Part shown: one piece after another, positions 1 to 64,000 of the stretch
Numbering within the stretch: the first letter of the stretch is position 1
How the letters are laid out: each line of letters opens with the position of its first letter
Assembly (NCBI GenBank): GCA_951813295.1
Contig: CATOTI010000002.1
Coordinates: 558,001 to 622,000 of the forward strand
Length of the DNA stretch: 64,000 bases
Reading direction: 5' to 3'
Source of the DNA: an uncultured Pseudomonadales bacterium
GTDB taxonomy: Bacteria > Pseudomonadota > Gammaproteobacteria > Pseudomonadales > Azotimanducaceae
Notes under the pieces: generated by a model
What the model was told of the DNA's origin: nothing
Databases searched by the model: none
The model's input: only the letters and a program-made list of their open reading frames with translations
Made by a program: the position numbers and the translations under genes

Positions 1-479
1 CCCGAGACCGCCATCCGCGGACCGGGAACTTCTCCCGCGTCGATGGCGTTGCGTAGCGCCACATCCTGATAGTCGCCCGCGCCGACGTTGCGTATCGACG
101 TGAATCCGGCCAGCAGCGTACGTTCGACATTCACCACGCCGCCGATCAGGCGGCGGTGCGGCGACTGGAAGAGCCCGGAGAAGTAGCTGCGCGCGAGCCC
201 GCGCACGACATGGGTGTGCATATCCATCACACCCGGCAGGACGAACTTGTCGCCGAGATCGATGACGTTCGCACCGTCGGGAATCGCGATGTCGCCGCCG
301 ACCGCTTCGATCCGATCGCCCCTGACGTGCACGATCTGATCGCTGAGCGTCTCGCCGGTCGCGACATCGAGCAAAACACCCGCTTTCACGAACACATCGG
401 GCTCGTCCGCGGGCGACTCGACGCCATAAGCCAGGAGGACAACGGCCAGTGCAATGAGAGGTGGTTTCGGGAGATTCAT
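1..479 (-). CDS. Amidohydrolase family protein, N-terminal part (cut by left window edge)
   Basis: Reading from ATG at 479, about 159 codons stay open to the window edge. The first ~24 residues look like a signal peptide (basic start, then LIALAVVLLAYG), so the enzyme is probably periplasmic. A short beta-sandwich follows (DVFVKAGVLLDVATGETLSD, then IDLGDKFVLPG), and the metal-binding HxH of the amidohydrolase superfamily is visible as MDMHTHVV with the histidines near residues 88 and 90. This order is typical of imidazolonepropionase-like or prolidase-type amidohydrolases that hydrolyse C-N bonds. The catalytic Asp and later histidines lie outside the window, so the substrate cannot be guessed. 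Confidence 0.85.
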   Translation of the reverse strand, partial: MNLPKPPLIALAVVLLAYGVESPADEPDVFVKAGVLLDVATGETLSDQIVHVRGDRIEAVGGDIAIPDGANVIDLGDKFVLPGVMDMHTHVVRGLARSYFSGLFQSPHRRLIGGVVNVERTLLAGFTSIRNVGAGDYQDVALRNAIDAGEVPGPRMAVS

Positions 480-513
480 CTTCTCTAGTCAGTCCGCGAT
501 GGCGGTTCTGACA

Positions 514-1629
514 CTACGCCTTCGCCGCCAGCCAATCAGCAATGAGATCCGCTACGTCCGACCGCGCGCGAGCCGGCGTCTCAAGGTAGTGATCGCCTTC
601 GATCATGTGCAGCGTCTTGTCGGATGACGCGAGCGAGTCGTGGATGAATTGCGCATCCGTTGGGAAAACGCCCGTGTCCGCGTCCGCTTGGACGACGAGC
701 GCTGGCGCCGTGATGCGGCCGAGATGAGGCGCCCCCCGACAGAACGATTCCCGCAGGCTCCACATCGAAAGCCAGGTGCGTAACGTATTCGTGAGACCGA
801 TGCCTCGGGGCGAGAAATTGGCCGCTTTCGGGTCCCCGGCGTAGCACCAGCGTGGTTTTCGCTTCGACGGATCGATGGTCGGATCCATCAGGCGCAGATC
901 CGCCCATGTGCGATAGAGGTTGAACGCCCGATCCGCCATGCCGTGTGCTTTCAGCCGATCGAGTTCTTCGAAGCACCAATCGGTGATTTTGTCGTTGCGG
1001 GCTTTCTGTGCCGCGCGGTACTGATTGATGAAATCGTGCGAATACGGCGGTCCGTTCGCCTCGTCGTACATGTTGAGGTCCGGATCGATGCTCGTCGGAT
1101 CACCTTCGTCGACGATCGACGGATCAAACCAATCGGTGAGGACCTCGGGCCGCCCACCATGGGCGCAAAGCGAGATGTAGAGGTCACCAGAACCGATCTC
1201 GTGCAACGCGTCCGGTAAGCGCATTCCCGGCGTCACGGTCATCGTCACGCCTGTCGACTGGGACTGGTATGCGCCCATCAACGAACCCCCGCCGGAATTG
1301 CCGAGCAAGACCACGGTTTCGACACCCGCCGTCTCCCTGAGCCAACGGACACCCACGCCGATATCGATCAGCGCGTGTTCGAGAAGGAAGTATTGCTCGA
1401 GACCACGGAAGCGCGTGTTCCAACCGAGAAAGCCGTAGCCGCGTTCGGCCATGAACTCGCCGAGATAGTGCTCACTGAAATCGACGTTGTAGTGCGTCGC
1501 GATCAAAGCGACTTTCGGCATGGTGCCGGTCGGGTGGACGTAGATGCCCTGGCAGGGATGAAAGCCGGCGCCGTTACGCGACGCCGTGGGCGAATCGAGC
1601 GAAATGAAAGTCCGAGTGACGTCAACCAT
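514..1629 (-). CDS. Alpha/beta hydrolase
   Basis: A 371-residue protein from ATG at 1629 (MVDVTRTF). The frame stays open further upstream, but that part reads like antisense of the neighbouring gene. The nucleophile elbow is LLGNSGGGSL near residue 110 (GxSxG-like), followed by a long lid, a late acid region (QADADTGVFPTD) and a C-terminal histidine in EGDHYLE, which gives a complete Ser-Asp-His set. No signal peptide is seen, so it is probably cytoplasmic. It diverges from the monooxygenase-like gene at 1738 across a gap of about 110 bp, and the surrounding catabolic genes suggest hydrolysis of an ester or C-C bond in an imported compound. Substrate unknown. Confidence 0.8.
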   Translation of the reverse strand: MVDVTRTFISLDSPTASRNGAGFHPCQGIYVHPTGTMPKVALIATHYNVDFSEHYLGEFMAERGYGFLGWNTRFRGLEQYFLLEHALIDIGVGVRWLRETAGVETVVLLGNSGGGSLMGAYQSQSTGVTMTVTPGMRLPDALHEIGSGDLYISLCAHGGRPEVLTDWFDPSIVDEGDPTSIDPDLNMYDEANGPPYSHDFINQYRAAQKARNDKITDWCFEELDRLKAHGMADRAFNLYRTWADLRLMDPTIDPSKRKPRWCYAGDPKAANFSPRGIGLTNTLRTWLSMWSLRESFCRGAPHLGRITAPALVVQADADTGVFPTDAQFIHDSLASSDKTLHMIEGDHYLETPARARSDVADLIADWLAAKA

Positions 1630-1737
1630 CGCGAGAATCCCTTCTGCAATAACCGCACGGCAATGCCCAGCGGCGAGGTAGCTGTTGCGTCCGCGTTTGC
1701 GCCACGCGAGCCTTAGGTAAACCGTCGAAGGCGAACC

Positions 1738-2907
1738 ATGCAAGAACGGCAGCTCATCGAAGCCATCAGAGCGCTTTCGCCCATGATCGAGGATCGGGCC
1801 GCGGAGGCGACGCGCCTGCGCCGACCGGTCGATGCGGTCATGCAGGCGGTCGAGGCGACCGAGGTATACCGATATTTCGTACCCAAACGCTTCGGCGGGT
1901 TCGAGTTCAGCCTCGAAGGGTTCATGGAGATCGGCACGATTCTCGGCGCCGCCGATGTCGCCACCGGGTGGGTCGTGACGTTCTATATCGAGCACAACTG
2001 GTTACTCGGCCTCTACAACCCGGCTGCACAGGAGGAGCTCTTCAGCGCCAATCCGTACGTCATCGCACCCGGTGTGCTCGCGCCGACCGGAACCGCCAAG
2101 CCTGTCGAGGGTGGCTACGTACTGAACGGCCGCTGGCAATGGGGTACCGGCATCATGCACGCGGACCATGTACTCATCGGCGCAATGACCGAGTTTGCCG
2201 AGAACGATGAGCGAGTCCCCGAGCTTTGCATGTACATCCTGCCGAAAGATCAGGTCGAGGTACTCGACACCTGGCAGATGTCGGGAATGGTGGCGACCGG
2301 TAGTAACGACATCGCGGTCCGCGACGTTTTCGTGCCCGACCACCGGCGCCAGAACCTCGCCGATCTTCGCGCCGGTGACAGCCCCGGCGCGCGATACCAC
2401 CAGTCGGCGACCTACCGCATGCCGATGCTTCCTGTCCTCGGACTGACGGCGGCGTGCCCGCTCGTCGGTTGCGCGACTCGGGCGGTACAACGGTTCCACG
2501 AGCGTCTGCAGGCAAGAACCATTTACGGCACGCAGGACAAGCAATCGGAGCGAGCACTCGGCCAGTCACGCCTCGCCCACCTGACAGTGCGCGCTAAAAC
2601 GAACACGAGCAATCTCATGGCAATCGCACGCGATGTCGCCCGGTGGGGTGAACGGATCGAAATCTGCCCGGCCGAGGAGCGCGCCGAGTTCCGCGTACGT
2701 CTTGGCCACATCGTGCGTGAATCCCGCGACATCGTTCGCGATGTTATCGAAGCAAGCGGCGCGTCGGCCCACCACCTCGACAACCCGCTGCAACGAGCGA
2801 TGCGGGACCTCGAAACGGCGGCCGGTCATACGGTTTTCGACCTCGACGTCGCGACGGAGTCGTACGGACGGTTACTGCTGGGGCTACCGTCCAATACACC
2901 ACTTTGA
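1738..2907 (+). CDS. Acyl-CoA dehydrogenase-like flavin-dependent monooxygenase (HsaA/HpaB-type oxygenase component)
   Basis: A 389-residue protein with the acyl-CoA dehydrogenase fold as used by two-component flavin monooxygenases. An N-terminal helical part (PKRFGGFEFSLEGFMEIG) is followed by the mid beta domain (GRWQWGTGIMHADHVLIGA; SGMVATGSNDIAVRDVFVP) and a C-terminal helical bundle ending with residues like DLDVATESYGR. The weak glycine/serine pattern and the FVPDHR segment resemble phenol or steroid-ring hydroxylases fed with reduced flavin by a separate reductase rather than true acyl-CoA dehydrogenases. It starts a plus-strand unit with two SDR genes (29 and 27 bp gaps), which suggests oxidation of a cyclic or aromatic substrate. 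The reductase partner is not in view. Confidence 0.75.
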   Translation: MQERQLIEAIRALSPMIEDRAAEATRLRRPVDAVMQAVEATEVYRYFVPKRFGGFEFSLEGFMEIGTILGAADVATGWVVTFYIEHNWLLGLYNPAAQEELFSANPYVIAPGVLAPTGTAKPVEGGYVLNGRWQWGTGIMHADHVLIGAMTEFAENDERVPELCMYILPKDQVEVLDTWQMSGMVATGSNDIAVRDVFVPDHRRQNLADLRAGDSPGARYHQSATYRMPMLPVLGLTAACPLVGCATRAVQRFHERLQARTIYGTQDKQSERALGQSRLAHLTVRAKTNTSNLMAIARDVARWGERIEICPAEERAEFRVRLGHIVRESRDIVRDVIEASGASAHHLDNPLQRAMRDLETAAGHTVFDLDVATESYGRLLLGLPSNTPL

Positions 2908-2935
2908 TAAGGAGCCCCGTGATGAGGAGTCCTAG

Positions 2936-3634
2936 ATGACGAAGACCTGCCTTGTCACCGGCGTCGGCCCGGGCACCGGTAGTGCTCTCGTCCGTCGCTT
3001 CGCCCGCGGCGGCTACGCCGTGGCGATGTTGGCGCGCAATGAAGAACGTCTGAACGATATCGCCGCCGAGGTCGACGACGCACACCCGTTTGGATGCGAT
3101 GTCGGCGATACGCGAGCGCTCGCCCAGACATTCGAAACGATCGAGGCATCACTCGGCGCCCCGACGGTCGTCATTCACAATGCCGTGGCAGCGGAACGTG
3201 GTTCCTACATGGACATCGATCCCGCGGGCCTTCGGCGCGCGTTCGAGATCAACACGATGGCGCTTCTCGAACTTGCCCGCCTCGCGACGCCAGCGATGGT
3301 CGAGCAAGGTGGGGGCGCGATCATCTGCACCGGCAATACGTCGGCCTATCGGGGGCGCCCCGCTTATGCCGGTTTTGCGCCGTCCAAAGCCGCACAACGG
3401 ATCCTGCTCGAAAGCATCGCGCGCGACGCCGGTCCCCGAGGGATCCACGCGGCCTACGTCGCCATCGACGCGGTCATCGATCTACCGTGGACTCGGCGAC
3501 GTTTCGCCGACACGCCGGATGAGTTTTTCTGTCGACCGGACGACATCGCCGATGAGTGTTTCCACATCGCTCACCAACCCCGGAGTGCCTGGTCCTTCGA
3601 GTCCGTCATCCGCCCGTTCGGCGAGACCTGGTAG
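2936..3634 (+). CDS. SDR family oxidoreductase (Phe in place of the usual catalytic Tyr)
   Basis: A 232-residue Rossmann protein with the nucleotide-binding loop TGVGPGTGSAL near residue 8, an NAV-type motif (HNAVAAERG) and a C-terminal segment IDAVIDLPWT. A good ribosome site, GAGGAG, lies ahead of ATG 2936. In the catalytic region the sequence reads AYAGFAPSKAAQ, so the residue four before the Lys is Phe, not Tyr. A FAPxK pattern is, as I recall it, shared by a subgroup of glucose-dehydrogenase-like SDRs, so it need not mean a dead enzyme, but classical Tyr-Lys catalysis is not shown. Probably cotranscribed with the monooxygenase-like gene upstream and the next SDR. Confidence 0.8.
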   Translation: MTKTCLVTGVGPGTGSALVRRFARGGYAVAMLARNEERLNDIAAEVDDAHPFGCDVGDTRALAQTFETIEASLGAPTVVIHNAVAAERGSYMDIDPAGLRRAFEINTMALLELARLATPAMVEQGGGAIICTGNTSAYRGRPAYAGFAPSKAAQRILLESIARDAGPRGIHAAYVAIDAVIDLPWTRRRFADTPDEFFCRPDDIADECFHIAHQPRSAWSFESVIRPFGETW

Positions 3635-3661
3635 AACACTACGAATCGAGGAAATTCGAGC

Positions 3662-4339
3662 ATGAAGCATGTCGTGATCGTCGGCGCCGACCGCGGAATC
3701 GCCGCGTCTCTGGTGCAGGAATATCTGGCCCGAGGTGAGCGCGTAACGGCCGTATGCCGCGACGCGGGTGAAGCCTGGCAAGACGAATCGAACGTCCGCG
3801 TCGTCCCGAGCACCGACGTCACGGACGATTCAGCCGTCGCCCGAATGACCGATGAGATCGGCGACGACCCGATTGATCTCCTGATCCACGTCGCGGGCGT
3901 CGGCTCGCGCGAGCGATGGCAAGAGTTCGATTTCGAGACCATGTTGGCGCACTACAACCTCAACGCACTCGGACCGTTGCGCGTCATCAGCGCGCTATCC
4001 GATCAGTTCGTCGAGGGCGCTAAGATCGGCATCGTCACGAGTCGAATGGGCTCGATTGGCGACAACGGTACCGGCGGGATGTACAGCTATCGCATGTCGA
4101 AAGCCGCAGCCAACATGCTGGGCGTCAACCTCTACCATGAGTTCCGCCCGCGTGGCATTCACGTGATGCTCCTGCATCCGGGCACTGTCGCGACGCAGAT
4201 GACGCGAGGCGCACGCAACTGGGATGCGATGACGAAACCGGCGGAAGCGGCCGCCGGCCTCGCTCGACAGATGGACGGGCTCGGCCCCGATTCGCCACCG
4301 CGCTTCAGGCACCAGGACGGAACGTCGTTGCCCTGGTGA
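3662..4339 (+). CDS. SDR family NAD(P)-dependent oxidoreductase
   Basis: A 225-residue short-chain dehydrogenase. The nucleotide-binding turn is GADRGIAASLVQEY near residue 7, an acidic motif DVTDDSA follows, the Asn-type motif is HVAGVGS, and the catalytic set is intact: Ser in SRMGSIGDNG and Tyr-x-x-x-Lys in YSYRMSKAAANM. The PG motif (LLHPGTVATQM) is also present. It resembles the C-factor/sniffer-like short SDRs. It is the last gene of the plus-strand group and converges with the minus-strand redoxin gene, whose stop codon lies only 8 bp beyond its own. Substrate unknown. Confidence 0.85.
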   Translation: MKHVVIVGADRGIAASLVQEYLARGERVTAVCRDAGEAWQDESNVRVVPSTDVTDDSAVARMTDEIGDDPIDLLIHVAGVGSRERWQEFDFETMLAHYNLNALGPLRVISALSDQFVEGAKIGIVTSRMGSIGDNGTGGMYSYRMSKAAANMLGVNLYHEFRPRGIHVMLLHPGTVATQMTRGARNWDAMTKPAEAAAGLARQMDGLGPDSPPRFRHQDGTSLPW

Positions 4340-4346
4340 TCGAGTC

Positions 4347-5446
4347 CTACGGCCGGAATCGGTCGCTGTAGTTCTCGGGTCCACTCTCGGTGACGTCCGC
4401 CAACCAGTCGCCTTCGTAAGGCCAGGCCTCGGGATCGTCCGGCGAAGGACCTGCCAGAAGCGCGCCAATGGTCCGGCCGACGGAACCACTTCGAGCGACC
4501 AGGCCTGACGTCGAAACGTCCAGCTATCGGGGACGAGCCGATGGGCTTCCCTGAAGTGGCGAATCGCACCGTCGTGATCGCCGCTCCGTTCGAGATGCGA
4601 GGCTAGTTCGAAGTGAGCGTGTCCTAGAGCGGTCGACTGGCTACGCGGCCGGGATCGCTCGACAACCTCATCCGGCGTGAGCGCAAACCGGCTCTCCTCA
4701 CCGTTAGCGACCCAGTCCTTGAGCGCCGCGTGATACGGCTCCGCATCATTGGGAATCTGCGAAGCGGCAGCGAACATCCGGTGAAACCGTTCCGGCATCT
4801 GGCTCATGTCACCGCCGAGCGCGGGACGATCCGGGTTCGGCGGTGCAGGGGCGGCTTCGGCCGGTCGCACGATGGTGAAACTCTCGTCGATCCAGATCGA
4901 ACTCGGGATGTTGACCACCCCCAGCTTGTCGGCGAGCACGTGATGCGTATCGAGCAACGCCGGATGCGTCGGCTGCGCGGCCTCGATGAACGGTCGACAA
5001 CCGTCGGCGCCCAACGTGTCGAGTCCGACGGTCACGAGTTCGAATCCTTGTGGTGCCAGTTCTTCCCACAATGCCTGCCACACGGGCAGGTCGCCGGAGC
5101 AGCCTCAGTAGGGCGCCCAGGCGTACACGACGATTTTCTTGCCCTTCAGACTCGACAGCCGAAACGGTTGGCCGTCGAGGTCTTCCAGCACGACATCGGG
5201 TGCCTGTGCTGTGCTGAGCGCCTTGCCGTTGGGGCTCGCGGGACCCACCGCCATCAAGCCACTCGCTGCGTCGCGAACGATCGGCATGCCGATCTCGGTG
5301 GCGACCGACGTTACGTCGACGGTTTCACCAGGTTCTTCTTTCAAGGGGATGCAGAGTTCGCCGAGACAGGCGCCCTCCGGTTTCAATGCCCAACCCGTGG
5401 CGGCTTCGAACCGCTCACGGGAGACGTTCGGGGTGTCGGTAATCAT
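4347..5446 (-). CDS. Predicted selenoprotein: thioredoxin/ResA-like redoxin with in-frame UGA at the active site (WAPY-U-GC)
   Basis: About 367 residues when UGA at 5105-5107 is read as selenocysteine (residue 114). An N-terminal domain of ~80 residues precedes a redoxin fold: DVVLEDLDGQPFRLSSLKG, then WAPY-U-G-C, SGDLPVWQALWEEL, and the cis-Pro region NIPSSIWIDES. The C-terminal third has a TPR-like helix pair (AHFELASHLERSGDHDGAIR). The UGA sits where redoxins keep the first active-site Cys, and a hairpin follows it (5074-5090). ATG 5446 overlaps the permease stop as ATGA, so translation is probably coupled to the efflux pump. Near 4450 one base seems missing: after FWQ the homologous end continues in another frame as GPSPDDPEAWPYEGDW to a stop at 4347-4349. 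That shift may be an assembly error. Sec incorporation is inferred, not shown. Confidence 0.75.
5074..5090 (-). promoter_or_regulatory. Putative bacterial SECIS hairpin after the UGA at 5105-5107
   Basis: On the coding (minus) strand the bases 15-31 after the UGA form CCUGCC-CGUGU-GGCAGG, a perfect 6-bp stem with a 5-nt loop whose second base is G. Bacterial SECIS elements lie directly downstream of the UGA inside the reading frame, with the apical loop roughly 16-37 nt away and a G among the first two loop bases. All three conditions are met. SelB recognition is inference. Confidence 0.65.
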
Positions 5447-8400
5447 GCGCCCGATTGTGCATTCGCCCCGCGCTGACGGCCAGCGCGCACCTCGACCATT
5501 CGCCAATCGGCAAGCGGGAGGCTTTTCTCCGGCGTCGGGACTGCGTGCAACGCCACTTCAGGCTTTGCGTAGGCATCCTCGCGGGCGCGAGATCGCGTCA
5601 TGAGCGTAAAGACAGCCGGTACGAGATAGAGCGCAATCAGCGCCGAGCCGCCGACACCACCGGCAATCGCCGTGGCTAACGGCGGCCAGAACGTACCGCT
5701 GGCAATGATCAAAGGAATGAAACCGCCAATCGTCGTGGCGGTGGTCGAGACGATGTGCCGTGTCGCGTCGACCACCACGGACACCGTCGCTTCCGCATCG
5801 TGTTCGCGCGCCGTTGCGCTCGCTTTCAATGCCGACAGCACGATGATGCCGCCATTGATCGCGAGGCCCATCATTCCCAAGGCGCCGATCAGTGCCATGT
5901 AGCCGAACGGATACCCGAAGAGGCGCACCCCGAAAAGCGCGAGGCCGAAACTCAGGAGCCCGATGGCGCCGATCAAGGCAGCTTCGCGGAACGAGTTGAG
6001 CGACAGAATCACGACGACGCCCATCGCCAGTGCGAAGAAGACGAACATCGACGCGATGTTGCCAACGCTCTCCGCACTTTGTTCAGCTTCACCGCCAATC
6101 TCGAGGCGATAGCCGGCGGGTAGCGTGAAACCGGACGCATCAATGCGCTCTCGGAACGCCGCCAGACTCGGCGCCGGCAGCGCGAACGGCACGAGGAAGC
6201 CTTGTACGGTGCTCACACGATCGCCCTGACGGCGTTCTATTTTCGAAACCACCGGCTCGACGGACCATCGCCCGAGCTGCTCGAGCGGCACGCCTTCGCC
6301 ACCTCGTGTCAGGAGCGGAAGCGACTGCAGGTCGTTGACGTCATCGCGGAACGAATCATCGAGACGCACCCGCACCGGTAAGCTCTGGTTTGCTTCCTGC
6401 ACCGTCCCGGCCAGTTCGCCGGACAGCGCAACATTCAGACGGCGTGACAACTCACCCGTCGAGAGCCCAGCGAGTGCCGCTTTGTTCTCGTCCGGTACGA
6501 ACGTGAGCTTCGGTTCCGGCGTCGACAACGTCGCCCGCGTGTAGGTGACGTCTGGCACCGTCGACAGCAATTTTCTGAGTTCGAGCGCCTGGATACGAAG
6601 GACATCGAAGTCCGGACCGACCAGACGCACTTCCACAGGCGCATCCCGAGGCGGCCCCTGTTCGAACGGAATCGCGAGCACTTCGGCCGACGGCAGCGCC
6701 GCACGGAGATCCGCTTGAACCTCGACCAGGATCCGCTGCGTCGCCTCCGCCGAGGTCGTATTGACCCAAGCCGAGGCGAAACTCGAAACACGCTCGTTGA
6801 GCGACACGACGTTGTAGAACACACGCGGCGCCCCCTCACCTAACGTCCAGAAGCTGTCTGTGATGTCGGGATGCGCGCGCAAAACCCGATCCGCTTCCGC
6901 CACCGCCTGCTCGGTGTCCGACATCGCCGCATGCGCCGGCAGGGATAGCTGAACCTGGAACTGGTTGCGATCGACGGGTGGGAAAAACTGTTGTGTGAGC
7001 GTCGGCGCGAGCGCGAACCCGACCACCGGCAACGCGCAGCCGATCAGGATCCCAAGCGCCGGCCGTCGCACGACCGAATCGAGCGACCGCCGGTACCAGG
7101 CGCCCAAGGCTGCATTCGAATAGCCCTGATGCCACCACCGTTTCGCCGACCGCTCGAGATCGAGGGGGAAGCGCCGATCGAGAAACCCGGAAATCGCGGG
7201 CACGACCGTCATCGCCAGAACGAAGGAGCTCGCGACCGACAACGCCACCGTGACGCCAAGCGTTCCCGTGAAATCGCCAACGCCGCCCGGCGACATCGCT
7301 ATCGGCATGAACGCGAACACCGTGGTTGCCGTCGAGGCGCCTAATGGGATGAGTAAATGTCCGATGGCATGGCGGATGGCGAGGGGTATCTCATCCCCGT
7401 TGCGGCGCCGGAGCTTATAGCCCTCGACCACGACGATGGCGTTGTCGATGAGGAGCCCCAGCGCAATGATGAGACCCGTCACCGACATCTGGTGCAGCGG
7501 AATATCCATCACCTGCATACCCACGAGCACCATCGCGGCCGATAGGGGCAGCGCGATGCCGACCGTCAGCGCCGAACGCACACCCATGAACCAGATGAGT
7601 GCCAGAAGCACGATCACGAGTGCGAACATCAGGTTGAACCCGAGATTCATCATCCGCTCGCCCGTATAGACGTTCTGGTCATAGACGACATCGAGGGCGA
7701 TCTCTCGCGGTAATTCGTCATGGAAAAGATCGATGACCTCGCGCGCTGCGGCCGACCACCGTTCGATCTGGAGCCCCGCCTGCATCTTCGCGTTGACCAA
7801 CACCACGCGCTCGCCATCGTGAATCGCCAGCGACTCGGGCGGATCGAGTTCGTGCTTGCGCACGGACGCGACGTCGGACACGCGCAGCACACTACCGTCG
7901 TTGCTGACGAGGAGCGGGATCCGGGCAATGCGCTCCGGTGAGTCCAACTCGCCGTCCACTTCGACGAGCAGATCCGAGGCGGTACCGCGCATTCGACCCG
8001 AAGGCTGCTTGGTATCGGCCGCGCGGATGATCGCAGCGACCTCGCCCGCGGTGAGGTTGGCATCGGCCAACCGGTGGGGATCGAGCGCGACGAGCACTTC
8101 CTCGACGGCTTCTCCCCACGCATCCGCTTCTTCGGTGCCCGGCATGTTGGCGAGCTTCAAGCGAAGTGATTCCGCCACGCGCGAGAGCAGCGTCATCTCG
8201 GGCGGCGACGCCTGATTCCAGGCGAGTGCGATGATGATCGTCGAAGCGAGCGGCTTGTTCATGATCAGATCGGGCTCGCTGGCACCCGCCGGCAACGTCT
8301 TGGCGACGTCGCCGAGTTCATCGCGGACCTCGGACCAGATCGTGTGGACGTCCGCGGCATCGACCGAATCGTAGAGTTCGACGCCGACCACCGAGAGACC

Positions 8401-8655
8401 GGCCTTCGACGTCGACGTGATTTCCTTGACCTCAGGGACTTCCCGGAGCGCGGTTTCGATCGGCTCGCTGATCAACGACTCCATGCGCTCCGCCGTGGCC
8501 CCTGGCAGGAACGTATTCACGCGCGCCCAGCGCTCCGTCATCGTGGGATCTTCCTGGCGCGCGAGGCTGGTGTACGCCATACCGCCCATCACCACGACGA
8601 AGAGCAGTAGTAGCGCCGTCAGGCGTGGATTCGAATAGAAGGCTTCAGTTCGCAC
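5443..8655 (-). CDS. RND efflux transporter permease (AcrB/MexF-like inner-membrane pump)
   Basis: About 1070 residues, the usual RND size. I prefer GTG 8655 (VRTEAFYSNPRL), which overlaps the end of the adaptor gene by 11 nt; the frame is open further upstream but that part is only shadow. Visible features are TM1 (LTALLLLFVVVMGGMAYTSL), the first periplasmic loop (TERWARVNTFLPGATAERME), the TM4 region with LIDNAIVVVEGY, and the second half starting near LDSVVRRPALGILIGC with a matching periplasmic loop and TM7-12. It should use proton motive force to export small hydrophobic molecules or metals with the adaptor at 8645-9835 and an outer-membrane channel not in view. Its stop overlaps the start of the redoxin gene (ATGA). 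Confidence 0.92.
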   Translation of the reverse strand: MRTEAFYSNPRLTALLLLFVVVMGGMAYTSLARQEDPTMTERWARVNTFLPGATAERMESLISEPIETALREVPEVKEITSTSKAGLSVVGVELYDSVDAADVHTIWSEVRDELGDVAKTLPAGASEPDLIMNKPLASTIIIALAWNQASPPEMTLLSRVAESLRLKLANMPGTEEADAWGEAVEEVLVALDPHRLADANLTAGEVAAIIRAADTKQPSGRMRGTASDLLVEVDGELDSPERIARIPLLVSNDGSVLRVSDVASVRKHELDPPESLAIHDGERVVLVNAKMQAGLQIERWSAAAREVIDLFHDELPREIALDVVYDQNVYTGERMMNLGFNLMFALVIVLLALIWFMGVRSALTVGIALPLSAAMVLVGMQVMDIPLHQMSVTGLIIALGLLIDNAIVVVEGYKLRRRNGDEIPLAIRHAIGHLLIPLGASTATTVFAFMPIAMSPGGVGDFTGTLGVTVALSVASSFVLAMTVVPAISGFLDRRFPLDLERSAKRWWHQGYSNAALGAWYRRSLDSVVRRPALGILIGCALPVVGFALAPTLTQQFFPPVDRNQFQVQLSLPAHAAMSDTEQAVAEADRVLRAHPDITDSFWTLGEGAPRVFYNVVSLNERVSSFASAWVNTTSAEATQRILVEVQADLRAALPSAEVLAIPFEQGPPRDAPVEVRLVGPDFDVLRIQALELRKLLSTVPDVTYTRATLSTPEPKLTFVPDENKAALAGLSTGELSRRLNVALSGELAGTVQEANQSLPVRVRLDDSFRDDVNDLQSLPLLTRGGEGVPLEQLGRWSVEPVVSKIERRQGDRVSTVQGFLVPFALPAPSLAAFRERIDASGFTLPAGYRLEIGGEAEQSAESVGNIASMFVFFALAMGVVVILSLNSFREAALIGAIGLLSFGLALFGVRLFGYPFGYMALIGALGMMGLAINGGIIVLSALKASATAREHDAEATVSVVVDATRHIVSTTATTIGGFIPLIIASGTFWPPLATAIAGGVGGSALIALYLVPAVFTLMTRSRAREDAYAKPEVALHAVPTPEKSLPLADWRMVEVRAGRQRGANAQSGA

Positions 8656-9835
8656 GGGCAAGCGCTCCCAAGGGATCAACCAACTGGCCGGGGACGACAC
8701 GTTGCACGCCAGTGTCGACCACCCGATCGTTTTCGCTGAGCGTGCCGCGGGCAAAGACCCGATCGGCCTCCGTGTGCAGCACGTCCACCAGGCGCCGCTC
8801 GATCAAGTTCTCGTCATTGATGACATAGACAGCCCAGAGGCCTCGATCCGCGGCGGTCAGCGCGCCCAACGGTAACCAGAACCCGGCTTCGGAAACCGCC
8901 TGCTCGACCATGAGTTCCACCACCGCACCGAGCGGCAGGAACTGATCCGCGACATCCAATACAGCCGTTCGCGTGCGCGTCGTCGGATCGAGTTCCGGTA
9001 ACACCGTCCGGAGTTCCGCCTCGACTGTCCGGCCGTCCCAATGCAGGCGCATCGTCTCCGCGCGACCCGCGAGACTCGCCGCGACCTCGTTAGGTACACC
9101 CACGTGTGCTTCGCGCCGGTCGCGCTCCACGAGCCGCAGCACGGTCTGACCCGGATTTACCTGCGCACCTTCATCAACCGATCGTTGCTGAACGATGCCG
9201 GCGAAGGGCGCGACGACCCTGGCTTCGGCGAGCGCCACCTCGACACCTTGCAGGGCGGCTTTCGCACTCGCGAGATTCGCCCGGGCAACCCCGAGACGTG
9301 CCTGATCCGCCGCGAGTGCGAGCGCCGCTTCATCGTAGGCGTGCTCCGCGACGTGGCCATCGTCCTTGAGTCGTCGGAAGCGGCGCTCCTTGTTGTGGGC
9401 CAATTGCCACTCGGCCGACGCAGCCGCGACGTTCGCCTCCGCCAGCGCCGTGTTCGCACGCGCCTCTTCGAGCCGGGCGCGTGTCGCGCGGGCGTCGAGT
9501 CGCGCCAGGACATCCCCAGCCTCGACCTCGTCGCCGAGATCGACCAGCACCTCGGCGATCTCGCCGCCGCGCTTGAAGCCGAGCGCCGAATGGCGCGACG
9601 CGACAACCTTGCCGGCGTACCGACGTTCGGAAACGAAACTCGCACTCTTTTCGACGGTGACGTAGGACACGGTGAGGTCACCGGCGTGAACCGGCTCCGA
9701 CGCGAAGGCGAGAACGAGCGTCGCGACGACGCCGACCGTCACCGCCAATCGACGGGCCACGCACACCAATCGCGTCAATCCACCACCGTCGCACCGGTGG
9801 GTTGCGTCAAACATGAGGGGTAAAGCGGCTCTCAT
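8645..9835 (-). CDS. RND efflux periplasmic adaptor subunit (membrane fusion protein)
   Basis: A 396-residue protein from ATG 9835, with an AAGGGAG ribosome site about 9 nt upstream. After a signal/anchor segment (RRLAVTVGVVATLVLAFAS) the adaptor modules run in order: lipoyl half (GKVVASRHSALGFKRGGEI; VDLGDEVEAGDVLARLDARA), a coiled hairpin rich in Ala/Glu/Arg (ARLEEARANTALAEANVAAA), the second lipoyl half (VVAPFAGIVQQRSVDEGAQV), then beta-barrel and membrane-proximal domains. This is the HlyD/AcrA family. It bridges the permease to an outer-membrane channel. First gene of the operon and transcribed from the operator region shared with the TetR gene. Confidence 0.92.
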   Translation of the reverse strand: MRAALPLMFDATHRCDGGGLTRLVCVARRLAVTVGVVATLVLAFASEPVHAGDLTVSYVTVEKSASFVSERRYAGKVVASRHSALGFKRGGEIAEVLVDLGDEVEAGDVLARLDARATRARLEEARANTALAEANVAAASAEWQLAHNKERRFRRLKDDGHVAEHAYDEAALALAADQARLGVARANLASAKAALQGVEVALAEARVVAPFAGIVQQRSVDEGAQVNPGQTVLRLVERDRREAHVGVPNEVAASLAGRAETMRLHWDGRTVEAELRTVLPELDPTTRTRTAVLDVADQFLPLGAVVELMVEQAVSEAGFWLPLGALTAADRGLWAVYVINDENLIERRLVDVLHTEADRVFARGTLSENDRVVDTGVQRVVPGQLVDPLGALARAN

Positions 9836-9859
9836 CGGCAGAATCTCCCTTCATAAACC

Positions 9860-9918
9860 AATGTTGACAACGAACACATTGGCGACCCTAAATGGCCTAT
9901 GTGTTCAATGTCAACATT
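9860..9918. promoter_or_regulatory. Divergent promoter/operator: inverted repeat with TTGACA in both arms
   Basis: Between the adaptor and TetR genes two 20-bp arms, 9860-9879 and 9899-9918, are reverse complements at 18 of 20 positions. Each arm contains TTGACA, a perfect -35 consensus, one pointing each way, and each arm has the internal dyad TGTT-N7-AACA. The 19-bp centre would hold -10 regions (a CCTAAA lies 17 bp after the plus-strand TTGACA). A TetR dimer bound to both arms would cover both promoters, giving autoregulation and control of the pump operon. Confidence 0.65.
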
Positions 9919-10045
9919 AGAATCGACAATGCCGTCGACGCGATGCACACTTCGAGATAAGGCATATGGGGAGCCCTTAGCAAAGCGCAGATACACGACT
10001 ACGCGAGTCGGTCATCAGCGCAAAGGGGATGAGGGACACGATTCG

Positions 10046-10693
10046 ATGATCGCCAAAACGAAAGCCCGCTCGAGCTATCACCACGGCGAGCTACCTGAGG
10101 TCCTGATGGACCTCGCGGAACAACACATCGAAGCCGAGGGCACACAAAAGCTCAGCATGCGCGCGCTTTCGCGCGAAGCGGGCGTTTCCCAAACGGCACC
10201 CTATCGCCACTTTCCGACGACCCGCTGCCTGCTCGCGGCCATCGCGACTCGCGGTTTCAAGGAACTCCACGCACGCTTATCCGATGCTCGTGCGAGCCAG
10301 GATACGCTCGCCGAACGGTTCATCGAAATGGGCGTCGCGTACGTCGAGTTTGCGCAAACCAATCCGACGAAATACCACCTGATGTTCGGCTCGGTGCTCG
10401 GCGATTTCTCCGACTACGCCATGCTTCGCGACGCATCCACGGAGTGCTACGCCGAGCTTCTCGACGTCCAGCAGGAGCTAATTACCGAACTCGGCGCGGA
10501 AAACGAACTTGACCTCGATCACCTCGGCGGTGCCGTCTGGGCGACCGTACACGGCATCGCCTCGACGCTGATCAACTTCCAGGGCCGCGATTACATCGAC
10601 ATACCAACCATGCGCGCGGTTTCGAAAATTCGACACGACGTTCGGGGTACGCTCGAGCTCTTGCACGGACCACTTCTCAAGCCGCTCAAGTAG
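10046..10693 (+). CDS. TetR/AcrR family transcriptional regulator
   Basis: A 215-residue protein from ATG 10046 (MIAKTKARSSYHHGEL); a frame open further upstream runs through the operator and is unlikely to be coding. The N-terminal helix-turn-helix is clear: LSMRALSREAGVSQTAPYRHF, residues ~35-55, with the conserved YRHF end. The C-terminal ligand domain resembles the WHG-containing TetR subgroup (WATVHGIASTLINFQ). The gene is divergent from the RND pump-redoxin operon and separated by a strong inverted repeat, so it is probably a local repressor relieved by a pump substrate. Ligand unknown. Confidence 0.9.
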   Translation: MIAKTKARSSYHHGELPEVLMDLAEQHIEAEGTQKLSMRALSREAGVSQTAPYRHFPTTRCLLAAIATRGFKELHARLSDARASQDTLAERFIEMGVAYVEFAQTNPTKYHLMFGSVLGDFSDYAMLRDASTECYAELLDVQQELITELGAENELDLDHLGGAVWATVHGIASTLINFQGRDYIDIPTMRAVSKIRHDVRGTLELLHGPLLKPLK

Positions 10694-11039
10694 AGAAAAC
10701 TTCGCCGCAACACGTTTTTCTATCTCTGGGGGTGGCGACGCTGATCCGCGCCGAACATGTCGCGAGTGAAGGACTGCAAACCGGCGGTTGGCTAATCTTT
10801 CTCCTCTCCGGTGCGACCGTCATTTGGTCGTACGCCCGCTTCGTCAACCATCCGGACGATTTCCAGAGCCGTATGCAACTCAATGGTAGCGCTTACGTCG
10901 AGCGTGGGCCGCGCACCACACGCGAGCCGTTCAGCGGATCCCCACGATCGTGGCGTAGACTTCGACCTCCCCTCAGCTCGGAACAACGGTGAAAAGCCCC
11001 AAGCATTCCGCGCCACCAGGACGTCCGGGTGGACGCTGA
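10694..11039. other. Stretch without a recognisable gene
   Basis: About 350 bp between the TetR gene and the TPR pseudogene. Short open frames exist on both strands, but none resembles a family I know and codon use is irregular. It may mark the left edge of the decayed island that ends at the tRNA-Pro near 27.2 kb. No copy of the tRNA 3' end is visible here by eye. Confidence 0.4.
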
Positions 11040-11059
11040 TGGTCCTGCTTGTCCACCAA

Positions 11060-11990
11060 CGCGAACCGGCTGCTCAGCGTCCAGTATGGTCGTAGAGGTG
11101 ACTACTACAGCGCCGAACAGGTCCTCGAGAGAGCGATTACGTTGTACGACGGTCTGGGGCTACGAGCCCAGTTGGCGTCGAGCTAACTGCTACCTCGGTT
11201 ACCTGCACCATCTCCAGAACGACTCGACGAGGCAACCGCGCATCACGCCAAAGCTCTCGCGATTTATCTCGCCTTGGTGCGCCAGGAAAACATTGCCGAC
11301 GATAACGACGCCTGGCGGCGATCCATGCGAAGAAGGAAAAGAACGAGCGCGCTATCGAACTTTGAGCAAGCGATAGCGGTACTCACTGCACTCGGCGACC
11401 AGCGCGGCTTGGCGCGTTGCTACACCGCGCTCGGTTCGCTCTACGGGCACTCGATCGTCTCGGCGACGCGATCACGGCATACGAAAAAGCGACCACACTC
11501 AAATAGAGCAGCGGTTTCCGGCCCAGTTTAGCATCTGACTTCGATGGACTTGGGCAGTTCTACCAGCGTGTCTAAAAACACCACGCCGTCGCCGCTTACT
11601 CTATGCACAAGATGAACGGCGGTTCGCGCCGCCATCGCGAGCCACGAGAAGCGCTCGCGATCGCGAGTCCGAAGGTGACGTCGAGGCGGGTGTGAATGCT
11701 TATGAAAGCCTTCAAATGACCTAGCTGATGGATGGCCAGTCGGAGCCGTCGGCGGCCATGGCAGAGAAAGCGCTCGAATCGATGGAATCGTCAGAGGATC
11801 CAGCCCTCGCCGCCCCCTTCCGTCGTGCCACGATCCTCCCGAGTCTCGGCGTCGAAAGCATGCGCTCAGGTGATACCGAGGTCGCACGCGAATTCGTCGA
11901 GGCCGCAATCGGCTACCTCGAAGAGACCACCTCACCGCTGACGGCGATCATCCGCCGGGCCCTTGCTTGCTTGCCGGATCTCGAACCTGC
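11060..11990 (+). pseudogene. Degenerate tetratricopeptide-repeat protein gene
   Basis: Three reading frames together give a run of TPR units broken by stops and shifts: GDYYSAEQVLERAITLYDGL at ~11090-11150, LDEATAHHAKALAIYLALV at ~11222-11280, FEQAIAVLTALGDQRGLARC at ~11365-11425, and RLGDAITAYEKATTLK ending in a stop at ~11504. A weaker piece (EVAREFVEAAIGYLEE) follows near 11880. The ~34-residue spacing and the paired helices are typical of TPRs of the kind found behind adenylate cyclase, kinase or AfsR-like domains. No start region or effector domain is recognisable, and the gene is clearly dead. Confidence 0.6.
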
Positions 11991-12196
11991 TGACACACGA
12001 ACGCAGATCTGCTCCAGCGATCTGGCGACGGACGGGTGTGCAACGCTTTGCAGAAAAAAGGACACGCATCACGTCGTGAAAACCCGATACGCTCGGCCGC
12101 TTGCGCCCGTTGCGAATCCGTCTGCTCCTTGGCGAACCATTCAGCGAACACCGCGCGAACGGAATCTCCCGACCCAACCATCGATAAGCGTTTCTC

Positions 12197-12949
12197 GTGA
12201 ACAAATTCTCGTCGCTTCTCTACATGACCTATTTCGATTTCGCGGTGCACTACCGCAAAACGATGATCGGTCCGCTGTGGGTGCTGATGGGACCGACGCT
12301 CTTCATCGCGACGCTCGGTATGCTGTTCTCACGGGTGAGTAATGCTGACGCGAGTGAATTCATCCCGCATCTGACCGTGGGACTGATTACCTGGACATTG
12401 GTGTCGGGATTCGTGATCGGCAGCACAACCGTCTTTCAACGTAATCGCGCACAAATAATGCAGGGCGGTATGTCACTGCTCGACATCACCGCGGTCGAGG
12501 TGATGCGCACGATCCTGCAGTTTCTCCATCAGATCGCGATCGTGGCGGTGGTGTTCTACCTCTTCGACGTGGCGATGACCTGGTACTCGTGGGTGAGCAC
12601 TCTGGGCCTCTTGATCCTGATCGCCAACGGCGCATGGCTCACGATGTTCTTCGGGATTGTCGGCGCGCGCTATCGTGATCTCGCGGAAGTGGTAACGGCG
12701 GTCATGCGAATCGCCTTCCTCGCGACACCGATCATCTGGCTCCCGGCGGACGGCGCCGGCGGGATCATGGGGGCTTTTCTGACCTACAACCCCTTCTACC
12801 ACTTCCTTGACATCGTGCGATCACCGCTCCTCGGAAGCGACATCGCGCTGATAACGTGGGTCATTGTGGGAATCTTCACCGTGCTTGGATTCCTCGTCAC
12901 CTTCGTTTCCTACAAGAAGCTTGGCCAACGCGTTCCACTTTGGGTCTGA
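12197..12949 (+). CDS. ABC-2 type polysaccharide exporter permease (KpsM/Wzm-like)
   Basis: A 250-residue membrane protein with GTG start. It has about six hydrophobic segments: MIGPLWVLMGPTLFIATLGM, LTVGLITWTLVSGFVIGS, FLHQIAIVAVVFYLF, STLGLLILIANGAWLTMFFG, ATPIIWLPADGAGG and a C-terminal ITWVIVGIFTVLGFLVTFVS. The pattern YRKTMIGPLWVLMGP near residue 20 and the NPFYHFLDIVRSPLLG segment are typical of exporters for O-antigen, capsule or teichoic acid-like polymers. The ATPase gene follows after 7 bp, so the two form a transporter. The likely substrate is the polymer made by the glycerophosphotransferase fusion at 14737-17265. Confidence 0.88.
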   Translation: MNKFSSLLYMTYFDFAVHYRKTMIGPLWVLMGPTLFIATLGMLFSRVSNADASEFIPHLTVGLITWTLVSGFVIGSTTVFQRNRAQIMQGGMSLLDITAVEVMRTILQFLHQIAIVAVVFYLFDVAMTWYSWVSTLGLLILIANGAWLTMFFGIVGARYRDLAEVVTAVMRIAFLATPIIWLPADGAGGIMGAFLTYNPFYHFLDIVRSPLLGSDIALITWVIVGIFTVLGFLVTFVSYKKLGQRVPLWV

Positions 12950-12956
12950 TCCGGAC

Positions 12957-13721
12957 GTGAACGACTTCTTGCTCGAAGCCAACGCGGTGTCGCTGAGCGT
13001 GCCGGTCTTTCAACCCGGCGATCGCCAGTTGCTGGCCAATCCCGTGCGCTTCATCACGGACCTCTACTTAGCGCGGACCACCCGCGGCGTCTCACATCTA
13101 CTGAGTGATATCTCGCTGCGCCTCGTCAACGGCGATCGGCTCGGCATCATAGGCGCCAACGGCGCAGGCAAAAGCACCCTGCTTCGCCTGCTCGCGGGGA
13201 TCTACCAGCCTACGGCGGGCGAGATTCGAACCAACGGCACCGTCAAAGGTCTTTTCGACATCTCGCTCGGCATGAACCTCGAAGCGACCGGGCTCGAGAA
13301 CATCTACATGCGGGGCCTGCAGATGGGGCTACGGCTCGCCGAGATTCGCGAGATGGTGCCGAGTTTCCTCGAGTTTTCCGAACTCGGTGACGCGATCGAA
13401 CGTCCGATGAACACGTATTCCACGGGCATGCGACTGCGACTGGCCGTTGCGGTTTCGACTATGCGCGCGCCCGACGTCCTGCTACTCGATGAGTGGATCG
13501 GCACAGGCGACGCCCACTTTCGCGACAAGGTCCGCGCGAGGATGAACAAACTGGTGGAGGATTCAGGTGCACTGGTCCTCGCCACCCACAACGTCGGTCT
13601 GATGCGTTCGCTCTGCACGTCCGGCCTGGTGATCGACCAGGGGCGGACCGTCTTCGTCGGCATCCTCGACGACGCCATCGACTTTTACCGCGAGGAGATC
13701 ACGAAAAAACAGAGCGGCTAG
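12957..13721 (+). CDS. Polysaccharide ABC transporter ATP-binding protein (KpsT/Wzt-like)
   Basis: A 254-residue ATPase. I chose GTG 12957 just after the permease stop; the frame extends upstream into the permease gene. Walker A is GANGAGKST near residue 65, the signature is YSTGMRLRLAVAV (the form seen in Wzt/TagH ATPases rather than LSGGQ), Walker B is VLLLDEW followed by the D-loop GTGD, and the switch His is in LATHNVG. An N-terminal extension of about 45 residues (NPVRFITDLYLA) before the first beta strand is also usual in this subgroup. There is no C-terminal carbohydrate-binding domain, so export probably does not depend on a capped-end signal as in Wzt(C). Confidence 0.9.
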   Translation: MNDFLLEANAVSLSVPVFQPGDRQLLANPVRFITDLYLARTTRGVSHLLSDISLRLVNGDRLGIIGANGAGKSTLLRLLAGIYQPTAGEIRTNGTVKGLFDISLGMNLEATGLENIYMRGLQMGLRLAEIREMVPSFLEFSELGDAIERPMNTYSTGMRLRLAVAVSTMRAPDVLLLDEWIGTGDAHFRDKVRARMNKLVEDSGALVLATHNVGLMRSLCTSGLVIDQGRTVFVGILDDAIDFYREEITKKQSG

Positions 13722-13732
13722 TTGTGACTTCT

Positions 13733-14725
13733 CAGTAGGTTGTTCATCTGGACCTTCAAGACCGAAGCTGATGGGTCTCGAATCCGTTAGCTCCGCGAGT
13801 CCAGATGAACATTCACCACAATGCCCGGCTGACGCCGCGCGGTCGAGCCCTGCTCGTGCGCCGCATCCTCGTCGATAGACTACGCCCGGAAGAGGCGGCG
13901 CAAGCCGCTGGCGTCAGTGCCCGCACGGCCTACAAGTGGCTCGCTCGCTACCGCGCCGAAGGCGACGCGGGCCTGATCGCTCGTGCCGACCGCATACCTA
14001 TCGGCATCAAACGCCCGCATCAGTGCGCCATCGGATCTGCTCGTTGCGCCGCCAACGCGCACTTGCCGTGAGATCAGCGAAAAACTTGCCGTGGCGCTCA
14101 GTACCGTCGCCCGGATACTGCGCCGTGCCGGGCTTCACTGACTCGCACAACTCGAGCCGGCAGCGACGGTGCAACGTTATGTGCACGAGCAATCCGGGTG
14201 ACCTTATTGCATCTCGACGTGAAAAAGCTCGGCCGTTTTCGCCAACTCGGCCATCGGATCCCGGTCAACGCACGCACGATCGCCCGATCGGCTGGGACTA
14301 CGTGCACATCGCCATCGACGATCACAGTCGTTTGGAACACGGCACCATCCATGCTGACGAAACGTCGATTAGTGGCTGTCGTGCCTTGATTGCCGCGCTG
14401 CGCTACTACTGGGGCTTCGGCATCACCATCCGCCGCGTGCTCACCAACAACGGCTCGTGCTATCGCTCGAAGCGCTTCCGTCGACTATGCCACCGCCTCG
14501 GGTTACGCCACCGACCCACCCGTCCCTATACACCGCGCACCAACCGCAAGTCAGAACGCTTCATCCAGACGGCTTCACGCGAGTGGACCCATGCACATTC
14601 GTACTCGAGCTCAAACCACCGAGTTGCCGATGTGGCTCCACCGTTACAACTGGCATCGTCCTCATGCCAGCCTCGATTACCAACCGCCTGTTAGCTACCT
14701 CGGTCTTGAGCTGAACAACCTACTG
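13733..14725 (+). mobile_element. Degenerate IS481-family insertion sequence
   Basis: The ends carry an inverted repeat: CAGTAGGTTGTTCATCT at 13733-13749 and its near-complement AGCTGAACAACCTACTG at 14709-14725 (one mismatch). The ~990-bp length fits IS481-type elements. It sits between the ABC ATPase and the glycerophosphotransferase gene. I do not see a clear target duplication. Confidence 0.7.
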
Positions 14726-14740
14726 GCTTTACTCAACTAG
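13805..14740 (+). pseudogene. IS481-family transposase, frameshifted
   Basis: The N-terminal part is intact (ARLTPRGRALLVRRILVD, then VSARTAYKWLARYRAEGDAG, an HTH) but the frame is lost near 14000. Later pieces in other frames are recognisable: EISEKLAVALSTVARILRRA, the KKLGRF segment before the first catalytic Asp, an IAIDDHSR segment, VLTNNGSCYRS (DNG altered to NNG), RPYTPRTNRKSERFIQT with the catalytic Glu, and WLHRYNWHRPHASLDYQPPV at the end. At least three frameshifts and the lost Asp mean it cannot transpose by itself. The final stop lies outside the right inverted repeat. Confidence 0.75.
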
Positions 14741-17265
14741 TAGCGACGCGTCTGATCCTTGCCGAAGCGGGTCCAGTGCGATCGAGCGCTATCTGGTCCG
14801 ACGACCCCGGCGAGCTTTAGGTCGCGGTTCTTCTCGATATAGCCGCTCGGGCTGAAGTCGGCGGGTACGTCATACTCGGCCGCACGCTGCTCGTTTTCGC
14901 CCCATTCGACGTAGTGACAGGTCGCCGAGACCTGGTTGTCGATGCCTTGCTCGACGAGTCCCGGATTCAAGAACAGATAACGGCGCCAGCCGAACCTCCC
15001 GCGCACATGACGAAACTGGATTCCTTTCTTGAACGCATCCGCGAACAGACCTAGGTTGCGCCGCAAGATATCGGGATAGCGATCCTGCGGCGCGCCATGA
15101 ATGAAGACGCGTTTAAAGGATGCGTGTAACACCGCTAACTCGTCCATCTCGATACTGGGCGCCGGCATATGGTGGTTGTAGTACGGAATCGACAGGCCGT
15201 AAACGATGGGATCGTTGATCGCCAGACAATCCTCGAGAAACTGCATCGCCTCGGTGCCGAGCGGTGCGAGATAGAAGTACTTCCACACAGCCAGGATCGC
15301 GCGTTTGATGCCGAGGCGAACGACGATCTCGAAGTCCTTCTTGCAATACGCCTGGACGATGACGCGGTCCAATACGTCGTACTCCCGGGCTAGGCGTGCG
15401 ACTTCCGTCACCAGCTCCTCGTATTCGCCATCCATGTTCTTGACGTCGAAGACCGCGAACCCCCGCGCGCCACGAAAGAGCGCAAAAAACTCTTCCAACG
15501 TGATCGTTGTCAGCACGTCGTTGAACTTGGCCGCTTTAAACTCCGCACGCGTGACCGATTCGAAAGGTTTGTCGAACCCGTATTTCTCCTCGAATCCGTT
15601 GTGCGCCAGCAGAATATCGTCCGCTCCTTTCACGACGTCGACCTCCACAAACCCGATAGCGTTGAGCGCGGTCTTGATCGCTTCAAGCGAGTTCGACGCA
15701 TGCTGTGCGAAGTAGTCGCCCGCACCGTGCGCGATGATCCGATGTCGTTGCAGCGCGAGGTTCTGGTTAACGCGCTGCATCCCTTCGTGGCGCACCGCGT
15801 CGAGGTCGACATCGTGCGAGGGTCTTGGTTCACGGCAACTAATCAAGAGCTCGGAGGTGATCGCACCCGCCACGTTCCCATCCATCAACGTGCCTCGCAT
15901 GACACGTTTCTGGTACGCCGCCATCTGATCCTGATACTTCTCCGGGCGCGCATAGATATCGTGAACGAGATCCGCCAGCCCCTCGGGACGAGTCGGTATA
16001 CCACCGCAGAAGAGATCCGCCGTCCCGGCGACGTACGGAAAGTCGAACATCGTCGCGTTGTTGTCGGAGTACTCGCGCATCAGGATCTGCACGACCGGTT
16101 TACCGAGCGGCGCCGCCTCAAAGATCGTCGACGAGAGGTCTGAGACGATGCAGTCGGCATGCTTCATCAACTCGGTGACGATGCCGGCCGAGTTCTCCAT
16201 GACGTTCAGCGCATCCGTTTCCAGACAGTCGGTCTCCGGATGCAGGATCGCCACGTGGTTGTCGATGGTCGCAAGCTGCTCGATCGCCGTCTGGATGTCG
16301 AGGTTTCGAGCGATGTACCACGTCGGCACGAAGAGCGTAATGGGCCGGCGGTGATCAAGCCGCGCAGCGCGACAGATCTCTTTTCGGGAGTTCGTGGGCG
16401 GTGCGAGGAGATCGGGCGACTTGATGAAACCCGCCGAGTGCACGCGCGTGTTATGCCCGGTCGCCGGATAGAACGACAGAATCGAGCGCGAATGATCGGG
16501 CCCCGCCGTGATGATTCGATCGAAGAACTCGAAACGCGCCTTTCCCGCGAGAAACCATTTGAGGTTGCTCGCGCCGTGATCGATGCAGACGCGCGGTACG
16601 TCCGCGTACTCCTCCGGCGGGTCGAATCGCGGCTTGTTGAAATAGACGAGACAGTCGACCGAGAGATTGCGCGGCAGTTCGGGGGCCTGAGTGAACACCG
16701 GCGCGATGTTGGCCGCCAGCATCTCGTTCACCATCGACAGCGAACAGTCGTAGTGCTTCTTGACGTACGTATCACCAAAAAGAATGCGGCAGTTTTTTTG
16801 TGGCGCAAGCAGCTCGCGCTTGAGGTGCGAGGACGACACGTTTTCGGTCCTCGGCAGATACAGCACCTCGCAACTCACCCAATCGAACTGCCCCGCCCAG
16901 TCGTCGCCCATGACCAGGACATCGGCCTCGTATTGTTGGATGTAGTTATCCTTCTGTTCTAGGGATTCTTCGAAGAACGTCTCGTCGACCACTTCGAGCG
17001 CTTCGACATAAGCGCGTCGTTGCGCCTGCGAGAACATCGCGCTCTTGCCCTTCAACGCGTTCAACGCGTCGGTCGATATCCCGACGATCAGGTAGTCGCC
17101 TTCCGCGCGAGCGCGCTCGAGGATTCGAATATGGCCTTCATGAAGGAGATCGAACGTACCGAAGGTGATGACACGGCGACCGTGACGGCCGGCGTTTTCG
17201 GTCGGTCTCCCCAATAGTTTCTTAAACAGCTTCATCAACTTCGTGGTTCGGCGTGAAAGCGCCAT
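14737..17265 (-). CDS. Fusion protein: cytidylyltransferase + CDP-glycerol glycerophosphotransferase + GDPD-like domain
   Basis: About 842 residues from ATG 17265 (GAAGG ribosome site 8 nt upstream; ATG 17235 is the alternative). Residues ~25-150 form a TagD-like nucleotidyltransferase (ITFGTFDLLHEGHIRIL with HxGH). Residues ~170-480 match TagB/TagF polyol-phosphate transferases (TLFVPTWY; VAILHPETD; IVSDLSSTIFEAAPLGKPVV). Residues ~515-760 resemble a glycerophosphodiester phosphodiesterase (IIAHGAGD, NSLEAIKTAL, VEVDV). The C-terminus has two short repeats of the YLxxNPxL..GxxxxxHY type known from bacterial glycosyltransferases. It could make CDP-glycerol, build a phosphoglycerol polymer and trim it, with the ABC exporter at 12.2-13.7 kb. 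The chemical product is inferred. It appears intact within decayed surroundings. Confidence 0.8.
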   Translation of the reverse strand: MALSRRTTKLMKLFKKLLGRPTENAGRHGRRVITFGTFDLLHEGHIRILERARAEGDYLIVGISTDALNALKGKSAMFSQAQRRAYVEALEVVDETFFEESLEQKDNYIQQYEADVLVMGDDWAGQFDWVSCEVLYLPRTENVSSSHLKRELLAPQKNCRILFGDTYVKKHYDCSLSMVNEMLAANIAPVFTQAPELPRNLSVDCLVYFNKPRFDPPEEYADVPRVCIDHGASNLKWFLAGKARFEFFDRIITAGPDHSRSILSFYPATGHNTRVHSAGFIKSPDLLAPPTNSRKEICRAARLDHRRPITLFVPTWYIARNLDIQTAIEQLATIDNHVAILHPETDCLETDALNVMENSAGIVTELMKHADCIVSDLSSTIFEAAPLGKPVVQILMREYSDNNATMFDFPYVAGTADLFCGGIPTRPEGLADLVHDIYARPEKYQDQMAAYQKRVMRGTLMDGNVAGAITSELLISCREPRPSHDVDLDAVRHEGMQRVNQNLALQRHRIIAHGAGDYFAQHASNSLEAIKTALNAIGFVEVDVVKGADDILLAHNGFEEKYGFDKPFESVTRAEFKAAKFNDVLTTITLEEFFALFRGARGFAVFDVKNMDGEYEELVTEVARLAREYDVLDRVIVQAYCKKDFEIVVRLGIKRAILAVWKYFYLAPLGTEAMQFLEDCLAINDPIVYGLSIPYYNHHMPAPSIEMDELAVLHASFKRVFIHGAPQDRYPDILRRNLGLFADAFKKGIQFRHVRGRFGWRRYLFLNPGLVEQGIDNQVSATCHYVEWGENEQRAAEYDVPADFSPSGYIEKNRDLKLAGVVGPDSARSHWTRFGKDQTRRY

Positions 17266-17423
17266 GTTATCGACCTTCGGCCGTCCGCCCCACGCGAATT
17301 GGGTTTTCGACGACGCCATTCTTATATCGGAGCCGTTCCCGCGTCATAACGCGACAACACCTAGCGGCCGTTCGCGCCCGTCCTCACGAAATCTGGTCAC
17401 TGGACCAGACGAACACGATCGGA

Positions 17424-19560
17424 TATCTACAACGCCCCTGGACAAGCCATTTCGCGCGTACACCGGTGACGACGAGTACGTTTTCGTCAGGTACGCGCAC
17501 GCCGACGACGCTGCGGTGTTTGCCGATCTCGAGGTGTTGCACGACAACGGCGCACGTCGCTGGTACGGCCGGATCCGAGTGGACGGACGCTCTTGCCGAA
17601 GCGATCGAAGGTGCCTCGGTCTTCCTATTCTTCGTATCGTCGCGATCGATCCGCGCGCGTACCTGTCGCGACGAACTCGCTTTCGCGCGATCGAGACATG
17701 ACGGTCGTCGCCGTTCACCTCGAACCAGTCGATCTACCGCCCGGTTTGCGGCTCCCCTCGGTATATCGCAGGCGCTTATTCGACACGAACTTGCCGAGGT
17801 CCCCGACTGCGACAAACTCGCTCAGGGCCTGGATCGAAGGGACGGAACGCTGTGCGCTCAAACGACCAAACCGCGCTAGCGCCGTCCTCTGGAGTGCGAT
17901 CGGGGTGGTCGTTGTCGTGCTGGCAAGCATAACCGGATGGTCCATCGTCAGCGAGAACCGCGAACTCGCCCTCGTCGGTGGCGCGCTGCCTGAGATCAGA
18001 GCGCTCATCGCCGAAGACTCGCTCGGCGAAGCCTCCGATCGAGCGCTCGAGATTTGAAGCCGAGTTCGGCATGGACAGCGGGCGGTCACAACTGTGGCAG
18101 AGTTCGCCATCGACGTGACCGTTCCGTCCGATCCAACAGGGGCTGAAGTCGTCTGGCGTCGATACGTCGACCAGGAAGGTGCCTGGACAAACCTCGGCGT
18201 GACACCGGTCCATACGCGTCTCCCGCGAGATGTCGTGGTGTTCCGTTTCACCGCCCCGGGGCTTCGCGACGACATATCGGGTCAGCTACGTTCCTGGCCA
18301 CTTCGTGGTCAGCGAGGACGATACGTGGGCGAGTACCGGATCGTTCCACCTCGCAGCCAAACTTACCCCGTCGAACGAAGAGGCGGATCGAACCGTGTTT
18401 GTCCGGGCGGCCGGCGGATCGATCTTCTTCGAAAGCTTCCCGAATCTTGTGTCCATGCCCGCGCCGGGCTTCTGGATCGATCGGAACGACACGACGAGCG
18501 CGGAATACCAAGCATTCGTCGACGCCGGAGGCTACGAGCATGAGGAGCTATGGCAGGAACTCGAACTCGAAGACGCGGCTAGGGCAATGTCGTCCTTCAC
18601 GGAAGCAATGTCGTATTTCGTCGATTCCACGGGACGGCCGGGCCCGCACGAATAGGAGCTCGGGAGATACCGCCAGGGGAGCCGACCAGCCGTTGGCCGG
18701 TATCAGTTGATTCGAGGCGATGGCCTACGCCCGCTTGCGAGAACGCGCGCTGCCGACCTTACGCCACTGGGCGCGCGTAGCCGTCAATCCCATCGACATC
18801 GTCGAAACCCATTGTTCCCGCGATCATCTCGACCAGCAATTTCTCAGGCGAAGCACAGCTAGTAACGATACGTCGAGATCTCGGTCCCTACGGCGCGAAG
18901 GACATGGCCGGCAATGTGGCCGAATGGACGTTCAGCGCCTCTGGTGACGATCGCCTGGTGTTGGGTGATAGTGCAAGCGACGCCAAGTACGCCTTCTACC
19001 ATCGCAAACTACGCTTCACCTTGGGATCGAACTCCTACGACCGATTCAACTTCGCGACGGCCACCACCAACTCGGCCACGATTACCGGGCCCGAGCTCAC
19101 ACGAATCCTTCACGAGCGATATCGACGGTGGCATGGCGAGGCCGAAGCGATCATCAATTTCATTGAGGACCCCCCCGAGTTCGACGGGGTCGGCTACCTC
19201 GGAATGAGCTACGGTTCTATCGGGGCCGTGCCCATCCTCGGGCTGCTCGCTGAAATCCAGGCCGCTATCCTGCTCGCAGGCGGCCACACCCTCAGTGATC
19301 CGTTAGATGCGGCACACTGATCTCGCGGATCACGACGCCCACACTCATGACAACGGGTGTCTCGACTACATGATCCCTCGTGAACTCACGCGTCGGCTCT
19401 TCGACACCATCAGCACCAAGCCCGACCACAAGCGGCACATCATCTTCGACCGCGGGCACTGCCGTTACCGCGCAATGCCGTTGCTTGAGAAAACGGCGAA
19501 TTTCCTCGATCAATACATCGGGCCCGTCTGTACGACTGCGGGTGCCACCTGCTACAGCAG
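17424..19560 (+). pseudogene. Broken TIR - TM - PEGA-like - FGE/SUMF - alpha/beta hydrolase gene
   Basis: Pieces in all three plus frames line up in order. A TIR domain: EYVFVRYAHADDAAVFADLE, then ALAEAIEGASVFLFFVSSRS, then DMTVVAVHLEPVDLPPGLRL. One membrane helix: AIGVVVVVLASITGWSIV. A PEGA-like beta region: VTVPSDPTGAEVVWRRY. A formylglycine-generating-enzyme type domain: GFWIDRNDTTSAEYQAFVDA and YGAKDMAGNVAEWTFSAS. A serine hydrolase end: YLGMSYGSIGAVPIL with GxSxG, and HIIFDRGHCR. Intact relatives usually have a protein kinase or TIR N-terminus and this FGE-hydrolase tail; I base that on memory of the family. Many stops and shifts show it is not functional. The role of intact forms is poorly known. 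Confidence 0.65.
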
Positions 19561-19568
19561 AAAGCGAA

Positions 19569-20603
19569 CTACGCCATCTCAACCGGAACGACAAACGCCT
19601 CTTCACCGGGTACGAACTGTAGAGGCTCCCAGGCCCCCGACGCTTCGAGGACGGGCTTGACCAGATTCCGGTCATCCTCATCAAGTCCAGCAAGCTCCGC
19701 TTTCAGCGCCAACCAACATTTGACGCGATATTGCGCGCCGTTGAGCGATTCCCTCAGGTTCTCGACCCCGACGAAACCGCGCATCGTCTCCAGCATCGAA
19801 AAGTAGCCGGGCGCCACACTCGCGATCACTCCCTCGAGCTCCGCCGTAAGACATTCCGCGGGAGCCGCCCACTCGCCCTCGAGGCCGGACATGTCGTCCA
19901 GCAGCTGCTCCCATTGAAAAACGCGGACGGCTTTCTCTTTCATGATCGATGATACGAACGGGTCCCCCGCGTACTGGGTCAACTGGCCATGCAGGCCGAG
20001 CTCCGCCATCGACGGTCGCGATCCGAAGAGGAACAACGACTTCCGTAGCTGGCGATCGAGCGCCGACAGAAACGCCTCGTAGCCTTCTTGCACCCCCGCC
20101 GGCAACAACGAGGCAGTGGCTCCGAGCTGGCGTTGCTGACGCGCCGTAAAGGCTTCGGCGAGCGGCACAAGCTCGTCATCACGCAACGCACCGTTCCAAC
20201 CGATCATCTGGCGCCGACCGCACCACTCGGCATCCGTCGTCCAGCGAAAGTAGAAGAAACCCAACGGCAGATACTCATCCGCCATGTCTTCAATCAGGTG
20301 GGATAAGAAGGCGATGCCCGCGTTGGGATGAATCAGCGATCGATCGGGTGCTAACCCGCTCAGGTGATACAGCATCGGCGTGCTGTCGGCATGAAAGGAC
20401 CCATCCGGAAACCGAACCACCGGCACGACGCCCTTGCCCGCACGGGTAAGCGTCGAATCGGCGTCGCCTTCGCCCAACCCGCCCTCACCGGTAAATCCTT
20501 CCCGGGGTACGCTCCACGTATGCGGCAGGCGCAGGTATCGAAACGCGGCGCGGACTTTCAGCGAATAGGGCGACGCCGGGCCGCCGTAGATTTCGTAGGT
20601 CAC
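19569..20603 (-). CDS. Glutathione S-transferase family protein
   Basis: A 344-residue protein from GTG 20603, chosen because AGGAG lies 8 nt upstream (the open frame continues to 20645). The N-terminal thioredoxin-like domain reads YEIYGGPASPYSLKVRAAF, with PYS in the place of the usual PxC/S active site, then KGVVPVVRFPDGSFHADST with the cis-Pro and the Glu/Asp-Ser glutathione contact. A long all-alpha C-terminal domain follows. It is longer than classical GSTs (~220), as in large GST-like proteins of alpha- and gammaproteobacteria. It appears intact inside the island, convergent with the broken TIR-FGE gene. Substrate unknown. Confidence 0.75.
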   Translation of the reverse strand: MTYEIYGGPASPYSLKVRAAFRYLRLPHTWSVPREGFTGEGGLGEGDADSTLTRAGKGVVPVVRFPDGSFHADSTPMLYHLSGLAPDRSLIHPNAGIAFLSHLIEDMADEYLPLGFFYFRWTTDAEWCGRRQMIGWNGALRDDELVPLAEAFTARQQRQLGATASLLPAGVQEGYEAFLSALDRQLRKSLFLFGSRPSMAELGLHGQLTQYAGDPFVSSIMKEKAVRVFQWEQLLDDMSGLEGEWAAPAECLTAELEGVIASVAPGYFSMLETMRGFVGVENLRESLNGAQYRVKCWLALKAELAGLDEDDRNLVKPVLEASGAWEPLQFVPGEEAFVVPVEMA

Positions 20604-20785
20604 TGGGTTGTCTCCTGACGGGTCGCCGAACGGCGCCGGGCACATGACAACCTACCGATTTTCGGAGCCAAAATGTTGGTAGGGAAGATCCTCATCAGAG
20701 ATGCTATGACCGAGGAACGACCTCGCGTGCCTGTTTCGATACGGTGCATCCGCGACAACGGGCTATTCGAAGTAGAGCGTGAGCC

Positions 20786-21916
20786 GTGTGGACTGAGAAC
20801 ACCTTTGGGCGCCATCGACTCCAGCGGTTCGACTATGGCCAGGCCGACGAAACCTTCGATGAAGGCGTAGTCGCCGCACTCAGCAGGCATGGCTTCGCGT
20901 TGATCGAGAATGCCGTTGCACCATCACAATGCGACCGCACCGTCGAAGAGATGCAGCCCCATCTCGACGCAACGCCCCATGGACTGCACGGACTGGCTGG
21001 CACGAGACGCGTTGGCACACTGGTCGCGCGCTCACGCGCCAGCCACGCGCTGATCGAACATCCTGCGGTTCTCGCGATTGCTCGTGCCGTTCTCTCCGAG
21101 CAGAAGCTCGCGGGCGACGAGGTTTCGATCGGCGGTCGCCGAGGCCCGCGCGAGAAAGGCTTTCGATATCCGTTCCAACTGCACCTGACCCAGATCATCG
21201 ACGTCGGTCCGGGCGGCGGATCGGCCGAGTGACCCCACGCGCTCGGCCTCCACCGCGCGAACGGGATGTGGATCCACGACTTCCAGGAAAGCCGCCTGGA
21301 CCCGCAACTCGAAGTGATGTGGGCACTCACTGATTTCACGACCGAAAACGGCGCAACACACGTCGTACTCGGCAGCCACCGGGACGAACCCCGCGGCGGT
21401 CCGAGCGCTTACGGCGAACCAACGATCCAGGCGGAGATGACAAAAGGCAGCGTACTGATCTGGACCGGCTGGTCGGTGCACGGCGCGGGCGTCAACCGCA
21501 CGCCGACGCGGCGCATCGGCATGAACATCAACTACGCACTCGCGTTCCTCGCCCAGGAGGAAAACCAGCTCCTCGCGTGCCCGCCCCACCTGGCAAGGAA
21601 CCTTTCCGTGGATCTCCAACGTCTGATCGGCTATCGCCAACCCGCCGGCTCGCTCAACTACGTTGCCGAGTGTCAGGCACCGGCAGACTCGGTTCTCAAA
21701 GACGATTTCGATGTCCTGATTCCCGGTGCACACGGCCACCCGATGGACCCCGCGGTCGACGGACCATTGCTATCGAGATCCGAGATCGAGACCCGCATCG
21801 CCGACGCCGAAAGGCGCAAGCGGCAGGCGATTGCTGCTGATGATCTCGAGACGGCGTTGCGCTTGAAGAAGGAGATCAGCGTGCTCGAACGGCGGCCGAC
21901 TCGAACGAGCAAATAG
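20786..21916 (+). pseudogene. Phytanoyl-CoA dioxygenase (PhyH) family gene interrupted by in-frame UGA
   Basis: Two halves in the same frame are separated by TGA at 21230-21232. The first half has the N-terminal helices (ALSRHGFALIENAVAPSQC) and QLHLTQIIDVGPGGG. The second has LHRANGMWIHDF, VMWALTDFTTENGATHVVLG and the distal iron-binding His region VHGAGVNRTPTRRIGMNINY. The whole is ~376 codons, somewhat longer than usual PhyH proteins because of a C-terminal coiled stretch (DAERRKRQAIAADDLETALR). The HxD iron motif reads HRA. The family uses Fe(II), 2-oxoglutarate and O2. The TGA is probably a nonsense mutation, since other genes around it are decayed; no redox Cys is expected there. Confidence 0.65.
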
Positions 21917-21966
21917 AAGATACCCGTAGCGTCGCAAGAATCGGTTTAGATCGTCTCGGAAGGCGC

Positions 21967-22313
21967 TTAGATCATGTCGCTATCGGCGGTTATTTTCTGA
22001 TGTATCCATCCGCAACCCAACGCCTGTGACTGGTGACAAATCGCTTCATTCAACTCATCAACCAGATCGTAGCGGTCCACTAGCTGTGCGAGACCGCGGA
22101 GGAGATCGAGTATCTCCCGACTGAGATTCTCGCCGATCTGTTGCTTGGCTCCCGTCCTGGTCCTCTTCGGGATTGACCCTTCCCGGGCGTTCACCTCAGA
22201 CGCGACCTCTCCTAGCTCCTCGGTAAGCCGGCTAGAATCTGAAACGGAGAATCCATGCCGAATCGATCTGTCGCCGGTCTTGAGATTTCAAATACCTTGT
22301 CCGTGTCGATCAT
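21967..22313 (-). pseudogene. MazG-like nucleotide pyrophosphohydrolase remnant
   Basis: From ATG 22313 the first codons (MIDTDKVFEIS) run in one frame, then the sequence continues in another as RHGFSVSDSSRLTEELGEVA and SEVNAREG, followed by ENLSREILDLLRGLAQLVDR to a stop at 21967. The EELGEVASEV helix and the later E..D helix are typical of all-alpha NTP pyrophosphohydrolases. A single shift near 22255 separates the parts. Identification rests on the helix motif only. Confidence 0.45.
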
Positions 22314-22524
22314 GGGAGGCTCCTTAGCCGCTACTCTTGGAAGAATCTGCAACCAACAGTCCCTCGGGTCCAGAGTAAGTGGGCGTCTACGTCGGGTTGA
22401 AGGCTGACATCACGACGGCAAGACGATCTCAACACGCATCAACGCGAACATCGATTCGACTTGGGCTATGCCCACATCGGTAGAAGGGTTTCGGGTTCAT
22501 CGCCGCGTGACCAAAAGGGGATCG

Positions 22525-22809
22525 TTAAAAGTGACGTACTTCGCGCCAAAGTGCCGACGAGATCAGCATCTCGAGCCGCGCGAACCGGATCTCGTCACGC
22601 AACGAACCGAAAGGATGTTGGGCGCCGTACGGCTGCCAGCCGCGGAGTTCAGAGCCCGACATCTTTGCCATCATGGCGTCGACATCGCGCCCGAGCGCGC
22701 GTTTGCTCGCGAGGTCGAGCCCGAACCGGCACGACTCGCCCTGGAATTCTTCGATGCGGAGCGCCGGATCCGCGCAGCGGTGCCAGTCCTCTACCCGAGA
22801 AACCGGACA
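22525..22809 (-). pseudogene. Phage tail assembly protein T-like remnant
   Basis: A minus-strand frame of about 90 residues contains LDLASKRALGRDVDAMMAKM, SGSELRGWQPYGAQHPFG and SLRDEIRFARLEMLISSALW. The MSxSELxxW...PFGxxRxE pattern followed by a helix with A/S-x-L is that of the lambda gpT/tail assembly family. The expected C-terminal end (a DFMP-type motif) is missing, so it is a fragment. With the Xis-like gene and integrase it suggests a largely deleted prophage. Confidence 0.4.
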
Positions 22810-22934
22810 CCGGATTTGAGTCGTACCATGATTCGAACCGAGGTGTTGGATTGTAAACAGCCCCGAAAATAGGCCCATCTGAAAGCTAGGGATCTCCGCC
22901 ATACTGATGAGGAAGGAGATCGAAGATTCGGAAA

Positions 22935-24068
22935 TCACGGTTCAAGGAGTCGGAGATCATCTCTGCGCTGAAGGCGGTCGAAGGCGGTCGAAGGTGCGCG
23001 ATGTGTGCCGGGAATACGGCATCTCGGACGCGACGTTCTACACCTGAAGGCCGAAGATACGGGTCCGATCTGCGATCGGTGGTATGAGCACGTCGGACGT
23101 TCGTCGGCTGAAGGATCTCGAGGACGAGAACCAACGGCTCAAACGATGTTTGCGGACTTGAGCCTGAAGGCACGAGCGCGCTAAAGCGCGGCGCTGAAGG
23201 ACATGGTTCGAAAAAAAGCTCTGAAGGCGTCGGTGAAGCGACAGCTGGTCGACTACGCCCGCAATGTCTTCGGGCTCAGCTGCGCGGCGCCTGTGAGATT
23301 TTGAAGCTTTCGCGATCGGTGTATCGCTACCGACCGAAGACGGATCGTGACCGACCGGTCATCGAAGCCATCCAGGCCGTTATCGATGAGAACCCGGGTT
23401 ACGGGTTCAGCAAGGTCTTCAAGGTCCTGCATCGACGAGGTCATCCGTGGAACCACAAACGGGTCCACCGGGTGTATCGACTGTTGAACCTGAACAAGCG
23501 GCGCAAGGCGAAGCGGCGCTTACCGAGTCGACATCCACAGCCGCTGACCGTGCCGAGCCAGGCAAACCGCTGCTGGTCGATCGACTTCATGAGCGATGCG
23601 CTCATCGATGGTCGGCCCTTCCGCACGCTCAACGTCGTCGACGACTTCAACCGGGGGTTGTTAACGGTGGAAGTCGACACGAATTTACCCGCACCGCGGG
23701 TCACACGCGTGCTCGATCGGGTCGCGCTCGTGCGCGGCTATCCCGATCAGATCCGCGTCGATAATGGCCCTGAGTTCGTTTCACTTGCACTAGCGGACTG
23801 GGCTGACGAACACCAAGTGGCGCTCGAGTTCATCCAACCCGGCAAGCCCAAACAGAACTCATTCATCGAACGACTCAATCGAACCTATCGAGATGAGCTC
23901 CTCGATCTGTACCTGTTCCGGTCGCTCGAAGAAGTGCGATCGATGACGGCTGATTGGATCCGTCGCTACAACACCGAGCGTCCTCACGACGCGCTCAACG
24001 ACATCACGCCCGTGGAATACCGGCAGGCCCATGGCAACCCGGAAATCTCTAGTTATGCATGGAGCTAA
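22935..24068 (+). mobile_element. IS3-family insertion sequence, decayed copy 1
   Basis: Similarity to the second copy (25276-25582) begins at 22935. orfA is damaged: a 10-bp tandem duplication near 22970, TGA at 23045-23047 where copy 2 has Trp, and a shift before the DENQRLKR segment. Two short palindromes, CCGATC-TGC-GATCGG at 23065-23079 and CGCGCT-AA-AGCGCG at 23177-23190, interrupt orfA and are also in copy 2. An A7 run near 23211-23217 resembles the slippery site for programmed -1 frameshifting in IS3 elements. The catalytic orfB follows. Its downstream edge lies in an IS256 fragment. Confidence 0.7.
23301..24068 (+). CDS. IS3-family transposase, catalytic part (orfB)
   Basis: A 255-residue frame starting at an internal TTG. 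The expected upstream part (QLVDYARNVFGLS, then RRACEILKLSRS) is in an adjacent frame, so the gene is probably 5'-damaged. The HTH_21 region (AIQAVIDENPGYGFSKVFKV), the linker HPWNHKRVHRVYRLLNLN and the complete DDE retroviral-integrase core are present: Asp in WSIDFMSDAL, Asp in IRVDNGPEF and Glu in NSFIERLNRTYRDE, ending with WIRRYNTERPHDALN. The core would be catalytic if expressed. Confidence 0.75.
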   Translation: MKLSRSVYRYRPKTDRDRPVIEAIQAVIDENPGYGFSKVFKVLHRRGHPWNHKRVHRVYRLLNLNKRRKAKRRLPSRHPQPLTVPSQANRCWSIDFMSDALIDGRPFRTLNVVDDFNRGLLTVEVDTNLPAPRVTRVLDRVALVRGYPDQIRVDNGPEFVSLALADWADEHQVALEFIQPGKPKQNSFIERLNRTYRDELLDLYLFRSLEEVRSMTADWIRRYNTERPHDALNDITPVEYRQAHGNPEISSYAWS

Positions 24069-24084
24069 AACGGGGCTCTTGACA

Positions 24085-24267
24085 CATAGCGAGGTGCGCA
24101 AGACGATCCTCAACAAGGGTCACTTCCCGAACGATGAGGCGGCGACCAAACTGATTTATCTGTCGCTGATGCAAGCCCAGTCGAACTGGAAGGCGCGGCC
24201 GAAGGAGTGGCACGCTGCCAAGGCGCAGCTCGCCATCCAGTTCCGCGAACGCTTCAACCTGATGATA
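24085..24267 (+). pseudogene. IS256-family (mutator) transposase C-terminal fragment
   Basis: In frame with the end of the IS3 orfB the codons continue as GHFPNDEAATKLIYLSLMQA, NWKARPKEWHAAKAQLAIQF and RERFN. The W..A..QLAI.F.(D/E)RF ending is the conserved C-terminus of IS256-type transposases. Only this tail remains; an IS3 copy appears to have inserted into or next to it. Confidence 0.6.
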
Positions 24268-24357
24268 TCAACCAACGCTCACACACAGAAATCAGGACAT
24301 TCCCGCCCGGTCCGTTCCGCGCCACAATACGTCGAGGCAATCACCAGGGGGCTTCAC

Positions 24358-24912
24358 GTGCGTTGGTCCACCCTTTTGCTCCTAGCAGTCCTGACTCTGC
24401 CCGTCGCAGCCGACGAGCCCAAGGACTGGAACGCCATCTTCGAGGCGAACACACGCGGCCTCGATCTCTACGGCAAGAAGCGCTACGACGACGCCTTGCC
24501 GCACCTCCAAGTCGCCGCCGAGAACGGCTTTGACCAGGCGCAGGCCCGATTGGGCGGCCTTTACCTCTACGGCCTCGGCGTTGATCGCAGCGACCTGAAG
24601 GGACTTGCGTGGCTTGGCACCGCCGCCCACGAGAGTGAAGATCCCAACATCCTCGAACTCTTCACGACGGTCTGGGAGAAGGTGCCGGAGAACGCCGCCG
24701 CGCAAGTCCAGGCGATCATCGATCAGTACGTCGAACGTTACGGTGTCGATCCATCGGATCAATGTCGCAAGTCGCGCCAGGCCGGGTCACACATCGCCAA
24801 GGCGACCTGCATCTTCGACGACAAGTACCACACGCTCCAGGAGTTCGAGCGTGAATCCGCGACGCAGGCGACGATCGGCACGAACCGTCCGGGGATCGAA
24901 CCTCCGCTGTAG
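24358..24912 (+). CDS. Exported Sel1/TPR-like repeat protein
   Basis: 184 residues from GTG 24358, chosen because it gives a clean signal peptide (RWSTLLLLAVLTLPVAADE) with cleavage after VAA near residue 17. The mature part has helix pairs typical of Sel1-like repeats: RYDDALPHLQVAAENGFDQA, ARLGGLYLYGLGVDRSDLKG, LAWLGTAAHESED. Two Cys pairs could form disulfides in the periplasm (CRKS and ATCIF region). Such proteins act as protein-interaction scaffolds; no partner is evident. It appears intact although flanked by transposon debris. Confidence 0.65.
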   Translation: MRWSTLLLLAVLTLPVAADEPKDWNAIFEANTRGLDLYGKKRYDDALPHLQVAAENGFDQAQARLGGLYLYGLGVDRSDLKGLAWLGTAAHESEDPNILELFTTVWEKVPENAAAQVQAIIDQYVERYGVDPSDQCRKSRQAGSHIAKATCIFDDKYHTLQEFERESATQATIGTNRPGIEPPL

Positions 24913-25062
24913 TCCGTCTGATGTTCGTCTAGGACACTGTCGACCAATCTCCGGGTCGCGCTGAACTACACATAGATGTACCGGTCATAGGCTTCGCTCG
25001 GAGGTTCGTGGTCGCTCGGGTCGGACATTGCCGTGACTCGAACACGATGGACTCGAATTCGA

Positions 25063-25110
25063 ATGAGCGTCACGCTCGTATGGTTTCGTAACGATCTACG
25101 CGTCACGGAC
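25063..25110 (+). pseudogene. DNA photolyase N-terminal stub
   Basis: Starting at ATG 25063 the codons read SVTLVWFRNDLRVTDTP, the highly conserved first strand and loop of deoxyribodipyrimidine photolyase/cryptochrome proteins. The similarity stops within about 20 codons and the IS3 remnant lies downstream. The gene was evidently truncated by insertion or deletion. Confidence 0.6.
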
Positions 25111-25275
25111 ACCCCGCACTCCGCGGCGCCTGCGAGTTGTGTGCCGCAAGTGGTGCAAAAAGGTTGACTGGCCTGGCATGCGGTTAAGCGGCTTGACGGA
25201 GCTGTTCCTTCTTCAGCTCCTTGAGCAAGTCCATGTTCAAGTAGCGACTCTGTTCGAGCCAGTTCTCGTGGGTCT

Positions 25276-25582
25276 GCTTCACCGACGCCTTCAGAGCTTT
25301 TTTTCGAACCATGTCCTTCAGCGCCGCGCTTTAGCGCGCTCGTGCCTTCAGGCTCAAGTCCGCAAACATGCGTTTGAGCCGTTGGTTCTCGTCCTCGAGA
25401 TCCTTCAGCCGACGAACGTCCGACGTGCTCAAACCACCGATCGCAGATCGGACCCGTATCTTCGACTTCCAAGTGTAGAACGTCGCGTCCGAGTTGCCGT
25501 ATTCCCGGCACACATCGCGCACCTTCCGGCCGCCCTCGACCGCCTTCAGCGCCGAGATCATCTCCGACTCCTTGAACCGTGA
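25276..25582 (-). mobile_element. IS3-family orfA remnant, copy 2 (inverted)
   Basis: On the minus strand from 25582: SRFKESEMISALKAVEGGRK, VRDVCREYGNSDATFYTWKS, then LSTSDVRRLKDLEDENQRLK and MFADLSLKARAR before a stop. It is nearly identical to copy 1 but keeps Trp where copy 1 has TGA. Both internal palindromes are present (25437-25451 and 25325-25338). Similarity ends abruptly at 25276, after which an unrelated sequence follows; orfB is missing. Confidence 0.65.
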
Positions 25583-25638
25583 GTACAGATCGATCAAGCC
25601 GAGGAGGCGGTGATCGATCGGGTGATGGAGGGGTGTGA

Positions 25639-25881
25639 ATGAAGCTGACGACAATCGCCGCGCTCGATATTTCGCTGTTCGGCTGCTCGGGAGGCATCGA
25701 CCGAGACGTAGAGCGAGGGATCGCGCAGGAGCTCTGTAGATCCCACGGCGGTATCGATTACATGGCGCCGACCTTCCCATTCGGGCAGCCCCGAACCGCA
25801 ACGTGCGTCGACGGCTGGAAACGGCGCGTTCCGCAAACGATCTCAGATACGGAGCGGTTGCCCGGGGAGGGCCACGAATGA
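25639..25881 (+). CDS. Hypothetical small protein
   Basis: 80 codons from ATG 25639, with stop overlapping the next start as ATGA, which favours a real coding pair. The sequence (MKLTTIAALDISLFGCSGGI at the start) shows no family I know. It lies just upstream of the Xis-like and integrase genes and may be a phage accessory gene. Confidence 0.35.
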   Translation: MKLTTIAALDISLFGCSGGIDRDVERGIAQELCRSHGGIDYMAPTFPFGQPRTATCVDGWKRRVPQTISDTERLPGEGHE

Positions 25882-26045
25882 AGGTTCGCCTCGACAAGTA
25901 CCAAGACGCACTCTCAAGGGAATACGATCCGCCGCCGAAGCTCGACACCCTTCGCCTAGCCTGCAAGTACGGCAACGCGGAAGGACTCCCCTCGGTAGAG
26001 GGGCAGATGGTCGTAGGGGCCGAGAAGGTGCTCCGATACTGGTAG
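25878..26045 (+). CDS. Possible excisionase-like (Xis) protein, truncated
   Basis: 55 residues from ATG 25878. The segment REYDPPPKLDTLRLACKYGN resembles the short winged-helix start of phage excisionases, where DPPP..xTLRxWxxxG is common. The frame ends at TAG 26043-26045, after which it continues as VELRDIDELADEILGS in the same frame, so the stop may be a nonsense mutation. Position directly before the integrase supports the guess. Weak call. Confidence 0.35.
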   Translation: MKVRLDKYQDALSREYDPPPKLDTLRLACKYGNAEGLPSVEGQMVVGAEKVLRYW

Positions 26046-26098
26046 GTCGAGCTTCGAGATATCGACGAACTCGCGGACGAGATCCTTGGCTCCACGTT

Positions 26099-27095
26099 GA
26101 CGCGCCGACAACGGACTGCCTGAGAACCTGTATTCGAACGGGAAGTACTTCGTGTGGCGCAACCCCGTCACCGCGCGCCGCAAGAGCATCAACAAACCTC
26201 GAGGCCAAGCGATCGCCCTCGCCGAACGGCTGAACGAACGCATCGCATCAGGCTCGGACGCTGCTGAGGTCACGAAGCTATGGAAGGAGTTCAAGCGACC
26301 TCGCATCAGGGCGGAATATCCACTTGGAGGGAGCGCGAACGACTCGTCGCGCGGTATGAGGAGTGGTTCAGAGGACCAGTAAAGAACCTCACGGTCAGCG
26401 ATCTTCGACGAGACCTGCCGCCGGCAACTTCGGATGCTTACCGCATCCACCGCTCGATTCCTCGGAGCTGGTTTGAGACCGCCCAACGTCATGGCTTCTA
26501 CCCGCCCGATCGGAAGACGCCGGCGGAGTTGCTGGAGCCGAAGACACCAACGCCCAAGAAACGCAAGCGCCTCTCGAAGGAGCAGTTCGATCAGACTCAC
26601 GAGCTCGCGCCGTACTGGGTACAGATCGCGACGGACATCTCATTGCTCACGTTTATGCGAGTGGGAGATGTCGTCAAGCTGAAGCGGAAGGATTGCCCTC
26701 GCTTCAACATCCGCTGGATACCGAGCAAGATCCGCAACCATCCCGATCCGTTACCCACCGAAGCCCGTCTCACCGAGCCCGCGTGGAAGAAGACCATTGG
26801 TCGAAGCGGCTCCGTTAGCTACGTGATTGCGCACCCAGAAACAGGAAAGCCCGTCGACGAGAAGTACATCGCACGTCGCTTCGGGAAGCTTTCAACGGAG
26901 GTGACAGGGCTCCCGCCAGGTACGCGTCCCACCTTCCACAAGATCCGCTCGTTATCTGAAGCGCTCTACAGAAGCGGCGAAGCGAAGGAAGTTACACAGC
27001 GACGGATGACCCATCACGATTCACGCCAAACGGCGGAGTACGACGTCGGCCACGCGGTCCATTACGAGCCGGTCGACTGCCTTCTAGACCTGTAA
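26099..27095 (+). pseudogene. Tyrosine-recombinase phage integrase, frameshifted
   Basis: The N-terminal arm-binding part (GLPENLYSNGKYFVWRNPVT) and the start of the core-binding domain (GQAIALAERLNERIASGSD) run in one frame up to ~26320; the rest runs in another to a stop at 27095. A second disruption at the start removes a normal initiation codon. Catalytic residues are recognisable: Arg in LLTFMRVGDVVKLKRKD, HxxR in FHKIRSLSEAL, His in MTHHDS and Tyr in QTAEYD. It ends 110 bp from the 3' end of tRNA-Pro, the classic arrangement for integration into a tRNA gene, with the element lying to the left. Confidence 0.75.
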
Positions 27096-27123
27096 CCTGG
27101 ATGGATATCCATACTGTATTTTT

Positions 27124-27160
27124 CCAAAGTTTTCCGTTTTCTTTCCAAAACGGAATTTGG
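27124..27160. repeat. AT-rich inverted repeat between integrase and tRNA
   Basis: TTCCGTTTT at 27132-27140 and AAAACGGAA at 27147-27155 form a perfect 9-bp stem with a 6-nt loop, extended by CCAAA/TTTGG outside a 3-nt bulge. A second dyad, CGTAAC-CCATT-GTTACG, lies at 27177-27193. Neither is followed by a T-run on either strand, so these look more like integrase or accessory-protein binding sites at the attachment region than terminators. Confidence 0.4.
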
Positions 27161-27204
27161 CAAAACTCTGAAAGCTCGTAACCCATTGTTACGAAAGAGG
27201 AAAT

Positions 27205-27281
27205 TGGTCGGGACGGCAAGATTTGAACTTGCGACCACCACACCCCCAGTGTGATGCGCTACCAGACTGCGCTACGCCCCG
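27205..27281 (-). tRNA. tRNA-Pro (anticodon GGG)
   Basis: The minus strand folds into a full cloverleaf: acceptor CGGGGCG pairs with CGTCCCG (one G-T pair), D arm GCGC...GCGC, anticodon arm TCACA-CTGGGGG-TGTGG, T arm GCAAG-TTCAAAT-CTTGC, discriminator A and an encoded CCA at 27205-27207. Loop position 34-36 is GGG, which reads CCC and CCU proline codons. Its 3' end points toward the broken integrase and probably served as the island's attachment site. Confidence 0.93.
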
Positions 27282-27386
27282 GCTGGGCGCGATTCTAGCA
27301 CCCGTTCTGGCTGCGTAGCGCTCCGCCTCGACCAAAAAGACCGCGCCGTCGGAAGACCGCTTGGCAGTCGTCCAGCTCGCAATCCG

Positions 27387-28199
27387 CTACCGCCCCTTCC
27401 ACTGCGGCGGACGCTTCTCAGCAAAAGCGCGCGGGCCTTCGACCATGTCTTCGGATCCAGTCATGCGCTCGAGGCCTTCGAACCTCGTCGACATCACTTC
27501 TTCCATCGACATGTGCATGCCGAGCATGGCGGCTTCTTTCGATGCGCGAATCGCCAGGGGCGAGCATTCCATGATTTCTTTCGCCCAGCGCTCGGCGGTC
27601 GGCATGAGGTCGGCGAGCGAGGTGACTTCGTTGACGAGCCCCCAATCGAGGGCGGTAGCGGCATCGATCGGTTTCGCGGTGAGGATCATGCCCATGGCAC
27701 GTTTCATGCCGAGCTGGCGCGGCAATCGATGGACCCCGCCGGCGCCGGCGAGAAGACCGACGCGGGGCTCGGGCAGGCCGAGCTGTGCGTGATCGGCGGC
27801 GATCACGATATCGGCGGCAAGCACAATCTCGAATCCACCGCCCATGGCCCAGCCGTTGACGGCGGCGATGATCGGTTTCACGAAGTCCCAGCGGGTGGTG
27901 TTGCCGCCGAAACCGCCGCCACTTCGTCCGCTCCCAGACGGGCCGAGTCGCATGGGGGCCGCGTCGGGTCGTCGACTTGCTTCGGCGGTCGCTTTGAGGT
28001 CGTTTCCGGCGGAGAACGCGCGTTCGCCCGCGCCGGTGACGATGATGACCCAAACGTCGGCGTCTTCCGCGGCCTCATCGTAGATCGCGTTCAATTCGAC
28101 GTGCGCCGCCGCGTGGAGCGCGTTCATCACCTCCGGTCGATTGAGTGTGATGTAGCCGATGTGATCGCGTACCTCGTACGTGACGAATTCGTAAGCCAT
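27387..28199 (-). CDS. Enoyl-CoA hydratase/isomerase family protein
   Basis: A 270-residue crotonase-fold protein. The oxyanion-hole and CoA motifs are visible: ERAFSAGNDLK near residue 60 and IIAAVNGWAMGGGFEIVLAA near residue 115, with the acidic site in AQLGLPEPRVGLLAGAGGVH. The Glu of the second catalytic position of true hydratases aligns with LPEP. It should add water to, or isomerise, an enoyl-CoA in fatty-acid or terpenoid breakdown in the cytoplasm. It is followed downstream by no close gene and preceded by an antibiotic-biosynthesis-monooxygenase gene on the same strand, 51 bp away. Confidence 0.88.
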   Translation of the reverse strand: MAYEFVTYEVRDHIGYITLNRPEVMNALHAAAHVELNAIYDEAAEDADVWVIIVTGAGERAFSAGNDLKATAEASRRPDAAPMRLGPSGSGRSGGGFGGNTTRWDFVKPIIAAVNGWAMGGGFEIVLAADIVIAADHAQLGLPEPRVGLLAGAGGVHRLPRQLGMKRAMGMILTAKPIDAATALDWGLVNEVTSLADLMPTAERWAKEIMECSPLAIRASKEAAMLGMHMSMEEVMSTRFEGLERMTGSEDMVEGPRAFAEKRPPQWKGR

Positions 28200-28250
28200 G
28201 AACCTCTCCCTAGTGCAGCCTTCTGATGGGTCGAGTGTACGACGGCCGGG

Positions 28251-28541
28251 CTACAAAACGTCCCGCAGCACTCTTGTCTCAGGCGGGGCGATGAAAAAGG
28301 CGCCGAGTTCTTCCATCGATCCGTCCTCGATCCGGCCGGCCACGTAAGCGCCCTGCGCCTGCTCGCTTTCCCATTCCTCGATGAAGACGACTTCGTTACC
28401 ACGCTCCGCGTTGACGAGGTAATCGAACGAGACACAACCGTCGGCATTCCGCGTCGTCGCCGCGCCGGTGCGCAGCAACTCAAGGAAGGCGTCAACTTTG
28501 TCTGTATCGACAGCGATGGTGGTGATGGTGGTGATCGACAT
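28251..28541 (-). CDS. Antibiotic biosynthesis monooxygenase (ABM) domain protein
   Basis: A 96-residue ferredoxin-like dimeric alpha-beta barrel protein. The pattern ITTIAVDTDKVDAFLELLRT, then NADGCVSFDYLVNAERGNEV and VFIEEWESEQAQGAYVAG is typical of the YgiN/ABM family, where the conserved ExW region closes the small-molecule site. Family members act on quinols, aldehydes or as minor monooxygenases; specific function cannot be derived. Lies between an enoyl-CoA hydratase and an enolase-superfamily gene on the same strand. Confidence 0.8.
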   Translation of the reverse strand: MSITTITTIAVDTDKVDAFLELLRTGAATTRNADGCVSFDYLVNAERGNEVVFIEEWESEQAQGAYVAGRIEDGSMEELGAFFIAPPETRVLRDVL

Positions 28542-28577
28542 GGCGGGTAACCCGGAACGTGGTGTTTCGAGCCTAGC

Positions 28578-29681
28578 TTAGTCGCGACGTGTTGCGAGGA
28601 GATCCTCGTTCAGCTCGATGCCGACACCCGGGTTGTCCGAGCGTACGAGTTCACCGTCGACGAACGTTTCCGGGGGCACGACGAGTTCTTCACGGAAGTC
28701 GCATTCGCCCCATTGGAGCTCGAGCGATTCGACGTTCGGTGCGCTGAAGCAGACTTGGGCGCTGACGGCCGTCGCGACGGGACCGACGGCGTTGTGCGGC
28801 GATATCGCGATGTCGTGCGTCGCCGCGTTTCGCGCGATATGCATCGCCTCGAGAATCCCGCCGCAGTGAATGACGTCGGGCATGATCACGTCGACGGCAC
28901 GCGCGCGGACGAGCGGGTCGAAGCCGTCGACGCCGTAGAGCGTCTCGCCCCCCGCCATGCGCTGCGCGATCACGTTGTTGATGCGTTTCGTCTCGACGAT
29001 CTTCGCGACAGGAAGCGGCTCCTCGTACCAGTCGAGCGCGACCGGCTCGAGGTCGCGGGCGACGTCGATCGCCTGCTCGACGTCAAAAAAGCTGTGGCAG
29101 TCGACTTTGATCGCCGCGTCGGGGCCGAGTGCCTCGCGCATTGCGAAAAGCGCACCGATGCCGACATCCATCGCGGCGCGAATCGTGTCGGTGTCCGCGT
29201 CCGGCGGCGGAAATCCGTCGAACGGTGCTGCCTTGAAGGCGCGGAATCCGGCCGCGCGGGCGGCTTCGGCACTGGCCGCGAAACCATCCGGCACGCGGTT
29301 TTTCGTCATGCGGTTGATGTTCGCGTAGACACCGACGCGCTCGCGCGCGGGGCCGCCGAGCAACTCATACACCGGGGCGTCGAGGAGCTTGCCCCTGATG
29401 TCCCAGAGCGCGTGCTCGATCGCACTGGCGGCGGTGGCATGGCGGAAACTCTGCCGGGCCGGGCCGTCGGCGTGCTGGCGGTACGTCGCAATCGAGAGTT
29501 CGTCGAGGCCTTTGAGGATGTCGAAGAAGACGCCGAGTTCAGGTAGCTGGCGCGTGGTGCCGAGCGATGCTTCGCCGAGACCGGTCAGGCCGACGTTTGT
29601 TACGAGCCGCACAAAAAGCCAGGTGGTCCGTTCGCTGACCGGAACCGCGATTTCTTCGAGCGCGGTGACGCGCGGCTTCAT
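28578..29681 (-). CDS. Mandelate racemase/muconate lactonizing enzyme family protein
   Basis: A 367-residue enolase-superfamily member. The N-terminal capping domain (VRLVTNVGLTGLGEASLGTT) is followed by the TIM barrel. Metal ligands are recognisable: Asp in AIKVDCHSFFD near residue 200, Glu in LDWYEEPLPV, and Glu/Asp in MAGGETLYGVDGF, then VDVIMPDVIHCGG. A late His in AISPHNAVGP would be the catalytic base of the galactonate or mannonate dehydratase-like groups; the first base position carries FKAAPFD. It probably dehydrates or epimerises a sugar acid. ATG 29681 is preceded by the MerR gene running the same way. Confidence 0.85.
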   Translation of the reverse strand: MKPRVTALEEIAVPVSERTTWLFVRLVTNVGLTGLGEASLGTTRQLPELGVFFDILKGLDELSIATYRQHADGPARQSFRHATAASAIEHALWDIRGKLLDAPVYELLGGPARERVGVYANINRMTKNRVPDGFAASAEAARAAGFRAFKAAPFDGFPPPDADTDTIRAAMDVGIGALFAMREALGPDAAIKVDCHSFFDVEQAIDVARDLEPVALDWYEEPLPVAKIVETKRINNVIAQRMAGGETLYGVDGFDPLVRARAVDVIMPDVIHCGGILEAMHIARNAATHDIAISPHNAVGPVATAVSAQVCFSAPNVESLELQWGECDFREELVVPPETFVDGELVRSDNPGVGIELNEDLLATRRD

Positions 29682-29696
29682 GGCATCCGCGTGCGG

Positions 29697-30221
29697 TTAA
29701 GGCGCACGTAGTTCGCGCAACAGTTCTTCGAGCTCAGCGATCATCTGTTTGACGATGAGCCGATACTGGGTCTGGTCCTGCTTGGCGTCGTCACCCGAAA
29801 GTTCGAGCTTCGCGCCCGAGATCGTGAAGCCGCGATCGTTCAAGAGGCCGCGGATCTGGCGAATCAGGATCACGTCCTGTTGCTGGTAGTAGCGTCGGTT
29901 CCCGCGTCGTTTGGCGGGATTCAATTGCTCGAATTCCTGCTCCCAATAGCGCAGGACGTGCGGTTTAACGCGGCAGAGTTCGGCGACTTCGCCAATCGTG
30001 AAATAGCGTTTGCCCGGAATCGGCGGCAAGTCGCTCTCTTCCGAGTCGATCGGATCGGGCGTCGTCGCATCGATCGAGGTCAGCTCGAAGTCGGTCTCGC
30101 CGGGGAGGTCCAGCAATTCTTCGGATTCGTGATCCGCGGTGGGACGCTTATCCGCGTTCGAAGCCTCCGGCGAATCGGCCGGTGTCAGTGACGCTTCTTC
30201 GTTCGTCGGTTCGTCAGGCAC
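29697..30221 (-). CDS. MerR family regulator downstream of ihfA
   Basis: 174 residues from GTG 30221, overlapping none but starting only 3 bp after the ihfA stop. An acidic, low-complexity N-terminal tail of ~65 residues leads into a MerR helix-turn-helix: RYFTIGEVAELCRVKPHVLR and YWEQEFEQLNPAKRRGNRRY, then YYQQQDVILIRQIRGLL. A short C-terminal coiled coil (YRLIVKQMIAELEELLREL) would dimerise it. There are no metal-binding cysteines. A MerR protein directly after ihfA is conserved in many gammaproteobacteria and its target is not well known. Confidence 0.88.
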   Translation of the reverse strand: MPDEPTNEEASLTPADSPEASNADKRPTADHESEELLDLPGETDFELTSIDATTPDPIDSEESDLPPIPGKRYFTIGEVAELCRVKPHVLRYWEQEFEQLNPAKRRGNRRYYQQQDVILIRQIRGLLNDRGFTISGAKLELSGDDAKQDQTQYRLIVKQMIAELEELLRELRAP

Positions 30222-30224
30222 GGC

Positions 30225-30536
30225 TTAAGGGGACGTTTCGTCGTCGCCCGCGTAGACCTCGACGCGCGACTTCAGCTTCTGGCCTGGGCGGAACGTCACC
30301 ACACGCCGTGCGGAAATCGGGATCTCCTCGCCGGTCTTGGGATTACGTCCCGGGCGTTCGCCCTTGTCGCGCAGTTCGAAGTTGCCGAAACCGGAGAGTT
30401 TCACGGGCTCGTTACGTTCCAACGACCGCCGGACCTCCTCGAAGAAGCGCTCCACGATCTCCTTGGACTCTCGCTTGTTGAGGCCCAGCTCTTCAAAGAG
30501 ATGATCAGCTAACTGCGCTTTCGTGAGAGAACCCAT
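30225..30536 (-). CDS. ihfA: Integration host factor subunit alpha
   Basis: 103 residues from ATG 30536 ([20 protein letters not shown]); longer open frame upstream is not conserved in the family. The DNA-bending HU/IHF fold is complete: [40 protein letters not shown] with the flank of the beta arm, and the tip [20 protein letters not shown] including the intercalating Pro region. It binds the minor groove as a heterodimer with IhfB and bends DNA in replication, recombination and transcription. It lies 77 bp downstream of pheT, the usual gammaproteobacterial order. Confidence 0.95.
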
Positions 30537-30613
30537 CACGCCTTCCGAGCGGGCAAAACTGCGATCGAGATCGATGGCGAAAGCGCCGACGACAAACATC
30601 CGAGTGAGTCGAT

Positions 30614-34038
<3,425 letters not shown>

Positions 34039-34167
34039 TTATCCGAGAGATATCCAAGCTACGGCGAGTCTCAGTACGAATTCCCTCGGGGCATAAATCA
34101 CACGCACACAGGCGCGCCCTGAGGCGTTTGCTCTTGGCCTCCAAAGGGGCGACCCGTGTGGTCTTTT

Positions 34168-34184
34168 GACCGGTGTTACCGGTC
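34168..34184 (-). other. Perfect hairpin between rplT and pheS
   Basis: GACCGGT-AAC-ACCGGTC on the minus strand, a 7-bp perfect stem with a 3-nt loop about 30 nt after the rplT stop. It is not followed by a U-run, so it is not a standard terminator. It might stabilise the mRNA end or take part in pheST expression control. No Phe-rich leader peptide is recognisable in the ~210-bp gap. Confidence 0.35.
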
Positions 34185-34213
34185 TCGATCCGGACTATTC
34201 GCGAATCGGTCGC

Positions 34214-34573
34214 TCAGGCGACGAGGGCTTCCTTCGCCTTGTCCGCCAAAACGCCGAAAGCGTCCTTCTCGTGATACGCAAGATCGGCAAGCGACTTGCG
34301 ATCAATGTCGATCGCCGCCTTTTTGAGGCCGGCGATAAATCGACTGTACGAAAGGCCGTGGACACGCGCCTCCGCATTGATCCTCACGATCCAGAGGGAG
34401 CGAAATTGACGCTTTTTCTGGCGACGGTCGCGGTAGGCGTATTGACCCGCCTTGATGACCGCCTGCTTGGCAACCTTGAAGGTCCGGCTGCGCGCGCCGT
34501 AGTAGCCTTTTGCGGCCTTCAAGACCTTCTTTCGTCGAGCGCGCGATGCGACGCCACGTTTGACTCTCGGCAT
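34214..34573 (-). CDS. rplT: 50S ribosomal protein L20
   Basis: 119 residues, the usual size. The N-terminal basic tail ([20 protein letters not shown]), the [20 protein letters not shown] segment and the globular helical end ([20 protein letters not shown]) are those of L20. It binds 23S rRNA early in 50S assembly. In gammaproteobacteria L20 also represses translation of rpmI-rplT; the 1-bp gap to rpmI fits coupled translation. Confidence 0.97.
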
Positions 34574-34574
34574 C

Positions 34575-34775
34575 TCAGCGCGCCTTCTTCGGAATCATTT
34601 TGTCGATACGACCGAGGTCCCCGTCCGAAACCGCCGCGAAGCCGCGCAACTGGCGCTTACGCTTCGATGATTTACCGGTGAACAGGTGACTCTTGTTCGT
34701 CCGCTTGTGCTTATAGCCTTTGGACGTGCGACGGAAACGCTTTGCGGCGCCCCGGTTCGTCTTCATCTTCGGCAT
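34575..34775 (-). CDS. rpmI: 50S ribosomal protein L35
   Basis: 66 residues, full length for L35. The sequence [20 protein letters not shown] followed by [18 protein letters not shown] is unmistakable. It is a small basic 50S protein. It lies 146 bp after infC and 1 bp before rplT, the conserved infC operon order. Confidence 0.97.
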
Positions 34776-34921
34776 GTTGTCTCCATTTGCCGATCCGGAT
34801 CACCGAATACGGCCTGCCTTTGTTGTAGTGGTCGAATTCATCGACCGGAGTTTCCTGATGCGCGTTTCGGAGTCGAAAACTCCCCGCGTCTTCTCGTTAT
34901 GTTTTCAAGTATCTAAGAGAA

Positions 34922-35467
34922 CTAGCCCTTCTTGCGCCGCGGCGCCATCACCATCGTCATCTGACGACCTTCGAACTTCGGCAATGCTTCGACCGTCGCG
35001 AGTTCGGAAAGATCACCTTCAATGCGCTTCATGAGGTCCATGCCGAGTTCCGGGTGAACCATCTCACGCCCCCGAAAGCGAAGACTCACTTTGGCCTTGT
35101 CGCCGTCTTCGAGGAATCGGACGAGGTTTCGCAGTTTCACCTGATAGTCACCTTCTTCGGTGCCCGGGCGAAACTTCATTTCCTTGACCTGGGTCTGCTT
35201 CTGCCGTTTCTTTTGGGCAGCTTTTTGCTTCTTCAGGTCAAACAGGTGTTTCCCGTAGTCCATCACTTTGACGACGGGTGGCTCGGCATCCGGTGCGATC
35301 AGCACGAGGTCCAATCCCTCGCGTTTGGCTTCACTCAACGCAGCTTCGCGGTCGACGATGCCGACCTGGCCGCCATTCGATGCCACCAATCGAACCTGGG
35401 GTGCCCGAATGTCCTCATTCAGCACGGCTCGATCTTTATCTCGCACCTTCGCGGTCGATCTTTTAAT
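34922..35467 (-). CDS. infC: Translation initiation factor IF-3, AUU start
   Basis: 181 residues from ATT 35467, giving (M)[26 protein letters not shown] ribosome site lies 9 nt upstream of this ATT; the TTG at 35473 is only 3 nt from it, too close. An AUU start is the conserved self-regulation device of infC, because IF-3 itself discourages initiation at AUU. The N-domain ([20 protein letters not shown]), the Lys-rich linker ([20 protein letters not shown]) and the C-domain ([20 protein letters not shown]) are complete. IF-3 keeps 30S subunits free and checks start-codon pairing. Confidence 0.94.
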
Positions 35468-35690
35468 AGGCAAGTTCCTCCAAAATACAAACGTCCCAGG
35501 GGTAACGGACGCCGATAGACGCTAGCGAGCCGAGATGACTGCCCGATGGCGGATCATCACGACACGAAGGAGCGATTGATTCGTCGCCTTCCGACCGCAT
35601 CGCTTACGCGCGCGCCCAGACCCCCGAACCGCGGAATTCTACTGGTGTCCGATGAACGTGTATAGCTTAGGAAATGCACTAAGCCCGCCC

Positions 35691-37073
35691 CTACGCCTCC
35701 GCCACCTTTTCCCGCCCCAACTCGAACTCCGCTTCGTCCGCGCCCTGCTCCAGCGCATAGCGCCGCACCTTGGCATGGTCACGCGCGAAACGAATCCGAC
35801 GCAGGTTGATCGTCACAGCACAGAACGCGAGACCCGCCGTGAGGCCGATCCAGAAACCGTAGATCTCGAGGCTCGGCAGACCCAACCATCCATAGGCGAA
35901 CGCACAGCCAACGGGTAGGCCGACCACCCAGTAACCGATGAGCGCAAACGTCATGGGCACACGGGTGTCCTTGTAGCCACGTTGTACACCGATCGCCGTG
36001 GCCTGGGTGTCGTCGACGAACTGATATCCGGCGACGAAGATCATCAGGGCCATGGCGATGTCGCGGACCGCAGGGTCGCTGATGTAGGCGGAGACGAGAT
36101 AACCACGCGTCGCGAAGAGCACGACAGCGGCGAGCGTCGCGTAGGCGAAGCAAGTTCGAATGGCGGTCTGGCCAACGATCTCGGCGCCACGGTAGTCGTC
36201 CGCGCCCACGCAGTGACCGACACGTATCGCGGCGGCCATGCCGATCGACATCGGGATCATGAAAGCGACCCCGTTGATGTTCATGGCAACCGCGTGGCCC
36301 GCAACCGACGCCGCACCGAAGCTGGCGGCCAGCAAGGTGACGCCCGAATAGACCCCCATCTCGAAGAAATGGGTGACACCGACCGGCACGCCGATCTTCG
36401 CGAATCGCCACCAGATGGCGAAATCCGGGAGCCAGTCGCGGCGCACGAAGATCCCGGCTGCGCGATAGAAGGGTCGCATCATGACCGCGGCGATGAGGAA
36501 GACGTGCAGCCACATGACGATCGCCGTGGCGACACCGGCGCCGATGCCGCCGAGTTCAGGCGCACCGAATTTACCGAAGATGAGCGCATAGTTGAGCAAG
36601 GCGTTGATGCCGAGCAACGACCCCGCGATCACCATCGCGGGCTTGGTGCGGCCCATCCCTTCACACAACGAGCGCATCACGCCGTAGAACGCCTGACCGA
36701 TGAATCCCCACCTAACGGCGTCGAGATAACCAATCGTCACGACCAGCGCTTCGGGATCGGCTTCGATGAACTGGTAAGCGAGTTCGGCATACGAAATCAG
36801 CACGAAACAAACCAGGCCCGTGACCCCAGCGAGCCAAAACCCTTGCCGCCCAATCGGGCCGATTTCTTCTACCTTGCCCGCACCGTAGAGCTGCGCGGTG
36901 ATGGGCGTCACCGCGCCGAGTACGGCCGTGACGAGCACGATCGTCGGGCTCGCGACCCCCATCGCGAGCGAGACGCCCGCCAGGTCCGCCGTGCCGTACT
37001 GCCCGGTCATGATGGTGTCGATGACATGCATCGCCATCATGAAGAGGGCCGCAAACACGATCGGCGTGCCCAA
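35691..37073 (-). CDS. MATE family multidrug/cation antiporter (NorM-like)
   Basis: About 460 residues with 12 hydrophobic segments in two halves: GTPIVFAALFMMAMHVIDTI with MTGQYGTADLAGVSLA at the start of the first half and IGVPVGVTHFFEMGVYSGVT at the second, a pattern typical of MATE transporters using Na+ or H+ to export cationic drugs. No ATG, and the listed first codon is a TTG inside the first conserved helix. In the same frame the 11 preceding codons (INSEEFKRIAR) look like a normal MATE N-terminus, beginning with ATC at 37104-37106 right after a stop, so the true start may be that ATC or may be lost to an error. Confidence 0.85.
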   Translation of the reverse strand: MGTPIVFAALFMMAMHVIDTIMTGQYGTADLAGVSLAMGVASPTIVLVTAVLGAVTPITAQLYGAGKVEEIGPIGRQGFWLAGVTGLVCFVLISYAELAYQFIEADPEALVVTIGYLDAVRWGFIGQAFYGVMRSLCEGMGRTKPAMVIAGSLLGINALLNYALIFGKFGAPELGGIGAGVATAIVMWLHVFLIAAVMMRPFYRAAGIFVRRDWLPDFAIWWRFAKIGVPVGVTHFFEMGVYSGVTLLAASFGAASVAGHAVAMNINGVAFMIPMSIGMAAAIRVGHCVGADDYRGAEIVGQTAIRTCFAYATLAAVVLFATRGYLVSAYISDPAVRDIAMALMIFVAGYQFVDDTQATAIGVQRGYKDTRVPMTFALIGYWVVGLPVGCAFAYGWLGLPSLEIYGFWIGLTAGLAFCAVTINLRRIRFARDHAKVRRYALEQGADEAEFELGREKVAEA

Positions 37074-37232
37074 ACGCGCGATTCGCTTGAATTCTTCGCT
37101 GTTGATGGTCTAGTCCTCGGGCTCGCTTGGCGCTCGGCTCGAACGCCGGCCGCGGGTCGCCAGGCGGTGAGCGATGGTATCGTTCCGCCCGCTTCGATCA
37201 AACGATCAATGAAGGGATCGCTGGTTCAACAC

Positions 37233-38009
37233 ATGCGCCTGGTCAGTTGGAACGTCAATGGGCTGCGGGCCTGTGTAAAAAAGGGATTCCTTGAGTTTCT
37301 CGAGGTGAGTGATGCTGACGTCGTCGGCATCCAGGAACTGCGCGCGTTGCCCGGACAGCTCACACCCGAAGCGCGTTCTCCCGACGGTTGGCACGCGGTC
37401 TTCAACCCGGCCGAACGCAAGGGCTATTCCGGCGTCGCGTTCTTCGCCCGCCAACCACCCGATCGAGTCGAGACGAGCCTCGGCATCGACGAACTCGACA
37501 TCGAAGGGCGTTTCCTGGTCGCGAAGTGGGGGCGCCTATCGGTCGCAACGGTCTACTTCCCGAAAGGCAGCGGCAAGGATCGCGACAACAGCCGCGTGCC
37601 GTACAAACTCGACTTCTACCGCGCCGTCTTCGATCGCATCGAACGCCTGAAGAAGAGTGGGCCGGTTTTCGTGATGGGCGACTACAACACGGCGCACCGG
37701 GAAATCGACCTCGCACGTCCCAAGACCAACCATAAGACGAGCGGCTTCCTGCCGGAGGAACGCGAGGAGTTCGATCGTTGGATCGACGCCGGCTGGATCG
37801 ACACGCTACGCCACGTACACGGCGACGTGCCGGATCTTTATACCTGGTGGCGCCAGTGGGGCAACGCGCGGCAGGACAACGTCGGCTGGCGGATCGATTA
37901 CATCCTCGCGTCACGCGCGGCCAGGAAGCGGATCCGCGACGCCTTCATCTGGCCAAGCGTCACGGGCTCCGACCACTGTCCGATCGGCGTCGATATCGAC
38001 CCACTCTAA
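37233..38009 (+). CDS. xthA: Exodeoxyribonuclease III
   Basis: 258 residues from ATG 37233 (MRLVSWNVNGLRACVKKGFL); an ATG 24 bp earlier is possible but less like the family. The EEP nuclease motifs are complete: WNVNG with the metal-contact Asn, DVVGIQELRA with the Glu (Q-E), VFVMGDYNTAHREIDLARP with catalytic Asp/Asn, and the C-terminal GSDHCPIGVDI with the Asp-His pair. It is an AP endonuclease/3'-5' exonuclease in base excision repair. Its stop overlaps the convergent hydrolase stop. Not related to its neighbours in function. Confidence 0.92.
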   Translation: MRLVSWNVNGLRACVKKGFLEFLEVSDADVVGIQELRALPGQLTPEARSPDGWHAVFNPAERKGYSGVAFFARQPPDRVETSLGIDELDIEGRFLVAKWGRLSVATVYFPKGSGKDRDNSRVPYKLDFYRAVFDRIERLKKSGPVFVMGDYNTAHREIDLARPKTNHKTSGFLPEEREEFDRWIDAGWIDTLRHVHGDVPDLYTWWRQWGNARQDNVGWRIDYILASRAARKRIRDAFIWPSVTGSDHCPIGVDIDPL

Positions 38010-38782
38010 GTCAGGCTCCACTCGGCGAGGCACTGATCGAGGACCGCGTTGAACTCGGCCGGTTTCTCGAAATAAGTCGAATGCCCGGCGCCTTCGACGA
38101 CCGTGGACCCCGCGCCGATCGCCTCGGCAACGCTCACGAGTAGCGCCGGCGGAAAGAGCGGATCGAGATCGCTCGCAAGCACGAACATCGGCACGCTGGC
38201 GCCCTTCACCTCATCGGCGGAGAAGTACGCCGAGCCATCGCTGATATTCGGTGCAGCCACGGTGTTGAAGGCCGAAATCTGGTTGTAAAGCACCGCTCGT
38301 TCCGGGAACGTTTCGGCGAACTCGGCGCTGATCGCCTGGTTTATGAGTCCGCCACCGGCCGCCAGACGTTCCGCCAACGTGCTCATGTTTTCGATGGTTT
38401 CCGGCGTCTCGACGGCGCCCGGGGTGTTGCCGAGTAGAACGCCCGTGACGCGGTCGCTGTGAATCACGCCGGTGCGCACCCCCGTCCAACCGCCCATCGA
38501 CTGGCAGACGATGGTCGCTCGATCGACACCCGCCGCGTCCATGATGGCGATCATGTCGGCGTCGAAATGGAGCGCATTCTGTTGCGACGCATCGCAAGGT
38601 GAGCGAGCGAACCCGCGATGATCGAACACGAGCACGCGGTGATCCTTCGCGACCACCGGCACCTGCTGCCACCAACTCGTCGCGTTGCCGCCTGCGCCGT
38701 GGGCAAAAACCACCCAGGGTCCCGCCTCGCCGTGCACTTCGTAGTAAAGATCGACACCGTCGCGTTCGGTGAAGGCCATCAT
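38006..38782 (-). CDS. Alpha/beta fold hydrolase
   Basis: 258 residues from ATG 38782 (or the adjacent ATG 38779), with GGGAG just upstream. The fold is classical: VVFAHGAGGNATSWWQQVPV (HG oxyanion turn), VLVFDHRGFARS, nucleophile elbow VCQSMGGWTG (Ser near residue 100), acid in LASDLDPLFPP and His in EGAGHSTYFEKP. No signal peptide. The DHRGFARS form is that of lactonase/3-oxoadipate enol-lactonase-like hydrolases. It diverges from the second redoxin gene across 61 bp; shared promoters are likely there. Confidence 0.87.
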   Translation of the reverse strand: MMAFTERDGVDLYYEVHGEAGPWVVFAHGAGGNATSWWQQVPVVAKDHRVLVFDHRGFARSPCDASQQNALHFDADMIAIMDAAGVDRATIVCQSMGGWTGVRTGVIHSDRVTGVLLGNTPGAVETPETIENMSTLAERLAAGGGLINQAISAEFAETFPERAVLYNQISAFNTVAAPNISDGSAYFSADEVKGASVPMFVLASDLDPLFPPALLVSVAEAIGAGSTVVEGAGHSTYFEKPAEFNAVLDQCLAEWSLT

Positions 38783-38843
38783 GATCTCCCAGGCGGTTAA
38801 GATCCGGCATCGTAAGGTGAAACCGAGAGTCAGGATCAAGCCC

Positions 38844-39452
38844 ATGCGTCTCGCCGCCGCCCTTCGCGCGTCTCTCATCGTGCTCTGCTTCACAGGCATC
38901 CGCGTCGACGCCGATGAACTCTACGCGAGGACCTGGGGGCCCGATGTCGGCACCGAACTCGTTGCGTTTGATCTGAGCGATCAGATGCGCGAGCAACGCA
39001 GTTTCGCCGATCTCGCTTCTGATCGTGGTCTGCTCATCGTTTTCGCCCGGTCGGGCGATTGGTGAAGCTACTGTCTGCGCCAGCTCGTCGAGCTCGGCAA
39101 ATGGCAACCACGCTTCGAACGCCTCGGCGTTCACGTCGCGGCCGTCACGACGGATCAACCCCGCACGGCAGTACGATTCACCGAACGATTCGGCCTCCGC
39201 TATCCCGTGCTCTACGACCGTGGCGCGAGGTTGGTCAATGCGCTTCGTATCCGCAATCGTGAACATCGGCGCTACGATCGCGCCTACGGGGTCCCGCACC
39301 CGGGGGTTCTTTACGTCGACGCGAGCGGTACTATCGCTCTCAAGTTCGCCGAGCGCGGATACAAAGCTCGGCCAAGCTTCGCCGAAATCCATGCCGGCGT
39401 AACCGAGTTCATCGAGGCCGGCGCTTCCACACCCCATCCATCGACAAGGTAG
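38844..39452 (+). CDS. Predicted selenoprotein: exported peroxiredoxin-like redoxin with UGA at the active site (GDW-U-SYC)
   Basis: 202 residues when UGA at 39063-39065 (codon 74) is read as selenocysteine. A signal peptide (MRLAAALRASLIVLCFTG, then DADE) suggests a periplasmic protein. The redoxin core reads LLIVFARSGDW-U-SYC, LRQLVELGKWQPRFERLGV, then VAAVTTDQPRTAVRF and YGVPHPGVLYVDASG with the cis-Pro region. Relatives have SADWCPYC here, so UGA replaces the first Cys and leaves a UxxC motif. Codons before and after the UGA are in one frame with no other break, and a hairpin lies 14-33 nt after it. The next gene, a Tat-exported aldo/keto reductase-like protein, starts 7 bp after the stop, so they are probably cotranscribed. 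Confidence 0.78.
39079..39098 (+). promoter_or_regulatory. Putative bacterial SECIS hairpin after the UGA at 39063-39065
   Basis: Bases 14-33 after the UGA read GCC-AGCUC-GUC-GAGCU-C-GGC: an 8-bp stem with one bulged C and a 3-nt loop starting with G, whose apex is at +22 to +24. Position, loop G and stem length fit bacterial SECIS rules. Function inferred. Confidence 0.65.
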
Positions 39453-39459
39453 GTCAAAC

Positions 39460-40512
39460 ATGCCTCAAGCGAAGAAATCGTTTTTTGGAACCAACCGTCG
39501 CGGTTTTCTGAACACACTGTCCATGGCGGCCGTCGGTGGCGCGACGCTGATCAAGACCGGTGACGTCCGCGCGGCGACACAGGATGCCCAGCAAGCCGGC
39601 GACGGCGTCTGGCCGAAGATGACCTACCGAACCCTCGGCCGCACGAATTTTCTCGCCAGTCGACTCGTCTACGGCGCCGGCGCGTCGTTGAGTCGTAAGC
39701 CGAACGACAAGTTGCTCGAGACCGCGCTCGAAGCGGGCGTCAACGTATTCGATGTCGGCACGAGCCGTTACTACGGCCAAGCCGAGCGCCATCTCGGACC
39801 GTTCGCCAAACGTCACCGTGACGACATCTTCCTGATCTCGAAGGGTATGACCTACATCGACATCGACGAGGATGCGACCGCGACCGTCGAGCAGGCCAAG
39901 CAAGCCGCGAAGACGTGGACGATGTTGCTCGACGAGAGCCTGGACCAACTCGGCATGGACCACGTCGACGCCTACTACCAGATGGGTGCGAGCAATCCAT
40001 CGCTCATCCAAGCCGACGAAATGAAGGCGGCTTATGACGCCGCCAAGGCCGCCGGCAAAGCCGACTACTTCGGCGTATCGACCCATCAGAACGCCGCCAA
40101 CGTCCTTTCCGCCATGATCGAAACGGGTTGGTACAGCCTCGCGATGCTCGCGATCACGCCGGCCGGTTGGTACGACTGGAACAATCGCGACATCCAGGCC
40201 GGCACGACCGAAATGAAATCGATCCGCCCGCTCCTCGACAAAGCGCGCGCCTCCGGCATCGGCCTCGTCGGCATGAAGGCCGGACGCCTCCTCGCCGGAC
40301 AGGGATTCCTCGGTCGCGGCAACCCCCGCGCCTTCGATGAGTTCTACGACGACAAGCTCCTGCGCGCGAACCTCTCGCACTTCCAGCGAAGCTATGCCTA
40401 CGTGCTCGAAAACGGTCTCGACGTCGTCAACGCCGACATCCAGAGCTACGGCATCCTGCGCGAGAACTTCGTGGCCGCCGCGAAATCGAGCGACGTCGCG
40501 GCGACGGCCTAG
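39460..40512 (+). CDS. Tat-exported aldo/keto reductase-like protein
   Basis: 350 residues. A twin-arginine signal is clear (NRRGFLNTLSMAAVGG), so the protein folds before export. The barrel resembles aldo/keto reductases: TYRTLGRTNFLASRLVYGAG, GVNVFDVGTSRYYGQAERHL (the FDT.. and Tyr of the catalytic set read VFDVGTSRYYG), DIFLISKG and LDQLGMDHVDAYYQMGASNP. Where active AKRs have Lys after DDIFL..K the Lys is kept (SKG); the usual catalytic His aligns with YQMG and is not visible. It may be a periplasmic reductase needing a tightly bound cofactor or an inactive homologue. Lies 7 bp after the selenoredoxin. Confidence 0.78.
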   Translation: MPQAKKSFFGTNRRGFLNTLSMAAVGGATLIKTGDVRAATQDAQQAGDGVWPKMTYRTLGRTNFLASRLVYGAGASLSRKPNDKLLETALEAGVNVFDVGTSRYYGQAERHLGPFAKRHRDDIFLISKGMTYIDIDEDATATVEQAKQAAKTWTMLLDESLDQLGMDHVDAYYQMGASNPSLIQADEMKAAYDAAKAAGKADYFGVSTHQNAANVLSAMIETGWYSLAMLAITPAGWYDWNNRDIQAGTTEMKSIRPLLDKARASGIGLVGMKAGRLLAGQGFLGRGNPRAFDEFYDDKLLRANLSHFQRSYAYVLENGLDVVNADIQSYGILRENFVAAAKSSDVAATA

Positions 40513-41477
40513 AGTTCGACTTTGGCGATGCCGAGCCCGGCCTCGCCGCCGATCGCATAGACGAGATAGATCCGGCCTTCTTCCTCGAAGATCGCCGGAT
40601 CGCGGAGCTGATTCACGACGCCGTAGGCGACGCTGCGAACACTCGGCTCGACGGGCGCGCCCGCACCTTCCCAAACCCGTTCCGGTCGGAGCACTTCCAC
40701 GGGCTCCGATTCCCGCCAGTTCGTCCAGTCGTCCGAGAGATCAATCGTCGAGAGCAGGATGCGCTCTGGCGCATCGCCGACCTGTGTCCAGAAGACGTGG
40801 GCGCGCTCAGCGCGCACCAGCACCGCGGCGTGGCGCATGTGCCGATTGAAGAGTAACGGGCCTTCTTCGAATCCGGACGTCGGCGTTGCCGCGCGGTAGA
40901 TGAGCCCGGGCATCGCCAGCCCGTACGTGCGTTCGTCGTGGACGAAGACCCGCATATAGGTGCGACCGAGGATCTCTTCTGCGGATTCGAATGTGATGCC
41001 GTCCGGCGATGTCGCGACCCGCGTCACCTGGCGACCGACGCCCTCGAGGCCGTGGTAGTACATGACGAGGCGCCGGTTCTTCTCGTCGACGTGGACGTCG
41101 GGCGAAGCGATATGCGGCGTCGTCATCTCGAGTTCGACCGAATGCAGGAGCTTCACGCCCGCGGCACGATTGCGCTCCTCCGCCGCTTCGACCTGTTGAC
41201 GTGTCGCCTGCAGCGTCTCCTTCGGGAAAGGTGTGTCCTCGAGTTGTAAAGATCCGGGCACGTGGATCTGCCACGGCCCGGCAAGATCATCAGCAAAAGC
41301 CAGTCGAATGTAGCGGCCCTTGTGATCGGCGAAGTAGAGGTAGTAACGACCTAGCGGATCGGGAACCCAATCCGGGACACGGATCAACGACGGCCCCTGG
41401 ATGTTCTCGCCGAGCGAAACGTGCGAGGAAGGATCAATGATCGGTCGATCGATCAATCTTTCGACGTGCATCCTCAT
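40509..41477 (-). CDS. Glycosyl hydrolase family 43-like five-bladed beta-propeller protein
   Basis: 322 residues without a signal peptide. Repeating blade-like strands include RVPDWVPDPLGRYYLYFADH, IRLAFADDLAGPWQIHVPG, IASPDVHVDEKNRRLVMYYH and LRDPAIFEEEGRIYLVYAIG. The R-D-P-A blade motif and the YYLYFADHKG motif resemble GH43/GH117-like proteins, but I cannot verify the three catalytic carboxylates. It overlaps the stop of the upstream convergent gene by 4 bp. It may act on a sugar or be a non-catalytic binding protein. Confidence 0.65.
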   Translation of the reverse strand: MRMHVERLIDRPIIDPSSHVSLGENIQGPSLIRVPDWVPDPLGRYYLYFADHKGRYIRLAFADDLAGPWQIHVPGSLQLEDTPFPKETLQATRQQVEAAEERNRAAGVKLLHSVELEMTTPHIASPDVHVDEKNRRLVMYYHGLEGVGRQVTRVATSPDGITFESAEEILGRTYMRVFVHDERTYGLAMPGLIYRAATPTSGFEEGPLLFNRHMRHAAVLVRAERAHVFWTQVGDAPERILLSTIDLSDDWTNWRESEPVEVLRPERVWEGAGAPVEPSVRSVAYGVVNQLRDPAIFEEEGRIYLVYAIGGEAGLGIAKVEL

Positions 41478-41537
41478 CCCCCGTGACGGCGTTTTGATGG
41501 TATCACTGGCCCCGAAACGACCCGTTTAAGCGAAGCC

Positions 41538-42308
41538 ATGGCCAAGAACATCAACCAAGCGGTCCGAGAAGTCTGTCTGTCGTTCCCGGAAGCAGAGGAA
41601 ACCCCTTCACGCGGCTCGCCCGATTTCCGGGTACGCAACAAGACGTTCGCGACGTATGTGATCAATCATCACGGCGACGGGCGGCTCGCACTTTGGCTGC
41701 ATTCGCCGAAAGGCGCGCAGGACCTCTACACGACCGGCGAACCCGACTTCTACTTCGTCCCGCCTTACGTGGGCCCGCGCGGTTGGTTGGGGGTGCACCT
41801 CGACCAGGGCAACGACTGGTTCACGATCGCCACGCGGGTCCGCGAGGCCTACGCCAACGTAGCGCCTGCCGAACTGACCGAACACTTGGAGCCGACGATC
41901 GAAATCGAGCCGCCAACCGAGACGATTGATCCGGAGGAATTCGACCCGCTGGTTGCTCCCCACGCGCAAGAGATCCTCGCGCAGATGCGTGCACTCGTCG
42001 CGACGTTGCCCGAGACGAGTGAGGGCAAGCAGTTCGGTCTACCCGCCTGGAAGGCCGGCAAGAAGACCTTCGTCACCGCGTCCCGTTACCGTCGCACGAT
42101 GACCTTGCAGGTATGGGTCGGCCCCGAACTGCAAAGCACGCTGACCGACGACCCGCGCTTCAAGATCCCCAACTACATCGGCCACCGCGGTTGGATCGAT
42201 CTCAACGTCGAGGAGCACGTCGATTGGGAGGAAATCGAGCGCCTCGTCCTCGGCAGCTACCGTCACTTCGCACTGAAGCGGATGCTGAAGGCGATGGGCG
42301 AACTCTAA
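41538..42308 (+). CDS. Tandem MmcQ/YjbR (CyaY-like) domain protein
   Basis: 256 residues made of two copies of the MmcQ/YjbR fold. Copy 1 (residues ~8-110) has [20 protein letters not shown] with [10 protein letters not shown] and [17 protein letters not shown]; copy 2 (residues ~135-250) has [27 protein letters not shown] and [17 protein letters not shown]. Both keep the GWxxxxL core strand. Single-copy relatives (~115 residues) are DNA-binding-like proteins of unclear role. The internal duplication is the notable point. No neighbour suggests a function. Confidence 0.75.
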
Positions 42309-42402
42309 GCGCGACCGCCCGCGCCCACCCGAACAGACATTGAGCGGCCAGGGCACGCGAAGTACAGTCAGACGACTCCCAACACGTAAGTCCATTGGTG
42401 CC

Positions 42403-42903
42403 ATGCAGTACAACATCAAAGTAAACGGACGGAATGTTTCGGCCGATGTCGCGCCGGATACGCCGCTTCTCTGGGTCCTTCGAGACCATCTCGATCTAAC
42501 GGGCACGAAGTACGGATGCGGCGGCGGTTTCTGCGGCGCCTGTACCGTACATGTCGACGGTCAGCCGGTGAGATCCTGCCAGACGGCGATCAGCGCGATC
42601 GGCGACCGGTCGGTTGGCACGATCGAAGGTCTCGACGCAGCGCACCCCGAGCTGATCTCGAGCTGGATTCAGAACAATGTGCCGCAGTGCGGCTATTGCC
42701 AATCGGGTCAGCTGATGTCGGCGGCGGCGCTGCTCGACTCGAACCCGACCCCGACGGATGCGGATATCGACAACGCGATGTCCGGCAACATTTGTCGTTG
42801 CGGTACCTACACACGCATCCGGGCGTCGATCAAAGAAGCGGCCGCAAGCCGAAGGGGTGTCGCGATCTGGGAAGCACCGGCTGACGGAGGACAGACGTCA
42901 TGA
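42403..42903 (+). CDS. (2Fe-2S)-binding subunit of a molybdenum hydroxylase (IorA-like)
   Basis: 166 residues from ATG 42403. The plant-type ferredoxin cluster is [17 protein letters not shown] (three Cys plus C in VRSC), and the second helical domain carries [17 protein letters not shown] and [15 protein letters not shown], the four Cys of the second 2Fe-2S cluster. It passes electrons from the Mo-pterin subunit. The two-subunit form without a FAD subunit and with an overlapping large subunit (ATGA) is that of isoquinoline 1-oxidoreductase and related aldehyde-type hydroxylases, which feed an external acceptor, probably cytochrome c. Confidence 0.88.
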
Positions 42904-45083
42904 GCATCACCAACCTCTCCCGTCGAAACTTCTTCCAGGCCGCCGGCACGCTCGTTCTCGGGGCCGCACTACCGACCCGCGCGGTTTCGCCGGCTGCCAA
43001 GCCGACGTCCGCCTGGGAACCGAGTCTCTTCCTCGGCATCGACCCCGACGGCACCGTGACCATCACGTCACATCGCTCCGAAATGGGCCAGGGCATCCGG
43101 ACCGCGATCGCCCAGGTCGTCGCCGACGAACTGGACGCCGACTGGTCCCGTGTCCGCGTCGCACAGGCACAGGGTGATCAGAAATACGGCGATCAGAACA
43201 CCGACGGATCGCGCAGCATCCTGATGAACTACGACCGGTTGCGCGATGCGGGTGCAAGTGCACGACTCATGCTGCGCCAAGCCGCCGCCGATGCCTGGGG
43301 CGTGTCGGTCGACGACGTCGTTGCGGAAAATCACAGGATCAAACACAGCGGCTCCGGCAAGGACGTGGATTACGGTGAGTTCGTCGCCGACGCGGCCGCC
43401 CTGCCCGTGCCGTCGAACCCGACACGCAAGACGACCGCCGAGCACAAGTTCATCGGCACCGGCCAGGTTCACGTCGACACCAGCGACATCGTTCACGGCG
43501 AAGGATCCTTCGGTGCCGACGTCCGCTTGCCGAACATGGCAGTCGCGGTGCTCGTGCGCTGTCCCTGGCTCGGCGGCGGGGTCGCCTCTTTCAAAGAACC
43601 CGCCGATACGAGCGGCGTCATCGGTTTCGAGGTGCTCGACGCGCCGCAAGGCGCACCCCAGTTCCGCCCCGTCGGCGGCATTGCGGTGATCGCGGAGGAC
43701 ACCTACACGGCTCTTCGCGCGGCGAACGATCTGGAGATCGAGTGGACGTCGAGCCCGACACAGTCGTTCTCGAGCGACACGTTCCGCGAGGCACTGCACG
43801 ACGCCTTGCAGAGCCCAGGTGATCAGCTCTTCGACATCGGCAACGTGGACGCGGCCTTTGATTCCGCGGGCAAATCACTGGAGGCAACCTATCAGACGCC
43901 CTTCCTCGGACATGCGCCGATGGAACCGCCCGTCGCGATTGCCGACGTGAAAGACGGGCAGTGCGAAGTCTGGGCACCCGTTCAGGATCCGCAATCCACA
44001 CGCGGTCTCGTCGCACAGTGGCTGCAGACGGACCTGACCAACGTCGCGATCAATGCGACGCTCTTGGGCGGCGCATTTGGTCGTAAGTCGAAGCCCGATT
44101 TCGTGATCGAAGCCGTGGAACTATCCAAGCGACTGAAGCGCCCTGTGCGCGTGCAATGGACTCGCGAAGACGACGTCCAGCACGACTTCTATCACGCAGC
44201 GAGCGCGCAGTTTCACCGCGCGGTACTCGACGACGAGGGTCGTCCGACGGCGTGGCTACAGCGAACCGCATTCCCATCGATCACGACGGTGTTCGCCGAC
44301 CAAGCGTCCAAGCCCGCCGATTGGGAGCTCGAGATGGGCTTCTCGAACCTGCCGTACCGCGTTGAGAACCAGCGCATGGAGTCGACCGGCATTCGCTCGG
44401 GCGTTCGAATCGGCTGGATGCGTTCGGTCTGCAACATCTTCCACAGCTTCTCGGCCAACGTGTTTGCCGACGAAATGGCGAGCGCTGCCGAACGCGATCC
44501 GATCGAGCATCGACTCGACATCCTGTCCGACGGGAAAAGCCCGTTCCCGGTACCCGGCATGCAGGCGCCTGAAGGACACTCGATGGATATCGCGCGACTG
44601 CGACACGTGATCGAGCGCGTCCGGGATGTGAGCGAATGGGATCGTCCGCGTGGCGAAGGCGTCGGTCTCGGGTTCGCCGTACACCACAGCTTCCGCTCAT
44701 ACGTCGCAACGGTGATCGAGGCAACGATGGAAAACGGTCGTCCGAAAGTGAGCAACGCCTACGTCGCACTCGACTGCGGCACGTACGTCAACGCCGACAC
44801 ATGCCGTGCGCAGATGGAAGGTGCGGTGATGTTCGGTCTCTCGCTCGCACTACACGGCGACATCACGATGAAGGATGGCGCCGTCGAGCAGAGCAATTTC
44901 CACGACTACCCGATGCTGCGGATGAACGAAGCGCCGAACGTCGTCGTCGAGCTGATCCCGGCAAACGACAACTTGCCGGCCGGTGTCGGCGAACCGGGCG
45001 TGCCGCCGATCGCTCCCGCTCTCGTGAACGCGCTCTTCAGCGCCACAGGTACGCGCCATCGCTCACTACCGATCAAGGCGTAG
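42900..45083 (+). CDS. Molybdopterin-binding subunit of a molybdenum hydroxylase (IorB-like), Tat-exported
   Basis: 727 residues. A twin-arginine signal ([15 protein letters not shown]) suggests periplasmic folding with the small subunit carried along. Mo-cofactor motifs include [20 protein letters not shown] near residue 42, [20 protein letters not shown] near residue 395 and the catalytic Glu in [16 protein letters not shown] near residue 700. It would hydroxylate an N-heterocycle or oxidise an aldehyde. Coupled to the ferredoxin-type subunit by ATGA overlap. Slightly shorter than IorB of other bacteria but all motifs are present. Confidence 0.88.
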
Positions 45084-45095
45084 CGAAAAGAGAAA

Positions 45096-45125
45096 CCCTC
45101 GAGCACGAACCATCGTGTTCGAGGG
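45096..45125. terminator. Strong hairpin after the molybdenum hydroxylase genes
   Basis: CCCTCGAGCACGA (45096-45108) and TCGTGTTCGAGGG (45113-45125) pair over 13 bp with one G-U and a 4-nt loop. No U-run follows on the plus strand; on the minus strand the hairpin is followed by TTTCTCTTTT, so it would work best as a terminator for leftward transcription. The 3' bases immediately precede a start-like ATG at 45126. Confidence 0.5.
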
Positions 45126-45152
45126 ATGAACGACGCCGTCGTACACCCGCCC

Positions 45153-46010
45153 ATGCGGTCCGTCTTTCTCGCCTTGCTGACAATTGTCCTCCTCGCGGGT
45201 TGCGAGGAGCCTGCGCCGCGTTTCGAAAACCCGCTGGCATCTGGTGTCATCACGTTGCCGCTTCGCCATACGCAACGCTTCGACACGCTGCTCTCGTCGA
45301 CGGGTTTCGTCGCCGCCCTGCTCGGGACGGAAAACGATCACGAAGTCACGACCTTCGGACCCGACGCGGAAGTCGTTCTGCTGCACCTTCCGCGCACGCG
45401 GTTCTCGCCCGCCGTCATCGGGGGCGGCGCGACGGGCACAGGGCTCTTGCTCGACGATGGATTCTCGGTAGTTGCCGGAAGCGGCTTCGTTTCGGAATTC
45501 AACCCGGTCTCGCCGCTTGGACTCCTACAGGTCGACGGCAGCGTGCTGAGCCAACTCACCCGCCACGGCTATACCCGAGTGCTGGGCATCCAGAACGGCA
45601 CGATGCGGGTGATCTCCCGCAGCGACTTTCACCATGGCTTGTTCGAGTCTGCCCTCCAGTTGGGCCCGGGGATCGTTGAACAGGGAACACTCGCCATCAA
45701 TCCGACGGAGCGGAACCTGCCACGTTACGTGCGTGCGTTCGTCGCGACGTGTTCCGACCGATGGATCATCGGCGTCACGCAGCAACCCGTTCATCTGTAC
45801 GACCTCGGCGGTGGACTCATCGATCATTTCAGCAGCGAGGCGATCGAGTGCGACGAAGTCGTCAACCTTTCGGGCGACCGTGAGGCACTCCTCGTCGCGG
45901 CGAGTGCCGACCGCGGCAGCATCGCGTACTTCGGCAACCCGACGTTGCCAAAGGCATCGCTCATCGCATTCCGCGAAACGACGGCACTGGCGACCCACGC
46001 CGATCCTTAA
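45153..46010 (+). CDS. Phosphodiester glycosidase (NAGPA)-like lipoprotein
   Basis: 285 residues from ATG 45153, chosen for its lipoprotein signal (RSVFLALLTIVLLAGCEE, lipobox LLAGC); ATG 45126 overlaps the hairpin. The central part has FNPVSPLGLLQVDGSVLSQL, RVLGIQNGTMRVISRSDFHH and ESALQLGPGIVEQGTLAIN, which follows the order of phosphodiester glycosidase (uncovering enzyme-like) domains: GFF..xPLGLxxxDGxxL and LQAGPxLV. The usual NGGFF is replaced by VSEFNP, so catalysis is unsure. Predicted to be anchored in the outer or inner membrane. Not linked to the upstream hydroxylase by spacing. Confidence 0.6.
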   Translation: MRSVFLALLTIVLLAGCEEPAPRFENPLASGVITLPLRHTQRFDTLLSSTGFVAALLGTENDHEVTTFGPDAEVVLLHLPRTRFSPAVIGGGATGTGLLLDDGFSVVAGSGFVSEFNPVSPLGLLQVDGSVLSQLTRHGYTRVLGIQNGTMRVISRSDFHHGLFESALQLGPGIVEQGTLAINPTERNLPRYVRAFVATCSDRWIIGVTQQPVHLYDLGGGLIDHFSSEAIECDEVVNLSGDREALLVAASADRGSIAYFGNPTLPKASLIAFRETTALATHADP

Positions 46011-46038
46011 AGTCACGACCATCAAGGGGAGATAAAGA

Positions 46039-46803
46039 ATGTTCCAGCAAGCAAGCGATCTACGAGAGGAGGGCGAGGAACTCGATCAGTTCCTCGCGAC
46101 GCTCAAACCCGCGGACTGGGATCGCGAAACCCCGTTCAAGTCGTGGACGATCAATCAGGTCGTTCAGCACCTGCATAGCGCCGATCGTGCAGCCGTGCTA
46201 ACGCTGACGGAGCCCGAACGATTCGCGGAACTCAAAAAAGGCTTGGGTCTGCCGAAAGTCGTCGCCACCGGTGCCGACCTGCACGCCGTCTGGCGCGAGT
46301 ACTTCTTCGAGATGTGTGACGCACACGAGCGCTACGAGCCGAACCACCGAGTCGCCTGGTTCGGGCCGGATATGAGCGTGCGATCCTGCGCCACGGCCCG
46401 CCAGATGGAGACGTGGGCCCACGGCCAGGACATCTACGACCTCATGGCGGTCGCGCGGATGCCGAAAGCTCGACTGAAGAACATTGCCCACATCGGCGTT
46501 TCCACTTTCGGCTGGACCTTCGTCAACCGCGGCGAAACGCCGCCGGCACCGCCACCGTACATCTGTCTCGACGCGCCCGATGGCACGAAATGGGAATGGA
46601 ACGAGCCGAGCGATAGCGATTATGTGCGCGGCTCGGCGCTCGAGTTCTGCCATGTCGTGACGCAAGGCCGCAACGTCGCCGACACGGCACTCGAGTACAA
46701 GGGCCCGGCGGCGAGTGCCTGGATGCCGATCGCCCAGTGCTTTGCCGGTCCGCCGGAGACGCCGCCGGCCGTCGGCCATCGCGTCTTCAGCTCGGACGAA
46801 TAA
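46039..46803 (+). CDS. TIGR03084-type metal-binding (DinB/maleylpyruvate-isomerase-like) protein
   Basis: 254 residues. A four-helix DinB-like bundle starts with SDLREEGEELDQFLATLKP and WTINQVVQHLHSADRAAVLT, whose His (QHLH) is a metal ligand. A further His pair is in ETWAHGQDIYDLM, and a C-terminal domain (DYVRGSALEFCHVVTQGRNV) resembles the wHTH half of this group. Relatives, often next to coenzyme A or flavin-dependent enzymes, are thought to be thiol-dependent S-transferases, but function is not established. It starts 5 bp before the LLM oxidoreductase, suggesting one transcript. Confidence 0.75.
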   Translation: MFQQASDLREEGEELDQFLATLKPADWDRETPFKSWTINQVVQHLHSADRAAVLTLTEPERFAELKKGLGLPKVVATGADLHAVWREYFFEMCDAHERYEPNHRVAWFGPDMSVRSCATARQMETWAHGQDIYDLMAVARMPKARLKNIAHIGVSTFGWTFVNRGETPPAPPPYICLDAPDGTKWEWNEPSDSDYVRGSALEFCHVVTQGRNVADTALEYKGPAASAWMPIAQCFAGPPETPPAVGHRVFSSDE

Positions 46804-46807
46804 CGCC

Positions 46808-47872
46808 ATGGACATCGGAATTTGTGTCGCTTCACACATCAACGACATCGACTACGTTGTTCGCGCCGAGGAACTCGGCTACAGCCATGCCTGGCTCGCC
46901 GACAGCCAGATGTTGTGGTCCGACTGCTACGCGACCCTCGCCCTCGCCGCGGTCAAAACGTCGAAAATCCAACTCGGCACCGGCGTCGCCATCACAGGGA
47001 CCAGGCCCGCGCCCAACAACGCATCCGGCATCGCGACGATCAATGCACTCGCGCCGGGTCGCACGTTCTTCGGAGTCGGCGCGGGCAACACGGCGCTGCG
47101 TGTCATGGGCTTCCCGCCGCAGCGCATCAAGGCGTTCGACAACTATCTCGAGACGTTGGCACCCCTCCTGAAGGGCGAAGAGTCGGTCTACGAGCAGGAC
47201 GGCGAGACACGACCCATCCGCCACATCATGCCCGACAAGGGGTTCGTCAACTTCGACGATCCGATTCCGCTCTACATCTCGGGCTTCGGACCGAAGTCGC
47301 TGGCACTGGCAGGCAAGCACGGCGACGGCGCCGTCATCGCCCTGCCCGCGAGCCCCGCCGTGATGTTGAACGTCTGGCGAATGATCGAAGACGGCGCGCT
47401 GGCGCCGATCGACCGCGATGAGTACTACACGACCGCGTTGACGACCATGGTGGTGCTCGATCCCGGCGAAGCCGTCGATTCACCGCGGGTGAAGTCCGAA
47501 TGCGGCGCCATGGCGATGGCCGCCGTGCACTTCGCCTACGATCAATTTCGTAACTTCGGTCGCCAACCACCGGGCGGACTCGGCGGGATCTGGGACGACT
47601 ACCGCAAAATGATCGAAGCCTACCCGGCGGAGCGCCGCCACCAGCGTATTCACGGCGGCCACAACTGTTGGGTGCTCGAAGAGGAAGAGCGGTTCCTGAC
47701 GCCCGAGGTACTTCAGGCATCGTCGATGATCGGCACGAAAGACCAACTGATCGACCAGCTCCAGGGGCTCGAGTCCGTCGGCCTCGATCAGGTCATGATC
47801 CTGCCGAACTTCGATACGCGCTTCGAGGTGCTCGACCGGGTCGCTCGTGACGTCGTGAGTGTAGTCGCCTAG
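46808..47872 (+). CDS. LLM class flavin-dependent oxidoreductase
   Basis: 354 residues from ATG 46808 (an open frame continues upstream but overlaps the previous gene). The bacterial-luciferase TIM barrel is visible: IGICVASHINDIDYVVRAEE at the start, KIQLGTGVAITGTRPAPNNA, ALAPGRTFFGVGAGNTALRV and PIPLYISGFGPKSLALAGKH. The flavin/F420 pocket residues GVGAGN and SGFGPKS fit F420- or FMN-dependent members such as methylenetetrahydromethanopterin-reductase-like enzymes. Predicted cytoplasmic. With the TIGR03084 neighbour it may work on a cofactor-bound substrate; the actual reaction is not known. Confidence 0.85.
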   Translation: MDIGICVASHINDIDYVVRAEELGYSHAWLADSQMLWSDCYATLALAAVKTSKIQLGTGVAITGTRPAPNNASGIATINALAPGRTFFGVGAGNTALRVMGFPPQRIKAFDNYLETLAPLLKGEESVYEQDGETRPIRHIMPDKGFVNFDDPIPLYISGFGPKSLALAGKHGDGAVIALPASPAVMLNVWRMIEDGALAPIDRDEYYTTALTTMVVLDPGEAVDSPRVKSECGAMAMAAVHFAYDQFRNFGRQPPGGLGGIWDDYRKMIEAYPAERRHQRIHGGHNCWVLEEEERFLTPEVLQASSMIGTKDQLIDQLQGLESVGLDQVMILPNFDTRFEVLDRVARDVVSVVA

Positions 47873-47897
47873 CCGACGAGCACACGCCGCGCGCGAC

Positions 47898-49004
47898 TCA
47901 GAACAGCAATTCCGCGAGGTGTTTCTTGTGGTATTGCGCGTCGCCGTGCTGCGACTGACACCAGAGCGCGCGCCGCAGGAATAGCTGTGCATCACACTCG
48001 TAAGTGAATCCGAACCCGCCGTGAAACTGCACGGCGCGATCGCCCGCGAAGACGAACGCCTCCGACGCCGAGGCTTTGCCCATTCGCACGGCCACTTCCC
48101 GCTCGTCCGTCTCGAAAACCGATGCCGCGTGGAAGAGATGCGAGCGCGACCGCTCGAGCCCCATCAGGATGTCCACCGTCGGATGCTTGAGCGCCTGGTA
48201 GGAGCCGATGAAGCGGTCGAAAGCTTTTCGGGTGTTGAGGTACTCGACCACGACCTCGAGCACGCCTTCGATCCCACCACACATTTCCGCGACCAGAAGC
48301 AGGTTCGCCACGTCGCGGATTCGGTCGAAATCGGGTTCGAAAACGTCGTCCTTCGCGATCGACACACCGGCGAGGTCGAGCTGGAAACTACGACGGGTTT
48401 CGTCGAGCACGGTCTCGCGACGACGCGTCGCGGATTCGAGCGCGCTCGCTCCTACGATCGCGATGCAGGGCTTCCCGCCGACTATCACCGAGACCAGGAC
48501 CCAGTCCGCGACGTGGAGGTTCTCGACGAAGGTTTTCACACCGCGCAGAACGTAGCCGTCGCTGGCCTCGTCGGCAGTCGCCGTGATTTCCGTCAAATCC
48601 CACGCGCCGTCGGGTTCGGATAAGGCAGTCGTCGCGATAGCGCCTTCTGCGATCGATGAAAGCACCCGTGTCTGCTGCTCTTCAGAGCCCGCGAGCATCG
48701 CTTGCGCGGCGAGCGTCGTCGAAGCGAGCGGCGTGGTCAGCAGATGCTGACCGAGCGGTTCGAGAATTGTCACGACTTCGGCGAGACCGAGGCCCGACCC
48801 GCCGAAGCGTACCGGCACGGCAATCCCTGTCCAACCGAGTTCTACGATCTGCCGCCAGACGACGGGGTCGTAACCCGTATCGTCTTCGATGAGATCACGA
48901 GCCTTCGCGATCGGGGAATTCGACGCCGCAAAATCGGCTGCCGTGTCGAGCATCATGCCCTGCTCGTCACTGAAGGTGATCGTGGCTGTGGGCGTAATGC
49001 TCAT
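47898..49004 (-). CDS. Acyl-CoA dehydrogenase (small form)
   Basis: 368 residues. FAD and substrate motifs: DLTEITATADEASDGYVLRG for the middle beta domain and, at the end, KASASEAFVFAGDRAVQFHGG with FGFTYECDAQLFLRRALWC, which is the typical ACAD C-terminal helix (QFHGGxGFT). The catalytic Glu is probably in the AVQFHGGFGFTYE stretch. It is the last gene of the minus operon biotin carboxylase - carboxyltransferase - ACAD - ACAD and overlaps the previous gene as ATGA. Probably forms a pair with it in breakdown of a branched or cyclic acyl-CoA. Confidence 0.88.
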   Translation of the reverse strand: MSITPTATITFSDEQGMMLDTAADFAASNSPIAKARDLIEDDTGYDPVVWRQIVELGWTGIAVPVRFGGSGLGLAEVVTILEPLGQHLLTTPLASTTLAAQAMLAGSEEQQTRVLSSIAEGAIATTALSEPDGAWDLTEITATADEASDGYVLRGVKTFVENLHVADWVLVSVIVGGKPCIAIVGASALESATRRRETVLDETRRSFQLDLAGVSIAKDDVFEPDFDRIRDVANLLLVAEMCGGIEGVLEVVVEYLNTRKAFDRFIGSYQALKHPTVDILMGLERSRSHLFHAASVFETDEREVAVRMGKASASEAFVFAGDRAVQFHGGFGFTYECDAQLFLRRALWCQSQHGDAQYHKKHLAELLF

Positions 49005-50212
49005 ACTTTGTCCTTCGGCAGGCCGAGAACCCGCTCGCCCACGATGTTCGCCTGAATCTGGCTCGTGCCACCGCCAATCGTTGCCGAGAAGGCGTTGAAA
49101 TAAGCCCGCTGCCAGAGCCCGCCGCCGGCGACCCGCGGGTCACCTACGTAGAGTCCGCCGTTAGCGCCCTGAAGCGAAACGGCGAACTGGCACATTCGGC
49201 GCCGGTGTTCCGTGCCACGTAACTTGCCCGACATCGGAATCGAGGCCGGTCTCGCGGAAACGAGCGCGGGGATGCGCTGACGCGCGCCGCAGAGTCGGTT
49301 GCCCTGGTCCTCGATCATGAAGTCGACGAGTTGCTCTCGAACCTGCGGATCGTCGATAGCGGGTTTTCCGTCGCGCTTCACCGTGCGAGCCATCTCGAGG
49401 ACGTCCGGCATGCCGAAATCCATACCCGACAACCCGCCGGCCTGCCCGCCCGTCGCGCCACGCTCGAACGTCAGAGTGACCATCGCGACCTGCCAGCCCT
49501 CGCCTTCCGCGCCCATGAGGCAGCTGCTCGGTACGCGCACGTTATCGAAATAGGTCTGCGTGAAGCCGTATTCGCCGGTCAGCTTCTTGATCTTGCGAAG
49601 CTCGACGCCCGGCACGTCCATTGGGATCAGGAAGTAGCTCAGTCCCGCGTACTTGTTCGGTGCGTCGGGGTTGGTGCGAGCGAGGAGGATCATGTACTTG
49701 GCGTAGCTGCCGAGGCTCGTCCAGATCTTCGACCCGGAGATCACCCAATCATCCCCATCACGCACGGCGCGCGTCTGGGCGTTTGCGAGATCCGAGCCCT
49801 GATCGGGCTCCGAGAACCCCTGACACCAGATGTCTTCGGCCGAAAGAATGCCGCGGATGTAGCGCTTCTTGTCGTCCTCCGTGCCCATATGGAGGATCAA
49901 GGGCCCGGCCCAATTCAGTCCGATCGTATTCGGCATGAAGGGCACTTTTGCGCGTGCCATCTCGGCAGTCGCTACGTCCTGGAACGCTTGCGGCTGGCCA
50001 CCGCCACCGTATTCCTTGGGCCAGGCCATGCCGAGATAACCGGCTTCATAGACCTGTTGCTGCCAATCGCGAAGGAAGTGGAACTGACCGTCCGTTCCGA
50101 CCTCCATGAAGGTCTGCGGTAGCAGGAAATCCGGAGTCGCCGGCGCATGCTCGGCTAACCAACCGCGAACGTCCGCGCGGAATTCATCGAGATCCTTGAG
50201 ATCCGTTGCCAT
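49001..50212 (-). CDS. Acyl-CoA dehydrogenase (large form)
   Basis: 403 residues from ATG 50212. The frame continues further upstream but unrelated in composition. N-terminal helical domain (WQQQVYEAGYLGMAWPKEYG), the FAD-binding beta domain with DIWCQGFSEPDQGSDLAN and VISGSKIWTSLGSYAKYMIL, loop YGFTQTYFDNVRVPSSCLMG and C-terminal helices ending in GGGTSQIQANIVGERVLGLP, typical of ACADs. The SEPxxGSD and GxKIWTS signatures are complete. It belongs with the small ACAD by coupled start/stop, a feature of ACAD pairs in terpenoid or steroid side-chain catabolism. Confidence 0.9.
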   Translation of the reverse strand: MATDLKDLDEFRADVRGWLAEHAPATPDFLLPQTFMEVGTDGQFHFLRDWQQQVYEAGYLGMAWPKEYGGGGQPQAFQDVATAEMARAKVPFMPNTIGLNWAGPLILHMGTEDDKKRYIRGILSAEDIWCQGFSEPDQGSDLANAQTRAVRDGDDWVISGSKIWTSLGSYAKYMILLARTNPDAPNKYAGLSYFLIPMDVPGVELRKIKKLTGEYGFTQTYFDNVRVPSSCLMGAEGEGWQVAMVTLTFERGATGGQAGGLSGMDFGMPDVLEMARTVKRDGKPAIDDPQVREQLVDFMIEDQGNRLCGARQRIPALVSARPASIPMSGKLRGTEHRRRMCQFAVSLQGANGGLYVGDPRVAGGGLWQRAYFNAFSATIGGGTSQIQANIVGERVLGLPKDKV

Positions 50213-50235
50213 CTTTTTCCTCAATCCTTGTGTTC

Positions 50236-51882
50236 TTAGAGGCGTGCCACGCCGAAGGAATTCGACACGGTGCCGCGATGCGGCGTCTCGAGACACGACG
50301 TGAGGCAAAACGAGATCACCGCGCGTGTATCCGCCGGATCGATGATGCCGTCGTCCATCATTCGAGATGAGCAGAACATCGACTCGGAGGTGAACTCCAT
50401 GCCGCCGATCAGGCGTTCGCTCGACTTCTCGAGCGCCGCGTATTCTTCCTCGGTGAGCGTCGTGCCATTGCGCGCCGCGCGATCCTCTTGGACGATCGTC
50501 AGCACTTTCGCGGCCTGCGCGCCGCCCATCACAGCTTGCCGTGCGGTCGGCCAGCTGAATACGAACGCCGGTTTCAACGATTTCGAGCACATGGCGTAGT
50601 TACCGGCGCCGTAGCTGTTGCCGACGATGATCGAGACCTTCGTCGGGCGAAAGTTCGCGACCGCCTGAATCATCTTTGAACCGTGTTTCACCTGGCCGCC
50701 CTGCTCGGCTTCCACCCCGACGAGAAAGCCGGTGGTGTTGTGCAGGAAGACCATCGGCGTATTGCTCTGATCGCAGAGCTGCAGGAACTGGGACGCCTTC
50801 GTCGCGCCGTTCGGCGTGATCGGACCGTTGTTCGTGATGATTCCGCACCGCCAACCGTCGATCGTCGCGTGCCCACACAACGTATGAGAGTCGATATCGG
50901 GCTCGAACTCCATGAAGACCGAACCGTCGACGATCCGTGCGATCACTTCGCGCATGTCGTACGGGATTCGTTTGTCCTCGGAGACGATGCCGCGCAACTC
51001 ATCCGCCGGATAGAGCGGCGGGACGGGGTCGCGGTCGCGGACGAGCGATCGTTCGGCCGACGGGGGAAGCTGGTCGATGATCTCCCGCGCGATGCGGATA
51101 CCGTCCGCGTCGTTCTCGGCGAGATACTCACCCGTGTGCGAGATCGTGGCGTGCATCTCGGCACCGCCGAGCGTTTCGTGATCCGCCTCCTCGCCGGTCG
51201 CTGCTTTCAGGAGCGGCGGTCCGGCCAGAAAGAGCTGCGTCTGTTCGCGAACGAGGACGACATAATCGGAGAGCGCGACCTGATAAGCACCACCCGCCGT
51301 CGCGTTGCCGTGCGCGACCGTGATCTGCGGAATTCCAGCCGCCGAAAGCTCCGCTTGCTGGCAATACACGCGTCCGCCGTCGATGAACCCGTGCGCGCCC
51401 CAGGGGTCGGGATCACCGCCGCCGGCCAGATTGCCGCCACCGCTTTCCGACAGCGAGATGATCGGCAGGCGCAGCGCGAAGGCGATTTCGTGGAGCCGGA
51501 GGTTTTTTCGCGTCGTCACCGACGAAATCGTTCCGCCTTTGACCGCGTAGTTCCACACCATCACGAGCACACGGCGGTTCGAAACATAGCCGACGCCGAC
51601 GATGATGTTGCCACCGGCGGTCGAGCCGTCCTTGTCGCCGTCCATTCGATATCCGGCAATCGAGCAGAGCTCGAGAAACGGTGCGCCCGGGTCGAGCAGG
51701 TGGGCGAGCCGCTCGCGCGGCAGAAGCTTGCCACGCCGGGTCGCCCGTTCACGGTACCGCTCCTCGGAGAGCCGAATGTTGTTTTCGACCGCACGGATCT
51801 TCTCGACGTAGTTCTTCATGAATTCGACGTTGCCGGCGAACTCATCGCCATGCACGTCGAGGGATGATTCGAGCGGTTTCAT
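50236..51882 (-). CDS. Acyl-CoA carboxylase carboxyltransferase (beta) subunit
   Basis: 548 residues, methylcrotonyl/geranyl-CoA carboxylase beta size. Crotonase-like halves are complete: GYRMDGDKDGSTAGGNIIVG, SESGGGNLAGGGDPDPWGAH and ITVAHGNATAGGAYQVALSD in the first half; the biotin-carboxylate site and oxyanion turns FLHNTTGFLVGVEAEQGGQV and VGNSYGAGNYAMCSKSLKPA in the second. It transfers CO2 from carboxybiotin to an acyl-CoA. Start overlaps the alpha-subunit stop as ATGA. Together with the two ACADs downstream it fits a branched-chain or terpenoid acyl-CoA route. Confidence 0.9.
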   Translation of the reverse strand: MKPLESSLDVHGDEFAGNVEFMKNYVEKIRAVENNIRLSEERYRERATRRGKLLPRERLAHLLDPGAPFLELCSIAGYRMDGDKDGSTAGGNIIVGVGYVSNRRVLVMVWNYAVKGGTISSVTTRKNLRLHEIAFALRLPIISLSESGGGNLAGGGDPDPWGAHGFIDGGRVYCQQAELSAAGIPQITVAHGNATAGGAYQVALSDYVVLVREQTQLFLAGPPLLKAATGEEADHETLGGAEMHATISHTGEYLAENDADGIRIAREIIDQLPPSAERSLVRDRDPVPPLYPADELRGIVSEDKRIPYDMREVIARIVDGSVFMEFEPDIDSHTLCGHATIDGWRCGIITNNGPITPNGATKASQFLQLCDQSNTPMVFLHNTTGFLVGVEAEQGGQVKHGSKMIQAVANFRPTKVSIIVGNSYGAGNYAMCSKSLKPAFVFSWPTARQAVMGGAQAAKVLTIVQEDRAARNGTTLTEEEYAALEKSSERLIGGMEFTSESMFCSSRMMDDGIIDPADTRAVISFCLTSCLETPHRGTVSNSFGVARL

Positions 51883-53811
51883 TCGACTTCCTCGAGTTCC
51901 AGTTCCACCAGTACTTGCCCGTTCGCGACCTGGACGCCTTCGCTCACGTTCACGGATTTCACAACACCGTCGCCGTCGGCGAGATGGCGGTGTTCCATCT
52001 TCATGGCCTCGACCACCAGCAAGTTGTCGCCCTTGTTCACGTGGTCGCCGGCCGCGACCTGGATCGCGATGACGAGCCCTTCCGTCGTCGCCCGGATCCG
52101 ACCGTCGCCCGCGGCGTCGGGACCCAGAACGGGATCGTAGGTCGAGAGACGCAATGTGAGCCCCTCGACGAAGATCGAGTCATCAAGAACGGCCACGGCG
52201 ACTTCGCGCCTGACGCCATCGAGATGTACGACATAGCGATGACCATCGGACGAGTCGATCCGCACCAGATGCTCGGTATCCGCGATCGAGACGACGTAGC
52301 CCGCTTCCGTCGGCGTGGTGCGCACTTCGATCCCTTCCCCACCCGCCTCGAGCACGTCGCGGCGGGTCATCGGCGCGGCATTGCTCCAGTCGAGCCATTC
52401 GTCAGAAACGGCCGATCGGCGATGGGCGATGACACCAACGGCGAGCAGCGCGGTGTCGATGCGCGCTTCGGGAAGGTTCGCTTCATCGATCAGCGCCGTC
52501 GTCGCTTCGCCCGCAACGAAACGCGGGTCATTCAAGAGTTCGCGCAAGTAGGCCGCGTTGGTGGTGAGTCCCAGGACGCGCGTCTCACCGAGCGCGCGAT
52601 CCAAACGTCGTCTGGCCGTCTCGCGGTCAGGACCAAAAGCGATCACCTTCGCGAGCATCGAGTCGTAGTACGGGCTCACCGTCACACCAGCACCAAAGCC
52701 TGTGTCGTTGCGAATACCTTCGCCGTTGGAAAGATCGAACGCGTGAATCATCCCCGTCTGCGGGAGGAACCCGCGCGCCGGGTCCTCGGCGTAGATCCGG
52801 GTCTCGATGGCATGCCCGGCGATTTCGAGCTCATCCTGCGAACACGGTATTGGCTCACCGGAAGCGATGGCGAGTTGCCAGGCGACGAGGTCGATGCCGG
52901 TGACGAGTTCCGTTACCGGATGTTCGACCTGTAAGCGGGTGTTCATCTCGAAGGAAGTAGAACTCGCCGTCTGCGTCCACGAGAAACTCAACCGTACCGA
53001 CGCCCCGGTAGTCACACGCCCGGGCCGCGCTGACGGCGGCGGTTCCCATTGACTCACGCAACTCCGGCGTGACGAACGGCGATGGCGCTTCTTCGATGAC
53101 CTTCTGGTGGCGGCGTTGCACGGAGCAATCGCGTTCGAAGACATGGAGCACATTGCCGTGATTGTCCGCGGCGACCTGCACTTCGATATGTCGACCGTCG
53201 ACGATCGCGCGCTCCAGGATGAGTTCGTCGCTCGCGAACGCGTTCTGCGACTCCGTCCGCGCCGATTGGATCGCGTCCGGCAAGTCATCGAGATCGGTCA
53301 CGAGACGCATGCCGCGACCGCCGCCACCATCCGCCGCTTTGACCATGATCGGGATACCGACTTCATTCCCGGCAGCGATGAGTTCGGCATCGCTCGCCCG
53401 GGGTTTAGCGAATCCCGGGATGCACGGAACGGCAGAATCCGCCATCAACGCCTTCGCGGCGCGTTTGTTCGCCATCACCTCGATCGCTTCCGGGGTCGGT
53501 CCGATGAACGTGATGCCGCGATCGGCACATGCACGAGCAAACTCGGCATTCTCGGACAGGAACCCGTAGCCCGGGTGAATCGCGTCCGCACCGCTAGCAG
53601 CCGCCGCTGCGAGCACCTTCTTGACGTCGAGATACGTTTCCGCGGACGTGTTGCCGGCAAGCGGCACGGCGACATCGGCGAACGCGACGAACGGTAGATC
53701 CGCATCGGCGTCGCTGTAGACCGCGACGGTATCGAGACCCAGCGAGCGAACCGTTCGCATCACTCTCAGCGCGATCTCGCCACGATTGGCAACTAAAACT
53801 CTCGTCAACAC
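51879..53811 (-). CDS. Acyl-CoA carboxylase biotin carboxylase/BCCP (alpha) subunit, with one-base frameshift
   Basis: About 643 residues over two frames. From ATG 53811 (MLTRVLVANRGEIALRVMRT) the biotin carboxylase N domain and ATP-grasp (KAADGGGGRGMRLVTDLDD; VFERDCSVQRRHQKVIEEAP) run to ~52950. There one extra base changes FYF-LEMNTR into FYFLRDEHPL; the expected EMNTRLQVEHPVTE continues in the second frame and reaches a BCCP domain with biotin site EAMKMEH near the C-terminus. The shift is within the conserved ATP-grasp core and the rest is perfectly conserved, so a sequencing error or a very recent mutation are both possible. Carboxylates biotin with ATP and bicarbonate. Confidence 0.85.
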
Positions 53812-53860
53812 TTTGCGCGCATCCCTCCCTCACAAAGCCGCGCATTATGCGGCAAGGCGG

Positions 53861-54073
53861 CGAACCGGCGCTGCCGGTTCGTTGGCAGTTCTTGCTAGCG
53901 CAAGAACTGCTGCGCTCGGGCGAACCAGGCGAACCAGGCGAACCAGGCGAACCAGGCGAACCAGGCGAACCAGGCGAACCAGGCGAACCAGGCGAACCGG
54001 CGCTGCCGGTTCGTTGGCAGTGCTTGCTGGCGCAAGAACTGCTGGGCTCGGGCGAACCGGCGCTGCCGGTTCG
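53861..54073. repeat. Modular palindromic repeat array (REP/BIME-like)
   Basis: CGAACCGG-CGCTG-CCGGTTCG, an 8-bp perfect palindrome, occurs at 53861-53881, 53993-54013 and 54053-54073. After the first copy a second palindrome CAGTTCTTG-CTAGCG-CAAGAACTG (53886-53909) is perfect; a decayed version follows the second copy (from 54018). The block lies between the biotin carboxylase (reading left) and an ACAD gene (reading right), upstream of both. It may be a small non-autonomous element or REP-type structure. Confidence 0.7.
53921..53992. repeat. Eight perfect tandem copies of a 9-bp unit
   Basis: CGAACCAGG is repeated eight times without change from 53921 to 53992 between the two palindromic modules, then CGAACCGG begins the next module. 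The period is three codons, so the region is open in several frames, but those translations have no start or conserved sequence. The unit looks derived from the CGAACCGG arm of the flanking palindrome. Confidence 0.85.
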
Positions 54074-54145
54074 CCGGTTCGATCCTTTCCAAACACGACT
54101 GGGTGATACGATGCCGGCGACATTTCCACGCCAGGGAGGATGACG

Positions 54146-55336
54146 ATGGATCTCGAGTACAGCCACGAACACCAGGCGTTTCGCCAGGAAGTGCAGACTT
54201 TCCTGGCCGACAACAAGCAGCGCTCGCCGACGGTGCGCCGGGGCAAACCCACCCGCGAGCAGATCGAATGGCAGCAGCTGCTCATCGAGAACGGCTACGC
54301 CGCGCGAACGATCCCGAAGGAATACGGCGGATTCGGCGCCGAACCGGACATCCTCAAGTCGCACATCATCGCCGAGGAATTCGCCAAGGCCCGCGTCGTT
54401 CCGGGTCATTCGGGCGACAACCGCCTCGTGCCGACCGTGCTCGAACTCGGCACGGAAGAACAGAAACAGAAATACGTCGTTCCGTCCGTTCGCGGTGAGA
54501 TGAGCTGGTGTCAGGGCTACTCCGAGCCGGGCTCGGGTTCTGACCTCGCCTCGCTCACGACCAAAGCCGAACTCGACGGCGACGAGTGGGTCATCAACGG
54601 CCAGAAGATCTGGACATCGGGCGCGCAGTACGCGGATCAGATTTTCTGCCTCGTTCGCACCGAACCCGATGCACCGAAACACCAGGGCATCAGCTATCTC
54701 ATCTTTTCGATGGATACCCCCGGTATCGACGTGCGCCCGCTCGTGACGATGACGGGCGAGGCGGTCTTCAACGAAGTCTTTTTCACCGACGTTCGCGTGC
54801 CGAAGGATCAGATCGTCGGCAAGCGGGGTGAAGGCTGGTTCGTCGCCAACACGACGCTGCGCTACGAGCGCGGCGGTTTAGGTGACCCGAACGAAGCGGA
54901 GAACCGTTTCCGCCGCATCGTCGAAATGATGAAGAGCGAGACCGTGGGAGGTACCCGGCTGATCGACAATCCGATCTACCGCGACCGCCTGCTGAAGCTC
55001 CAGGGCCGAATCCTGTCGATGAAGTACAACGGCATGCGCGTTCTGTCGCACCAGATCAAGGAGGAAGAACCCGGGCTCGCGCGTTGGATCGTGAAGCTGA
55101 ACGGATGTGAGCTCAATCACGAGATGGCACGCCTCGCGATCGACGTGATGGGCGAACTCGGCATTCTTTACGACGATAGTCCTTACCTGCGCGACGCCGG
55201 CTTCTGGCAGAACCGGTACATGCTCGACCTCGGCCTCATCATCGGCGGCGGCACGGCACAGATTCAAAAGAACATGATCGGCGAGCGCGCTTTGGGATTA
55301 CCCAAGGAACCCAAAGTCGTCGAAGCGGGCGCATAG
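54146..55336 (+). CDS. Acyl-CoA dehydrogenase
   Basis: 396 residues from ATG 54146, which has GGGAGG 7 nt upstream; ATG 54140 sits too near it. Signatures: WQQLLIENGYAARTIPKEYG, EMSWCQGYSEPGSGSDLASL, WVINGQKIWTSGAQYADQIF, VFNEVFFTDVRVPKDQIVGK and a C-terminal LIIGGGTAQIQKNMIGERAL. The active-site base region near residues 245-260 (LRYERGG) and the IGGGTAQIQ helix are typical of large ACADs of the FadE/TMQ-linked groups. It starts a plus-strand pair with the next ACAD (11 bp gap), the mirror image of the pair at 47.9-50.2 kb. Confidence 0.92.
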   Translation: MDLEYSHEHQAFRQEVQTFLADNKQRSPTVRRGKPTREQIEWQQLLIENGYAARTIPKEYGGFGAEPDILKSHIIAEEFAKARVVPGHSGDNRLVPTVLELGTEEQKQKYVVPSVRGEMSWCQGYSEPGSGSDLASLTTKAELDGDEWVINGQKIWTSGAQYADQIFCLVRTEPDAPKHQGISYLIFSMDTPGIDVRPLVTMTGEAVFNEVFFTDVRVPKDQIVGKRGEGWFVANTTLRYERGGLGDPNEAENRFRRIVEMMKSETVGGTRLIDNPIYRDRLLKLQGRILSMKYNGMRVLSHQIKEEEPGLARWIVKLNGCELNHEMARLAIDVMGELGILYDDSPYLRDAGFWQNRYMLDLGLIIGGGTAQIQKNMIGERALGLPKEPKVVEAGA

Positions 55337-55347
55337 GAAGGTCGACG

Positions 55348-56430
55348 ATGGATTTTGCACTCAATGACGAACAACGCATGCTCCAGGAGAGCGTATCCCG
55401 CTTTCTGACGACCAACTGCACGCTCGATCAGGTCCGCGGCGTCGCCGAATCCGGTGGTGCGCGTGACGAAACACTCTGGAACGAACTCACCAACCTCGGC
55501 GTGCACGGGGTGCTCATTGGTGAGGAATACGGCGGCGTTAACCTCGGCTATCTCGAAGCCGCGCTGATCGCCGAGGCGTTGGGCGCCACGACGACGCCGG
55601 TGCCATTCGTCGGCTCGGCGGTTATTGCGGCCGTGGCGCTGCAGGCCGCTGGTAGCGAAGAGCAAAAGGATGCCTGGCTGCCCAAGATCGCCGCGGGTGA
55701 AGCCGTCATCGGCGCCGGGTTGACCGAACAGATCGGGCGGCGCGAGAGCGAAGGCATCGTCGTTGCCGACGGCAAACTCAGCGGCAAGGCGATGTTCGTT
55801 CTCGATGCCGGAGCTGCCGATGCGTTCCTGCTCGCCGCCGACGATGGCTCGCTCCACATCGTCGAAGGTGACGCTGTATCGGTCACGCGACTGAAGACGA
55901 TCGACCGGACGCGAAGCGTCGGCGAGATCGTGCTCGAGGGCGTCCCCGCCGACGTCTTGCCCGGCTCTATCGACAACGATGAACCACTCCTGACAGCAAT
56001 CGATATCGGTCGGCTCATTCTCGCCGCGGATACGCTTGGTGCCGCGCAAACGATGCTCGACAAGGCGATCGAGTACGCCAAGGAACGCCGCCAGTTCAAT
56101 CGCGTAATCGGCTCGTTCCAGGCCGTTAAGCACATGTGTGCGGAAATGGCGGCAGAGCTCGAACCCACTCGGTCGCTCATCTGGTACACGGCGCATGCGT
56201 ATACGGCGATCCCAGAGGAAGCGCGCGCCATGGCGTGTCACGCGAAGGCGCACCTTGCCGAAGTCGGTCAGTTCGTCGCGCGCAAGTCCACCGAAGTGCA
56301 CGGTGGTATGGGCATCACGGACCTCCTCGGCCTGCACTATTGGTTCAAGCGAATCGGCTTCAATCGCCAACTACTCGGCACGCCTGAGCTCGTGCGCGAA
56401 GAAGCAGCCGCGGCACAGGGCTGGACGTAG
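55348..56430 (+). CDS. Acyl-CoA dehydrogenase (small form)
   Basis: 360 residues. N-terminal helices (FALNDEQRMLQESVSRFLTT), short beta domain (AGEAVIGAGLTEQIGRRESE), then KAIEYAKERRQFNRVIGSFQ and AVKHMCAEMAAELEPTRSLI, and C-terminal GQFVARKSTEVHGGMGITDL. The ERRQFxxxIGxFQAVKH motif and the EVHGGMGIT end are standard; the SEPxxGSD loop is shortened to LTEQIGRRE, as usual in the small partner of ACAD heterodimers. It probably forms a heteromer with the gene upstream. Confidence 0.9.
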   Translation: MDFALNDEQRMLQESVSRFLTTNCTLDQVRGVAESGGARDETLWNELTNLGVHGVLIGEEYGGVNLGYLEAALIAEALGATTTPVPFVGSAVIAAVALQAAGSEEQKDAWLPKIAAGEAVIGAGLTEQIGRRESEGIVVADGKLSGKAMFVLDAGAADAFLLAADDGSLHIVEGDAVSVTRLKTIDRTRSVGEIVLEGVPADVLPGSIDNDEPLLTAIDIGRLILAADTLGAAQTMLDKAIEYAKERRQFNRVIGSFQAVKHMCAEMAAELEPTRSLIWYTAHAYTAIPEEARAMACHAKAHLAEVGQFVARKSTEVHGGMGITDLLGLHYWFKRIGFNRQLLGTPELVREEAAAAQGWT

Positions 56431-56975
56431 CCGACATCAAAACGGCGCGGCTCGTCATCGAGCGCGCCGGATCACGGCACGCCAAGGCGCTCTCGAAGTA
56501 CTACGTCGAGAATGCAGAGCATCTGGCGCCCTGGGAGCCCATCCGCCCGCCGCGCTATCACGATCTCGATCAATGGCGGATCCGCCTCGACGACTGGGAT
56601 CGTGAAGACCGGGCCGGCACGGACCTGCACTTCGTCGCTTTGAGATCCCACGAGCCCGACGTCGTCATCGGTGTGGCGGCACTCACCAACATCAGCCGCG
56701 GCGTTTTTCAGGCGTGCAATCTCGGCTATTCCATCGGCAAGCCATTCGAAGGCCAGGGCTACATGACCGAGATGGTCGCCGCGGTCGTCGACTACGCCTT
56801 TACGAACCTCGATCTCCATCGCGTGATGGCGAGCTACATGCCCGAGAACGCGCGCAGCGGCGCGTTACTCGAGCGGCTCGGGTTCGAACGGGAGGGCGTG
56901 GCGAGGCGCTACCTGAAGATTGCCGGGGCCTGGCGAGATCACATCCTGACAGCCAAAGTTCGGGACGACGAATAG
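56421..56975 (+). CDS. GNAT acetyltransferase (RimJ-like), no usual start codon
   Basis: About 184 codons from CTG 56421, overlapping the ACAD stop. RimJ/RimL features are clear: KTARLVIERAGSRHAKALSK, NAEHLAPWEPIRPPRYHDLD, CNLGYSIGKPFEGQGYMTEM (acetyl-CoA loop) and HRVMASYMPENARSGALLER with LGFEREGVARRYLKIAGAWR. The family acetylates the N-terminus of ribosomal proteins or similar amines. No ATG, GTG or TTG precedes the conserved sequence in this frame before 56640, so initiation may be at CTG 56421 or ATC 56435, or a base may be missing near the junction. Confidence 0.8.
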   Translation: MDVADIKTARLVIERAGSRHAKALSKYYVENAEHLAPWEPIRPPRYHDLDQWRIRLDDWDREDRAGTDLHFVALRSHEPDVVIGVAALTNISRGVFQACNLGYSIGKPFEGQGYMTEMVAAVVDYAFTNLDLHRVMASYMPENARSGALLERLGFEREGVARRYLKIAGAWRDHILTAKVRDDE

Positions 56976-57012
56976 GCGCGATCGCCACCCGCAGAAACAG
57001 ATCGCCATCGGT

Positions 57013-59079
57013 TCAATCGTTTTCCTCAGCGAGATTGTTCCAGAGAAACGAGTACGACAACGCCGACATGAAGGCGCGTTGCCGGTTGTCGGCAGCCCCC
57101 GCGTGTCCACCTTCGGTGTTCTCGAAGTAGGTCACGTCGTGCTCCATCTGCTTCATCTTGGCGACCATCTTTCGCGCATGGCCGGGATGGACCCGATCGT
57201 CGCGCGTCGACGTCGTGATGAGGACGGGCGGGTACTCCGTGTCTGCGCGGACGTTGTGATACGGCGAGAACGCGCGGATGTAGCGCCACTGCTCGGGATC
57301 ATCGGGATCTCCGTATTCCGCCATCCAGCTCGCACCGGCGAGGAGATGCGAGTAGCGCTGCATGTCGAGCAGCGGCACCGCGCTCACGATTGCACCAAAG
57401 AGATCCGGGCGCATCGTCAACATGTTGCCGGTCAGGAGTCCGCCGTTTGACCCACCACTCGTGCCGAGCTGGTTCGGTGTCGTCACGCCACGAGCAACGA
57501 GGTCTTCCGCGACCGCGATGAAGTCCTCGTATGCCCGCGGGCGATTCTCCTTCAGCGCCGCCTGATGCCAGGCCGGCCCGAACTCGCCGCCACCCCGGAT
57601 GTTCGCGACGACGTAGACCCCGCCTCTTTCGAGCCAGGAGATTCCGACTGACCCGGAATAGCTCGGCAAAAGGGAGATCTCGAAACCACCGTAGCCGTAG
57701 AGCAACGTTGGAGCAGGACCGTCACTCGAGCGACCGACCTGGAAGTACGGCACGCGAGTGCCATCTTTCGATACGGTCCAATGCTGCTCGATCGCAACGC
57801 CCGTCGTATCGAAGTGATGTGCGGCCTGCTTCACGACGATCGGTTCGTTCTTGCCGATCTCGCGCATCTCAAAGGTCGGTGGCGTCACGAAATCCGTCGT
57901 CTGCAGGAAGAAGCGATCGCTTTCGTGTGGATCGACCGCGCTGACCGACAGCGTCTGGAACCCGTCCGCGCCGATGACCGAACGGTGCTCGAATCCGGCG
58001 TCGCTGGAACGCCAGACGTGGATCTCATTTTTCACGTTGTCGAGCACGTTCACGAAGAAGTGAGACGCCGTTGCCATATAGCCCGACACAGCAGTCGTCG
58101 CCGAGGGTTCGTAAAGCATCGAAAACTTGCCGCGTCCGTTCAGAAAGCGCTCGAGACTCGTGACGAGGAGTGCGCCCGACGGATAGACCTCACCGGCAAA
58201 TCGCCAGTCACTCTTCAGTTCGACGATCAGCCAGTCGCGATCGATCGTGACAGCGGCGTCATCCGGAACCGCGACGCGGACGAACTCGTCATCAACCTGT
58301 ACGAAGCGCTCTCGCGTATAGAAATCGATGGATCGATGAATGACGAGGTCCGTTCGCTCCGGCGTCCAAACCACTTGTGCGAACGCGGCCACGTCGCTCG
58401 ATTCGCCTTCGAAGAGAGCTTTTGCATTTTCGAGCGCTTCACCACGCTGCCAGCGCTTGATGGTTCGCGGGTAGCCGGAGTCCGTCAGCGTGCCGGGGCC
58501 AAAGTCGCGACCCACCACGAGCGTGTTCTGATCCAGCCAGGCCGCGGCGCCCTTTGATTCCGGAAGCTCGAAGCCACCCTCGACGAATGCTCTTTTGGTG
58601 ACGTCGAATTCCCGGACGACCGTTGCGTCAGCGCCGCCGCGGGACAGCACCACGAGGGCAAGTTCATAGCCCGGCTGGAGAAAGGCCGCACCTCGGTAGA
58701 CCCAGTTTTCCCCTTCCTGACGGGCGAGTGCATCGACATCGAGGACCAGGTCCCAGATCGGATCTGCTTTCTGGTACTCGGCCAACGCCGCCCGACGAAG
58801 AATTCCGCGCGGATGCTCCGCGTCGCGCCAGAAGTTGTAGTAGTGATCCCCGCGTTTCGTGACGTAGGCAATGTTCTCGTCGGAGTCGAGCACGTCCAGG
58901 ATTCGGCGCTCGAGATCGGAAAAGGCATCGTTGCTGGCAAGTTCCGCTCGGGCGATATCGCTGTGCGTCTCAGCCCACGCGATCGCCTCGGCATCGGTAA
59001 CGGCCTCCAGCCATTCGAACGGATCGGCGCCGGCGTTCCCCGCGAGGACCAGGGCGGTCATCAAAGCGAGCTTCTTCAT
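57013..59079 (-). CDS. Prolyl oligopeptidase family serine peptidase (S9A), exported
   Basis: 688 residues with a signal peptide (KKLALMTALVLAGNAGA). The seven-bladed propeller spans roughly residues 60-430, followed by the alpha/beta hydrolase domain. The catalytic triad is visible: Ser in GTSGGSNGGLLTG (~residue 535), Asp in TSTRDDRVHPGHA, His in EGGHAGAADNRQRAF. The GSxGG region and the YGYGGFEISLLPSYSG and VANIRGGGEFGPAWH segments are characteristic. It should cleave short proline-containing peptides in the periplasm. The C-terminus ends with a short amphipathic tail. Confidence 0.92.
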   Translation of the reverse strand: MKKLALMTALVLAGNAGADPFEWLEAVTDAEAIAWAETHSDIARAELASNDAFSDLERRILDVLDSDENIAYVTKRGDHYYNFWRDAEHPRGILRRAALAEYQKADPIWDLVLDVDALARQEGENWVYRGAAFLQPGYELALVVLSRGGADATVVREFDVTKRAFVEGGFELPESKGAAAWLDQNTLVVGRDFGPGTLTDSGYPRTIKRWQRGEALENAKALFEGESSDVAAFAQVVWTPERTDLVIHRSIDFYTRERFVQVDDEFVRVAVPDDAAVTIDRDWLIVELKSDWRFAGEVYPSGALLVTSLERFLNGRGKFSMLYEPSATTAVSGYMATASHFFVNVLDNVKNEIHVWRSSDAGFEHRSVIGADGFQTLSVSAVDPHESDRFFLQTTDFVTPPTFEMREIGKNEPIVVKQAAHHFDTTGVAIEQHWTVSKDGTRVPYFQVGRSSDGPAPTLLYGYGGFEISLLPSYSGSVGISWLERGGVYVVANIRGGGEFGPAWHQAALKENRPRAYEDFIAVAEDLVARGVTTPNQLGTSGGSNGGLLTGNMLTMRPDLFGAIVSAVPLLDMQRYSHLLAGASWMAEYGDPDDPEQWRYIRAFSPYHNVRADTEYPPVLITTSTRDDRVHPGHARKMVAKMKQMEHDVTYFENTEGGHAGAADNRQRAFMSALSYSFLWNNLAEEND

Positions 59080-59232
59080 AGTTTCCTCTTCGCGTCGTCA
59101 TCGGACGTTTCCGACGGATCACCCACGTTCTACGTCGGATAGGGCGCGGTCTCAAGGACAAGGCCCTTCGCGGGTTGCCGCAGCTAATGGCGCCCTGAGA
59201 ATCTAGAGATCAAACACGAAGCGGGAGAGCAC

Positions 59233-59613
59233 ATGTTCAATCACGTCATGGTCGGCGCGGACGACCTTCAAGTCGCGAAACAGTTCTACGACGCGATGCT
59301 GGGTGAACTCGGTATCAAGCCATCGACCATGGACACGCCCGAGCGCTGTACATTCCGCGGCCAGTCCGGAACCTTCATGATCAAGAAACCGATCAACGGC
59401 GAGCCGGCGACCCACGGGAACGGTTCCACCGTCGGCTTCGTAGCGGATAGCCCCGAGCAAGCCAAAGCCGCGCACGATGCAGGGGTGACCAACGGCGGCG
59501 TCAGCTGTGAGGATCCACCGGGCGTAAGAGAGCGTGGCGGTGCTCGGGTTTACCTCGCCTATCTACGCGACCCAACCGGTAACAAAATCTGCCTGGCTCA
59601 CCGGCTCGATTGA
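59233..59613 (+). CDS. VOC family (glyoxalase/bleomycin-resistance-like) protein
   Basis: 126 residues with two beta-alpha-beta-beta-beta units: FNHVMVGADDLQVAKQFYDA in the first and GFVADSPEQAKAAHDAGVTN, VYLAYLRDPTGNKICLAHRL in the second. His in FNHVMVG and a possible Glu are typical metal ligands; the second half has the usual D-P-x-GNK end. Function in the family varies from lyases to thiol adduct binding. It lies alone, divergent from the prolyl oligopeptidase with 150 bp between. Confidence 0.8.
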   Translation: MFNHVMVGADDLQVAKQFYDAMLGELGIKPSTMDTPERCTFRGQSGTFMIKKPINGEPATHGNGSTVGFVADSPEQAKAAHDAGVTNGGVSCEDPPGVRERGGARVYLAYLRDPTGNKICLAHRLD

Positions 59614-59639
59614 CGCCATCCCCGACGTAGTACTTTTGA

Positions 59640-59852
59640 TCACGCCCCGCGAGTCGGCACGACATCGGTTGATCCTGTCTCGTCGTCGTAGGTAATCGCC
59701 GCCTCCCCGCGTTCGAGCTGGCGGCGAACTTCGGCGCGTTTCGTCTCGAGGGTGCCGTCGCTGACCCGGCTCTCGCGGGTGATGTATTCATCGATCACGC
59801 CGTCGAGCGCTTCTTTCGAGAGTTCTTCGAAGGGGATCCGGATTCCGCTCAT
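59640..59852 (-). CDS. YheU family small protein
   Basis: 70 residues. The IRIPFEELSKEALDGVIDEY and ITRESRVSDGTLETKRAEVR sequences match the YheU family seen in gammaproteobacteria, where the IP.E.L..E.L..LI.E(F/Y).TR(E/D)GTDYG motif is usual; here SRVSDG replaces GTDYG. Function unknown. The gene overlaps by 4 bp the end of the preceding hypothetical gene. Confidence 0.78.
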   Translation of the reverse strand: MSGIRIPFEELSKEALDGVIDEYITRESRVSDGTLETKRAEVRRQLERGEAAITYDDETGSTDVVPTRGA

Positions 59853-60190
59853 CTTGGTCTCTCGTCAGCCGCTTTCACGGAAATCGTCGCGTCGGAGCGA
59901 TCCGGGAACCGAATGAGCAACGTATAGCCGCCCAACAGGTCGTACGGAACGTTGGGTGCGATCAGACGGATTCGCATACCACTGATCAGATTTGGCAACG
60001 GCATTTCCAGGCATGTTTCGCTGTAACCCTCGATCCGATAACAAAGCGTGTCGCCGACCGGAACTCGATCCCCTTGATAGTGGAGTTCGAAGGTCCCCTC
60101 GGCGAGCGAAAAGGACAGCCGCGACTCAAGCGTCGTGATCCACGACGCCGCTTCGAGCATCGTGACGAGAACGACGGTCGCGGTGCTCAC
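59849..60190 (-). CDS. Hypothetical protein, possibly exported
   Basis: 113 residues from GTG 60190, three bases after the DUF1801 stop. A moderately hydrophobic start (TATVVLVTMLEAASWITTLE) might be a signal segment, followed by mostly beta-sheet sequence (FELHYQGDRVPVGDTLCYRI; GYTLLIRFPDRSDATISVKA). A Cys pair (LCYRIEGYSETCLEM) could form a disulfide outside the cytoplasm. I recognise no family. Overlaps YheU by 4 bp, so it is part of one small operon. Confidence 0.55.
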   Translation of the reverse strand: MSTATVVLVTMLEAASWITTLESRLSFSLAEGTFELHYQGDRVPVGDTLCYRIEGYSETCLEMPLPNLISGMRIRLIAPNVPYDLLGGYTLLIRFPDRSDATISVKAADERPR

Positions 60191-60193
60191 CGT

Positions 60194-60610
60194 TCAGGCG
60201 TAGAGCGCTTTAATTTTCTCGACCGACACGCCGATCAGTTCGCGCAGGACGTTTTCCTCGACGTTGGCGAGTCGCCCGATGTAGAGACACGAGCGCCCCA
60301 ACCGGTGCTTCCCCAACCTCGCGAGGAGAGGTTCGAACTCGTCGAATCCCGGCATGATGTAGAGCGTCATCTCTCGCTTGCGCGGCGCGAAACCGGTAAG
60401 GAACCATTCGCCTTCCCGGCCGCTCTCGTAGGCATAGTGATAAGTGCCGAAGCCAACAATCGAATCGCCCCACATGAAGGCGGTTTCACCGGTGATTTCT
60501 TCCATCATGGCGCGCAGAACGAACGCATCCTCACGGCGTCCGTCGTGCTCGACGGCGTCAAGGAACGCGTCGACGTCTCCATCGTTCCGTTGGGTCTTGA
60601 GTTCTGCCAT
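60194..60610 (-). CDS. DUF1801 domain protein
   Basis: 138 residues. The beta-rich CyaY/YjbR-like fold shows VLRAMMEEITGETAFMWGDS, IVGFGTYHYAYESGREGEWF, LTGFAPRKREMTLYIMPGFD and SCLYIGRLANVEENVLRELI, the characteristic order of DUF1801 (GFAPRK..L.LY and GK.CLYI..L..VD). No catalytic residue is known. First gene of a minus-strand trio with the next two small genes. Confidence 0.85.
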   Translation of the reverse strand: MAELKTQRNDGDVDAFLDAVEHDGRREDAFVLRAMMEEITGETAFMWGDSIVGFGTYHYAYESGREGEWFLTGFAPRKREMTLYIMPGFDEFEPLLARLGKHRLGRSCLYIGRLANVEENVLRELIGVSVEKIKALYA

Positions 60611-60628
60611 TGGCGTCTCCTTCGCCGT

Positions 60629-61735
60629 TCAGTCTGGAAAGGTTCCGTCCGCACGCGGGCGAAACCAGGGGTGGCTGTACCAAAACCAACTACCTGGTCG
60701 GGCTCGATTAGGCGCGGTACAGGTGTACTTGCTCCGCCCCACTTTCAGCGGCGTTGGGCTCGACACGTTGAGCGACGTTCCCGTCCTCGTGACGTCGAGC
60801 CGCGTGCCGTCCGCGTCGAAACAGCCGGTTTCACGAGCCACGATCTCGGCCTCGAAGTCGAGCGTCATCGACGGAATCCGATCACCGTCGACGTTGTACT
60901 CGAACGCACGCGGTTTTGCCGGCAGCGGTGTTGCCAAGAGCCTCAATCGGAACGCTTCGTCGTTCGATTGAAACACCGAGATCGGGAAACGCGGCAGGGC
61001 ACTTCGGACAAAGCGCGGCACGCCATCCGCCGTGACGTCGCGGGCGGCGAGCACGCCCGATTGCTGGCCGAATCCGATCACGTCGAGATCCGCGAGGGCG
61101 CGCATGGTGCCCGCGTCGAACTCGCCGAACGGCCAGGCGAAGAAGCGCGGCGCACGGCCGATCTCATCTTCGATTCGCTCCGAGGAATAGGTGACGTTGC
61201 TGCTGAAGCGCACCAACCAATCGTCCGCCTCGCGCTCCTCGAGCAGGTGAGCATGGTCACGGCTGTGGCTCTCGATCGCCGCACCCATCGACGCAACCCG
61301 GCGAAGATCATCCCAGGATGCAAAGTCCTCGAAGCCCTGATCGATCGAATTCGTGCTCGCGAAGATGGTGTACGGCCAATCACGTTCGGCAAGACGCGGG
61401 GCCGCGTTGTCGATGATCGTTCCCCAGGCATCATCGAAGGTGATGACGACCGTCGGCTCGGCGAGCTTGGCACCCCGTTCGAAGCTATCGATGACCGCCT
61501 CGAGCGGCAGTACGGTCAGTCCCAGGGATTCGATGGTCTCGAGGTGTCGCTCGAAATCGGCGATCCGAACACTCGTCGACGCCGGCGTGTCGTCGGCGAT
61601 GTGGTGATAAAGAAGGATGACGGCGTGCTCGTCACGCGCCACGGCGACCTCGGGCATACACCCGGAAACGGTCTGCGTGCCCAGTAGTGCTGCAAACACC
61701 ACGCACACGCCAACCAACCGTCGCCCCCAATACAT
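60629..61735 (-). CDS. Polysaccharide deacetylase family lipoprotein
   Basis: 368 residues with an N-terminal signal and possible lipobox (LLGTQTVSGC). The NodB homology domain shows TFDDAWGTIIDNAAPRLAER with the catalytic and metal Asp (TFDD), then ESHSRDHAHLLE with the metal-binding HSxxH, and FFAWPFGEFD with the RxPY-equivalent. The C-terminal region beyond the NodB domain has beta strands (DGDRIPSMTLDFEAEIVARE). It should remove acetyl groups from a cell-surface glycan in the periplasm, consistent with the adjacent cell-wall hydrolase genes. Confidence 0.87.
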   Translation of the reverse strand: MYWGRRLVGVCVVFAALLGTQTVSGCMPEVAVARDEHAVILLYHHIADDTPASTSVRIADFERHLETIESLGLTVLPLEAVIDSFERGAKLAEPTVVITFDDAWGTIIDNAAPRLAERDWPYTIFASTNSIDQGFEDFASWDDLRRVASMGAAIESHSRDHAHLLEEREADDWLVRFSSNVTYSSERIEDEIGRAPRFFAWPFGEFDAGTMRALADLDVIGFGQQSGVLAARDVTADGVPRFVRSALPRFPISVFQSNDEAFRLRLLATPLPAKPRAFEYNVDGDRIPSMTLDFEAEIVARETGCFDADGTRLDVTRTGTSLNVSSPTPLKVGRSKYTCTAPNRARPGSWFWYSHPWFRPRADGTFPD

Positions 61736-61739
61736 CAGG

Positions 61740-62510
61740 CTATTCGCCGGCGCGAAGGGCGGCGATCAGGTCCCGGTTCGATCTCAACATCCCACGCACT
61801 TCGGCGACGTACGCCCCGCGGCGTTCGGAGTAGCGGGACAACCAGCCGACCAGGTGTTCTCCCGCCGGCACTTCGCCGGAGGCGCGCATGGCCGCCCGGC
61901 GACGACGCAGCCCGTCGTAACTCTGATGGCTGTTGAGATTGTCGATATAGCTCGCGACGGAGGCTCCTACATCGCGGAAGCGTTCCACCTCGTGGCGTTC
62001 ACCGGGACGCCGCGCGGACGGCACAAGCCCACAACCCGCCTCGTAACACCATTCACCGAAAAGATTGTTCGCCTCGCGGGCGAACCGTGACTGGCCCCAG
62101 CCGGATTCCTTCGCGGCTTGCACGAGTGCCAGATCCGTCGGAATCGTGTCGACGCGCCGGGCCAGTTCGGCAAGCGATCGCGCCGGGTCATCGCGCCAGT
62201 CGACGAGCCGGTACTGCGCTGCGATCGGCTCGATCAAAGCTCGATCGTAGCCTGCGAGGTAAGGCCGACCGGAATAGCGCCGCGTCACCTCGTCGATCGT
62301 AGCCCGTTGCTCGAGCACAGCCGCGTTCTTGTCCTCGATGGCGGGCAACAGTAGCTCGAAGAAGATCGTCTTTCGGTCCTCGACCGCAAGATCCTTCAGA
62401 TCCGGTAGCACCCCGTAGCGCGGGACCGTTACGCTCGCAGCTATGCCCAACACCGCGCCCGCGAGGGCCACGGCCAAACCAAGAAAACTGAGACGACGGA
62501 GATCTCGCAT
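61740..62510 (-). CDS. Glucosaminidase domain protein (Bax-like)
   Basis: 256 residues from ATG 62510; a TTG three codons upstream is less likely. A membrane/signal segment (LGLAVALAGAVLGIAASV) leads to an exported domain. The mannosyl-glycoprotein endo-beta-N-acetylglucosaminidase-type core shows TDLALVQAAKESGWGQSRFA with the catalytic Glu, NLFGEWCYE and ERFRDVGASVASYIDNLNSH. It is about the size of E. coli Bax. Expected to hydrolyse peptidoglycan sugar chains. Divergent from mltB with overlapping start codons, so its promoter lies inside that gene. Confidence 0.85.
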   Translation of the reverse strand: MRDLRRLSFLGLAVALAGAVLGIAASVTVPRYGVLPDLKDLAVEDRKTIFFELLLPAIEDKNAAVLEQRATIDEVTRRYSGRPYLAGYDRALIEPIAAQYRLVDWRDDPARSLAELARRVDTIPTDLALVQAAKESGWGQSRFAREANNLFGEWCYEAGCGLVPSARRPGERHEVERFRDVGASVASYIDNLNSHQSYDGLRRRRAAMRASGEVPAGEHLVGWLSRYSERRGAYVAEVRGMLRSNRDLIAALRAGE

Positions 62511-63489
62511 GGCATTCAATTCTGCTCGCGAACCTCACCAGTTTCGAGCCGCGCTTACGAAGCTTTTTGTGGTAAGCGCACTGCTTGCAATCCCCGCTCA
62601 TCCGGACGAACCGACCTTCTCCGAGTTCCTCGACGAGGTCGCGGCGGAAGCACGCGATCACGGCGTCGGCGAAGAAAGGATTCGCGAGGCATTCGATTCT
62701 CTGACCGAGAATCCGCGTGTCATCGAGCTCGATCGTCGACAACCAGAGCACGTTCTGACCACAAAGGAATATCTGGCACAGCGAATCACGCCGAGCGTCA
62801 TCCAAGAAGGTGTCGACAACATCGCCGCCCACAAGACGACGTTCGAAGCCGTCGAAGCCGCGACCGGCGTCAGCCGTTACGTCGTCGCGGCGATCTGGGG
62901 AATCGAATCAAGATATGGCCGCTACACGGGCAATATGCCCATCATCCGCTCCCTCGCGACCCTCGCCTACGATCCACGCCGCGCCGCGTTCTTCCGGCGC
63001 CAGCTGATCGACGCACTCGTCATCTCGACGTTGGAGGACATCCCGCCAGGTGAGCTGGTCGGGAGTTGGGCAGGCGCCCTCGGCGCTGCGCAGTTCATGC
63101 CGTCGACCTGGCGCAACTGGGCGCGCGACGGCGATGGCGACGGGCGGCGTGACCTGCTGAATTCCGTCGAGGACGTCCTGATGTCGATTGGCGGCTATCT
63201 CGACGCCAAAGGTTGGCGTCCTGGTACGCCGTGGGGTGAAGAACTCGATACGGTGCCCGGGTTCACGCCGCGCGGTCCGGCGAACCTCACGTGTCGCGCG
63301 CTTCGTATACACAGCGCGGACGAACCTACGGCAGAAGGCATGGCCACGATCTGGGAGAACGCGGGTACGGCGTGGCGGGTTTACGACAACTTCCGCACGA
63401 TGCTCGAGTACAACTGCGCTAACAGCTACTCGCTCGCGGTTCTCACCTTGAGCGATGAACTCCGCGCCGCGGACGGCGCATCGCCGTAG
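62509..63489 (+). CDS. Lytic murein transglycosylase (MltB-like)
   Basis: 326 residues from ATG 62509 with a signal segment (TKLFVVSALLAIPAH). SLT_2 features: ATGVSRYVVAAIWGIESRYG with the catalytic Glu near residue 128, NMPIIRSLATLAYDPRRAAF, GSWAGALGAAQFMPSTWRNW and the GDGDGRRDLLNSVEDVLMSI stretch, then TIWENAGTAWRVYDNFRTML at the end. It cleaves MurNAc-GlcNAc bonds to form 1,6-anhydro ends in the periplasm. No clear lipobox, so it may be soluble. Start codons with the divergent glucosaminidase gene share CATG. Confidence 0.9.
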   Translation: MAFNSAREPHQFRAALTKLFVVSALLAIPAHPDEPTFSEFLDEVAAEARDHGVGEERIREAFDSLTENPRVIELDRRQPEHVLTTKEYLAQRITPSVIQEGVDNIAAHKTTFEAVEAATGVSRYVVAAIWGIESRYGRYTGNMPIIRSLATLAYDPRRAAFFRRQLIDALVISTLEDIPPGELVGSWAGALGAAQFMPSTWRNWARDGDGDGRRDLLNSVEDVLMSIGGYLDAKGWRPGTPWGEELDTVPGFTPRGPANLTCRALRIHSADEPTAEGMATIWENAGTAWRVYDNFRTMLEYNCANSYSLAVLTLSDELRAADGASP

Positions 63490-63522
63490 CCGTAGGATTC
63501 GTTCCGCCTCGTTCGCTTGGGG

Positions 63523-64000
63523 CTAACCCACGGTCTCGACTTGAAGCGCGCTATCGATCCCATCCACGGACTCGATACGCCACTGGATCTCGGTCAGCCG
63601 CTCGAGAAATCGCTCGTCGTGGCTCACGAGCAGGAGCCCGCAAGGACACTCCGCAAGCGCTTCCTCGAGACACTCGATCGACGGTAAGTCGAGATGGTTC
63701 GTCGGCTCGTCCATCACGACGATATGCGGCGCCAGGGACATGCCGAGCGCGAGCATCAGCTTGCGGATCTCACCCGGACTCGGGTTGCGGCTCGACAGAA
63801 GACGTTCGGGCCGCGATCCCAGCCGGCTGACCGTACGCATGACCTGACCGAGCCTGTCGCGCGGTAGGCGCTGCGCCTCGCTCAAGATACCGGCCCCCGT
63901 CGCGGCATCGATTTCCTGCGGAATCGAGGTGACTCGATCGGCCTCGACGTTGAGACGCGGCAGCACGTGGCGTAGCAGCGTCGACTTACCCGTGCCGTTC
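63523..64000 (-). CDS. ABC-F family ATPase, C-terminal part (cut by right window edge)
   Basis: The minus frame enters at the right edge with NGTGKSTLLRHVLPRLN (Walker A of the second ATPase domain) and ends at 63523. It contains the signature NPSPGEIRKLMLALGM (a PSPGE form of LSGGE), Walker B PHIVVMDEPTNHLDLPSIEC and the switch His in LLVSHDERFLERL. The DEPTNHLD motif is the hallmark of ABC-F translation factors/ribosome protection proteins. The N-terminal domain and the P-site tRNA linker are outside the window. Confidence 0.88.
   Translation of the reverse strand, partial: NGTGKSTLLRHVLPRLNVEADRVTSIPQEIDAATGAGILSEAQRLPRDRLGQVMRTVSRLGSRPERLLSSRNPSPGEIRKLMLALGMSLAPHIVVMDEPTNHLDLPSIECLEEALAECPCGLLLVSHDERFLERLTEIQWRIESVDGIDSALQVETVG

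Follow-up and report, generated by a model that had tools for sequence, protein, structure and literature searches.

The window, by which we mean the whole 64,000-nucleotide stretch of DNA analysed here, contains on its forward strand a redoxin gene of 203 codons (202 residues and a TAG stop). The sole in-frame TGA of this gene is codon 74, which reads FARSGDW-U-SYC (U, selenocysteine (Sec)). A preliminary description of this DNA had the frame, the codon and the motif right, and no other stop interrupts the frame. The product scores 65.4 bits against the Pfam AhpC-TSA domain, above the curated cut-off of 26, and also matches the Redoxin family (1.9e-10). Coding log-odds are about equal before (0.22) and after (0.23) the TGA. 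Judging by eye from the look of its N-terminus, the protein is probably exported. An aldo/keto reductase gene starts 7 bases past the redoxin stop and may be co-transcribed with it; a search of 38600–40700 for a promoter-like site found none. By tblastn of the fetched loci, neither the aldo/keto reductase nor the hydrolase upstream accompanies a redoxin anywhere but at the window's own locus, the flank at many loci being only about 1.5–3 kb. The features of the locus, and two further UGA-containing genes of the window, are collected in Table 1.

Table 1. Features of the window, in window coordinates
Feature	Position	Strand	Remarks
Redoxin (AhpC/TSA family), 202 aa, very probably Sec-containing	38844..39452	+	Pfam PF00578 5.8e-18; relatives' profile, which includes this sequence itself, 212 bits
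Probable N-terminal export signal (MRLAAALRASLIVLCFTGIRVDA)	38844..38912	+	judged by eye only
Sec codon TGA in motif W-U-S-Y-C	39063..39065	+	same column TGA in 43/44 places
Bacterial SECIS hairpin GCCAGCUC-GUC-GAGCU(C)GGC	39079..39098	+	loop GUC at 39087-39089
Aldo/keto reductase downstream of redoxin	39460..40512	+	Pfam PF00248 3.4e-14
Other redoxin, motif WAPY-U-GC	4853..5341	-	TGA at 5105-5107; Pfam AhpC-TSA
PhyH-family (phytanoyl-CoA dioxygenase) gene	20780..21790	+	in-frame TGA at 21230-21232

Structural modelling places codon 74 directly before a helix. In an AlphaFold2 (AF2) domain model with a pLDDT of 94.3, Sec (residue 53 of 170, modelled as Cys) precedes helix 54–72, and the active sites of thioredoxin-fold proteins usually lie just before such a helix. 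BCP and AhpE peroxiredoxins rank first in a Foldseek search, with a ResA at rank 11, and the best sequence match in the PDB is likewise a BCP. Sequence alignment sets Sec on the first Cys of the ResA WCxxC motif. Alignment to BCP (2cx3) sets it on a Ser and sets the Cys of the redoxin family on the BCP Cys, which we take to be peroxidatic, so that the BCP SxxC becomes UxxC. The BCP residues ‘KR’ are ‘HP’ in the redoxin family, and this Pro is invariant (P132). Since Sec corresponds to the first ResA Cys and to the BCP Ser, and ‘KR’ has become ‘HP’, we favor a selenol/thiol-disulfide oxidoreductase over a peroxidase as the probable function. A Sec-decoded protein that is nonetheless a true, peroxiredoxin-like peroxidase is the less likely of the two, but a serious contender: AhpC-TSA is its best Pfam family, and peroxiredoxins head the structural ranking. 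Against it, besides the alignments, PMC1088965 describes a Prx-like family in which a thioredoxin-like UXXC replaces TXXU. If the protein acts as an oxidoreductase, the Sec selenolate, placed directly before the active-site helix within U-S-Y-C, would attack a substrate disulfide (or oxidised thiol), and the second Cys of the motif would resolve the Se–S bond. The fold is a computed prediction; the substrate, like the choice of oxidoreductase over peroxidase chemistry, is inferred.

The window redoxin belongs to a selenoprotein group that is already described. It shares with the Prx-like thiol:disulfide oxidoreductases (PF00578, UxxC) the domain, the UxxC motif, the existence of Sec/Cys pairs and a bacterial SECIS, and it has the features expected of Prx-like proteins: UxxC (as WUSYC), a conserved UGA, and further homologues that carry Cys in the Sec column. 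PMC2398784 lists Prx-like 1 (pfam00578, UxxC), with 225 Sec forms and 2,740 Cys homologues in its GOS table. The Prx-like thiol:disulfide oxidoreductase appears in Table 1 of PMC13188914 and, with an additional UGC form, among the proteins listed in PMC9312934. Because the family is in print (PMC2398784, PMC13188914), the gene is another case of the group, to which it adds a further member. By domain and motif alone, the two redoxins of the window would fit the Prx-like UxxC subfamily (published exemplar WP_010940744) and the UGC subfamily, respectively. The gene at 38844 is mildly unusual in its U-S-Y-C motif, its long branch and its genome, which has at least eight UGA redoxin-type genes. 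A Ser replaces the nearly invariant Pro after Sec: 41 of the 43 UGA places (see below) read U-P-x-C, and the window copy shares its Ser only with L046 (WUSFC).

Other families resemble the redoxin less closely or in part. The ResA/TlpA thiol-disulfide oxidoreductases have a related fold, but the redoxin carries Sec in place of their Cys and scores 40 bits with the ResA model, against a curated cut-off of 170. BCP/PrxQ and AhpE supply the best sequence match (BCP) and the best structural matches in the PDB, but differ in the SxxC and ‘KR’ positions discussed above. A TxxU active site is given for peroxiredoxins in PMC2398784 and PMC13188914. A peroxiredoxin proper has T/SxxC or TxxU and a catalytic Arg; the redoxin differs from this in its UxxC and in the ‘HP’ aligned to the BCP ‘KR’. 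Similarity to the SelL-related redox protein (NF040769) is detectable (1.2e-10), but the score of 41.3 bits against a cut-off of 120, and a UxxC rather than UxxU motif, exclude SelL membership. The UGC-containing Prx-like selenoproteins form a separate subfamily, whose motif is that of the other window redoxin (WAPYUGC); the family profile of the redoxin at 38844 reaches that stretch at E 0.11, and its own motif, U-S-Y-C rather than UGC, rules out this identity.

That other redoxin has 31 homologous places in 16 of the 58 genomes searched, 22 with an in-frame TGA and nine with none, and the UGC motif was read in all 10 fetched loci, its own included. By sequence it appears to match the known UGC-containing Prx-like selenoproteins. 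The preliminary description had stressed two independent redoxins with UGA at the same functional position in one window, and had thought this hard to explain by chance. Both redoxins are real, but the other carries the shorter UGC motif and not UxxC, and the argument from their number is weaker than that from conservation, given what is found in a third gene of the window (PhyH, below).

Conservation of the UGA was examined in 58 genomes, comprising the window's own and others of the same genus, family and order. At a threshold of E ≤ 1e-10 we found 44 homologous places in 35 of these genomes (own included). Read in frame, 43 of the 44 have TGA at the W-U-x-x-C motif, and at this threshold none of the 44 places in the 58 genomes is a Cys form. 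The lone exception (L045/L167, G031:C49:36066-36548) is a decayed copy that reads TGG where the others have the Sec codon and whose frame is interrupted by TAA and TAG. Its genome, G031, keeps another UGA redoxin (L059). A class sample of 369 genomes gave TGA at all six places in the window's own genome and 70 places outside it, 69 without an in-frame stop and one with TAA. Of these 70, 29 were fetched and 25 located, four being missed by the motif search; all 25 located homologues have Cys. Named homologues with Cys came from a second collection; 22 of these are close (Halioglobus, Acidobacteria and others). Motifs such as RSADWCPYC are found in them, WCP[FY]C being part of the search pattern. 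A contig scan of this collection with the alignment yielded 52 loci; since it back-translates Cys and seeks WCP[FY]CxxQ[LF]V, its reach was limited to Cys forms that carry this pattern. The same scan with the single redoxin protein as query found no relative. Among the 82 loci read in this step, the motif was not located in 5, and one of these five (L116) is a Sec copy from the genome of the window itself.

Phylogenetic analysis places the window redoxin within an all-Sec set of 34 rows (SH-aLRT 96). The alignment (A1) holds 42 of the 43 UGA rows, the truncated L061 being left out, and the tree combines 42 Sec with 47 Cys rows; of the second collection's 52 Cys loci, 30 were omitted from it (score <130, including L099, in which the motif was mislocated). 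The Sec/Cys label needs six changes across the whole tree, and so either the two forms were exchanged on more than one occasion or the tree resolves them imperfectly. In this tree of Sec and Cys rows the end branch of the window redoxin is long (1.09). At each of the 13 invariant columns of the alignment, in which it is itself included, it has the conserved residue.

A long branch is what might be expected if a Cys codon had become TGA by sequencing error or recent nonsense mutation, leaving a Cys-type redoxin or a pseudogene. The PhyH gene in the same window also lends this explanation some weight. Its in-frame TGA is shared by none of the 16 other genomes matched, one of which has TAA in its match, and the column is Met, His or Leu in the five relatives read. 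These residues rule out the PhyH frame as a new selenoprotein and mark its TGA as a private nonsense mutation or a sequence error. Broken frames or sequence errors thus occur in the window's assembly, where an in-frame TGA is not proof in itself; it is conservation across genomes, and not the open frame, that carries the conclusion for the redoxin. There, the same TGA recurs at nearly every homologous place with no Cys form among them, coding composition is maintained past it, and the protein, itself a row of the alignment, has the residues of all the invariant columns, in contrast to the decayed copy in G031. Since the TGA is common to genomes that were assembled separately, its correction to TGC or TGT is very unlikely. 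Error or nonsense mutation is, on this evidence, a most improbable account of the gene.

The window's assembly (5.97 Mb, three contigs, estimated contamination 7.4%) encodes the components that define a Sec-decoding organism: SelA, SelB, SelD and tRNA-Sec. SelA (497 bits) adjoins SelB (394 bits), and the tRNA-Sec has the anticodon UCA (68 bits). The SelA model passes at a second place with 34 bits and the tRNA-Sec model barely does so (47.4 against 47 bits); in each case the higher-scoring place was taken as the gene. SelD, in a Cys form, is the C-terminal part (G000:C1:321939-322841; L162, L166) of a 749-codon frame whose N-terminal part looks, by eye, NADH-dehydrogenase-like; an Ndh-SelD arrangement is described in PMC2398784. 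All four components lie on contig C1, and the window is on contig C2. Across the 58 genomes, SelA occurs in 41: each of the 35 that carry the redoxin has it, as do 6 of the 23 that lack the redoxin, and the redoxin is present in none of the 17 SelA-less genomes (Fisher 5e-10, a measure of co-occurrence and not of independent trials, because the genomes are related). Every one of the 37 sampled genomes of the window's family-level lineage has SelA. So does the genome (G039) that carries the one Sec redoxin from another family of the order.

Downstream of the UGA, the mRNA can form the hairpin that the preliminary description had drawn, with 8 bp, one bulged C and the loop GUC, 14–33 nt after the UGA. 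The bSECIS model in PMC13188914 (figure legend) asks for a loop of 3–9 nt, a stem of 4–16 bp and a UGA-loop spacing of 16–37 nt, with G in the first two loop positions and an MFE ≤ −7.5. The window hairpin lies within these limits (loop GUC, 5 bp plus 3 bp past the bulge, spacing 21), and the 51-nt stretch containing it folds with −14.1 kcal/mol. The hairpins of 40 of 42 tested genes likewise lie within all the limits, L050 and L062 missing that for the MFE. A stem inside positions 15–21/25–31 (counted after the UGA), with G in the first two loop positions, is possible in 42 of 42 genes. The window fold alone proves nothing because its stability does not exceed that of dinucleotide shuffles (z −0.20; 73 of 200 shuffles fold as well). 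Fold energies measured against synonymous shuffles fail to tell Sec and Cys genes apart (mean z −0.85 and −1.08 for Sec, −0.62 and −0.61 for Cys; p about 0.2). Both single-sequence stability and synonymous-shuffle energies were accordingly dropped as support for a SECIS, being non-discriminating. The energies, the model counts, the close-Cys pair comparison, the covariation and the RNAalifold analysis use 42 of the 43 UGA rows (L063, truncated at its upstream end, is out).

Pairs 18–28 and 19–27 (counted after the UGA) are standard in all 43 Sec genes, where they occur as G-C, A-U or G-U and as C-G or U-A. The changes between these types are largely synonymous, in Gln, Leu and Glu codons. Among the close Cys homologues, 18–28 pairs in 13 of 22 and 19–27 in 9 of 22 (Fisher 1.8e-5 and 3.8e-8 against 42/42), a contrast that is partly due to the differing amino acids of the Cys proteins and is smaller once these are held equal. 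A comparison confined to genes that encode Q[LF]V[QE]L starts from all 43 UGA rows, as does the pair count above, and takes in 39/43 Sec, 10/22 close Cys and 27/76 located Cys genes; in it, both pairs are kept in 39/39 Sec genes (38 counting Watson-Crick pairs only). The corresponding figures are 6 of 10 for the close Cys genes (4 Watson-Crick only) and 20 of 27 for all located Cys genes (18 Watson-Crick only); Fisher tests give 0.001 against either set.

Covariation in the six-pair helix points the same way. Over 38 distinct rows the Sec genes score 0.348, where the shuffles average 0.184 (0/500), with shuffle controls that ignore relatedness, which can inflate the score; the Cys genes score 0.128 against 0.143. 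Measures that count pairs or pair types in this helix do not exceed their shuffles. Tree-independent comparisons of pairs all agree with pairing (about 4/4 and 2/2), numbers too few for significance. RNAalifold recovers the same helix, and its outer pair 15–31 is a standard one in 40 of 42 rows, with five types represented. Alone in the set, the window copy shows a C-C mismatch at pair 16–30, where a bulge replaces the pair.

From the conserved UGA, the Sec machinery and the conserved pairing, all computed here, we infer that Sec is actually incorporated, and we regard the gene as very probably a genuine selenoprotein, as the preliminary description had proposed. A reassigned or suppressor tRNA that would put Trp, Cys or some other standard amino acid at the UGA, in place of Sec, is scarcely credible, since nothing speaks for it beyond a frame formally open under other codes, and against it stand the Cys, not Trp, at that column in homologues read outside the redoxin family, the tRNA-Sec(UCA) with its full machinery, and the hairpin pairing that is stricter in UGA than in Cys genes. 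We are thus highly confident in a thioredoxin-fold redoxin with Sec at codon 74. Its UGA would be decoded by SelB and tRNA-Sec(UCA), directed by the SECIS hairpin downstream.

The same genome has at least eight UGA redoxin-type genes, six WU..C and two UGC. In addition to the two in the window, such genes lie on G000:C2 at 3306649 (L049), 3613401 (L050), 3439868 (L051), 2647345 (L052), 1236172 (L164) and 659631 (L165). Of these, L051 and L052 read WUPPC and have long C-terminal extensions. Downstream hairpins were tested for four of the seven other UGA genes (L049–L052): three lie within all model constraints, and L050 misses the energy limit. PMC5029168 defines selenoprotein-rich organisms by six genes and gives the principal groups as Deltaproteobacteria, Clostridia and Synergistetes; by that definition, the count in this genome would qualify. 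It is possible, and we put this forward tentatively, that the family-level lineage as a whole is selenoprotein-rich beyond the groups named there, that its Sec-redoxins have multiplied (the searches with the window redoxin's family turned up no Cys copy in this genome), and that the window copy is a fast-evolving U-S-Y-C paralogue.

Taking the TGA as a stop would cut the product of this gene at residue 73. The function of the SECIS hairpin is visible in paired, largely synonymous codon changes, kept more strictly in UGA than in Cys genes. Beyond its own locus, the redoxin points to a lineage with several selenium-dependent redox enzymes.
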